Of a DNA stretch of 41,093 nt, positions 1 to 41,093 are shown one piece after another. Source of the DNA: Candidatus Roizmanbacteria bacterium RIFCSPLOWO2_01_FULL_41_22 (GTDB lineage: Bacteria > Patescibacteriota > Microgenomatia > UBA1406 > GWC2-37-13); assembly GCA_001789805.1 (NCBI GenBank), contig MGAR01000010.1, forward strand, positions 22,896 to 63,988, written 5' to 3'. The position numbers and the translations under genes were made by a program. The notes below the pieces were generated by a model. The model saw nothing but the letters and a program-made list of their open reading frames with translations. It made no database searches and was not told the DNA's origin. The stretch's first letter is position 1; each line of letters opens with the position of its first letter.

Positions 1-466
1 CGGTCGCCTCGCCTTCCATATCAGGATTAGTGGCTAAAATAACTTCTTTGACCGTTTTTTTGCCTTTTCTGACCCGTTCAAGCAGGGCTTCAACAAAGAT
101 GTCGTCTGGACCGATATGGTTTAAAGGGTCAATTTTACCATGAAGCACGTGGTAAACCCCCTGGTAGATTTCCCCGGTTTCAAAAGAAAGGAGATCAAGT
201 ACGTCTTCCACTACGGTGATGATGCCCTGGTTACGTTTAGAATCAAGACAGATTGCGCAGACTTCCTCTTCGGTGAGGTTGTAACACTGTGCGCAGCGCT
301 TGGTTTTGTCCTTAAGCTCGGATACATTTTTGGCAAATTCCTGTAAATCCTCCTGCGGCATCCGCAAAAGATAGAACGCCAGCCGGTTGGCGCTTTTTTC
401 ACCAATACCCGGCAACCTCTCAAGAAACAGGGATATCTGCTTTAAATTATTCGGTAAACTGGCCAT
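1..466 (-). CDS. recR: Recombination protein RecR (C-terminus beyond window)
   Basis: RecR works with RecO (and RecF) to load RecA on SSB-coated gapped DNA in the cytoplasm. The 155 visible residues start at the ATG complementary to 464-466. They show a helix-hairpin-helix (LPGIGEKSANRLA, about residues 18-30), a Cys4 zinc module (C58, C61, C70, C73) and the start of the Toprim domain (VVED, about 85-88), ending in the conserved ATNPDMEGEAT. RecR is usually about 200 residues, so roughly 45 residues lie left of the window. It sits 62 nt downstream of RNase J on the same strand and is probably co-transcribed with it. No strong Shine-Dalgarno site is visible. Identification is secure. Confidence 0.95.
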   Translation of the reverse strand, partial: MASLPNNLKQISLFLERLPGIGEKSANRLAFYLLRMPQEDLQEFAKNVSELKDKTKRCAQCYNLTEEEVCAICLDSKRNQGIITVVEDVLDLLSFETGEIYQGVYHVLHGKIDPLNHIGPDDIFVEALLERVRKGKKTVKEVILATNPDMEGEAT

Positions 467-528
467 AAAAAGAGTAAATCCAACATCAACCACTAGCTCT
501 TGCTCTTATCTTATCGCTATTAACGATG

Positions 529-2199
529 TTATATTTGGATAACTTCCACCATCACCAGCGGTCTTCTTCCGCGCGCCTTAAAGAAAAACGATTCTACTTC
601 GCGTCCCAATTCCTTTTTCAGACTGCCAAGTTCAAGCAGCCGTTCGTTTCTGGGTTTTAAAATCTTCTCTATCAACTTTACCGCATCGTCAAACAGTTTG
701 TCTTCTCCTTTTTCAAACACAAATCCGCGCGTTAAAATCTTTGGTCTGATAATTAATTTTCCCATCTTGTCAACCACCACCATTGCCACGACCATACCTT
801 CGGAAGACAAAGTTTGTCTGTCTCGAAGCACAATATTGCCCACATCGCCAACTCCATAGGCATCAACATAAATGTTTCTGGTTATCAGCGTATCACCTTT
901 ACGGGCTTCGTTTTTGGTAAACCAAACTGTGTCACCCTCATCAAGCATAAATAGCTGTTCTTTTTGATACCCCAGGTCAACCGCTAGTTTTCGGTACTGC
1001 CGCTGATGCCGGATAGTGCCGCCAATGGGAATAAAATATTTCGGGTTGGTAAAGCGCATTAAAAATTTAAGGTCTTCCTGGCTGCCGTGACCTGAGGCAT
1101 GAAGCTGATCCTGGATGTCTGAATAAATGACATCTGCCCCTTGCAAAGAAAGATCTTCAATCAATGCGTATACCGCATCTTCATTGCCTGGGATCGGATC
1201 TGAAGAAAAGATCACCTTGTCGCCTGATTTGATACGGATGTTAGGATTTTGATTTCGGGCAATTTTAGAAAGCGCTGAATCATACTGTCCCTGAGAGCCC
1301 GCCACAATCAGACACACTTTGTTTGGCGGAATCTGCATCACTTCATCCTCTTTACCCGTAAGCGCATAGGGGATAGGCAAATAGCCAATATCGCCTGCCG
1401 CATCGGTATTTTGCTTCATTGAACGGCCTAAAAAGAATATCTTTCGGTTAAATTTGATAGCCGCTTCAACGCACTGCCTAATACGGGAAATATTGGAAGA
1501 AAAGGTGGTCATAAAAAATTTACCCTTGGTTTTTCGCATCTCATCCTCAAAAGTCTGCCCAACTACTGACTCAGACAGCGTCAGACCCTCCCGCTCCGAA
1601 CCCAAAGAATCGGATAACAGACAAAGGATACCATCATGTCCGGCTTTGACAATTTCGTAAAAATTAGGCGGACTGCCGTAAGGAGGGGTCAGGTCAAACT
1701 TAAAATCCGGACCGTGATAAAAGGCGCCAACCGGTGTCTTGATAAGAATATGGGTAGTGTCGGGAATCGAATGAGTAACGTTGATAAAGCGTACGTCAAA
1801 CTCCCCAAACCGATAATCGTGGGCGTAATCAATTTGAGTTATATTGACGTTCTGGCTAAACTCCCGCGCTTTATTGGTGATAAAAAGAGCGGTTAATTTG
1901 CTGGTATAAATAGGTGGTTTTCCCAGTTTTTCATAATAAAAAGGCACGGCTCCAATATGATCTTCGTGGCCATGGCTAAAAAGCAATGCGCGAATTTTAT
2001 CGACTTTATCCTCAAGATAGGAAATATCGGGAATCACCAGATCAACTCCCAACTCATTGGCTTCAGGAAAGCCCATACCGCAATCGACAATCAAGATATC
2101 TTTTAGAACATCTCCCTCATAAATCTCATACACATACATGTTTTTAGTAACACCAACTACCCCACCAAGCGGCAAAAAACGAACTTTGTACTGTAGCAT
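529..2199 (-). CDS. rnj: Ribonuclease J (MBL / beta-CASP family)
   Basis: RNase J is a metallo-beta-lactamase/beta-CASP ribonuclease with 5'-3' exo- and endonuclease activity in mRNA decay and rRNA maturation. From the ATG at 2199 the protein has 556 residues, normal for the family. It has LGGV near residue 11, the zinc motif HGHEDH (H76, H78, D80, H81) and the late beta-CASP motif HASGHGSQED. The C-terminal part matches the usual RNase J dimerisation region. An in-frame GTG at 2319 would add 40 residues. I prefer ATG2199 because family members begin a few residues before the LGGV strand and because the extra 40 residues resemble part of pyruvate kinase (separate entry). recR follows on the same strand. 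Confidence 0.93.
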   Translation of the reverse strand: MLQYKVRFLPLGGVVGVTKNMYVYEIYEGDVLKDILIVDCGMGFPEANELGVDLVIPDISYLEDKVDKIRALLFSHGHEDHIGAVPFYYEKLGKPPIYTSKLTALFITNKAREFSQNVNITQIDYAHDYRFGEFDVRFINVTHSIPDTTHILIKTPVGAFYHGPDFKFDLTPPYGSPPNFYEIVKAGHDGILCLLSDSLGSEREGLTLSESVVGQTFEDEMRKTKGKFFMTTFSSNISRIRQCVEAAIKFNRKIFFLGRSMKQNTDAAGDIGYLPIPYALTGKEDEVMQIPPNKVCLIVAGSQGQYDSALSKIARNQNPNIRIKSGDKVIFSSDPIPGNEDAVYALIEDLSLQGADVIYSDIQDQLHASGHGSQEDLKFLMRFTNPKYFIPIGGTIRHQRQYRKLAVDLGYQKEQLFMLDEGDTVWFTKNEARKGDTLITRNIYVDAYGVGDVGNIVLRDRQTLSSEGMVVAMVVVDKMGKLIIRPKILTRGFVFEKGEDKLFDDAVKLIEKILKPRNERLLELGSLKKELGREVESFFFKARGRRPLVMVEVIQI

Positions 2200-2271
2200 A
2201 ATTAAAAAATAAATAATAACAATGACAAGAGTGTCATCCACCTTGTCCAACAGAAGTTGTCTGAGAAATAA

Positions 2272-2319
2272 TTTATCAAGCAAATTTCTGGCTGACAAGA
2301 ATTCGACAATCTCCCTCAC
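2272..2319 (-). pseudogene. Possible remnant of a pyruvate kinase C-terminal segment
   Basis: In frame and directly upstream of RNase J this stretch encodes VREIVEFLSARNLLDK. The C-terminal domain of the pyk gene in this window contains VREVVDFLLSKNLLQK: 10 of 16 residues are identical and most others conservative. A hand alignment of the 48 nt gives about 31 identities, beginning with a shared GTGAGGGA. Further downstream in the same frame, VDDTLVIVI recalls the hydrophobic strand that follows this helix in pyruvate kinases. The frame stays open from a stop at 2356-2358 into RNase J. It could be a decayed duplicate, an RNase J extension, or chance similarity of an amphipathic helix. Confidence 0.3.
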
Positions 2320-2349
2320 CCGTAGGTTTATTAAGATTATATCATTTGC

Positions 2350-2355
2350 TATACT
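2350..2355 (+). promoter_or_regulatory. -10 box (TATACT) of the DUF59 gene, leaderless layout
   Basis: TATACT lies 9 nt before the ATG at 2365, so transcription would begin within about 3 nt of the start codon. No convincing -35 was found. A TATAAT on the opposite strand nearby could serve RNase J, so the region is probably a divergent promoter. Confidence 0.5.
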
Positions 2356-2364
2356 TTACAAGTT

Positions 2365-2670
2365 ATGACCGTCTCAAAAAAAATGATCGAGAAACAACTT
2401 TTGCAAGTTATGGATCCGGAGTTGAACATGTCAATCATTGACCTGGGGTTGATATATGATATCAAAGTTACTGGTGAAAAGAAAGTAAAGATCACCATGA
2501 CGCTGACTTCACTTGGCTGCCCGTTGTATTCGGTGATTGAGGAGGAGATTAAAAGCCACATTAACACCCTTGGCGTTAACGAAAAAGACATCGAAATTAC
2601 CCTTACTTTTGATCCGCCCTGGACTATGGAGCGAATGTCAGAAAACGCCAAAGCAATGCTTGGGATTTAG
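2365..2670 (+). CDS. MIP18/DUF59 family protein (iron-sulfur assembly type)
   Basis: This 101-residue protein is a single MIP18 (DUF59, PaaD/SufT-like) domain. It has the typical opening VMDPELNMSIIDLGLIYDI (about residues 16-34), the central strand KVKITMTLTSLGCPL with the conserved Cys of the TxxGCP motif, and the late segment TFDPPWTMERMSENAK. DUF59 proteins act in Fe-S cluster assembly or transfer and sit beside suf genes in many bacteria. No suf or isc gene is seen here, so its partner is unknown. It reads away from RNase J and is followed 37 nt later by an orphan gene on the same strand. The family call is firm; the cellular role is inferred. Confidence 0.88.
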   Translation: MTVSKKMIEKQLLQVMDPELNMSIIDLGLIYDIKVTGEKKVKITMTLTSLGCPLYSVIEEEIKSHINTLGVNEKDIEITLTFDPPWTMERMSENAKAMLGI

Positions 2671-2707
2671 TTTAAAATTAATTAGGTAGTTACGCGCTAA
2701 ATAATAT

Positions 2708-3214
2708 ATGAAAAAGACGCCGGTAAAAACATACGACAATCCGTTTGAGGCTTTTAAAGATATTGGGGCTGGTGTTGCTGAAGGAGTCGTTGATGCACTC
2801 AATCCTCTTTCACCGCTTTTGAGAAGCGAACGAACCGTTTTGCCTGACGCACCGGCAAGATCAGCGGAGTCTGAAAAAGCAAATAAAAACCATACCCCTT
2901 TGGATCTGGCAAATTTAGAAAAGCAGTATGGCAAGCAAGATTCTGAAAAATATCAAAAAGCAGCTGCTTTGCACCATTTTAAACGTTTTAAATCTTCCGA
3001 GATGCAGGCAATTTCCGATATTGAAAGAGAAAGACAAGAAAAAGCTAAAAAAGAAACGGAAGACGCACAAAACAAACAACATGCTGATGAGGGGAAAAAA
3101 CCCCAGGAACAGACAGGGGAGGAGCCACATGGTAAAATAAAGCCCAAGTGGTGGCAGCCGCAGCATCGGAAAGCAACAACCGGTTTTGAAAATAAAGGCC
3201 AGTTTGGGAGATAA
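2708..3214 (+). CDS. Charged hypothetical protein
   Basis: I do not recognise this 168-residue protein. The N-terminal 50 residues contain NPFEAFKDIGAGVAEGVVDALNP, a mildly hydrophobic amphipathic segment rich in Gly and Ala. The middle (about 55-125) is very rich in Lys, Glu and Gln and looks helical or coiled-coil (ISDIERERQEKAKKETEDA). The tail is basic and aromatic (KIKPKWWQPQHRK) and ends in GQFGR. There is no signal peptide and no clear membrane span. The gene follows the DUF59 gene by 37 nt and may share its transcript. It converges on the Tat-signal gene with only a 16-nt gap. The composition suggests a scaffold or nucleic-acid/ribosome-associated protein, but that is a guess. Confidence 0.7.
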   Translation: MKKTPVKTYDNPFEAFKDIGAGVAEGVVDALNPLSPLLRSERTVLPDAPARSAESEKANKNHTPLDLANLEKQYGKQDSEKYQKAAALHHFKRFKSSEMQAISDIERERQEKAKKETEDAQNKQHADEGKKPQEQTGEEPHGKIKPKWWQPQHRKATTGFENKGQFGR

Positions 3215-3230
3215 TAATGAAGTATAAAAA

Positions 3231-4550
3231 TTATTGACGAAGAATGGTTGGTAAATACCCCTGAAATGGAATAAAAAAATCAGGATTATTAAAATCAACA
3301 TCATTAATTACCAACATTCCTTGATCGCTTCCCACAACTACAAAACCATTACCCATGCTAATTGAGTTTGGCTGAAATGCTCTACCGCTGTTATACTGTC
3401 CTGTTAATCTAAGATTATCAAAACCATCAGCTTTAACAAACTGATTATTATTTACTGCCACCACTAGAGTTGATTCTTTTGCCTGCATTAGTAAGATCGG
3501 TCTAGCGTAATTATTGTCAGATGATTTAATTCTATTACAACTTAGGGCTTTTAGGTGGTCTAAAGACATCGCCACCTTGCATATCCCCGTATCAGTTAAA
3601 ACTAATATTATGTTTTGATTTTCTCCTTCTAGCACTGCTAGCGCGCGTGGATTGCCCCAACCCCCAGGTATTGGTTCATATTCAACGCTATCGCGTATAC
3701 CATAATCTGACATGTTTACTTGTTTCACCGCATTAACTAACCCATCAACTTGAAAATCATTCCAACCGAAAGGGTCATGATATAACACTGACGTATGATC
3801 TATGGCATACTCATAACCTGTATTATCAGCAACTGCTAAATTGACGCTCAAATCAAAAGTTGTTTTCCATTGTGAAGTGCTATTTGGCAGAGTACCTCTC
3901 GTTATTACCCAGGCGTTATTCTGTCGATATTTCTGATCAAGATAGACCTGACCTACCGCTTGTACTCCAGTATAGTTTTTAATTGGGGTTAAAGTGCCGG
4001 TGGTTTTGTCTGCTTGATATACCACCAGATTATTTCCACCCGTTCCTTTTAAGCCTGCTATCAGCCTCATTTTATTTTGAGGGTCATCAATGCAATCATA
4101 AATACCTACACCAGTTACATCTTTATCAGCAAAAGCATAGCGCCATGTGGAATTATTATAGGAAAAATGAAATTCTTGATTTCCTCCTGCTGTCCAGGTT
4201 TGGACATTTGGCGTGCGATTATATTTTGTAGCTGCCACTTGAACCGCCGGAATAGGCCAAAATGCGGCTTGCGGTACGTTTTTAAGCGCCAAGTTCAGCG
4301 GCTCTTCGTTATATTCTGTTTGAATCGGTATAACAGATGTTAATGCCTCAGGCGACATGTCTGATTGTGGTAAAACTGATTCCACTGCCTTTATTCCAAG
4401 CACATTTGGTGCCGTTGGCGATTCGCTAAGTCCTGGTAAAATAGGCGGTAGAGGAGCTACTGCTTGTAATAACACTCCAGCGCCCGCTAAAACAGCGGAT
4501 GATAAAAATCGTCTTCGAGTTAATGTTTGGAATCGCTTGTTTTCCATCAT
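3231..4550 (-). CDS. Tat-signal secreted protein, possible beta-propeller
   Basis: This 439-residue protein opens with a twin-arginine signal: LTRRRFLSSAVLAGAGVLL (about residues 9-27), an RRxFL core followed by a hydrophobic helix, then a Pro-rich linker. The mature part is Asn/Tyr/Trp rich and strand-like. Repeated short motifs such as VLTDTGICKVAM, LVVAVNNNQFVKAD and FVVVGSDQGMLVINDVD resemble blades of a beta-propeller. I cannot name a family. Tat cargo is folded before export, so this suggests a folded extracytoplasmic protein, perhaps with a cofactor. The start is one of two adjacent ATGs at 4548-4550 and 4545-4547. Upstream is a TATGAT -10 box embedded in inverted repeats. Confidence 0.75.
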   Translation of the reverse strand: MMENKRFQTLTRRRFLSSAVLAGAGVLLQAVAPLPPILPGLSESPTAPNVLGIKAVESVLPQSDMSPEALTSVIPIQTEYNEEPLNLALKNVPQAAFWPIPAVQVAATKYNRTPNVQTWTAGGNQEFHFSYNNSTWRYAFADKDVTGVGIYDCIDDPQNKMRLIAGLKGTGGNNLVVYQADKTTGTLTPIKNYTGVQAVGQVYLDQKYRQNNAWVITRGTLPNSTSQWKTTFDLSVNLAVADNTGYEYAIDHTSVLYHDPFGWNDFQVDGLVNAVKQVNMSDYGIRDSVEYEPIPGGWGNPRALAVLEGENQNIILVLTDTGICKVAMSLDHLKALSCNRIKSSDNNYARPILLMQAKESTLVVAVNNNQFVKADGFDNLRLTGQYNSGRAFQPNSISMGNGFVVVGSDQGMLVINDVDFNNPDFFIPFQGYLPTILRQ

Positions 4551-4552
4551 AT

Positions 4553-4572
4553 GTATCAGATACGTATCATAC
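4553..4572. repeat. Nested inverted repeats at the Tat-protein promoter
   Basis: The stretch reads as alternating half-sites GTATC, A, GATAC, GTATC, ATAC. The 10-bp palindrome GATACGTATC is perfect at 4559-4568. It overlaps the minus-strand TATGAT -10 (complement of 4566-4571) and the predicted transcription start of the gene ending at 4550. This is where an operator would sit. No matching regulator gene lies next to it. Confidence 0.5.
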
Positions 4573-4643
4573 CAATACTTTTTAATTCATTCAACTGCTG
4601 TTTAATCTGAAAATATTATTAGAAAAGTTTGGATAATATCCGA

Positions 4644-4649
4644 TATAAT
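4644..4649 (+). promoter_or_regulatory. -10 box for tRNA-Pro
   Basis: TATAAT sits 21 nt before the tRNA. Just upstream (4631-4641) is GGATAATATCC, a small perfect palindrome. A -35 at the right spacing is not convincing. A primary transcript would carry a 5' leader of about 15 nt for RNase P to remove. Confidence 0.5.
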
Positions 4650-4670
4650 AAGGAAACTGTAACAGCTAAA

Positions 4671-4744
4671 CGGGGTGTAGTTCAGATGGCTAGAACATAC
4701 GGTTCGGGACCGTAAGGTCGGCGGTTCAAGTCCGCCCACCCCGA
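4671..4744 (+). tRNA. tRNA-Pro (anticodon CGG)
   Basis: A full 74-nt cloverleaf can be drawn: acceptor stem CGGGGTG with CACCCCG, D stem GTTC with GAAC, anticodon stem TACGG with CCGTA, loop TTCGGGA (anticodon CGG), variable loop AGGTC, T stem GGCGG with CCGCC, T loop TTCAAGT, discriminator A. The CGGGGTG acceptor start is typical of tRNA-Pro. CCA is not encoded (the genome continues CACT), so a CCA-adding enzyme is required. A metallo-beta-lactamase gene of the RNase Z type lies downstream, which may or may not be meaningful. Confidence 0.97.
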
Positions 4745-4748
4745 CACT

Positions 4749-4784
4749 AGAGTCGCTTTTTGAAGAATGAGAATTAGCGACTCT
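4749..4784. repeat. 9-bp inverted repeat just after tRNA-Pro
   Basis: AGAGTCGCT (4749-4757) is perfectly complementary to AGCGACTCT (4776-4784), giving a 9-bp stem with an 18-nt loop beginning 5 nt after the tRNA. The 3' side is followed by TGTATC rather than a T-run, so a classical intrinsic terminator is doubtful. It could still stop or process the tRNA transcript. Confidence 0.55.
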
Positions 4785-4788
4785 TGTA

Positions 4789-4860
4789 TCCTCCGAAGAT
4801 CGCTCTTCAATGGGTCGAGTGAATAACGAAGGGTTAAGTATTGAAGTCAGATCAGGAGGA
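4789..4860 (+). ncRNA. Candidate structured RNA element
   Basis: Three nested helices can be paired by eye. TCCTCC (4789-4794) pairs with GGAGGA (4855-4860). GATC (4798-4801) pairs with GATC (4850-4853). CTTCAAT (4805-4811) pairs with ATTGAAG (4840-4846). Together they give 17 base pairs with short internal loops and a 28-nt apical loop. There is no coding frame. I do not recognise SRP, 6S, tmRNA, RNase P or a known ribozyme. It lies between tRNA-Pro and the MBL gene, so it could be part of the tRNA transcript or a small RNA. Strand is given as + only because of the neighbours. The rest of the gap to 4950 (4861-4937) is AT-rich and shows nothing clear. Confidence 0.4.
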
Positions 4861-4937
4861 CAACACAGAATTAAAGAAATAACTCTAATATAAAAAGATC
4901 AATTTTAATAGGCATCACTGGCCAAAGCTGTCTTTGT

Positions 4938-4943
4938 TATAAT
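4938..4943 (+). promoter_or_regulatory. -10 box (TATAAT) of the MBL-fold gene, leaderless layout
   Basis: TATAAT ends 7 nt before the ATG at 4951, which would put the transcription start at or next to the start codon. No good -35 is visible at 17 bp. Confidence 0.55.
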
Positions 4944-4950
4944 AATAAAC

Positions 4951-5694
4951 ATGAAAATTACTTTTTTGGGAACCAATGGTTGGTATGACACACTTGCTGG
5001 AAATACTATCTGTACTTTAGTGGAAACAAATAAATTTAATATCATCTTTGATGCGGGTAACGGGATTTATAAACTGAATCAATATCTTAATTTTAATAAA
5101 CCGACTATTCTTTTTATTAGTCATCTTCATATCGACCACATTGAAGGGCTACATATTCTTGGTAGTTTTTCTAAATTATCAAAATTAGATATCTATGTAT
5201 TTGAAGATTATGTAAGCAAGCTTCGATATCTTTTAAGCCACCCATTTACCATGCCTATAAAAGATCTGCCGACAAAAGTGACTATTCATGGCATAAAAGA
5301 GGGAGAATATACCAAGCCTTTTCCTTTCACGGTGAAAGCTTTAACGCATGTTGATCCGACCTTGGGTTTTCGAATAAAAACCGAAGGCAAAATAATAACC
5401 TACTGCTGCGATACCGGAATTTGCAAAAACGCGGAATTGCTTTCCCAGAAAGCCGATATCTTGATCCATGAGAGTTCCTATCTGGAAAAACAACCAAATA
5501 TTAAATGGGGTCATGCTTCACCAGAAGAAGTGGCTGCCTTGTCTGTGAAAGCCGGTGTAAAAAAATTAGTGCTTACCCACTTTGCTGCCAATTTATATAC
5601 TACAATCAAATTAAAAAAATATGCGGCTAAAAAAGCCCAAAAAATATTTCAAAACACTATTTCTGCTCTGGATGATATGACGATTGAAGTCTGA
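4951..5694 (+). CDS. MBL-fold metallohydrolase, RNase Z-like
   Basis: This 247-residue protein is a metallo-beta-lactamase fold hydrolase. It has the first strands MKITFLGTNG, the metal motif HLHIDH (H58, H60, D62, H63), a DT pair in CCDTGICK that provides a bridging Asp, the HESSYLE segment and a late LVLTHFA with the final His ligand. Overall order and length fit the tRNase Z/ElaC side of the superfamily, which matures tRNA 3' ends. That fits a genome whose tRNA-Pro lacks an encoded CCA. The long flexible-arm exosite of classical RNase Z is not obvious, so a related phosphodiesterase or other MBL hydrolase is possible. cysS follows after 28 nt with its own -10 box. Confidence 0.8.
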   Translation: MKITFLGTNGWYDTLAGNTICTLVETNKFNIIFDAGNGIYKLNQYLNFNKPTILFISHLHIDHIEGLHILGSFSKLSKLDIYVFEDYVSKLRYLLSHPFTMPIKDLPTKVTIHGIKEGEYTKPFPFTVKALTHVDPTLGFRIKTEGKIITYCCDTGICKNAELLSQKADILIHESSYLEKQPNIKWGHASPEEVAALSVKAGVKKLVLTHFAANLYTTIKLKKYAAKKAQKIFQNTISALDDMTIEV

Positions 5695-5709
5695 AATGAT
5701 AAAACAGTG

Positions 5710-5715
5710 TAAAAT
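5710..5715 (+). promoter_or_regulatory. -10 box (TAAAAT) of cysS, leaderless layout
   Basis: TAAAAT ends 7 nt before the cysS ATG, matching the spacing of other promoters in this window. It is a weaker -10 than the TATAAT examples, and cysS may also be read from the upstream gene. Confidence 0.35.
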
Positions 5716-5722
5716 ATGAATT

Positions 5723-7123
5723 ATGAGACTATATAACACGCTTTCCAGATCAATTGAAAAATTTAAGCCGCTTAACCCTTCACTTGTCACCCTTTATACC
5801 TGCGGCCCAACAGTGTACGACTATACTCACTTGGGTCATATGCGAAAATACACGATGGACGATGTTCTCAAACGAACCTTAATTTATCTAGGCTATCATG
5901 TGAAACACGTGATGAACATTACTGATGTTGGCCATTTGACTGGCGATGATGATACCGGTGAGGATAAACTGGAAAAAGGGGCAAAAAAGCAACAAAAAAC
6001 CGTCTGGGAGGTGGCCCGGTTTTATACTGATTTTTTCAGCAAGACAATGAAGGCGCTTAATATCACACCGCCCGATATCACCTGCCGCGCTACTGATCAT
6101 ATCCCACAGATGATTAAGTTAATTCAAACTCTGGAAATTAACGGCCATACCTACCAGACTAAGGAAGCGGTATATTTTGACGTGACGACTTTTCCCAATT
6201 ACGGTCGGCTTTCCAAACAAAAATTAACTGAAAAATTATCTGGCGTTCGGGCTGAAGTACGGGTCGATCCGCAAAAAAAACATCCGGCTGACTTTGCTTT
6301 ATGGTTTAAAAGCGTAGGTAGGTTTAAAGATCATTCCATGCATTGGGAAAGTCCTTGGGGTGATGGTTTTCCGGGCTGGCACATTGAATGTTCGGCGATG
6401 AGTATGGCGTATCTTGGCGAAAGTATTGATATTCATACCGGCGGAGTCGACCATATCGGTGTTCATCATGAAAATGAGATCGCCCAGTCGGAAAGCGCCT
6501 CCGGCAAGCCGTTTGTCCACTACTGGGTTCATCATGCTTTTCTTAATGTCAAAAATGAAAAAATGAGCAAATCAAAAGATAATTTTTTCACCATTGAAGA
6601 TGTACAAAAAAAGGGGATTGACCCATTGTCGCTTCGGTTATTATTTATGCAGACCCATTACCGGCAAGAGATGAATTTTAGCTGGAAGGCGGCCAAAGCA
6701 GCAAATGACGCTTTCCGTAAACTGCAAGACACTAGAGGCGGTTTAGCGGCAGAATTCAAAAACCTAGCTACCGAAGCCCCTGATCAAACCTCAGTTCCGT
6801 ATAAAACTTCTTTTCAGCAAGCTTTGGCCAATGATCTGCAAACTCCCAAAGCAATCGCTACAGTGTGGGAAATGCTTAAATCACCACTTGACTCGGCGGA
6901 AAAATTGAAACTATTGGATGATTTTGATCAAGTGCTGGGACTTAAGCTAAAAACAACCAAAGAAACGGAAATTCCCAAAAAAGTGCTTCAACTGGCAAAA
7001 GACCGCCAGTACGCAAAAAATAATAATAATTTCGCCTTGGCGGATGCTCTAAGAAAAGAGATTGAGAGTCAGGGCTATAAAATCGAAGATACACACGGTG
7101 TATATAAAATTAGAAAAAAGTGA
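5723..7123 (+). CDS. cysS: Cysteinyl-tRNA synthetase
   Basis: CysRS is a class I synthetase that charges tRNA-Cys with cysteine. The 466-residue length is normal. The N-terminal catalytic domain has [19 protein letters not shown] with zinc ligand C27 and HLGH at 36-39. WHIECSAM and [23 protein letters not shown] supply other Cys/His zinc ligands and adenylate contacts. KMSKS is at 280-284. The C-terminal helical region ends with the conserved [18 protein letters not shown] motif seen in CysRS. It follows the MBL gene and precedes a small coiled-coil gene. It ends in TGA, one of several TGA stops here at family-typical length. Identification is secure. Confidence 0.98.
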
Positions 7124-7139
7124 TTACTTTTCAAGTAAT
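7123..7139. repeat. Short hairpin after cysS
   Basis: ATTACTT (7123-7129) pairs with AAGTAAT (7133-7139) across a TTC loop. It overlaps the last base of the cysS stop codon. The stem is AT-rich and has no following T-run, so terminator function is doubtful; it might stabilise the 3' end of the message. Confidence 0.35.
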
Positions 7140-7158
7140 AAGAAATTAATATTGGTTT

Positions 7159-7365
7159 ATGTTAACTAAAACTGATATCACTGAGCTAAAACAGGTATTT
7201 GCGACTAAAAAAGATCTTGAGCGTTTTGCAACAAAGGTTGATCTGAATTTTGCCGTAAAAGAAATTATTGATTATATACGGGATTGCTTTTCTCCAAACG
7301 AGGAAAAACTGATTGATCATGAACACCGTCTCAACCTGCTGGAACACGAAATATTTCCGAGATAA
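7159..7365 (+). CDS. Small coiled-coil hypothetical protein
   Basis: This 68-residue protein begins MLTKTDITELKQVFATKKDLERFATKVDL, then a heptad-like middle and LIDHEHRLNLLEHEIFPR. The pattern is two amphipathic helices likely to form a coiled coil. Small proteins opening with MLTKTD are, from memory, common in Microgenomates, but no function is known to me. It follows cysS by 35 nt and converges on the acyl-CoA synthetase gene with a 6-nt gap. The reading frame looks real because of its heptad pattern and lack of overlap with another gene, but a protein this short is less certain. Confidence 0.6.
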   Translation: MLTKTDITELKQVFATKKDLERFATKVDLNFAVKEIIDYIRDCFSPNEEKLIDHEHRLNLLEHEIFPR

Positions 7366-7371
7366 GTTTTC

Positions 7372-9456
7372 TTACTGCAGAATTATTCTGCTGTCTGCCG
7401 CCTTTATTGTCGACCCCTGGACAAACAGGGGATTGATATCAATCTCCTTAATCTCGGTCACTTTTTCGAGCAACACGCCAAGCTTCATTGCCACTTCATA
7501 AAGTGGTTGGACGGCAAGCGGCGGTTTACCGCGAAAACCGCTAATTAATTTGGCAAACTTAGATTTAATCAATGTTTTTTGAAAACAATCAAAAGAAAAA
7601 GGATATACAAAATACACCGCCTCTTTGAGTAATTCAGCAAAAATGCCACCCATCCCCAAAAGAATCACCGGTCCAAACACCGGATCGCGTTTGGCTCCAA
7701 GCAAAAGCTCATAACCCAACGCCATCGGTTGTACATAACATCCTCTGGCCTCTTGATTTTGCATAATTTTCCGAAACGAAAAATACAGTTCATCTAATGA
7801 TTTGATGTTGGAAAAAACACCCCTGACCTCGGTTTTATGAGTGATAGTTTCTGAAGCAATTTTTAGGACAGCCGGAAAGGAGACCTGCGTCATGGCATGT
7901 GATAGATCAGAAATTGAGCTGGCAAAAGAAGTGTTAACGCCTTCAATGCCGGAGAGCGAAATAACATCCAGCGAATCTTGCATATTAACAATTTTCTGGT
8001 CCTGGTATGTAATTAAAATTTTTTCAATTTCCGGCCGGTTGGCAACAACCGACAATGTCTGTATCAGGTTGCTATCACGACGGGAAGCCTGTTTTTGCCA
8101 CTCCAAAAAGGTGTTGATTTTGTCAAGCGCCACCGGCAAGCCGTCATAAGTTTTGAAATAGGGGATATGGTTGTCTTCAAAAAAATGCAGTGTCTTGGCC
8201 ATGGATTTTTTACCCATAAAGACCGGATAAATTGGCTTATCGATTTTCCGCTGAGCTTTGGCCACCACTTTAGCGGTTTTTAATATCTCAGTATTGGCCT
8301 GCGGAGTCAGAAGAACCACTACTGAGCCAATATTTTTTTCCTTTAAAGTTGAGAAAATTGCCCTTTCATAATCAAAAGCACTGGCATCGCCTAAAAGATC
8401 AATCGGGTTATGGACGGTAATTTTTTTTGCTTCTTCAAAAGCGCGATACAGGTCTTCTTTTGTATCTTCGGAGATTGTCACTAAAGATAACTGATTTTTT
8501 ATCAGATCGTCAGCCAGCAACACACCCAATCCACCAGCATTGGAAAGCACCAGTGTCGAGCGCGAGCTGGGGACACGTTTAAAGCTAAATAATCTCAGTA
8601 AGTTAAGAAACTCCGAAAAACCATTGGCTCGAATCGCTCCTGACTGGCCAAAAACCGCACTATAAATATCGTCATCACCCACCAAACCCCCGGTATGGGA
8701 AAGTGCCGCTTGAGAGCCTTCCTCAGTTGAGCCGGACTTTAAAATCACAACCGGCTTTACCTTGCAGGTTGCCGTTAATATTTTTCTAAACTTTTGACCT
8801 ATCCGTACATCTTCCAAATACATCCCGATTACCTCAGTTTGCTTGTCGTTTTTCAGAAAATCCAACACTTCAGTCTCGTCAATCACCGCTTTGTTACCCA
8901 AGCTAACAAAATGAGAAAAACCCAGGTTTTGGTGTCCGGCGTAATAATCGACCATCACGCTACCCAAAGCGCCCGACTGGGAAATAAAGCCGATATTACC
9001 GGCAGGCGAGGAGCCTTTCAAAAAAGTGGCATTAATGCCAAGGCTGGTATTGATAAAGCCTAAGCAGTTTGGTCCCAAAACAGTGATACCGAATTTTTCG
9101 GCTTTTTCGATCAACTCTTCCTCAAGCTTTTTTCCTTCCTTACCCGACTCCTTAAAGCCCGCCGCATAAACGATGGCGTTTTGACAACCAACAGACTTGA
9201 TCTCATCAAGGTAAGGGATGATCATTTTGGCCGGTAAAGCAACAATCGCCAAGTCGATCTTATCGTTAATGTCTTTAATTGACGGATATACTTTTTGTTC
9301 CAGTATTGCGCTGTGTTTGGGATTAACCAAATAAATCTTACCTTTATAGCCCTGGTCAAACATGTTTTTCAACACCAGATAGCCGATTTTCTGAGGATTG
9401 GCAGAGACCCCCACAATCACCACTGATTTGGGATAAAAAAACGAATTCAGGTCCAT
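7372..9456 (-). CDS. Acyl-CoA synthetase, ADP/NDP-forming (acetate-CoA ligase type)
   Basis: This 694-residue fusion carries both halves of ADP-forming acetyl-CoA synthetase, which converts acyl-CoA, ADP and phosphate to the acid, CoA and ATP. The N-terminal CoA-binding Rossmann domain has SVVIVGVSANPQKIGY. The ligase part has GPNCLGF, ISQSGALGS and ALSHTGGLVGDD, where the His is the known phosphorylated residue region. The C-terminal part is an ATP-grasp domain with VLKIASETITHKTEVRGV and EIKEIDINPLFV. In a reduced fermentative cell it is a likely source of ATP by substrate-level phosphorylation. I start at ATG9456 rather than the in-frame TTG one codon earlier. A TATACT lies 6 nt upstream. 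Substrate range cannot be read from sequence. Confidence 0.93.
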   Translation of the reverse strand: MDLNSFFYPKSVVIVGVSANPQKIGYLVLKNMFDQGYKGKIYLVNPKHSAILEQKVYPSIKDINDKIDLAIVALPAKMIIPYLDEIKSVGCQNAIVYAAGFKESGKEGKKLEEELIEKAEKFGITVLGPNCLGFINTSLGINATFLKGSSPAGNIGFISQSGALGSVMVDYYAGHQNLGFSHFVSLGNKAVIDETEVLDFLKNDKQTEVIGMYLEDVRIGQKFRKILTATCKVKPVVILKSGSTEEGSQAALSHTGGLVGDDDIYSAVFGQSGAIRANGFSEFLNLLRLFSFKRVPSSRSTLVLSNAGGLGVLLADDLIKNQLSLVTISEDTKEDLYRAFEEAKKITVHNPIDLLGDASAFDYERAIFSTLKEKNIGSVVVLLTPQANTEILKTAKVVAKAQRKIDKPIYPVFMGKKSMAKTLHFFEDNHIPYFKTYDGLPVALDKINTFLEWQKQASRRDSNLIQTLSVVANRPEIEKILITYQDQKIVNMQDSLDVISLSGIEGVNTSFASSISDLSHAMTQVSFPAVLKIASETITHKTEVRGVFSNIKSLDELYFSFRKIMQNQEARGCYVQPMALGYELLLGAKRDPVFGPVILLGMGGIFAELLKEAVYFVYPFSFDCFQKTLIKSKFAKLISGFRGKPPLAVQPLYEVAMKLGVLLEKVTEIKEIDINPLFVQGSTIKAADSRIILQ

Positions 9457-9462
9457 CAAATC

Positions 9463-9468
9463 AGTATA
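9463..9468 (-). promoter_or_regulatory. -10 box (TATACT) of the acyl-CoA synthetase gene
   Basis: On the minus strand TATACT ends 6 nt before ATG9456, placing the predicted +1 on the start codon itself. The box sits in the 42-nt gap after the upstream glycosyltransferase gene, so the gene can be expressed on its own. Confidence 0.5.
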
Positions 9469-9498
9469 GCGAATTACGCCGTGGTTTTGTTAATTGGT

Positions 9499-11388
9499 TT
9501 AGAGTTGACGTTGATAGATTCTAATGACCGGATGATCAAACGCGCTATATGATTCTTCCGCCGTCTCATCAGGAAAAACCACAAATTGTTGGCCTAATAA
9601 TTCAATTTGCGGGAAAGAAGCAAATTCCGCCACCTTTTTAAAACCCAGTTTTCCCGAAAATAATTTTCGGTAATACTCAACCAGTTGGGGATATTTGTAC
9701 TCCAGTTTCGCGCAACGGTCCACCCAATAGGCACTAAAAAAAATCAGCGTTGGATTTTGGTCCCTCAATTGACCAGAATCAGGTTTCTCACAGGTGAAAT
9801 TCATAAACACCCGCCGCGACGGAACGAAAATGTAATCTGCTTGTTTTAAATTGTTATCAAGAGCTGCCTGCAGTACGGGAACGTTCTCCAGCTCATAAAA
9901 ATTAAAAGGGGAATACGAATAGTGTTTATTTTCCAAAAAGCGCCGGTTACTGGTAGGGTTTTCAATTGGCATATCAACCACGTTGGCAGTTTCTGAAAGA
10001 ATATGAGCTTGAGCAGGTATATTCTTATATATCCATTCCGACGCCTGAAAACGCACATCCGGCTTCAAGTACACCGAAAGATATGCAACTCCAGGCAATG
10101 CCGCCGCTATTATAATCAACAAAAAAATAAACCTCAAGATACCATGCCGGTAATCAAACTTTACTAAACTGCGACTTGATAAATGGCTCAGTATTAAATA
10201 AATTTGAACCAAGAGAAGCACTGCCAGAAGCACCATTATCGGAAAAACCGGTGCCATAAAACGCGTCCATTTAACAAATAAAAAAGCGCTTGGCAAAAAA
10301 TATACTAAAAAAGCCAGCCTAATAATGTTAAATAATCGGTTTGTAGGAAATAGAAAAAAACCTAACAAAAACAACAGTAAGATCGGCCAACCCAGAGAAT
10401 ATGAAAAGATATTAATAAACTGAAAAACCAACGGGACAGAATTGACAAACTGCTGGGTATAGAAAGCAATATACCGGCCGGTGGCTACATCTGTCTCGTA
10501 GCGCATGGAGCCAATAAAATCGGTAAAATCGATAAGGTTATAAGGGGAAGCTAAGACACCAATAATCAGCGTCAGACTTAGCATATTCATCGTAGCAAAA
10601 AAGATACTTAGCAGTTTTCGGGTCTGGCCGTTTTTAAAAAAGTACCAGATTATCGCGGCCAGTGGCACAACTGTAAATATGAGAGCCGACACTTTGGTCG
10701 CTACGGCCAGACCCGAAAAAACACCGGAAACAAAGATATATTTTTTTATCGACATCTGCTCCAAAAACAGTTTGAGGCTAAAAAATAAAATTAGTAGATA
10801 AAAGAACATCAGCAGTGATTCTGTAGTGCCAAAATGAGCCAGCTGTATCAGTCCGGGTGAAAAAATAAATAAACTAGCTACTATGAAAGAAAAACTTGTT
10901 AAAGAAAAAAAACCGCTTAGACGACTTTGACTTTTAAGGTTGGGAAAAAAAAGAAAAGTTATCTTAAGTAGGATCAAAATCGTAAGAAACGACCCAAAGG
11001 CGGAGATGGCACGAAGAACCAAAACCGCTTGGGTAAAACTGATTGGAGTAGTTCCAAAACTAAACAGCCACTTGTAACCCATGAGTAAAAAGTATCCTAG
11101 ATAAAGCGGCAATTGACCGTAAGCAAAAAAATGTGGATTGAGGCAGTTGGCCAAATCTGCCCTTTCGCAACTCAGTTGGGTTAAGGCTACCGCCATATTT
11201 CTCTCATCCGGATGCATCGGGTAGGGCAGTCCCCAGTTGAGTCCAGTAAACCGCGTATACAGGCTCAGAAACAAAAACAACCCACCGGCAACAAAAAACC
11301 AGTATTTTTTGAATAATTGTCTTAAGGCTACAAAAAAATTTAGTCCTGGATTTGTGAAAAATGCTTTTTGCACTTGATTTTTAACCAT
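9499..11388 (-). CDS. GT-C membrane glycosyltransferase (GT39/ArnT-like)
   Basis: This 629-residue protein has about 10-12 hydrophobic segments through residue 430, then a soluble C-terminal region of roughly 180 residues. After the first membrane helix is the acidic motif MHPDER (D61, E62), the hallmark of PMT/ArnT-type GT-C enzymes that use polyprenyl-phosphate sugars on the outer membrane face. The likely role is sugar transfer to envelope glycans or surface proteins; acceptor and sugar are unknown. On the minus strand it precedes the acyl-CoA synthetase gene. Upstream is TATAAT 9 nt before the ATG. It is separate from the glycan island at the right end of the window. Confidence 0.82.
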   Translation of the reverse strand: MVKNQVQKAFFTNPGLNFFVALRQLFKKYWFFVAGGLFLFLSLYTRFTGLNWGLPYPMHPDERNMAVALTQLSCERADLANCLNPHFFAYGQLPLYLGYFLLMGYKWLFSFGTTPISFTQAVLVLRAISAFGSFLTILILLKITFLFFPNLKSQSRLSGFFSLTSFSFIVASLFIFSPGLIQLAHFGTTESLLMFFYLLILFFSLKLFLEQMSIKKYIFVSGVFSGLAVATKVSALIFTVVPLAAIIWYFFKNGQTRKLLSIFFATMNMLSLTLIIGVLASPYNLIDFTDFIGSMRYETDVATGRYIAFYTQQFVNSVPLVFQFINIFSYSLGWPILLLFLLGFFLFPTNRLFNIIRLAFLVYFLPSAFLFVKWTRFMAPVFPIMVLLAVLLLVQIYLILSHLSSRSLVKFDYRHGILRFIFLLIIIAAALPGVAYLSVYLKPDVRFQASEWIYKNIPAQAHILSETANVVDMPIENPTSNRRFLENKHYSYSPFNFYELENVPVLQAALDNNLKQADYIFVPSRRVFMNFTCEKPDSGQLRDQNPTLIFFSAYWVDRCAKLEYKYPQLVEYYRKLFSGKLGFKKVAEFASFPQIELLGQQFVVFPDETAEESYSAFDHPVIRIYQRQL

Positions 11389-11397
11389 ATTCTTACT

Positions 11398-11403
11398 ATT
11401 ATA
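11398..11403 (-). promoter_or_regulatory. -10 box (TATAAT) of the GT-C gene
   Basis: On the minus strand TATAAT ends 9 nt before the ATG at 11388, giving a leader of about 3 nt at most. It lies in the divergent region shared with rpsF. Confidence 0.5.
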
Positions 11404-11469
11404 TGTTGATTGGATTCTATTATTTTAACTTATTCTGTTGACATAAAAAGAGATAAACGAAGCTGATAT

Positions 11470-11739
11470 ATGAATAACTACGAAATAACTTTCCTTCTGG
11501 AAGATTCCAAACACACCGAAACCATCAAAAAAGTGATAGTCGAGCTTGCCGGTAAAGTTATTGAGGAAAAACACTGGGGCAAGCAGTCTTTGGTCTACCC
11601 GATTAATAAAATCCTTGTTGCCGATTACTTCACCTGGAAGATTCAACTTGCCAAAGACAAACTGTCTGGTTTAAAAAAGACCCTTAATTTTGACAATCAT
11701 ATTATCCGTTTTCTTCTTCTCAAAAAAGAAGAAAGTTAA
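11470..11739 (+). CDS. rpsF: Small ribosomal subunit protein S6
   Basis: S6 is a 30S platform protein that binds 16S rRNA together with S18. The 89-residue length is close to the usual 95-130 minus the acidic tail. It begins NNYEITFLLEDSK and contains the conserved central KHWGKQSLVYPINK and the strand DYFTWKIQLA. It heads rpsF-ssb-rpsR, a gene order shared by most bacteria. It is divergent from the GT-C gene. A TTGACA is present at 11438-11443, but no -10 box follows at normal spacing. Confidence 0.93.
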   Translation: MNNYEITFLLEDSKHTETIKKVIVELAGKVIEEKHWGKQSLVYPINKILVADYFTWKIQLAKDKLSGLKKTLNFDNHIIRFLLLKKEES

Positions 11740-11750
11740 TTTACAAACTT

Positions 11751-11756
11751 TATAAT
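11751..11756 (+). promoter_or_regulatory. Possible internal -10 box before ssb
   Basis: TATAAT lies 14 nt before the ssb ATG in the rpsF-ssb gap. It could let ssb be expressed apart from rpsF. A -35 was not clear. Confidence 0.35.
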
Positions 11757-11770
11757 TTAAAGTTAAATTT

Positions 11771-12283
11771 ATGGCCAGCCGATCAATCAATAAAATCATG
11801 TTACTTGGTAATCTGACTCGCGATCCGGAACTGAAGTACACACCAGCCGGTACTGCTGTATGTACTTTTGGAGTAGCTACTAACCGTACTTGGACTACCA
11901 ACGATGGCCAAACCAAAGAAGATACTCAATTTCACCGCATTGTCGCCTGGCAAAAACTTGCCGAACTCTGCGGTAAATTGCTGGCAAAAGGCAGAAAAGT
12001 TTATCTTGAGGGTAGAATTACCTATCGTGAATATACCGATAAAAACGGTCAGCAAAGACAGATTACTGAGATTGTGCTTGACGATTTCATTGTATTTAGC
12101 GATGGCCGAAGGCCGCCGATGCAACAAGACAATACTAAAGACGAAAAAACCGTATCCGCAGATAAAAAGCCGGACGAAAAAAAACAGGAAGAAAAACCCA
12201 ATAAAGAAGAAAAAAAAGAAAACACCGAAGAGAAATCTTCGTCTGTAGAGGAAAAAGTAAATCCGGACGATATTCCATTTTAA
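11771..12283 (+). CDS. ssb: Single-stranded DNA-binding protein
   Basis: SSB protects single-stranded DNA in replication, recombination and repair. The 170-residue protein has an N-terminal OB fold (residues 1-110) with the usual motifs INKIMLLGNLTRDPEL, FHRIVAWQKLAELCGKLLAKGRKVYLEGRI and a closing strand. A highly charged Lys/Glu linker (about 118-160) follows, then the acidic tip DDIPF that recruits partner proteins. The linker is poor in Gly and Gln and rich in KKxE repeats, unlike E. coli. It lies between rpsF and rpsR as in most bacteria. Confidence 0.96.
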   Translation: MASRSINKIMLLGNLTRDPELKYTPAGTAVCTFGVATNRTWTTNDGQTKEDTQFHRIVAWQKLAELCGKLLAKGRKVYLEGRITYREYTDKNGQQRQITEIVLDDFIVFSDGRRPPMQQDNTKDEKTVSADKKPDEKKQEEKPNKEEKKENTEEKSSSVEEKVNPDDIPF

Positions 12284-12302
12284 TTTAATAAGACATTAAT
12301 TT

Positions 12303-12512
12303 ATGGCAAAATGTTTTTACTGTAAATATAAACTTACACCCGATTACAAAGACACTGAGAATCTCAGTAAATTTCTGACTTCACGGATGAAAATTGTTGG
12401 TCGGGAAAAGAGCGGAGTCTGTGCCAAACACCAAAGAGGACTGACAAAACACATCAAATATGCCCGTTATCTCGCCTTGATTCCTTATACCTCTTACCAG
12501 GGCTTGCGATAA
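12303..12512 (+). CDS. rpsR: Small ribosomal subunit protein S18, zinc-binding form
   Basis: S18 pairs with S6 on the 30S platform. The 69-residue protein contains the conserved YKDTENLSKFLTSRMKI and GLTKHIKYARYLALIPY core. It also has four candidate zinc ligands (C4, C7, C40, H43), as in the C+ forms of S18. It ends the rpsF-ssb-rpsR cluster, 19 nt after ssb. The promoter of the next gene appears to lie in its last codons. Confidence 0.95.
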   Translation: MAKCFYCKYKLTPDYKDTENLSKFLTSRMKIVGREKSGVCAKHQRGLTKHIKYARYLALIPYTSYQGLR

Positions 12513-12522
12513 TTGCTATAAT
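12494..12522 (+). promoter_or_regulatory. Promoter of the barrel-sandwich orphan gene
   Basis: TTACCA (12494-12499), a 17-bp spacer and TATAAT (12517-12522) precede the ATG at 12529 by 6 nt, so the transcript should start on the ATG. The -35 part lies inside the end of rpsR. Confidence 0.5.
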
Positions 12523-12528
12523 CAGGCA

Positions 12529-13242
12529 ATGAATCTAACCATTTATATTCCAAATCATCAAGAATTATTAGTCAGTGTCGGCCAAGATGTAGATTTGAAA
12601 AGCCCATTTCTCAAAAAAAGTTCTCCCACCAATGCGGTTTTAAAAATCAGCGAGTCTCTTGGTTTCAGACCGGAAAGGATATTCAAGTTTCTGAAAAAAT
12701 TTGTTGGTGAAACCGTTAAAAAAGGTGAATTATTAGCCGAATATAAAACTTTTCTTTCTTCAAAACAGTTTGTCAGTAATTTTGAAGGTCTGATCAAAGA
12801 GGTCAACCATCAAACCGGTACGCTTCTTATTGAAACGGCTACTGATCAGAAAAACATTATCCCCTGTTTTTTCCAGGGAACAGTCATAGGCATAGACGGA
12901 AATCTACTTCAACTTCAGGTAAACGAGCTTGTTAAATATCAAACCCAACCGCAAAAAACATATACCGGCGGACAGGTGACTTATCATAAAGACAAAAATA
13001 AGCTAACCGAAGAAACGATTAGTAATAAATTTATCTGTGTTGAGGAGATTAAGCTTTTTGACCAGGTAAAACAGGAAACGTTGGGCGCTAATGGTTTTAT
13101 TACTTTATCAGATCTAAAAAAAGAGACTAAACTGCCTAAAATCAAGATCAAAAAGATCGAAGATTTCAAGCAAATCCTGGATGGCCATTTGCCCTATTGC
13201 ATAACCGGTGAGGATGATACTACAATATACTTTTACGCCTGA
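12529..13242 (+). CDS. Hypothetical protein with barrel-sandwich-like domain
   Basis: I do not recognise this 237-residue cytoplasmic protein as a named family. Residues about 60-105 (KKFVGETVKKGELLAEYK, then FEGLIKEVNHQTGTLLIE) follow the pattern of biotinyl/lipoyl or barrel-sandwich hybrid folds: a GxxVKKGE turn, then a second strand pair around a Gly. The lipoyl-type Lys turn is not evident, so covalent modification is not implied. The rest is strand-rich with a C-terminal alpha/beta segment (FKQILDGHLPYCITGEDD). It has its own promoter after rpsR. A link to ribosome or RNA polymerase work is possible from its position only. Confidence 0.7.
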   Translation: MNLTIYIPNHQELLVSVGQDVDLKSPFLKKSSPTNAVLKISESLGFRPERIFKFLKKFVGETVKKGELLAEYKTFLSSKQFVSNFEGLIKEVNHQTGTLLIETATDQKNIIPCFFQGTVIGIDGNLLQLQVNELVKYQTQPQKTYTGGQVTYHKDKNKLTEETISNKFICVEEIKLFDQVKQETLGANGFITLSDLKKETKLPKIKIKKIEDFKQILDGHLPYCITGEDDTTIYFYA

Positions 13243-13282
13243 TAAAAAAATTATTCAATAAAAAGTAAAAAATAAACGGCTT

Positions 13283-13311
13283 TTGAAGTAGAATTTTTTC
13301 AAGCGTATAAT
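13283..13311 (+). promoter_or_regulatory. Promoter of the S41 protease gene
   Basis: TTGAAG (13283-13288), 17 bp, TATAAT (13306-13311). The predicted start is near 13318, giving a leader of about 27 nt before ATG13345, longer than most others here. It probably drives both proteases. Confidence 0.65.
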
Positions 13312-13344
13312 AAAAAATTTAGTTAATTTACGACAGTTTTTTAT

Positions 13345-14610
13345 ATGAAATCTAATAAGCTGACTAATATCTTGCTCTATCTTTCAGTTGCTATTTTCTT
13401 GTTTGGGGTGGGATACAAAACCGGGGAGTATCAAACTAAAAATAGCCTCCGTCAACTGATTACCTACTCAGTCTTTACGCCCAATAACAAACAGACCGGC
13501 CAGACCAAAACCCTTGACTTTAGTCTGTTTTGGGACACTTGGGAAAAAATTGAAAACAAATATGTTGATAAAAAGAAAATCGATCCGAAAAAAATGTATT
13601 ACGGGGCAATAAAAGGCTTGGTGGCTTCTCTTGATGATCCTTACACTTTTTTTCTGACACCGGAGGAAAATAAGATAACCAAAGACTCGCTTGATGGAAA
13701 ATACGAAGGGATCGGGGCGCAGCTTGGTTTAAAAGAAAATCGGATTGTAATTATTGCTCCACTTAAAAATTCACCTGCGGAAAAAGCAGGTTTGAAATCG
13801 GGTGATATTGTGGCTAAAGTTGACGGAAAGTCAACCAAAGGCTGGAATCTGTATGATGCCGTCTCCAGAATCCGTGGCACAAAAGGGACAAAAGTCATCT
13901 TAACCGTGGAGAGAGTAAATGAAGATAAACCGCTTGATGTTCCAATTACCAGACAAGAATTAAAAGCGCCCTCAGTAGAACTCTCCTATGAAAAATTGGC
14001 GAGCTGTCAAAAGGAATGTGCCACAGTAGCCAATCTGAAACTAACTCAGTTTGGGGATGATACGGTCAAGGAATGGAATAAGTCAGTAGATGAGATTGCG
14101 CTCAAATGGAAAAATAAAGAAATTTCCGGCATGGTGCTTGATCTGAGAGATAATCCCGGTGGATATCTGGAAAGCTCAGTTGATATCGCGTCGGAATTTT
14201 TACCTGAAGGAAAACTAATCGTGAGCCAGAAATCAACCGACGCCTCGGCAATTGAGTACAATGTTACCAGGAAAGGTCGTCTGATAAATATCCCGATGGT
14301 GGTGCTAATAAATAAAGGGTCTGCTTCGGCCTCAGAAATTTTATCAGGCGCACTAAGAGACCATAAAAGAGCCGTGCTTGTGGGTGAAAAAAGCTTTGGC
14401 AAGGGATCGGTTCAGCAAGCGTTTGATCTGCAGGAGGGAGCCGGCGTCCATGTAACTATTGCCAAGTGGATACTACCAAAAGGGGACTGGATAAATGGCA
14501 AAGGCATCGAGCCAAATATTGTAGTTGAGAATCAATTGGATGGAGCCAACACTCTGACTCCTAAAACCGATCTGCAACTACAAAAAGCAGTCGGACTTGT
14601 CGCTAAGTAA
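13345..14610 (+). CDS. S41 family C-terminal processing peptidase (CtpA/Prc-like)
   Basis: This 421-residue protease has an N-terminal membrane anchor (about residues 9-25) and faces the cell exterior. A helical region with DDPYTFFLTPEE is followed by a PDZ domain (EGIGAQLG to VAKVDGKS, about 115-155) and the S41 catalytic core. The Ser/Lys dyad is S328 in GSASASEI and K353 in FGKGSVQ, spaced 25 residues as in Prc. The domain also has the substrate-pocket strand VLDLRDNPGGYLE. Such enzymes trim or degrade secreted proteins from their C-termini. The gene is followed 24 nt later by an HtrA gene, suggesting a joint envelope quality-control unit. Confidence 0.95.
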   Translation: MKSNKLTNILLYLSVAIFLFGVGYKTGEYQTKNSLRQLITYSVFTPNNKQTGQTKTLDFSLFWDTWEKIENKYVDKKKIDPKKMYYGAIKGLVASLDDPYTFFLTPEENKITKDSLDGKYEGIGAQLGLKENRIVIIAPLKNSPAEKAGLKSGDIVAKVDGKSTKGWNLYDAVSRIRGTKGTKVILTVERVNEDKPLDVPITRQELKAPSVELSYEKLASCQKECATVANLKLTQFGDDTVKEWNKSVDEIALKWKNKEISGMVLDLRDNPGGYLESSVDIASEFLPEGKLIVSQKSTDASAIEYNVTRKGRLINIPMVVLINKGSASASEILSGALRDHKRAVLVGEKSFGKGSVQQAFDLQEGAGVHVTIAKWILPKGDWINGKGIEPNIVVENQLDGANTLTPKTDLQLQKAVGLVAK

Positions 14611-14634
14611 AATATTATCAGTGTATTTATCGCT

Positions 14635-15792
14635 ATGAAAAAAACACTTTTCTTTTTAGCATTTATCATCATCTTCCTTGCTTACTTGTCCCAAAAAAAC
14701 ATTATTCCTCAGTTAAGTTTTCTCAACATCCCCAAACCCTCCACGTCTTCGTCTTTGACAACACCTCCCGAAAAACAAACGGTAGTTTATCAGGAATCGG
14801 TTATCACTAAGGTGGTGGCAGACGCACTACCCTCGGTGGTGACTGTTGGCATCAGTAAAACAACCACCACCGGTGATCGGATTCAAATCAATCCATCTGA
14901 CCCTTTTGGGCCTTTTCAAACTATTCCGGGCCAACAAAAACAAATCGAACAAAATATTGGCAGCGGCTTTATAATTACAGCCGACGGTCTGATCATTACC
15001 AACAAACACGTGATCGCGGATGATTCTGCTAAATACCAAGTTATCACAAATGACAAAAAAAAATACCTGGTTGAAAAAATCTATAGCGATCAACTAAATG
15101 ATCTGGCCATTCTGAAAATAGGTGCTTCGGGACTTAAACCGCTTAAACTTGGTGACTCTACTCATCTGCAACTAGGACAGCTGGCTATTGCGATTGGTAC
15201 GCCACTTGGTGAGTTTCAAAATACCGTGACCGCCGGAATAATTTCGGGCTTAGGCAGAGGTATCACTGCCGGTTCGCCCTTTGAAGGATTTGTGGAAAAA
15301 CTAGACGATGTAATCCAAACTGATGCCGCTATTAGCCCAGGCAACTCAGGCGGCCCGCTTCTTAATTCCGCCAGCCAGGTAATTGGCATTAATACTGCTA
15401 TTGCAAGTGAAGGTCAAAATATTGGTTTTGCCATCCCTGTCAATGTGATTAAAGAGCTCATTAAAAGCTTTAATGAACGAGGTGGTCAGTTTGAGCGTCC
15501 GTATATCGGCGTCCGCTACCAAATGGTCGATAAAAAAACCGCTATTCTGAATGATATTGTGGAAGGAGCATATATCAAACAGGTAATCGAAGACTCTCCC
15601 GCTTCTAAAGCAGGTCTGCAAGAAGAAGATATTATTACCGAATTTGACGGACAAAAAGTATCCGGGGATGATGACCAAAGTCTGGCTAAGATAATCAATG
15701 AGAAAAAAATCGGTGACCGGGTACAGATTAAAGTCTGGCGAAATGGAGAAGTTAAGACGTTTAGCCTCACTTTAGAAAGCTACAGCCAATAG
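14635..15792 (+). CDS. HtrA/DegP-like serine protease with PDZ domain
   Basis: This 385-residue protease has an N-terminal signal anchor (about residues 4-18), a low-complexity Ser/Thr/Pro linker, a trypsin-like S1C domain and one C-terminal PDZ domain (about 285-380). The catalytic triad reads H125 (TNKHVIAD), D156 (LNDLAILKI) and S238 (GNSGGPL). It is single-PDZ like DegS or HtrA1-type proteins and should act outside the membrane on misfolded or regulatory targets. It is downstream of the S41 protease and only 3 nt upstream of hisS, so the three may share a message. Confidence 0.95.
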   Translation: MKKTLFFLAFIIIFLAYLSQKNIIPQLSFLNIPKPSTSSSLTTPPEKQTVVYQESVITKVVADALPSVVTVGISKTTTTGDRIQINPSDPFGPFQTIPGQQKQIEQNIGSGFIITADGLIITNKHVIADDSAKYQVITNDKKKYLVEKIYSDQLNDLAILKIGASGLKPLKLGDSTHLQLGQLAIAIGTPLGEFQNTVTAGIISGLGRGITAGSPFEGFVEKLDDVIQTDAAISPGNSGGPLLNSASQVIGINTAIASEGQNIGFAIPVNVIKELIKSFNERGGQFERPYIGVRYQMVDKKTAILNDIVEGAYIKQVIEDSPASKAGLQEEDIITEFDGQKVSGDDDQSLAKIINEKKIGDRVQIKVWRNGEVKTFSLTLESYSQ

Positions 15793-15795
15793 TTT

Positions 15796-17067
15796 ATGTT
15801 ATATATGAAAAATAACAAATTAACGCCGCAAGCACTTAAGGGTTTCCGCGATTTCTTACCGGAAGAAAAAAGAAAGCGCGATTTTGTGATCAAAAAGATA
15901 GTAGAAACTTTTGAAATTTTTGGCTTTGAGCCTTTGGAAACACCAACTCTAGAATACGCCGCACTACTTTTGGGAAAATATGGCCAGGAAGCTGATAAGT
16001 TACTTTACTCTTTTCAAGATCGAGGTGGACGGGAGATTGCTTTACGTTACGACCAGACTGTGCCTACCGCCCGTATTTTAACTCAGTATCAACATGTACT
16101 TCCGCGGTATTTTCGCCGCTATCAGATCCAAAACGTTTTTCGCGCCGATAACCCACAAAAAGGCCGATACCGTGAATTCACACAATGTGACATTGATATC
16201 TTCAATTCCGAATCGCCAATTTCTGACGCGGAAATTATCGCTACAACTTATTTTGCATTTCAAAACGTTGGCTATCCTGAAATTAATATCATAATTAATG
16301 ATCGGCAATTACTTTTTTCCATTTTGAGACCATGTGCGACATCGAAAGTTGACGTCTTTTCTCTGATTCAAAGTATCGATAAATTAGCAAAAATCGGAAA
16401 AGATCAAGTTGTCGCCGAAATAGTTCAAAAGGGGATTAAACAAGATCAAGCAGAGGCCGTCATCTCAAACACATTAAAGACAAAAATAATTCCTAGCCTG
16501 CAAAATATTATTGATCTTGCTACTGGCCTTGGTGTGCCCAAACAATCGATTATTTTTGATCCAACGCTCGCCCGAGGACTTGATTATTATACCGGTATGA
16601 TTTTTGAAGTGCAGCTGCCTGGTTATACTGTTGGTTCCTGCGGTGGTGGTGGCAGATATGACAAACTAATTGGTCAACTTGGTGGGTTGGATGTTCCGGC
16701 TGTAGGAATTGCTTTTGGTTTTGACCGAATGGTTGAGGCGGCTGAATATTTTAAGCTCATTTCGCAAGCCAATTTTATTACCCAAATTTTAGTGACCGTA
16801 TTTGACAAAAACAATTTATCAACGTCTTTGTCAGCAACCAGTACTTTAAGAAAAAATGGTGTTAAAACTGAGCTATATCCTGCTTTTGATAAACTCAGCA
16901 AACAACTAAAATACGCCGATAAAAAGGGAATTCCCTATGTGGTGATTATTGGACCAGAAGAAGCGGAAAAAAAGATGATTAAAGTCAAGGAAATGAAAAG
17001 TGGCGAGGAAAAAACACAGACAATTGAAGATGCTATTGGATATTTACTTTCTCAGTTTGGATTTTAA
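15796..17067 (+). CDS. hisS: Histidyl-tRNA synthetase
   Basis: HisRS is a class II synthetase that charges tRNA-His. The 423-residue protein has GFRDFLPEE at the start, motif 1 with [12 protein letters not shown], motif 2 with [12 protein letters not shown], the HisA motifs [14 protein letters not shown] and [10 protein letters not shown], and motif 3 with GIAFGFDRM. The C-terminal anticodon-binding domain starts near residue 330. The start may be ATG15796 or ATG15805 (MKNNK); both fit, and 15805 gives a more typical N-terminus. It sits tight against the HtrA gene and precedes the shortened release factor by 25 nt. Confidence 0.97.
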
Positions 17068-17092
17068 AGTTTTAATATTTGACTTTTTAACC

Positions 17093-17782
17093 ATGCAGAT
17101 TAATCCAAACGTTGTCATTATCGAGGCGATGCCGGGGGCTGGCGGCGACGAGTCCAAAATCTGGGGCAAAGAGCTTTTGCTTTCCTATATACGATTCGCC
17201 CAAAAGCGCGCCATGAAGTATGTGTACATTGATGAGAATGTAGTAAAAATTAGCGGTCATGATGCCTTTAACTATTTTAAAAAAGAAACCGGAGTTCATC
17301 GCGTCCAGCGCATACCGACAACTGAACGGCGTGGCCGGATTCATACCTCAACCGCCGTTATATTGGTAACGCCTCAGGTAGTGCAGTCTGATTTCAGGAT
17401 TAACCCAAGCGACTTGGAATGGCAATTTTTCCGCGCCGGCGGCCACGGCGGACAAAACGTCAATAAAGTAGCAACCGCGGTCCGCCTAACCCACAAACCG
17501 ACTGGAATCGTTGTCACCTCAAGCCAAGAGCGCTATCAGGACGCCAACCGACAGATAGCGCTGCAAATTATGGCCGGCAAGATATACCAGCTTGAAGAAG
17601 AAAAAAAAAGAGGACTCATGTACTCCTACGTGCAAAATGTCGGTACCGGGGAGCGGGCCGAAAAAATTCGCACCTATAACTTCCCGCAAAACCGGCTGAC
17701 TGATCATCGGATCGGAAAAAGCTATCACAATCTAGAAGATGTCATTGGTCAAGGAAAGTGGGATAAGGTCTTTAATTCTTGA
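17093..17782 (+). CDS. Shortened class I release factor (RF1-like, no domain 1)
   Basis: This 229-residue protein corresponds to domains 2-4 of RF1, which ends translation at UAA/UAG. Visible motifs are MPGAGGDES (RF1 usually RxGTGGDEA), the stop-codon-reading loop [14 protein letters not shown] with a PxT triplet (PTT) as in RF1, and the catalytic GGQ in [12 protein letters not shown], then [15 protein letters not shown]1 is usually about 360 residues. The N-terminal 100-plus residues (domain 1) are missing, and hisS ends 25 nt upstream, so no split exon or frameshift is hidden there. The C-terminal helix is short too. PxT rather than SPF argues against RF2. It may be the main RF1 or a PrfH-type rescue factor. 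It precedes rpmE. Confidence 0.85.
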
Positions 17783-17807
17783 TTCTTATTTCGTCGCTAT
17801 TCTTGCT

Positions 17808-17836
17808 TTGATATTTGTTAAACCTCTTGTTATAAT
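17808..17836 (+). promoter_or_regulatory. Strong promoter of rpmE
   Basis: TTGATA (17808-17813), a 17-bp spacer and TATAAT (17831-17836) form one of the best promoters in the window. The ATG of rpmE is 9 nt further, so the leader is about 3 nt. Confidence 0.75.
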
Positions 17837-17845
17837 GACTATCCT

Positions 17846-18142
17846 ATGAAAGCGAAAATTCATCCGGCATATTTTCAGGCAACGGTCACCTGTTCATGCG
17901 GTAACACCTTTACCGCCGGCTCTACCACAGAACATTTGACAGTTGAGGTCTGTTCTAAATGTCATCCTTTTTACACCGGCGAACAACGTTTTATCGATAC
18001 CAAGGGCAAGGTTGAGCGTTTTAATAAAAAACAAGAAATTGCCCAAGCCTATAAAATTAAATTTGGTAATAAAAAGTCTAAAAAACTAGAAAAAAGCGAT
18101 AAAAACACCAAATCGCTAAAAGAATTACTAAGCGAATCTTAA
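17846..18142 (+). CDS. rpmE: Large ribosomal subunit protein L31, zinc form
   Basis: This 98-residue L31 has the typical opening [22 protein letters not shown] and the zinc ligands C16, C18, C36, C39 (C+ type). The conserved [21 protein letters not shown] follows. A Lys-rich C-terminal extension of about 30 residues goes beyond the usual 66-70 residue L31. L31 bridges the subunits near the 5S rRNA. It has its own promoter and is separated from rplJ by a structured leader. Confidence 0.95.
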
Positions 18143-18162
18143 GGCCGCTGACTTTTTGATAT

Positions 18163-18190
18163 TTGCTATTTAGAATTATTTTTATATAAT
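18163..18190 (+). promoter_or_regulatory. Promoter of the rplJ-rplL operon
   Basis: TTGCTA (18163-18168), 16 bp, TATAAT (18185-18190). The predicted start is near 18197, giving an unusually long leader of about 120 nt for this genome. Confidence 0.6.
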
Positions 18191-18196
18191 ATCGTA

Positions 18197-18317
18197 TTCA
18201 CCAAAACCTCAGGCTTGTCCTCCGAAGCTTTACGCGAAGGAGGATTGTAAGAATTTTAATATTTACCTGAAATAGAGTCTTCCGAAGCTTTACGCGAAGG
18301 AGACCAAGTGAAAAACT
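18197..18317 (+). promoter_or_regulatory. Structured L10 leader with two matching hairpins
   Basis: The leader holds two exact 22-nt direct repeats (18221-18242 and 18281-18302) spaced 60 nt. Each folds alike: a UCC/GGA stem extended by differing but still pairing flanks (copy 1 GUCC with GGAU, copy 2 GUC with GAC around one bulged U), a symmetric GAA/GAA internal loop that could form tandem sheared G-A pairs, a GC/GC helix and a UUUAC loop. The 3' arm of each carries AAGGAG, a Shine-Dalgarno-like sequence, so folding would hide it. L10(L12)4 autoregulation through a leader is known in other bacteria; applying it here is inference. Confidence 0.6.
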
Positions 18318-18857
18318 ATGCCCAATCTGAAAAAACAGTCACTTCTGTCTAAAACTATCCACTCTCTGGAGGAAAGCTCCAACTTCGCTCTTGTTAAATT
18401 TGAAAAGACCAAACACATTACGTTTGAAAAGCTAAGAAGAGAGCTCAAAGCCAACAGCGCCTCTTTGACTGTCGTCAAAAATACACTTTTTCAGAAAGCC
18501 GTTAATAAACTGGTGGCCAAAAATAAACAACTTCAGACATTCCAAAAACAGGCTTTTCCTCTGCAGGAAAACACCGCGCTTCTTATTTTGAAAAATGACT
18601 GGAGCCGGGGACTGAAGACTTTTTATAACTTTATCAAAACCGAGGGGACTATCGTCTTTAAAATAGGCCATTTAGACCAGATCGTTTATCCTCAGGCTGA
18701 TTTAAAGAAAATCGCCGAGCTTCCTTCCAAGGGTGAGCTGATTGCCAAAATCATCGGTAGTATGAAAAGTCCACTTACCCGCACAACCCGAGCTTTTCAA
18801 TTTAACACACAAAAATTGGTTTACGTGTTGAGTCAAAAAGCACAAAAAGCAAGTTAA
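18318..18857 (+). CDS. rplJ: Large ribosomal subunit protein L10
   Basis: L10 anchors the L7/L12 dimers to the ribosomal stalk. The 179-residue protein has the family pattern: KTIHSLEESSNFALVKFEKTKHITFEKLRREL at residues 12-45, VVKNTLFQKAV, the mid region TALLILKNDWSRGLKTFYNF, the segment LPSKGELIAKIIGSMKSPLTR, and a C-terminal helix that binds L12. rplL follows after 38 nt. The best upstream AAGGAG is 15 nt from ATG18318, too far for ordinary use, and is better placed for a GTG at 18308 in another frame. It is read from the structured leader described separately. Confidence 0.95.
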   Translation: MPNLKKQSLLSKTIHSLEESSNFALVKFEKTKHITFEKLRRELKANSASLTVVKNTLFQKAVNKLVAKNKQLQTFQKQAFPLQENTALLILKNDWSRGLKTFYNFIKTEGTIVFKIGHLDQIVYPQADLKKIAELPSKGELIAKIIGSMKSPLTRTTRAFQFNTQKLVYVLSQKAQKAS

Positions 18858-18895
18858 ACTATTATCACATACATAGAAGGTGAGGTGAATAAAAT

Positions 18896-19300
18896 ATGAC
18901 AAAAATAAAACTTTCCGAAAAACTAGAAAAAATCGCTAAAGAGATTGAAAGCATGACTGTTGTGGAGATGGCCGATCTGGCAAAATATCTGGAAGATAAA
19001 TTCGGCGTTTCTGCGATGCCGGCTGTGATGGCAGCACCCGCTGGAACCGCGCTTGCAGGAGGTGGAGCCGCACCAGTCGAAGAGAAGACCAACTTTGACG
19101 TCGTTTTGGCTGAAGCCGGAGCAAACAAGCTGGCCGTGATTAAAGCGGTCCGCGAAATCGTTCCCACTCTTGGACTGATGGACGCTAAAAAATTAGTCGA
19201 ATCCGCTCCAAAACCGGTCGTGGAAGGAGCAAAAAAAGAAGCCGCTCAAGAAGCTAAGAAAAAGCTTGAGGCCGCGGGAGCCAAAGTGGAATTAAAATAA
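18896..19300 (+). CDS. rplL: Large ribosomal subunit protein L7/L12
   Basis: L7/L12 forms the flexible stalk that recruits translational GTPases. The 134-residue protein has the N-terminal dimerisation helices ([30 protein letters not shown]), a hinge rich in Ala and Gly (about 40-60) and the C-terminal globular domain with [50 protein letters not shown] about 10 nt upstream is one of the few plausible ribosome binding sites in the window. Operon with rplJ. Confidence 0.97.
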
Positions 19301-19325
19301 TATTCTTAATTAAGTCTCAATTAAA

Positions 19326-19353
19326 TTTTGCATTTTGAGTTTTGAGATTTGAT
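19326..19353. repeat. Four-unit 7-bp repeat array (B)
   Basis: TTTTGCA, TTTTGAG, TTTTGAG, ATTTGAT stand in strict 7-bp register between rplL and the SAM hydrolase gene. Units 2 and 3 are identical. See arrays at 22192 and 30417 for the same design. Confidence 0.6.
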
Positions 19354-19362
19354 CTTATTAAT

Positions 19363-20154
19363 ATGTTTGTCACCATTATCAACGACTGCCATGACGACAA
19401 TGTCATGAGCCGCCAAGCGACGCGGGCTACTTCATTTTTCAACTGTCCGGTCAGTACAATTGGTATCGGTTCTTTCAAAGATATCGAGGCCTCGGGCAAC
19501 ATTGTTGATGCGATTGACGCATCAGACCTGCATGAAGGAATAATTTTAGTCAATAGTGCACCCCGCCATGGTCGGGGTAAAAAATGGCCTAACGGCACCC
19601 CGTTTGCTTACTTTACCTATAAAAAAATATTGGTTGTCTCAACAGTCGACGGTCTCACCTTGTCTTTAGCCAAAAAATTAGGACTAATTGATAAGCTCTA
19701 TCTGACCGACATACCAACAGTGATTGACACTATGATCGTTAAAAACAAATTTGCAAACTCGTATCGCGAATTGGTGATTGAATCCCAGTTTAGAAGCTTT
19801 GACTATGTGCCCCGCCTTGCCAAATGGCTTATGGAAGGTGAAGAAATCCCTTCGATTGAATACCCGATTGAACAGATTGAAGACACACCCATGGCCGTGT
19901 GGTGGGTAGACAACTTTGGCAACTGCAAAACTACCATGCTTGCTTCCGACATCGATCATAAACCAGGTAAAGAAATCCAGACCAAGTTTGGAAAAATCAG
20001 ATGTTACGATCATTTGAAAGATGTACCAAACCAAGAAGCGGCTTTGGTGATTGGCAGTTCCGGCCTAAAACACAACCGGTTTATCGAGTTTGTGGTGCAA
20101 GGAAAAAGCGCTGCTGAAATTTATCATCTTACTTCAGGCTCGACATTATTTTAA
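19363..20154 (+). CDS. DUF62 family protein (SAM hydroxide adenosyltransferase-like)
   Basis: This 263-residue protein matches the DUF62/chlorinase-fluorinase family, whose bacterial and archaeal members hydrolyse S-adenosylmethionine to adenosine and methionine. The C-terminal domain is diagnostic: WWVDNFGNCKTTML and AALVIGSSGL, then VQGKSAAEIYHLTSGSTLF. The N-terminal half is divergent: the usual TLTDFG opening is replaced by IINDCHDDN, and the DPGVG loop by NSAPRHG. Substrate or activity may therefore differ. I start at ATG19363; an in-frame TTG at 19342 would add seven residues encoded by repeat DNA. It lies between rplL and gyrB without a shared pathway. Confidence 0.8.
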   Translation: MFVTIINDCHDDNVMSRQATRATSFFNCPVSTIGIGSFKDIEASGNIVDAIDASDLHEGIILVNSAPRHGRGKKWPNGTPFAYFTYKKILVVSTVDGLTLSLAKKLGLIDKLYLTDIPTVIDTMIVKNKFANSYRELVIESQFRSFDYVPRLAKWLMEGEEIPSIEYPIEQIEDTPMAVWWVDNFGNCKTTMLASDIDHKPGKEIQTKFGKIRCYDHLKDVPNQEAALVIGSSGLKHNRFIEFVVQGKSAAEIYHLTSGSTLF

Positions 20155-20182
20155 CAAAATACACTATAATAATTACTTCGCT

Positions 20183-22159
<1,977 letters not shown>

Positions 22160-22171
22160 CGTTTAACCTGA

Positions 22172-22214
22172 AACGTGTAATATTGATTAAGTTACATGTT
22201 GCATGTTACACGTT
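22172..22214. repeat. Inverted repeat between gyrB and ppa
   Basis: AACGTGTAA (22172-22180) is complementary to TTACACGTT (22206-22214), a 9-bp stem with a 25-nt loop. No T-run follows directly. It overlaps the 7-bp repeat array, so part of the symmetry may simply reflect the repeats. Confidence 0.5.
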
Positions 22215-22219
22215 AATTA
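22192..22219. repeat. Four-unit 7-bp repeat array (C)
   Basis: TTACATG, TTGCATG, TTACACG, TTAATTA stand in 7-bp register directly upstream of ppa (ATG at 22225). The unit pattern TTNNNNG is shared with the arrays at 19326 and 30417. Confidence 0.6.
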
Positions 22220-22224
22220 ATTTT

Positions 22225-22734
22225 ATGGATATTTCCAAACTTACGTCCGGGAAAAATCCACCGGAAGAGGTCAATGTATTTATTGAAATCCAAGAGGGAT
22301 CTTTGGTGAAATATGAACTGGATAAAGAAAGCGGGTTTGTGGTGGCGGATCGGTTTCATTACACCGCTATGCCTTATCCTTTCAGTTACGGCTTTATACC
22401 GCAAACCCACGCCGAGGATGGCGATCCTGTTGATGTGATGGTGGTGTCTTCACAGCCGGTGGCTATGGGTGCGGTCATTGCTGTTCGGGTGATTGGCATG
22501 CTTGAGATGGAAGATGAGGCTGGCGTTGATACCAAAATCATTGCCGTTCCTACCAAAAAAGTTGACCCGTTTTACAACCATATCGAGGACATCATGGATC
22601 TGGATGAGCCGACCCGGAAAAAAATCAAACATTTTTTTGATCACTATAAAGAACTGGAACCAAATAAATGGGTTAAGACCAAAAATTTCTTAAGCCGTGA
22701 AAAAGCTTATCAGTCTATTAAAAAATCACTTTAG
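22225..22734 (+). CDS. ppa: Inorganic pyrophosphatase (family I)
   Basis: Cytoplasmic, Mg-dependent enzyme that hydrolyses pyrophosphate and so pulls nucleic acid and aminoacyl-tRNA synthesis forward. The 169-residue protein has VNVFIEIQEGSLVKYELDKE, FSYGFIPQT and the metal-binding DGDPVDVMVV (DxDxxD). Family I enzymes are about 165-180 residues. I start at ATG22225 (MDISKL); a longer frame from 22183 would be encoded by the repeat array and lacks family similarity. It separates gyrB from gyrA on the same strand. Confidence 0.96.
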   Translation: MDISKLTSGKNPPEEVNVFIEIQEGSLVKYELDKESGFVVADRFHYTAMPYPFSYGFIPQTHAEDGDPVDVMVVSSQPVAMGAVIAVRVIGMLEMEDEAGVDTKIIAVPTKKVDPFYNHIEDIMDLDEPTRKKIKHFFDHYKELEPNKWVKTKNFLSREKAYQSIKKSL

Positions 22735-22801
22735 GCTTTAATTAAAAATTCTTTATTTTTTAAGGTAAAAAATTAAGCTTGTATCGTGATAAAAAAAGAA
22801 T

Positions 22802-25378
22802 ATGGTAAAAAATGTCAAACATGAAGTAGAGATAGCAGAAATTACTCGCGAAATGAAAAGAGCCTATCTTGATTACGCAATGTCGGTTATTGTATCTCGC
22901 GCATTGCCTGACGTTCGTGACGGTTTAAAACCGGTGCATCGGCGAATACTTTACGCCATGTATAAGATGGGGCTTACATATAGTGCCCGTTTTTCTAAGT
23001 CAGCCAAAGTAGTAGGCGAAGTACTGGGAAAATATCATCCGCACGGAGATGCGCCGGTTTATGAGGCGATGGTACGCCTGGCCCAGGATTTTTCCATGCG
23101 CTATCCGCTTATCAAAGGCCAGGGCAACTTTGGCTCAATTGACGGCGATCCGCCAGCGGCCATGCGTTACACTGAGGTCAAACTGGCCAAAATTGCTGAA
23201 GAAATACTTACTGATATTGAAAAACAGACCGTCCCTTGGGTAGACAACTTTGACGGTACTTTGCAAGAACCGATATACCTGCCGGCCAAATTACCAAATT
23301 TGCTTTTGATGGGCGCTGAGGGCATTGCCGTTGGTATGGCCACCAAAATACCTCCCCATAACCTGACTGAGATCATCGACGCTTTAGTCTTCATGATTAA
23401 TGCAGCCAAACTTTCCTCACCAAAAACCAATGCTACTTCACTACCCATCAATCTTACAACCGCCCAAACTGACGAAAAAGCAGTTATTCCGGTTACCAAC
23501 GAAATTTCCCATCCCACCGATCATCTGGTGCTTTTTGACGTAACTGTAGAAAAATTATTGGAGTATATTAAAGGTCCGGATTTTCCAACAGCCGGTATCA
23601 TTTACGGTGCAAAGGATATTGCTGAAGCCTATGCTACCGGCCGCGGTAAGATACTCATCCGGGGCCTAGTTGAGGATGAGGAATTAGACCACGGTAAAAC
23701 AGCTATCATTGTCAAACAGTTGCCATATCAAGTGAATAAAGCCCATCTGGTGGAAAAAATTGCTCATTTAGTAGTCAATAAAAAAATTGTGGGAATCTCT
23801 GATCTTCGTGATGAATCTGATCGGGATGGAATTCGGATCGTGATCGAACTCAAACGCGACGCTTCCTACAAAAAAGTATTAAATAATCTTTTCAAATTCA
23901 CCGAGCTTCAGACCACTTTCCCGGTCAATGTTGTGGCGCTAGTTGACGGAGTGCCGCAAACGCTATCGGTCAAACAGATTCTTGAATATTACCTGCGGCA
24001 CCGGATGGATATTGTTAAAAAACGTTCGGAATATGAACTAGCCCAAGCCAAATATCGCGCCCATATTTTGCAAGGTTATCTGATTGCTCTTGATCACATT
24101 GATGAGGTCATTCAGATTATCCGTAAATCCAAAGACGAACCAACCGCTAAAAAAAGCTTGATGCAAAAATTTGGCTTATCCGACCTTCAAGCTCAAGCGA
24201 TTCTTGACATGCAGCTGAAACGGCTGACTGGTCTTGAAAGAGCAAAAATTGAAGATGAGTTGAAGATGCTTAAGGAGCTAATTGCCTACCTGGAGGCTCT
24301 ACTTAAAGACGCTTTCAAAATGCTCAAAGTGATTAAGGACGAACTTTTATACTTAAAAGAAAAATACGGCGATGAGAGAAAAACAAAGGTCATCAAAACC
24401 AAACCCGGGGAAATCAGTGATGAACAGCTTATAGAAAACAAGGAAGTGATCGTTACGTTGACTAAAGAGGGTTACATCAAACAGATTCCCCGCGAGACAT
24501 TTAAAGTGCAGCACCGTGGCGGCAAGGGAGTTAATGGAATGGAGACCAAGGACAGCGACGACATTTACTATATCACCAGCGTCATGACCCACGATTACAT
24601 GCTGTATTTCAGCAATATGGGGCGGGTGTTTCAGACGCGCGTCTGGGATATTCCCCAAGGCTCACGGGTTTCCAAAGGTAAAGCTATCGTCAACTTGCTG
24701 ACCCTTCGGCCGGATGAAAAAATCACCTCCATTCTTAATTACGCTGGTACACAGACTGATCAGATTGACAAACTTTGTATACTGATGGTCACCAAACATG
24801 GTACCGTCAAAAAAACGCTTTTTAAGGAATATGCCAATATCCGCAGTAACGGTCTTATCGCAATTAAGCTTGGAAAAGGGGACGAACTTCTTTGGGTAAA
24901 AATGACCAATACCCAGATGAACGTCATGCTTATCACCCGACAGGGAAAAGCCATTCTTTTTAAGGAAAGTGAAGTTAGGACAACTGGCCGATCGTCAATT
25001 GGTGTACGGGGGGTGGAGTTAGTGGCTGGAGACGAGGTAGTGGCTGCTGATATTTTTCAAAACGCTGATTTGAAAAAAGATATCCTGGTTATCGGTGAAA
25101 AAGGAGTTGGCAAACGCACTAACCTGGCCAATTTCCGCGGCCAGCACCGCGGCGGAAAAGGTATCAAAGTAGCACCGGTTGAAGGCAAACTGGGCAAAAT
25201 CGCTTTTGTTCAGCTAATTAACCCGAAAGACTCAACGGTGATCATCACCAGTATTTCAGGACAGGTCGTTAAAATCAATCTGGCCGATATTCCGACTTAT
25301 TCACGCCAGGCTAAAGGGGTTTACCTCATGCGCTTCTCAAACGCCAATGACAAAGTGGCTAGCGCAACATTTATTTAA
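22802..25378 (+). CDS. gyrA: DNA gyrase subunit A
   Basis: GyrA cuts and rejoins DNA in gyrase. The 858-residue protein has the quinolone-region start [21 protein letters not shown], the catalytic tyrosine Y123 in [10 protein letters not shown] (E. coli Y122), the coiled-coil tower and gate, and a C-terminal beta-pinwheel. The GyrA box reads QHRGGKG rather than QRRGGKG (about residue 570), and a second QHRGGKG occurs about 210 residues later. The box supports gyrase rather than topoisomerase IV. The segment around residues 200-240 between [11 protein letters not shown] and [11 protein letters not shown] looks like an insertion rich in Thr, Ser and Pro. folD starts 9 nt after the stop. Confidence 0.97.
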
Positions 25379-25387
25379 TCCCATTCC

Positions 25388-26254
25388 ATGCTGATACCGT
25401 GCAAAGAGATTGCGATGATGATCACTCAAGCTTTAAAAAGCGAGGCGTTCCTGCTTAAAAAAAAAGGTAAAAAATTACAGTTGGTGACTTTTCTAATCGG
25501 CCAATCTTCCCAACAGTTGTCATTTGTAAAAATAAAAAAACGGGTTGGTCAAAACCTAGGAATCGGCTTTTCTCTACGACTCTTTCAACATATTCCCCCT
25601 TTTGAAAATTTCCTCGATTTATTGCGACAAACAGTGGCTGATCCGGAAGTCAGCGGAGTAATAATCCAGCATCCGCTGCCAAAAAATTACGATTTTGATG
25701 ATATGTATGCCGCCATTCCTAGTCACAAGGAAATCGAGGGTCATACTGACAATTCACCTTTTGTTTTTCCTTTGAGCTTAGCGGTATTAACCGGTTTGAA
25801 ATACGTTTACGGCAGCCAAAAAATCAATGACTCGTTACTTGTCAATTTACCAAAAGATAATCAGTTTTTTAGACAGACCCTAAAAAATAAAAAACTAGTG
25901 CTCGCCGGGCGCGGCCCAACCGGAGGTAAGCCAATTGGCCGCGCCCTCCAAAAAATCGGTCTTAACTTTACGGTCGTTCACTCGCAAACTACCAACCCAA
26001 AGACAATTTACCAGCAGGCGGATGTAATTATTACCGCCACTGGTAAAAAAATAATTACCCCATCGATTATAAAAAAAGAGGTTGTGCTCCTGAATGTTGG
26101 TTTAAGAAGAGAAAGCAATGTTTTAAAGGGGGATTATGACGAACCGAAAATTGCCAAAACCGCCTCATATTACACAGCCACTCCCGGAGGATTGGGACCA
26201 ATTGACGTGCTGTACCTTTATAAAAATCTGATTGATGCTGCTAAAATGCACTAA
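25388..26254 (+). CDS. folD: FolD-like methylenetetrahydrofolate dehydrogenase/cyclohydrolase
   Basis: FolD interconverts methylene-, methenyl- and formyl-tetrahydrofolate. The 288-residue protein keeps the fold: LVTFLIGQSSQQLSFVKIKKR, GVIIQHPLPKNYDFD, the NAD(P) loop LAGRGPTGGKPIGRALQ, and TATPGGLGPIDVLYLYKN near the end. Several usual residues differ: YVxxK reads FVKIK (Tyr to Phe, Lys kept), QLPLP reads QHPLP, and the DVDG Asp is Glu (KEIEGH). It may be slow, changed in specificity or not a full FolD. An insertion around residue 145-160 (YGSQKINDSLLVNLPKDNQ) is also unusual. Tightly placed after gyrA and before miaA. Confidence 0.85.
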   Translation: MLIPCKEIAMMITQALKSEAFLLKKKGKKLQLVTFLIGQSSQQLSFVKIKKRVGQNLGIGFSLRLFQHIPPFENFLDLLRQTVADPEVSGVIIQHPLPKNYDFDDMYAAIPSHKEIEGHTDNSPFVFPLSLAVLTGLKYVYGSQKINDSLLVNLPKDNQFFRQTLKNKKLVLAGRGPTGGKPIGRALQKIGLNFTVVHSQTTNPKTIYQQADVIITATGKKIITPSIIKKEVVLLNVGLRRESNVLKGDYDEPKIAKTASYYTATPGGLGPIDVLYLYKNLIDAAKMH

Positions 26255-26258
26255 ACCC

Positions 26259-27206
26259 ATGTCCAAACCCCACCTCTACATCATCACCGGCCAGACCGCA
26301 AGCGGCAAAACTCAGCTAGCACAAGAGTATGCGGAAAAACTAAACGGCGAGCTTGTGAACTGTGATTCGCGCCAGATTTATAAATATCTGGATATTGTAA
26401 CCGGGAAAGACATCACCAATCAGAAGTTCCATGCGGTAAAAAAGCTTAATAATTTTTCTATTGGCTATTACCTTTTACAACAATCTAAAATCTGGCTTTA
26501 CGACATTGTTGATCCACAAGTTCATTTTTCATCTTACGATTATCAGACGTGTGCTCTTGACGTGATAAGTGATATTTTAAAAAGGGGGAAAACTCCGATT
26601 ATCGTGGGCGGAACTTATTTTTATTTAAAACACCTCTTGTATGAGATTCCATCAGAAAGTATTCCGCCCGACTGGAAAAAGCGCCAAGCCCTTGAGTCAA
26701 AAACAGTCCAGGAACTGCAAAATACACTTTTCGGATTAAACAAAACACTGATGAATAAGTTAAATGAAAGCGACAGGCAAAATAAACGCCGTTTAATCCG
26801 TAAAATAGAGATTACCTTGAATACAAACTCCGCTTATCGTAACAGTCTAAAAACTACTTTACCTAAATTAAACCGCCTGTTAAAAATCCCTGATCTGAAA
26901 ATTAATTTCTTAGGTCTGCAGATCCTTTCTAAAGAAGAACTGGTTCAAAGAATCAGTCAAAGAGTACGCGACAGAATTGATAAGGGCGCTATGGCAGAAG
27001 TGGAAAAGTTAACGGCAATGGGTTATCAAGATAACGCGCCCGGACTGCAGACTATTGGCTGTAGGCAGATTAGACAGTTTCAGCAAGGTCTAATCAACAA
27101 AAAACAGTTGATGGAGCAATGGATCACTAAAGAAACCCAATACGCTAAAAGACAGCTGACTTTTATGAAAAAAGATCCGACAATTCACTGGCAGGGTATG
27201 ACTTGA
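26259..27206 (+). CDS. miaA: tRNA dimethylallyltransferase
   Basis: MiaA adds a dimethylallyl group to A37 of tRNAs that read UNN codons. The protein (315 residues from ATG26259) has the P-loop GQTASGKTQ, the following LVNCDSRQIYKYLDIVTGKD, GGTYFYLKHLLY, and a late segment with GLQTIGCRQIRQF and KRQLTFMKKD. It starts 4 nt after the folD stop, so an upstream ATG in another position is unlikely. Length is normal for the family. Confidence 0.94.
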   Translation: MSKPHLYIITGQTASGKTQLAQEYAEKLNGELVNCDSRQIYKYLDIVTGKDITNQKFHAVKKLNNFSIGYYLLQQSKIWLYDIVDPQVHFSSYDYQTCALDVISDILKRGKTPIIVGGTYFYLKHLLYEIPSESIPPDWKKRQALESKTVQELQNTLFGLNKTLMNKLNESDRQNKRRLIRKIEITLNTNSAYRNSLKTTLPKLNRLLKIPDLKINFLGLQILSKEELVQRISQRVRDRIDKGAMAEVEKLTAMGYQDNAPGLQTIGCRQIRQFQQGLINKKQLMEQWITKETQYAKRQLTFMKKDPTIHWQGMT

Positions 27207-27251
27207 AAAAAATATTACAACGTGAAATAATTAAAAAAGTCACTCATTATT

Positions 27252-27851
27252 ATGGCTGAATCTAATAATTTTACTCCACTTAAGGGGCAAGATTCCCCAA
27301 CTATCTATGTGTCTAAAAATGCCAACTTCCAGACTGTTTCCTCAGATAGCAGATCTAATCTGATAACCACCATTCTTTTAGTCGTCGCCGTGATCTGTTT
27401 GATCTTTAGTATTTCCTACTCAATGATCAACAGCCAGATTACCAAAAACTCCAAAGCTTCAACTATACAACCCCAACCGACTTTGCGGGTTATTAAAATC
27501 GAAAGTCCGCTTATTGCCGCTATAAGCGAATATCCAAAAAGTTATAACGGTCAGATTATTCCAGAGGAATTATATCTTGAGATCAAGAATCACTATCTGG
27601 TCAACACCAAGGCGAGAAAAAATTATGTCATCGACAAAATCGGCCGCTATTACATTTATCAGGATGTTTTGACAGAAAATAGTTTGTATTTTGTTGAGTC
27701 AGAAGAAACCGGAGAATTTGCCCGGCTTCTGGCTGATGAAAAAACCATGGAAAAAATCATTATCGATAAACTGGTTACCCATGGAGATTTTATCGGAAAA
27801 TATGTTAATTTAGACGAGATTATTAACGAAAAACTTAAGCTATTTAAATAA
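27252..27851 (+). CDS. Single-pass membrane protein, unknown
   Basis: I do not recognise this 199-residue protein. It has a short Ser/Asn-rich cytoplasmic N-terminus, one membrane span (about residues 37-58, LITTILLVVAVICLIFSISY) and an outside domain of 140 residues that looks mixed alpha/beta (IGRYYIYQDVLTENSLYFVESEETGEF). The following gene starts 2 nt after its stop, so the two are probably translated together and may interact at the cell surface. Confidence 0.75.
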   Translation: MAESNNFTPLKGQDSPTIYVSKNANFQTVSSDSRSNLITTILLVVAVICLIFSISYSMINSQITKNSKASTIQPQPTLRVIKIESPLIAAISEYPKSYNGQIIPEELYLEIKNHYLVNTKARKNYVIDKIGRYYIYQDVLTENSLYFVESEETGEFARLLADEKTMEKIIIDKLVTHGDFIGKYVNLDEIINEKLKLFK

Positions 27852-27853
27852 TC

Positions 27854-28897
27854 ATGTTAAACTCATTGACGATTACCAAAATATTACTGGCGGTGGTTTT
27901 GCTGGTGTTTGGCGGAGTGATTTCATACAACACCTACGATACGCAGAAAAAAATAACTATTAAAACTAAAGCCGAAGCGCCTACATGGAACCAGTGTAAT
28001 GTCGGCAGTACCAATGTTCCCTGCGGAAGTTGTACAGTCGAAAGTGTCACCAATGGCAGTTTCCATTTTAGCTGCGAATTAAATTGTGGCGGTAATTCGG
28101 CAAACTGTCCAGGAGGCCCAGGCACCCAACAGATCACCGGTAAATGGTTCTGGTGCGGTAATGCCAATAATCCTGGTGACGCCAATAACAGCTGCGGTAA
28201 TAATTACCCTGATTTTAAAAATGACGGCACTCTCGGTGGTGCACCTTGGACAATAAATCGCCAATCACTGATGGGTTTCGACGGCACTTTCGAAACTATA
28301 AACTGTGGACGTGTCCAGGTGGACGTGGTGATGGATGCCCAGGGCGTCAGCCATGCTGGACTGGTTTTTAGTACTAATCAAGATTGTACGACACCACCAA
28401 CTTTGCCACCTTCTCCACCACCAACAGAACCACCACCGCCAACGATTACCCCAGCAGAGCCGCCGACAATTACACCAACCGGACCACCTCTGACCGATAC
28501 ACCTACTCCCACACCAACCAATACGCCAACACCCACTAATACTCCGACTCCGACCAAAACACCAACACCAACCAGAACTCCCACACCGACTAGGACTCCG
28601 ACGCCTATTCCAACAGACACCCCAGTGCCAACGGAAACACCCTATCCCACTGCGTCACCAATCCCGACCGAACCGCCAGTTCCAACCGAACCCCCTGTTG
28701 GCGTCGCACCAACCGTAGTGAATACTCCAGTTCCAACCAACATCATCACCATGATTCCCAGCAATACTCCTACCCAGATCCCCACCAAAGCAGCGACTCC
28801 TAAACTGGAAATCAGCGGCCAGCCACCCGGAAGCCCCATGCCCTGGTTAATATTTACAATTCCGCTAACGCTTTTACTACTTGGATTATTGTTCTAA
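27854..28897 (+). CDS. Cys-rich surface protein with Pro/Thr stalk
   Basis: This 347-residue protein has an N-terminal signal anchor (about residues 8-25), a Cys-rich domain with about a dozen Cys (NVPCGSCTVESV, CELNCGGNSANCPGG, WFWCGN) that likely forms disulfides outside the cell, then a Pro/Thr repeat stalk (about 180-315, with many TPTPTNTPT-type units). A C-terminal membrane helix closes the protein (PWLIFTIPLTLLLLGLLF). The layout resembles a wall-spanning stalk that displays a globular head, and the Thr residues would suit O-glycosylation. No domain name is known to me. It sits 2 nt after the previous gene and converges on lepA with a 6-nt gap. Confidence 0.8.
   Translation: MLNSLTITKILLAVVLLVFGGVISYNTYDTQKKITIKTKAEAPTWNQCNVGSTNVPCGSCTVESVTNGSFHFSCELNCGGNSANCPGGPGTQQITGKWFWCGNANNPGDANNSCGNNYPDFKNDGTLGGAPWTINRQSLMGFDGTFETINCGRVQVDVVMDAQGVSHAGLVFSTNQDCTTPPTLPPSPPPTEPPPPTITPAEPPTITPTGPPLTDTPTPTPTNTPTPTNTPTPTKTPTPTRTPTPTRTPTPIPTDTPVPTETPYPTASPIPTEPPVPTEPPVGVAPTVVNTPVPTNIITMIPSNTPTQIPTKAATPKLEISGQPPGSPMPWLIFTIPLTLLLLGLLF
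28497..28622 (+). repeat. Pro-Thr coding repeat of the stalk
   Basis: Tandem short units based on ACNCCNACNCC code for TPTP-type repeats, with Asn, Lys and Arg punctuating at regular steps (TNTPTP, TKTPTP, TRTPTP). Such repeats can change length by slippage. On the other strand they read as a false Gly-Val open frame. Confidence 0.8.
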
Positions 28898-28903
28898 GGA
28901 AGA

Positions 28904-30688
28904 TCAAGATTGATGAAACAGTTTACGAAAGGCATCTTTTGGGATTTCCACATGACCGATCATCTTCATTCGTTTTTTGCCTTCTTTTTGCTTTTCCAGC
29001 AGTTTTTTCTTTCGCCCCACGTCTCCGGTTCCAATCACCTTACCGCTTTTTATAAGCACATCTTTGCGAAAAGGCGCAATCCGTTCGGAGGCGATAATCT
29101 TCCCTTTATACTGAGCCTGAATCTTGACTTCATACTGCTGGCGGGGGATCACCCGGCGGATTTTTTTTACCAGGTCAAAGGCTTTTTCAAAAGCCCGCTC
29201 GTGCACTACAACCTCGGAAAACTCCTCCACCTCTTGATGGTTTAGTAAAACTGCTAGTTTGTCGGCCTTGACAGGCTGGTAACGGATAAACTCCCAGTCC
29301 AGAGAAGCATATCCCGAAGTCACGCTTTTTAACTTGTCAAAAAAATCGGAGATCATCTCGCTCATGGGCATTTCATAACTTAAAGAAATCTGATTTTTAT
29401 TATCCATAGTGATAAACTTCGCCCGATATTTTTCGCAAAGATCAATGACTGCGCCTAAGTACTTATTTGGCGTAATGATAAACAGTTTGACAATCGGTTC
29501 AGAATAACTACCATTCTCTTGTTTATACTCCACTTTGGGTGGTGTCAGGACCAAATTTAGCGTATATTCCCGCTCCAAACGCTCACGAACCACATCCGCA
29601 TGCAGTAAGCCTAAAAAACCCACCCGAAAACCAGCGCCAAACGCTTTGCTGTAAATGGGGGAGAACTCCAAAGCCGAGTCATTAAGGTAAAGTTTTTCCA
29701 GGGCTTTTTTTAAATTCAGATAATCGACCGTATCAGTGGGAAACATGGAAGCAAAAACCATTGGCTTGACCCTTTTATAACCAGCCAATGGCGGTAAGGA
29801 AAGAGAAGCCGCCTGAATGGTATCGCCAACCTGTACTTGATGGATATCTTTCAAATTGGTGACAATATATCCGATTTCACCAGCGGTAAGTGCGTCCTTT
29901 TGCTTTAAATCCGGCGTAAAAATCCCCACTTCTGAAGCTTCAAATTCCAGTTGATTGACAAACAATTTCACCTTTACTTTTCGCGATACCTGTCCGTGAA
30001 AAACACGGACAAAGGCAATCACACCTCGATGTGAGTCGTAGTAAGAATCAAAAATAAGTGACTGAAAAGAAGATGATCCTAGCTGGGAAGGTGAAGGTAT
30101 TTTTCCAACTATCGTTTCCAGTAATTGAGAAACCCCTTGGCCGGTTTTGGCCGATACCTGAAAAATATCAGTTTCCGCTACTCCTAAAAAATCCATTAAT
30201 TGTTGCTTTACACCGACAATATCGGCGTTTGGTAGATCAATTTTATTGATGACCGGTATGATGACTAAATTTTTTTCCAGGGCTTTGTAAGCATTGGAGA
30301 TAGTTTGTGCCTGTATTCCTTGTGTCGCATCAACCAGAAGTATTACTCCTTCAACACTGGCTAAAGTCCGATCAACCTCATAGGAAAAATCCACATGCCC
30401 GGGAGTGTCGATTAAGTTAAGAGTTAACAGTTGAGAGTTAAGAATTGTGGCATTTTTACTGACAAATTTTTCATTATTATTTTTTAATTGATAATTCATC
30501 CTTACCGGCGCCAGTTTAATAGTGATCCCCCGCTCGCGAGAAACCGGATTACGATCCAGATATTGCTCCTCATGTTTGCCTACTTCCACGTTGCCTGTCA
30601 GCTCCAAAAAACGATCAGCCAGGGTGGATTTACCATGGTCAATATGAGCAATGATGGCAAAATTACGAATCTGGTGAATGCTGTCCAT
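28904..30688 (-). CDS. lepA: Elongation factor 4 (LepA)
   Basis: EF4 is a ribosome-associated GTPase that acts in back-translocation and initiation. The 594-residue protein has the G domain (AHIDHGKST, RERGITIK, DTPGHVDF, NKIDLP), domain II, and the EF4-specific C-terminus (KKLLEKQKEGKKRMKMIGHVEIPKDAF). Between ITIK and DTPGH it is about 14 residues longer than the E. coli protein (residues about 67-86). The last part of that stretch is encoded by a 7-bp repeat array. It is downstream of pyk on the minus strand with a 55-nt gap. Confidence 0.96.
   Translation of the reverse strand: MDSIHQIRNFAIIAHIDHGKSTLADRFLELTGNVEVGKHEEQYLDRNPVSRERGITIKLAPVRMNYQLKNNNEKFVSKNATILNSQLLTLNLIDTPGHVDFSYEVDRTLASVEGVILLVDATQGIQAQTISNAYKALEKNLVIIPVINKIDLPNADIVGVKQQLMDFLGVAETDIFQVSAKTGQGVSQLLETIVGKIPSPSQLGSSSFQSLIFDSYYDSHRGVIAFVRVFHGQVSRKVKVKLFVNQLEFEASEVGIFTPDLKQKDALTAGEIGYIVTNLKDIHQVQVGDTIQAASLSLPPLAGYKRVKPMVFASMFPTDTVDYLNLKKALEKLYLNDSALEFSPIYSKAFGAGFRVGFLGLLHADVVRERLEREYTLNLVLTPPKVEYKQENGSYSEPIVKLFIITPNKYLGAVIDLCEKYRAKFITMDNKNQISLSYEMPMSEMISDFFDKLKSVTSGYASLDWEFIRYQPVKADKLAVLLNHQEVEEFSEVVVHERAFEKAFDLVKKIRRVIPRQQYEVKIQAQYKGKIIASERIAPFRKDVLIKSGKVIGTGDVGRKKKLLEKQKEGKKRMKMIGHVEIPKDAFRKLFHQS
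30417..30444. repeat. Four-unit 7-bp repeat array (A) within lepA
   Basis: On the plus strand TTAAGAG, TTAACAG, TTGAGAG, TTAAGAA stand in 7-bp register. They lie inside the lepA reading frame (residues about 82-91), where the protein is longer than usual. Three 7-bp units equal seven codons, so the array can be read through without a frameshift. Confidence 0.6.
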
Positions 30689-30743
30689 TTAGGAAATAGT
30701 AAGAACTTAGGAATTAAAATATTTTTAGTCGAGGTTAGCAAAA

Positions 30744-32171
30744 CTATGCTTCTACCAACTGGACAGTTGACGTCCCGCCAGTCACGGCCCAGTAATCACC
30801 GTGGAGTACAATTAGTTTTGCGCCTTTTTGTAGTAAATTTTTACTTAGCAGAAAATCAACTACTTCCCTCACCGACTGTCGCGAGACCTCAGCGTCCGGC
30901 TGAACTTCCCTTGAAAAGGGGACCACGCCAAAATTAATTGTCATCATGTCGCGCACCTTTTTGTTGGGTGTAAATGCGTAAATGGGAGTTTTCGCCCGAT
31001 AACGAGACAGTAGCTGCGCTGTTTTACCAGTCTGTGTAAATACCAAAAAGCCGGCAATTTTCTGATTTGAATGAACATGCTGTAAATACAAACCATAGGC
31101 CGTATCACAGATCATCGAAGGAATATCTTTGACCGAATGATCAAATGATCTAGTAAGATTCTCAGTTCTCAGAAGCTCGTTATAGCTTACAGTTCGGCGC
31201 ATCGTTTCCACCGCCTGAAGCGGATACTTGCCCGAAGCTGACTCGGCCGAAAGCATAACACAGTCGGTCTCATCGTAAACGGCATTGGCCATATCAGAAA
31301 CCTCAGCTCGCGTGGGTGTCGGATTATCGATCATTGACTGGAGCATCTGGGTGGCAGTGATAACCGGTTTACCTGCTGTTATACATTTTTTGATCATCAT
31401 TTTCTGAAAATAAGGTACTTCCTCGACCGGTATCTCCACACCTAAATCGCCTCGGGCCACCATAATACCGTCTGCTACGCTGATAATCTCGTCAATATGA
31501 TCCAACCCACTCTGGGTCTCAATTTTGGCAATATATTTTCCCTTTACTTTATATTTTTCTGCTTCCTTGTGAACAATGCGAATATCGCGAGCGTTGCGCA
31601 CAAACGATAATGCAATAAAGTCAACGTCTTTTCTGGCTGCCAGCTCCAACCCCTGAAAATCACGATCAATTAAAACCGGAAAGGGGTAATCGGCTCCCGG
31701 GATGTTAAGCGATTTGTGATTTTTCAGTACTCCGGTGGTGTCTGATCTCAACTGAACTCCGTCTTTTTCTTTTTGAAAATAAAAAGTAAATGCTCCATCG
31801 TCAGCCAGCAGTTTTTGACCGGGTTTAAGATGATTGATTATGTCAGGATGAGTAATGGAGAGACCTTTTTTGCCGTTTTCAAAAGCCGATGCACCAAAAG
31901 CCAAGATTTCACCTTTTTCGATAATCAGTTGATCTTGGGGCATATTTATTCGCAAAGATGGACCTTGCAAATCAATAAGGGTTCCCACTACCACTCCCAA
32001 GCGATCAGCAATTTTTTTGACCCTTTCAATTCTTTCACTATGCCACTCAAGAGTATTATGTTTGAAGTTGTAACGGAAAATATTTACTCCAAGAAGAATC
32101 AGTTTCTCAATCATCTCCTCAGAATCAGATGATGGACCTAAGGTAACAACAATTTTGGTTAGCTTGTTCAT
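30744..32171 (-). CDS. pyk: Pyruvate kinase
   Basis: Pyruvate kinase transfers phosphate from phosphoenolpyruvate to ADP, giving ATP and pyruvate. The 475-residue protein has the family signatures TKIVVTLGPSS at the start, GDLGVEIPVEEVPYFQKMMI and ATQMLQSMIDNPTPTRAEVSD, and the C-terminal domain ending in GDYWAVTGGTSTVQLVEA. With the ADP-forming acyl-CoA synthetase it suggests energy from fermentation. It has a strong own promoter and starts on a leaderless ATG. The segment VREVVDFLLSKNLLQK near the end resembles a fragment upstream of RNase J. Confidence 0.97.
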   Translation of the reverse strand: MNKLTKIVVTLGPSSDSEEMIEKLILLGVNIFRYNFKHNTLEWHSERIERVKKIADRLGVVVGTLIDLQGPSLRINMPQDQLIIEKGEILAFGASAFENGKKGLSITHPDIINHLKPGQKLLADDGAFTFYFQKEKDGVQLRSDTTGVLKNHKSLNIPGADYPFPVLIDRDFQGLELAARKDVDFIALSFVRNARDIRIVHKEAEKYKVKGKYIAKIETQSGLDHIDEIISVADGIMVARGDLGVEIPVEEVPYFQKMMIKKCITAGKPVITATQMLQSMIDNPTPTRAEVSDMANAVYDETDCVMLSAESASGKYPLQAVETMRRTVSYNELLRTENLTRSFDHSVKDIPSMICDTAYGLYLQHVHSNQKIAGFLVFTQTGKTAQLLSRYRAKTPIYAFTPNKKVRDMMTINFGVVPFSREVQPDAEVSRQSVREVVDFLLSKNLLQKGAKLIVLHGDYWAVTGGTSTVQLVEA

Positions 32172-32176
32172 ATCTT

Positions 32177-32205
32177 ATTATAGCTTATTTAAATGCCCAT
32201 ATCAA
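32177..32205 (-). promoter_or_regulatory. Strong promoter of pyk
   Basis: On the minus strand TTGATA (complement of 32200-32205), 17 bp, TATAAT (complement of 32177-32182), ending 5 nt before the ATG. The boxes and spacer match the rpmE promoter exactly (TTGATA-17-TATAAT). Confidence 0.75.
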
Positions 32206-32241
32206 ACCTCAACCTCTTGCCGATTATGGATAAAAAACATA

Positions 32242-32247
32242 TATAAT
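32242..32247 (+). promoter_or_regulatory. -10 box of the first island glycosyltransferase
   Basis: TATAAT lies 24 nt before the ATG at 32272, giving a leader of about 17 nt. A GAGAGGAT in the leader is a possible ribosome binding site but is 14 nt from the ATG. The -35 is weak. Confidence 0.4.
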
Positions 32248-32271
32248 TGAGAGGATTTTCAAAATTTATTT

Positions 32272-33294
32272 ATGCATACCAGCCGACCGACCGTCTCAGT
32301 GATCATTCCGACCCGAAAAATTAACCGTTATCTCCTTGAGGAAACCCTTCCCGCCCTTCAAAAACAGTCATTTAGACGTTTTGAGGTTATAATTCTACCC
32401 GATTTTATTTTAAACCGATATGACAGTCTGATTAAGATCTACCCTTGGTTAAAAATACTGACAATAAAAGATAAAAGTAAACCCGGTAGCAAACGTGACT
32501 TTGGTGCTGTAAATGCCAGTGGGCAATTCCTGGCGTTTATTGATGATGATGTTTTTCCAACATCAAACTGGCTAAAAAATGCAGTAAAGTTATTCAAAGA
32601 GAGGCCAACAATTGATTTGATCGGTGGACCGGGTATACTGCCTAAAAAAACCAACACCTGGGAAATTATTTTTGACGAAATCTTAAAAAGACCTTTGGGA
32701 AGCGGGGAATATAATTATCGCTTTACCAAAAAACCGGAGCGTTTGGTAGACGATTACCCGGCAATGAATCTGTTGATTCGGAAAAATACTTTTTTCAAAC
32801 TTGGCGGGTTTCACACCCAATACTGGCCGGGAGAAGACAGCAAGCTAACTAATCGCGCAGCAAACCTGGCTAAAAAACTAGTACTTTACCATCCTGAGGT
32901 AACTGTCTATCATCACCGCCGGACATCTCTTCATTCACACCTCACCCAGCATAGTAATTACGGCCTAACCCGCGGGGCTTTTTTTGCCCAGGGAGACAAG
33001 AATTCTACTAAACTGATGTATCTTATTCCCGCATTTTTTACGCTTTATTTGGTCGGTTTAAGTGTCCTGTGGGGTATGTCGATGGTGTTTACACCGAACT
33101 TGACAATTCTTATCATCTGTCTGCTGCCTATCTTCCTCTATTTATTAGCCTGCCTTTATCTGGCAATACAAGTTTTTGTCAAACGCAAAAATCCAGTTGT
33201 TGCTGTCGCCGCTGTCTTTGTCCTTTTTTTAACCCATATCGTGTATGGCGTTAATTTTGTTCAAGGTTTTATCGGAGAACTGATCAAAAGGTAA
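32272..33294 (+). CDS. Family 2 glycosyltransferase with C-terminal membrane helices
   Basis: This 340-residue protein has the GT-A start PTVSVIIPTRK, a DDD metal/sugar-nucleotide motif in AFIDDDVFP (about residues 86-90), the acceptor-side GGFHTQYWPGEDS with an ED, and two to three hydrophobic segments near the C-terminus (about 242-265, 275-303 and 307-330). This is typical of processive or lipid-linked GT2 enzymes that assemble surface glycans. Sugar and acceptor unknown. It reads away from pyk and opens the glycan island. Confidence 0.9.
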   Translation: MHTSRPTVSVIIPTRKINRYLLEETLPALQKQSFRRFEVIILPDFILNRYDSLIKIYPWLKILTIKDKSKPGSKRDFGAVNASGQFLAFIDDDVFPTSNWLKNAVKLFKERPTIDLIGGPGILPKKTNTWEIIFDEILKRPLGSGEYNYRFTKKPERLVDDYPAMNLLIRKNTFFKLGGFHTQYWPGEDSKLTNRAANLAKKLVLYHPEVTVYHHRRTSLHSHLTQHSNYGLTRGAFFAQGDKNSTKLMYLIPAFFTLYLVGLSVLWGMSMVFTPNLTILIICLLPIFLYLLACLYLAIQVFVKRKNPVVAVAAVFVLFLTHIVYGVNFVQGFIGELIKR

Positions 33295-33316
33295 CCACGA
33301 GATCATTGCTTTAAAT

Positions 33317-33345
33317 TTGCTTAAATCTATTACTTCTGGCATACT
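33317..33345 (+). promoter_or_regulatory. Promoter of the radical SAM gene
   Basis: TTGCTT (33317-33322), 17 bp, CATACT (33340-33345). The predicted start is near 33352, leader about 30 nt. The leader is A-rich and has a weak AGAG element. Confidence 0.45.
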
Positions 33346-33381
33346 AGTTGTCACACAAAAAGAGAAAAAATCATTATTAAC

Positions 33382-34935
33382 ATGGATAAAAAAATGAAAC
33401 CAACTGTGAAAATCGCCATTGGTTACCCGCCGATTCATTCCGAAAAAGGAGCCCCTCTTCTTTCCCAGAATCGTCAATTTCAATATTTTAATTCTCCAAC
33501 CTATATTTATCCAATGGTGCCAGCTTATGCCGCTTCCAATCTGCAAGCAAACGGCTATCGTGTTTTTTGGCTTGATGGTATTGCCGAAAGAAAAACACAA
33601 AAGCAGTGGCTTGCGGATTTACTTACCATAAAACCAGATTTTCTGATGGTAGAGACAAAAGCTCCGGTTGTTAAGGCGCATTGGGAGCAGATAAAAGAAA
33701 TCAAAAAATTACTGCCCAAAACCAGTCTAATCTGGGTAGGCGACCATATCAGTTATCTGCCGCTTGAGATCTTTGAGAACAGTCCTGTTGATTTTGCCAT
33801 AACCGGAGGCGATTATGACTTTGTGATAGTTAACCTCTTAAATCATATTTATCAAAAAGATAATTTAGAGGGCGGTGTCTATTGGCGGAAGAATAACCGG
33901 CAGATTACCGCTAGACCAAAACTGGTAAACCAATTGGCAAACGGTGAAAAAATATTTAGCTCCGGAGCCGCCTCTTTACGACACGATTTAAACTCTTTGC
34001 CGTTTGTTGACCGCGATCTGACGCGCTGGAAACTTTATGCCTATGAAAACGGAAACTATAAATATACCCCAGGAACTTACATGTACAGCGGCCGCGACTG
34101 CTGGTGGAACCGCTGTACATTTTGTGTTTGGGATCATACCTTAAACCCAGTTGGCTCCTATCGCAGTTTTACTCCAGAGCGTTTGTTTGCGGAAGTAAAA
34201 TATGTGGTTGACAACTATGGCGTTAAAGAGATTTTTGATGATGCCGGTACCATGTTTGTTGGTAATAAATTAAAAAGATTTTGTGAGCTTTTAATTGAAA
34301 GCGGTTATAATAAAAAAGTAAAATATGGCTGTAATATGCGCTTTAACGCTATTCCTTCCCAAGAACTTTATGATCTGATGGGACGGGCTGGCTTTCGGTT
34401 TATTTTATACGGCATGGAGTCGGGGAATCAAAAAACGCTCGATAAACTTGATAAAGGAACCAAGGAAAAAGATGCGCTGATTGGACCGGCAATGGCCAAA
34501 AAAGCGGGTTTGGAGCCTCACGTGACTATCATGCTTGGTTACCCGTGGGAAACGTATAAAGACGCTAAAAAGACGATTTCAACCGCAAAAAAAGCTTTTC
34601 AAAAAGGTTATTATGAAACCATGCAGGCCACGATCATTATGCCTTATCCGGGCACGCCTCTATACCGCGAAGCCAAAGAAAAGGGCTGGTTGTTGACTCA
34701 AGACTATAATCGATTTGATATGCGCGAACCGGTGATGAAAATTCCTTTTAGTCGGAAAAAGTTATTGGAACTGGAACAAGAGTTATATTTGACCTTTATG
34801 ACGCCGCAATATATTTTGCGAAAACTACTATCAATTCGCTCTTTGAAAGATTTTACCTACCTCTTTTACATGGCTAAAAAGTTACTTGGTCATCTGCTGG
34901 ACTTTAATCCCGCCCAAACTAAAGTATATGATTGA
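33382..34935 (+). CDS. B12-binding-type radical SAM protein
   Basis: This 517-residue protein has an N-terminal alpha/beta domain like the cobalamin-binding domain of class B methyltransferases (KIAIGYPPIHSEKG, PDFLMVETKAPV, SLIWVGDHISYLP), but no DxHxxG cobalamin ligand was found. The radical SAM core follows: SGRDCWWNRCTFCVWD, with Cys 240, 245 and 248. The spacing is Cx4Cx2C instead of the usual Cx3Cx2C. Downstream GVKEIFDDAGTMFVG and FILYGMESGNQKTLDKLDKG match radical SAM barrel motifs. The reaction is unknown; the glycan island suggests modification of a sugar or lipid carrier. Start could be residue 5 (ATG33394). Confidence 0.85.
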   Translation: MDKKMKPTVKIAIGYPPIHSEKGAPLLSQNRQFQYFNSPTYIYPMVPAYAASNLQANGYRVFWLDGIAERKTQKQWLADLLTIKPDFLMVETKAPVVKAHWEQIKEIKKLLPKTSLIWVGDHISYLPLEIFENSPVDFAITGGDYDFVIVNLLNHIYQKDNLEGGVYWRKNNRQITARPKLVNQLANGEKIFSSGAASLRHDLNSLPFVDRDLTRWKLYAYENGNYKYTPGTYMYSGRDCWWNRCTFCVWDHTLNPVGSYRSFTPERLFAEVKYVVDNYGVKEIFDDAGTMFVGNKLKRFCELLIESGYNKKVKYGCNMRFNAIPSQELYDLMGRAGFRFILYGMESGNQKTLDKLDKGTKEKDALIGPAMAKKAGLEPHVTIMLGYPWETYKDAKKTISTAKKAFQKGYYETMQATIIMPYPGTPLYREAKEKGWLLTQDYNRFDMREPVMKIPFSRKKLLELEQELYLTFMTPQYILRKLLSIRSLKDFTYLFYMAKKLLGHLLDFNPAQTKVYD

Positions 34936-34954
34936 TTACCGATAATTTTGTAGC

Positions 34955-36787
34955 CTATTGATTAGGTATGGATATAAGGGCTTGACGAATCTCTTGATTA
35001 GTCGGATCAATCTCCAAAGTTTTCAAAAAATATTTTTTAGCAAGATCGAATTTTTTTTCCTCAAGATAAAGATAGCCAAGACCGGCCGCTAACTGAGAAT
35101 TGTCGGGAAAAAGACTTGTTGCTTTTTTTAAAGTAGCTTCAGCGCTGACAAATTCCTTTTTCTGGTAGTATAAATAGGCAATCGCTTGGTAAGATTGCCA
35201 TATATTGGGATTATTATGAAGCGCTTTTTGATATAAGACCATTGCCTCTTTTAGCTTTCCCATTTTGACGTAAGTGTTGCCTAAATTATGATAGGCGTCG
35301 GCGTATTTTGGATTTAGCTTTATTGCGGTTTGAAACTCTTCTGCTGAGCGCTGTAAATCACCTTGTCGCCCATAGACATCGCCCATATTATTATGTGATT
35401 TCGGATCTGAAGGTGAAGTCTTGACAGTGGCCAACCACAGATTATCTTCTGTTTTCCAGTCATTGTTTCGAATGATTGTCCGTACCATAAAAGTAAAGAT
35501 AACGATTACAAAAATAACTATTGATGCCGCTCTCAGTCGATACTTGTTGGTAATCTTTTCGATAAAATAACAAAACAGGAAGACAACGGCGATTGTTCCG
35601 GCATACACATATCGTTCCGCTACAATCCAAGCAATACCAAAAGGTGTTAAAGTTACCGCCAAAGAAAGCGGGAAAAAAAGCATCCAAAAAAAAGCCAATT
35701 TATCTTTCTTGATAAAGGCAAAAGTTATCAATAAATAGATCATCAATAACACCGCCATCACCATCAGTTGAGAAAAACCATACATTAGTTCTGAATGATA
35801 AAGAGTGAGATTAACCGGAAAAAATATTAATTGAAGATAGTTGGTGATGGCAACGGGGACAGTCAGAAATGGATTAAGTTGAGTATTAGTTACATAATGA
35901 AGCGTTTGGAAATTATGCAACCGGCTGCCAATACCGGCAAGATTGCCAATTCCCCAAATTACGCTAAGCACAAGATAGGGGATTAATTTTCGCCAGCTAT
36001 TTTTGATATCGCCAAATAATAACTCAAATAGGCCGTAAAAAGGGCTTAATACTACCGTCATCGGCGAACTCATAAGAGAGGCGATATATGAGACGATTGA
36101 TAGACTATATAGTTTAAAACTACGACGGGATAGGAGGAAGGAAACAAATGATAATAAAAAGAAAAAAGTATATTGCACGTAACCACCGCCAGAAATCCAG
36201 GTAATTGATTCAACAAGAACCGGATGAACTGCAAATATACAGGCAGTAAAAAGAGCCAAACGCCGATTGGAAAGTAGGCAAAAAAGGAAATAAACTAACA
36301 CAGTTGATCCCAGATGGAAAAAAATATTAACTAACCGAAAATACGCCGGTGTTAGTCCAAATAAATGATAGATTACAAATAAAATAAATGGTCGTAACGG
36401 ATAAAAAGGGGAAGAAAAAATGTTACTTAAATTTCCGATCTGCTTATTTTGCACAATGCCAAGAAGGTCATCGGAAAGAAAGACGTTATTTATCGAGTTA
36501 AAATAGGTGACAAAAACCAGTACGGCAAGTAAAAAAATTGATGAAATAGTAAAACTATCACGCAACCGTTTTCCCAATTCTAAATTTTGGGGAAATGTGA
36601 ATTTATGACTAATCTCTGGTGGTTTAATTTGAGCAGCAAACTGATCGTATTTTTCTTTCCGCCAAATTCGCTTCAGATAAGATAAAATTTCCGCTTGGGA
36701 AAGCTGGATTGTGGCGGATATTTCCTCAAGAGTAAGGCGCTTAATATTTTTTTGAATGTGCTTTTTTTGGAAGTGAGTAAGAGACAT
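34955..36787 (-). CDS. GT-C-like membrane protein with C-terminal TPRs (TMTC-like)
   Basis: This 610-residue protein has a basic N-terminus with a short helix-turn-helix-like stretch (LTLEEISATIQLSQAEILSYL). About ten membrane segments follow from residue 80 to 435. After the first is VFLSDDLLG (D106, D107), the acidic pair seen in TMTC/PMT-type GT-C enzymes. The last 150 residues form about four tetratricopeptide repeats (SHNNMGDVYGRQGDLQRSAEEF, then DAYHNLGNTYVKMGKLKEAM). The layout resembles eukaryotic TMTC O-mannosyltransferases and bacterial relatives. It may glycosylate surface proteins such as the Thr-rich stalk protein, but this is inference. It is transcribed against its neighbours. 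Confidence 0.8.
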   Translation of the reverse strand: MSLTHFQKKHIQKNIKRLTLEEISATIQLSQAEILSYLKRIWRKEKYDQFAAQIKPPEISHKFTFPQNLELGKRLRDSFTISSIFLLAVLVFVTYFNSINNVFLSDDLLGIVQNKQIGNLSNIFSSPFYPLRPFILFVIYHLFGLTPAYFRLVNIFFHLGSTVLVYFLFCLLSNRRLALFTACIFAVHPVLVESITWISGGGYVQYTFFFLLSFVSFLLSRRSFKLYSLSIVSYIASLMSSPMTVVLSPFYGLFELLFGDIKNSWRKLIPYLVLSVIWGIGNLAGIGSRLHNFQTLHYVTNTQLNPFLTVPVAITNYLQLIFFPVNLTLYHSELMYGFSQLMVMAVLLMIYLLITFAFIKKDKLAFFWMLFFPLSLAVTLTPFGIAWIVAERYVYAGTIAVVFLFCYFIEKITNKYRLRAASIVIFVIVIFTFMVRTIIRNNDWKTEDNLWLATVKTSPSDPKSHNNMGDVYGRQGDLQRSAEEFQTAIKLNPKYADAYHNLGNTYVKMGKLKEAMVLYQKALHNNPNIWQSYQAIAYLYYQKKEFVSAEATLKKATSLFPDNSQLAAGLGYLYLEEKKFDLAKKYFLKTLEIDPTNQEIRQALISIPNQ

Positions 36788-36869
36788 GCAAAATTTCGGT
36801 GATTATTAAACTGTCGCTTTTGTATTATGATATCATGTTTGTGTTTTAATTTATGGGTCTACTCTCGCT

Positions 36870-38027
36870 ATGTCGCCAATAAAAATTGCGTATGTTTCCT
36901 CAATGCTTCCGGGAGGTCACTATTCACAAAGTCTGTGCCGGGCACTTGCACAGCAACCCATTAATTTATTGGTTTATACTGATCGCCAGTTAGCCAACCT
37001 GAAGATTAAAGACTGCGGTCAAGTAAAGGCTGTCTGGACAAAAGATCTTCGCTATATTTTCCAAATCACTTGGCAAATTATTAAAGATCAGCCCGATATC
37101 GTGCACGTGCAACACGAATTCAATATGTACGGAGGACTGATTACCGCAATTTTTTTTCCTTTGTTGCTGCTAATTCTAAAAGTATTGCGGATAAGAACCG
37201 TTATCACCATCCACGCAGTTCCAGATCGCAAATTAATTGATGATCAATTTCTAAAAATGTTTTTTAGTAAACCACCAATTGTAATGAGGCCAGCTTTTAT
37301 CCGCGTGGGTTTGGATTTTCTATACAGACTAATCGGCTTATTTTCCCACCAACTCGTCGTCCACAATCGCCGGATGAAACTGCAGTTAGTAAACCAGTAC
37401 CACCTTTCATCCGCAAAAATCAATGTCGTCCCACCTTTAATCGAGATGCACCGATTCGTGCCAACAGTTAAGGAAAAATTCTTTTTATTTTTCGGTTATA
37501 TTGTCGGCCGCAAAGGTTTAGAAATACTCATTGATGCCTTTGCTCACTTTTGGCGGCGACATCTTGATTACCGGTTGATTTTGGCCGGTGGCACTATTGC
37601 AGGTCAAAAACAAACTAAGCAGGAAATTGTAAAATTTATAAAAAGAAAAGGGCTAACCAAGGCAATAAGCCTGATTGGTTTTATCGAAGAAAAAGACTTC
37701 GCTCAATATTTTTTACCCTCCCAGGCAGTGTTATTGCCAGCTATTCTTTCCGTTTCTTCAAGCGGTCCGCTTACCCACGCTTGGTCTTTTCATAAATGCG
37801 TGTTGGCTTCAAATATCGGGAATTATTCTTGTGATATTGACAATGGTGTTAATGGCATTCTTGTGGATAATAATGCGTGGCAGGGAATTTTAGAAAAAAT
37901 AGTTTATGACAACCGCTTGGTAGAAAAAATTGAACAAGGAGCAAGAACAACCGCCAAAAAACGCCACCCTCAACAGATCGGTGCCCTGTATTACCATCTT
38001 TATCAACAACTGCTAAATGAGACCTGA
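36870..38027 (+). CDS. Family 4-like glycosyltransferase (GT-B)
   Basis: This 385-residue protein has two Rossmann-like halves. The N-terminal half has IAYVSSMLPGGHYS and DIVHVQHEFNMYGG; the C-terminal half has FFLFFGYIVGRKGLEILIDAF and YRLILAGG, then LPAILSVSSSGPLTHAW. Family 4 usually has an Ex7E motif here. The first Glu position reads SVSSSG and the second is absent, a change that occurs in some GT4 branches. Such enzymes add sugars from nucleotide donors on the cytoplasmic side. Its last 11 nt overlap the next gene, so translation is likely coupled. Confidence 0.87.
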   Translation: MSPIKIAYVSSMLPGGHYSQSLCRALAQQPINLLVYTDRQLANLKIKDCGQVKAVWTKDLRYIFQITWQIIKDQPDIVHVQHEFNMYGGLITAIFFPLLLLILKVLRIRTVITIHAVPDRKLIDDQFLKMFFSKPPIVMRPAFIRVGLDFLYRLIGLFSHQLVVHNRRMKLQLVNQYHLSSAKINVVPPLIEMHRFVPTVKEKFFLFFGYIVGRKGLEILIDAFAHFWRRHLDYRLILAGGTIAGQKQTKQEIVKFIKRKGLTKAISLIGFIEEKDFAQYFLPSQAVLLPAILSVSSSGPLTHAWSFHKCVLASNIGNYSCDIDNGVNGILVDNNAWQGILEKIVYDNRLVEKIEQGARTTAKKRHPQQIGALYYHLYQQLLNET

Positions 38028-39066
38028 GTTTTCAATTATTATCGTCAACTGCAACGGTTTTACTTTCCTGAAAGGCTGCCTTCGCTCAATTTCCCAAGTG
38101 ACCGACTGCGCCAAGGAGGTCATTGTCGTTGATAACGGTTCAACCGATGAGAGCATTACCAAAACTTGCCAACTTTTCCCAGAGGTAATGTTGATTCAAC
38201 TGATGCGTAATTTTGGCCCAGCTTATGCCAGAAATGCCGGTTTGGCAAAAGCTAAAGGCAAGTTGATTGTTTTTTTAGACAATGACACCAAGCTCGACCG
38301 CCACTGCCTAAAATGCGCCCGCGACGCTTTTGCTCGTGATCCCAAACTGGGAATTATACAGTGTAAATTAGTTTTGATGAATGATCCAAAGTCGTTAGAC
38401 AGTACCGGCGAATATCTGGGGCAAAACGGCTTTCTGGTGCACCGCACGGAAATGGGCGATCGAGACTGCGACAGCCGGGGAGTAAATGAGATAATCTTTT
38501 CTGCCAAGTCGGCAGGTATGATAGTACGCCGTGATGTAATAAGGCAAGCGGGCGGCTTTGACAACGATTATTTTATCTATCTTGAGGAAACTGATCTGGC
38601 TTGGCGAGTTTGGCTACAGGGATTCACGGTCAAATATTTTGCCGCCTGTATTGTCCTTCATCAAGCCGGAACAAGCTCCCTCATTCTGTCTCCTGATACT
38701 CATAATTATCACGCCAAATTTCATGGAACAAAAAATTATCTACTGACCCTGCTTAAAAACCTACAAGCCATAAACTTAATTAAAATCGTACCCGTACACC
38801 TGACGCTTTGGATCGGGCTGGCCTACTTTGCTTTATTTAGGCGGCAGTGGCAGACGTTTTACTGGATTCATAAAGCCGTTTTTTGGAATATCCGCCATAT
38901 TGGGCAGACCTGGGAAAAACGGAGGATTATTCAAAAACAACGGAGAATTTGTGACTCAGATCTGTTTCCCATTATTATGAAAAAACAACCTTTTTGGTAT
39001 TATCTTAATAAAATTCGTAGTAAACCGCCGGTGGGTTTAACAGAAGGATTTTTTAGAAACCAATAA
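38017..39066 (+). CDS. Family 2 glycosyltransferase (rhamnosyltransferase type)
   Basis: This 349-residue GT-A enzyme has FSIIIVNCNGFTFLKGCLRSI, VVDNGSTDES, the DND motif in VFLDNDTKL (about residues 87-91) and GGFDNDYFIYLEETDLAWR, the typical ED/acceptor segment of GT2 enzymes of the rhamnosyltransferase type. The C-terminal part has one or two hydrophobic helices near residue 255-280. It starts within the end of the previous gene (11-nt overlap) and ends 1 nt before the next. Confidence 0.9.
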   Translation: MRPEFSIIIVNCNGFTFLKGCLRSISQVTDCAKEVIVVDNGSTDESITKTCQLFPEVMLIQLMRNFGPAYARNAGLAKAKGKLIVFLDNDTKLDRHCLKCARDAFARDPKLGIIQCKLVLMNDPKSLDSTGEYLGQNGFLVHRTEMGDRDCDSRGVNEIIFSAKSAGMIVRRDVIRQAGGFDNDYFIYLEETDLAWRVWLQGFTVKYFAACIVLHQAGTSSLILSPDTHNYHAKFHGTKNYLLTLLKNLQAINLIKIVPVHLTLWIGLAYFALFRRQWQTFYWIHKAVFWNIRHIGQTWEKRRIIQKQRRICDSDLFPIIMKKQPFWYYLNKIRSKPPVGLTEGFFRNQ

Positions 39067-39067
39067 T

Positions 39068-40045
39068 ATGCAAGCGATTATTTTTATACCAACTTTAAAT
39101 CGGTTTACTCCATTAATAAACTGTCTTGACAGCCTCGATAAACAATCGTACCGGGATTTTTGGGTATTGATGATAGCGCCAGCAATAGACCAAAAAATCA
39201 GCAACCGGTTAAAAAACTATACTTTCCATATCAGATATATCAAGCAAGGTAAAACCGGTCTGGTGGAGGCGGCCAATCAAGCGCTTACCCTGGCCGGTGA
39301 CTCAGATATCTTTATTCGCATTGACGATGATGTGGTCGTTGACAAAGACTGGCTTACTAATATGGTTAAAAGTTTTGATAAAAATCAAAAAGTGGGGGGA
39401 GTGACCGGACCGACTCTGATGACTAAAAAGGGGATTGAGTCGCGGGATGTACTGTCGTTTATCAAACGATTTTATGAGGATAAAAGCTTTCTTTGGCAGA
39501 TTGTCGGTAAAATATATTTGAAGTTAATCTACAACAACAATCCCTATGCCATTGGCAGATTTTTCCCAAGCGGTGCTTTTTCATTAGGTTCCAATTATGC
39601 AAAGTCAACAAAACTCCCAAAACCAGTTGAAGTTGACAACTTGGAAGCGTGCAACTTCTCCTGTCGCACTAAACTATTGCGGCAGCTTGGCGGCTTTGAC
39701 CCGATCTTTAACCGAGGGTTGGGAGAGTATCATGAAGCTGATATTGCCTGTAAATTGCGTAGACTAGGTTATAAACTGATTTTTAATCCAAAAGCTCTTG
39801 TCTGGCATAAAGTGGAAACTACCAAAAACAACGGATCAAGGCCGGATGCTTTCTACCGGATTTTCAATTTTATTGTTTTTTACCGTCGCCACTTAAAAAA
39901 AGGTCGTGGGGCATACCTTCAATTTATTCTTAATGTAATAATGCAAAATTGTTACTATGCTTATACTTTCCTAAAAACTGGCAAATTATCTTTATTAGGT
40001 GCGCTACCTGGGACAGTATATGGATTTTTAGCTAAAATAACATGA
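39068..40045 (+). CDS. Family 2 glycosyltransferase
   Basis: This 325-residue protein has IFIPTLNRFTPLINCLDSL, FIRIDDDVVVDKDWL (DDD motif, about residues 84-88), VTGPTLMTKKG, and a second-half FDPIFNRGLGEYHEADIACKLRRLGYKL acceptor segment. It is a GT-A enzyme with no clear membrane anchor except a weak hydrophobic stretch near the end. It overlaps the next gene through an ATGA junction (40042-40045). Confidence 0.9.
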   Translation: MQAIIFIPTLNRFTPLINCLDSLDKQSYRDFWVLMIAPAIDQKISNRLKNYTFHIRYIKQGKTGLVEAANQALTLAGDSDIFIRIDDDVVVDKDWLTNMVKSFDKNQKVGGVTGPTLMTKKGIESRDVLSFIKRFYEDKSFLWQIVGKIYLKLIYNNNPYAIGRFFPSGAFSLGSNYAKSTKLPKPVEVDNLEACNFSCRTKLLRQLGGFDPIFNRGLGEYHEADIACKLRRLGYKLIFNPKALVWHKVETTKNNGSRPDAFYRIFNFIVFYRRHLKKGRGAYLQFILNVIMQNCYYAYTFLKTGKLSLLGALPGTVYGFLAKIT

Positions 40046-41055
40046 AAAAACCAACGATCTCAATCTGCATCCCCACCTACAATCGGGCTGATTATTTAGA
40101 TCAGACATTGCAAAGCGTTATAAAACAGACAGTTAAACCTTTTGAGGTCTTAGTAATCGATAATGCCTCAACGGATAATACGCCAGACATTATAAAAAAA
40201 TACCGGAAATTCGGAATCAGCTTTATTCAAAACAGTAAAAATCTGGGAATGATTGGCAACCTTAATAAATGTCTACTGCTGGCAAAGGGCAAGTTTGTCA
40301 GTATTTTACCTAGCGATGATCTGATTTTACCTACTTGGTATGAACAATGGGAAAAAATCATTACCCAAAATAAAGCATCGGTCTATACCTGCTCGCTTGT
40401 AGTTGTTGACAGTAATGGCCAGTCGCTATTTGTTGGACGCACTTTCTCAAAAAACCATTTAATCCAACAGCCGACTGTAATGGAGAAATTTTACTGCCAT
40501 TACTCACCTTTGTTGCCGCCGACAGCGGCGGTAGTTTATCGAAAAGATATTTTTCAAGATCTGGGCCATTTTGATCCCACACTTTCTACTGAGGCCGATG
40601 TGGAGATTTCGCTCAAAATAATGTCCAAATACGATATTTATTATCTGGATAAAATCCTGTTTGCCCACCGCTGGCACGAAACGCAGTCTTATGACCAAGT
40701 TGAGCAAAAAAAGACCGAGGAAAATGATCTGCGGCGTTTGGATAACTACTTCCATATTTTATCCGATTATTATCAAAAACATATCAAAGATCAACCCATT
40801 GACCGACTCTTTCTCACCAGCCATATTTCAATGACTTTAGGCAGTGTCAATCTGTATCTTTTTTTAGGAAAATATAAAAAGGTTTTTGGCACCTATAAAA
40901 TCATCAACCACTATTTTCCAGGGGTTTGGTGGCACAACTTCGATTGGTTATTCTTTCTCAAAACCCAGCTACTATTTATAAAAAGAGCGTTATTTGGAAA
41001 AATATTAAACAAGAAAGATTTCAAAGAAATCAAATTGTTGACCTCTTTGTATTAA
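40042..41055 (+). CDS. Family 2 glycosyltransferase
   Basis: This 337-residue GT-A enzyme has PTISICIPTYNRADYLDQTL, VIDNASTDNTPD, the SDD motif in VSILPSDDLILP (about residues 91-95) and DLGHFDPTLSTEADVEISLK in the acceptor part. It shares a 4-nt overlap with the previous gene and is the fourth in a tightly coupled run. The last 22 nt before the window edge hold a -10 box and the first codons of another gene. Confidence 0.9.
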   Translation: MKKPTISICIPTYNRADYLDQTLQSVIKQTVKPFEVLVIDNASTDNTPDIIKKYRKFGISFIQNSKNLGMIGNLNKCLLLAKGKFVSILPSDDLILPTWYEQWEKIITQNKASVYTCSLVVVDSNGQSLFVGRTFSKNHLIQQPTVMEKFYCHYSPLLPPTAAVVYRKDIFQDLGHFDPTLSTEADVEISLKIMSKYDIYYLDKILFAHRWHETQSYDQVEQKKTEENDLRRLDNYFHILSDYYQKHIKDQPIDRLFLTSHISMTLGSVNLYLFLGKYKKVFGTYKIINHYFPGVWWHNFDWLFFLKTQLLFIKRALFGKILNKKDFKEIKLLTSLY

Positions 41056-41059
41056 AGAC

Positions 41060-41065
41060 TATAAT
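41060..41065 (+). promoter_or_regulatory. -10 box before the last, partial gene
   Basis: TATAAT ends 12 nt before ATG41078, leader about 6 nt. This suggests that the next gene starts its own transcript. Confidence 0.45.
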
Positions 41066-41077
41066 AAAATTCATTCT

Positions 41078-41093
41078 ATGAATTTAGTCATAC
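41078..41093 (+). CDS. Start of a gene cut by the window edge
   Basis: ATG followed by codons for NLVI and one extra base. Only five residues are visible, so no function can be given. The -10 box upstream and the same strand as the glycosyltransferases suggest it belongs to the same region. Confidence 0.4.

Follow-up and report, generated by a model that had tools for sequence, protein, structure and literature searches.

The window analyzed here is a stretch of 41,093 nt from Candidatus Roizmanbacteria bacterium RIFCSPLOWO2_01_FULL_41_22 (GCA_001789805.1, MGAR01000010.1:22,896-63,988, forward strand). It carries the genes for ribosomal proteins uL10 and bL12, and the structured RNA considered below lies directly 5' of this rplJ-rplL pair, which is the location of an L10 leader. 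The rplJ transcript probably starts near 18196, as judged from a candidate promoter ending at 18190. The features of the locus, with kink-turn positions assigned from sequence comparison, are as follows.

18163..18190, + strand: candidate sigma-70 promoter, TTGCTA-16-TATAAT, a consensus match only (10/12; about 1.6 such sites in shuffles)
18197..18201, + strand: 5' strand of the closing (C) helix, UUCAC, covarying with 18308-18312 in 60 leaders and present in the MFE fold
18202..18204, + strand: putative three-nucleotide k-turn bulge (L1-L3), CAA; CAA or UAA in 41/62 leaders
18205..18206, + strand: putative k-turn positions 1b and 2b, AA in the window; G1b changed to A, A2b kept
18209..18213, + strand: 5' strand of the NC helix (P1), UCAGG, covarying with 18266-18270 and found by RNAalifold
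18217..18245, + strand: repeat copy 1, forming the apical arm P2; variable, and dispensable as judged from the MFE fold and leader comparison
18248..18250, + strand: unpaired UAA beside the predicted k-turn stem, a known L10 recognition element (role from PMC4538822)
18266..18270, + strand: 3' strand of the NC helix (P1), CCUGA, from covariation and leader comparison
18273..18274, + strand: putative nonbulged-strand positions 2n and 1n, UA; A1n conserved
18277..18304, + strand: repeat copy 2 as the third (T) helix, placed after A1n and ahead of the closing helix
18308..18312, + strand: 3' strand of the closing (C) helix, GUGAA, 5 nt before the AUG and overlapping the ribosome-binding region
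18318..18857, + strand: rplJ (ribosomal protein uL10)
18896..19300, + strand: rplL (ribosomal protein bL12), named by sequence and gene order

Further upstream (17808-18142) is a nearly leaderless bL31-like ORF (17846-18142), with a promoter-like TTGATA-17-TATAAT plus TG immediately 5' of it.

Two hairpins built on a duplicated 22-mer

The 22-nt sequence TCCGAAGCTTTACGCGAAGGAG occurs twice without mismatch in the rplJ leader, at 18221-18242 and 18281-18302 (60 nt start to start), as a preliminary description of this DNA had reported. It is the sole + strand repeat of at least 22 nt in the 41-kb window, and the longest direct repeat was at most 13 nt in all 2000 shuffles of the 122-nt leader. 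In the MFE fold, both copies form hairpins (18217-18245 and 18277-18304) with symmetric 3x3 GAA/GAA internal loops; their outer stems differ from each other yet still pair, copy 2 requiring a one-base bulge. These parts of the earlier account stand. As for the Shine-Dalgarno-like arms that it described, the one in copy 1 (AAGGAGGA), at about 75 nt from the AUG, is unable to serve rplJ, and in copy 2 the distance from GGAG to the AUG is 15 nt. This genome has an intact 16S tail (GGATCACCTCCTTTC). Two helices absent from the preliminary description also appear in the MFE fold, pairing 18197-18201 with 18308-18312 and 18209-18213 with 18266-18270. The fold energy of the leader is ordinary (z -1.4, with 15/200 shuffles equally good) and is uninformative as evidence.

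A conserved core with the sequence of a kink-turn

We gathered the rplJ upstream regions of 57 relatives and 35 further family genomes, and 62 leaders from the family and the order (Roizmanbacteria/Microgenomates) could be parsed into one layout. This layout runs from a 5-nt closing strand through a 3-nt bulge, G1bA2b, C, a GG-ending stem, a variable arm, UAA, the complementary CC stem, an optional second arm and the other closing strand to a spacer of mostly 3-6 nt and the AUG. A2b is present in 62/62 leaders and G1b in 56/62, the exceptions being A in 4/62, the window among them, and U in 2/62. An A occupies position 1n in 43/44 leaders that have the optional arm and in 17/17 that lack it. 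By sequence, the conserved part is thus a kink-turn in which the closing helix corresponds to the C helix and the GG/CC stem to the NC helix. The elements of the kink-turn core of an L10 leader (3-nt bulge, 1b/2b, NC helix and A1n) are all recognizable from sequence and covariation; since position 1b of the window is A, its kink-turn should be weakened. UAA occurs in the loops of 62/62 leaders against about 46 expected from composition, an excess that is only modest, and pair 1 of the closing helix is missing in 25/58 distinct leaders and pair 2 in 14/58.

Because the arms differ in length, a MAFFT alignment (A1) of 30 full leaders came out too ragged to count from, and a 28-column core (A3) was substituted. 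Across this core, 90.3% of cells were paired in 60 leaders, and double-sided changes numbered 112 cells compared with 35.6 after shuffling, a count that ignores kinship. The covariation score, which likewise ignores kinship, was 0.533 compared with 0.170 for shuffled data in the 60 leaders, and was reached in 0/500 shuffles. The core positions had been picked partly by pairing, which leans toward structure, and a swap test and slid controls were therefore added. Exchanging 3' ends between leaders reduced pairing in 5000/5000 and 1000/1000 permutations, and slid partner registers scored at most 0.113. Double-sided changes are present in both helices (the fourth closing pair, for instance, is A-U, C-G or U-A), and RNAalifold recovered the NC helix unaided. 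Conservation and covariation in relatives, on which the preliminary description had staked its L10 reading, are thus both present (62 leaders; both helices covary).

A covariance model built from 16 leaders, with the window excluded (R1), matches the window at 18195-18320 with 45.6 bits (E=5.6e-8), and this leader is its single match in the source genome. Searched over whole genomes, R1 recovered leaders from roughly half of the 57 relatives: 27 matches had E <0.1 and all lie immediately 5' of rplJ, and the other three had E >0.4. Order members were matched at E 0.001-0.004. Among named records, R1 found 22/25 Microgenomates loci, such as Roizmanbacteria CP066689.1, and 0/10 loci from other phyla. 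That the leader is instead sensed by a factor other than L10, such as temperature, another ribosomal protein or an RNase, is improbable given that conservation in it falls on the L10 recognition elements and that the model matches sit 5' of rplJ.

Two rearranged leaders were also seen. In L067 (G082:C80), a 47-nt piece of the L10 leader is tandemly duplicated, and its close relative L066 has a single copy. In L011 and L163 (G022, Woesebacteria JAGQLS010000006.1), about 100 nt separate the kink-turn leader from rplJ downstream, and a short ORF (GTGATGAAGCAAAGTATG...), possibly a leader peptide, seems to come after the leader.

Relation to known L10 leaders

L10(L12)4 recognizes a kink-turn together with an unpaired UAA (Iben and Draper, via PMC4538822, PMC10931766). 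An Rfam scan of the window at gathering level and at E<=10 did not return L10_leader (RF00557; gathering cut-off 44 bits), and across the 72 family genomes the model exceeded its cut-off in none (0/72), with noise-level matches of which just two (G078, G019) fall at rplJ leaders. RF00557 does match the class relatives L045 (52.8 bits) and L049 (34.6), and L045 has the same core as the window's leader group, AAGAC..AGG..UAA..CCU..GAGG. A second model built from class leaders, the RF00557-positive L045 included (R2), detected family leaders that do not carry the extra arm (L076, E=0.0024; L070, 0.0063; L090, 0.051); run against the window, it did not detect the leader. Because R1 links the window to the order and R2 reaches the family leaders, the window is counted, by this chain of sequence models, as an L10 leader connected through intermediates and past the reach of the Rfam model.

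The likeness to RF00557 and the Bacillus subtilis rplJL leader (PMC4538822) comprises the gene, the AAGAC strand with C, bulge and GA, the ..AGG/CCU.. NC helix, the unpaired UAA and GA on the 3' strand. The differences are that the closing helix here is longer, has another sequence and adjoins the AUG, that an antiterminator/terminator is lacking, that an extra third helix is present and that the Rfam model misses this leader.

Among 60 rplJ upstream regions from other families of the class, most carry CCNAAGACAGYAGG...UAA...CCURCCGAGG followed by a terminator that is often built on CCUCGG; from their sequence, these terminator-bearing forms in most other class families are attenuators. Roughly 8/60 lack a terminator and have the core beside the AUG (L104, L109, L128, L133, L136, L145, L150, L153), a number counted by reading, as automatic terminator classing of the class set is rough. 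In L046, L047 and L126, also from other class families, the attenuator terminator seems to be complementary to the 5' k-turn strand, not the 3' one (GUCUUCGG with CCGAAGAC), a second antiterminator design.

Attenuation by L10(L12)4 in the B. subtilis style could be considered for the window as well, given that the same k-turn precedes a CCUCGG...UUUUU terminator in most other class families. However, no terminator-like site was found between 17780 and 18420, and the core ends 5 nt from the AUG, which makes this reading very hard to credit here.

Variable arms and their origin

The preliminary description had proposed that each repeated hairpin is an L10(L12)4 site, giving a tandem two-site autoregulator. 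An identical hairpin pair does stand in the rplJ leader, and the relative L005 likewise has one tip in both arms. Yet the leader contains just one predicted k-turn and one UAA-bearing junction, and neither the k-turn nor the UAA lies in a repeated hairpin. The arms vary in sequence among relatives: T is missing in 17/62 leaders and P2 in several, where it has shrunk to a loop of 13-16 nt, but the single core persists. The two-site version is thus not supported and is held to be extremely improbable, and comparison of the leaders identifies both hairpins as variable, dispensable and replaceable side arms of one conserved RNA core.

The arm sequences have a wider distribution of their own. The tip GAAGCTTTA(N)CGAAG was found at 42 sites in 22/72 family genomes, at unrelated loci and with differing outer stems, compared with 0 for the reversed control. 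The question raised earlier of whether the repeat is a dispersed element thus has a divided answer: it is dispersed across the family, but a search of the source genome for the variant tip returned just the two leader arms. IS200/RAYT-type transposases are present in several tip carriers; Y1-type transposases were found in 4/6 genomes tested, and none was found in the source genome. Arms sharing at least 10 nt were about 20x commoner within leaders (4/35) than in cross-leader comparisons (7/1190). The arms thus probably derive from short palindromes homogenised within a leader. Separately, the P2 arm of L015 (G035:C4) consists of three tandem copies of the palindrome CCCTGAGCGTAGTCGAAGGG, another dispersed-type repeat at the same place.

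These data also bear on whether the leader is simply dispersed palindromic (REP-like) DNA that landed here by chance and has no regulatory meaning. The dispersed tips, the transposases in several carriers and the excess of within-leader sharing favor such an origin for the arms, but it does not account for the conserved, covarying core, and the source genome has the tip only in this leader and no Y1 transposase that we could find. As a full account, REP-like DNA is ruled out by the core covariation and we regard it as highly unlikely; it remains the likely source of the arm sequences.

A third helix on the nonbulged strand

A hairpin on the nonbulged strand is present in 45/62 leaders, including the window, and absent in 17/62; its mean MFE is -8.3 compared with -3.0 for shuffled sequences. 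It lies between A1n and the closing helix, opposite the loop, which is the topology of a k-junction as known from TPP riboswitches and DUF-3268 (PMC4005666, PMC10573300). As in those RNAs, A1n and A2b are kept, and as in DUF-3268 there is no nucleotide between 1b and 2b. At the sheared-pair positions G1b·A1n and A2b·G2n, the leaders mostly have G1b, with A in the window, and 2n is G, U or A. Unlike the TPP riboswitch and DUF-3268 examples, this is a ribosomal protein leader near a start codon, and a plain k-turn form exists in the same RNA family. L7Ae does not fold known k-junctions (PMC10573300), and a third helix could accordingly hinder a protein.

The extra arm was absent from the order-level outgroups (f2). 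Mapped on the L10 tree, its presence requires 7 changes, of which at least 4 are forced by well-supported branches, and the sister genomes L022 and L086 differ in whether they have it. We tentatively propose, at a little under an even chance, that in Roizmanbacteria and relatives a palindromic hairpin on the nonbulged strand has repeatedly been gained or lost, turning the L10 site from a plain kink-turn into a k-junction or back while L10 regulation was maintained. With A at 1b, a kinked fold is less well supported for the window copy. A real but lesser possibility is that this is a true L10 leader with occlusion in which the third hairpin merely extends the junction and the window copy, having lost G1b, is not a kinked k-junction. 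The window's own 1b fits that alternative, as does the free gain and loss of an arm that is thus not needed, whereas the retention of A1n (43/44) and A2b (62/62), the two most conserved k-junction nucleotides, speaks against it.

Proposed mechanism of start-site occlusion

The GUGAA closing strand ends 5 nt before the rplJ AUG. Across the window's order no terminator follows the core, and the closing helix falls on the ribosome-binding region. In many leaders, GUGA(U) complements the 16S tail with an aligned spacing of 7-10 nt, and the Shine-Dalgarno sequence is weak in most of the 62-leader group. In L042-L044 (family f3), an ordinary Shine-Dalgarno sequence, GGAGA, serves as the closing strand of the k-turn, which makes the occlusion design explicit.

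From the observed structure, conservation, covariation, position and missing terminator-like site, we infer a mechanism involving L10 binding, an occlusion step and a three-dimensional k-junction. The segment 18197-18312 would be a lineage-specific L10 leader whose kink-turn and unpaired UAA form one predicted L10(L12)4 site. L10(L12)4 in excess of 23S rRNA would bind the leader and lock the kink-turn, so that the C helix closes and initiation is blocked for rplJ and the coupled rplL. When there is no such excess, the short, A/U-rich C helix would open and allow the ribosome to load; a terminator would play no part. Copy 1 would cap the NC helix and copy 2 would form the third helix on the nonbulged strand, a k-junction by topology, with arm sequences drawn from short dispersed palindromes and homogenised within the leader. 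We hold this overall account, a one-site L10 kink-turn leader that occludes the rplJ start and bears the hairpins as accessory arms, to be likely, and by analogy L10 probably blocks its own start codon directly through this leader. The preliminary proposal of an L10 autoregulatory leader is to this extent upheld by comparison: conservation, covariation, specificity for rplJ and a core in common with RF00557 members of the class all favor it.

The best-known L10 leaders work otherwise. That of Bacillus acts by attenuation, and in E. coli rplJL, where the mechanism is not settled, the L10 site lies a long way from the ribosome-binding site (PMC10931766, PMC4538822). The leader described here resembles the Escherichia coli one in its L10(L12)4 kink-turn site and expected translational control and differs in that the predicted site overlaps the start region, which makes the mechanism simple and testable. 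A similar design is known from archaeal L7Ae autoregulation, in which the Shine-Dalgarno sequence lies within the C helix of a k-turn that is closed by the protein product (PMC6298567). Here, too, a k-turn C helix would carry the ribosome-binding site; unlike the archaeal case, both protein and RNA are unrelated, which points to convergent design.

By its sequence relationships, then, the leader is a variant of the known L10 leader that had been overlooked, often with an extra hairpin in the Roizmanbacteria lineage, and it is a regulatory RNA newly added for an uncultured lineage where the Rfam model finds none. Within one class, most families link the core to a terminator and others link the same core to the start codon, which makes the switch of output traceable, and close relatives with and without the third helix constitute natural pairs. 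To our knowledge, the k-junctions known so far are few and have architectural roles only. If the proposal is true, this would be the first k-junction to work as a genetic switch operated by a protein, the start site being occluded directly by the C helix.
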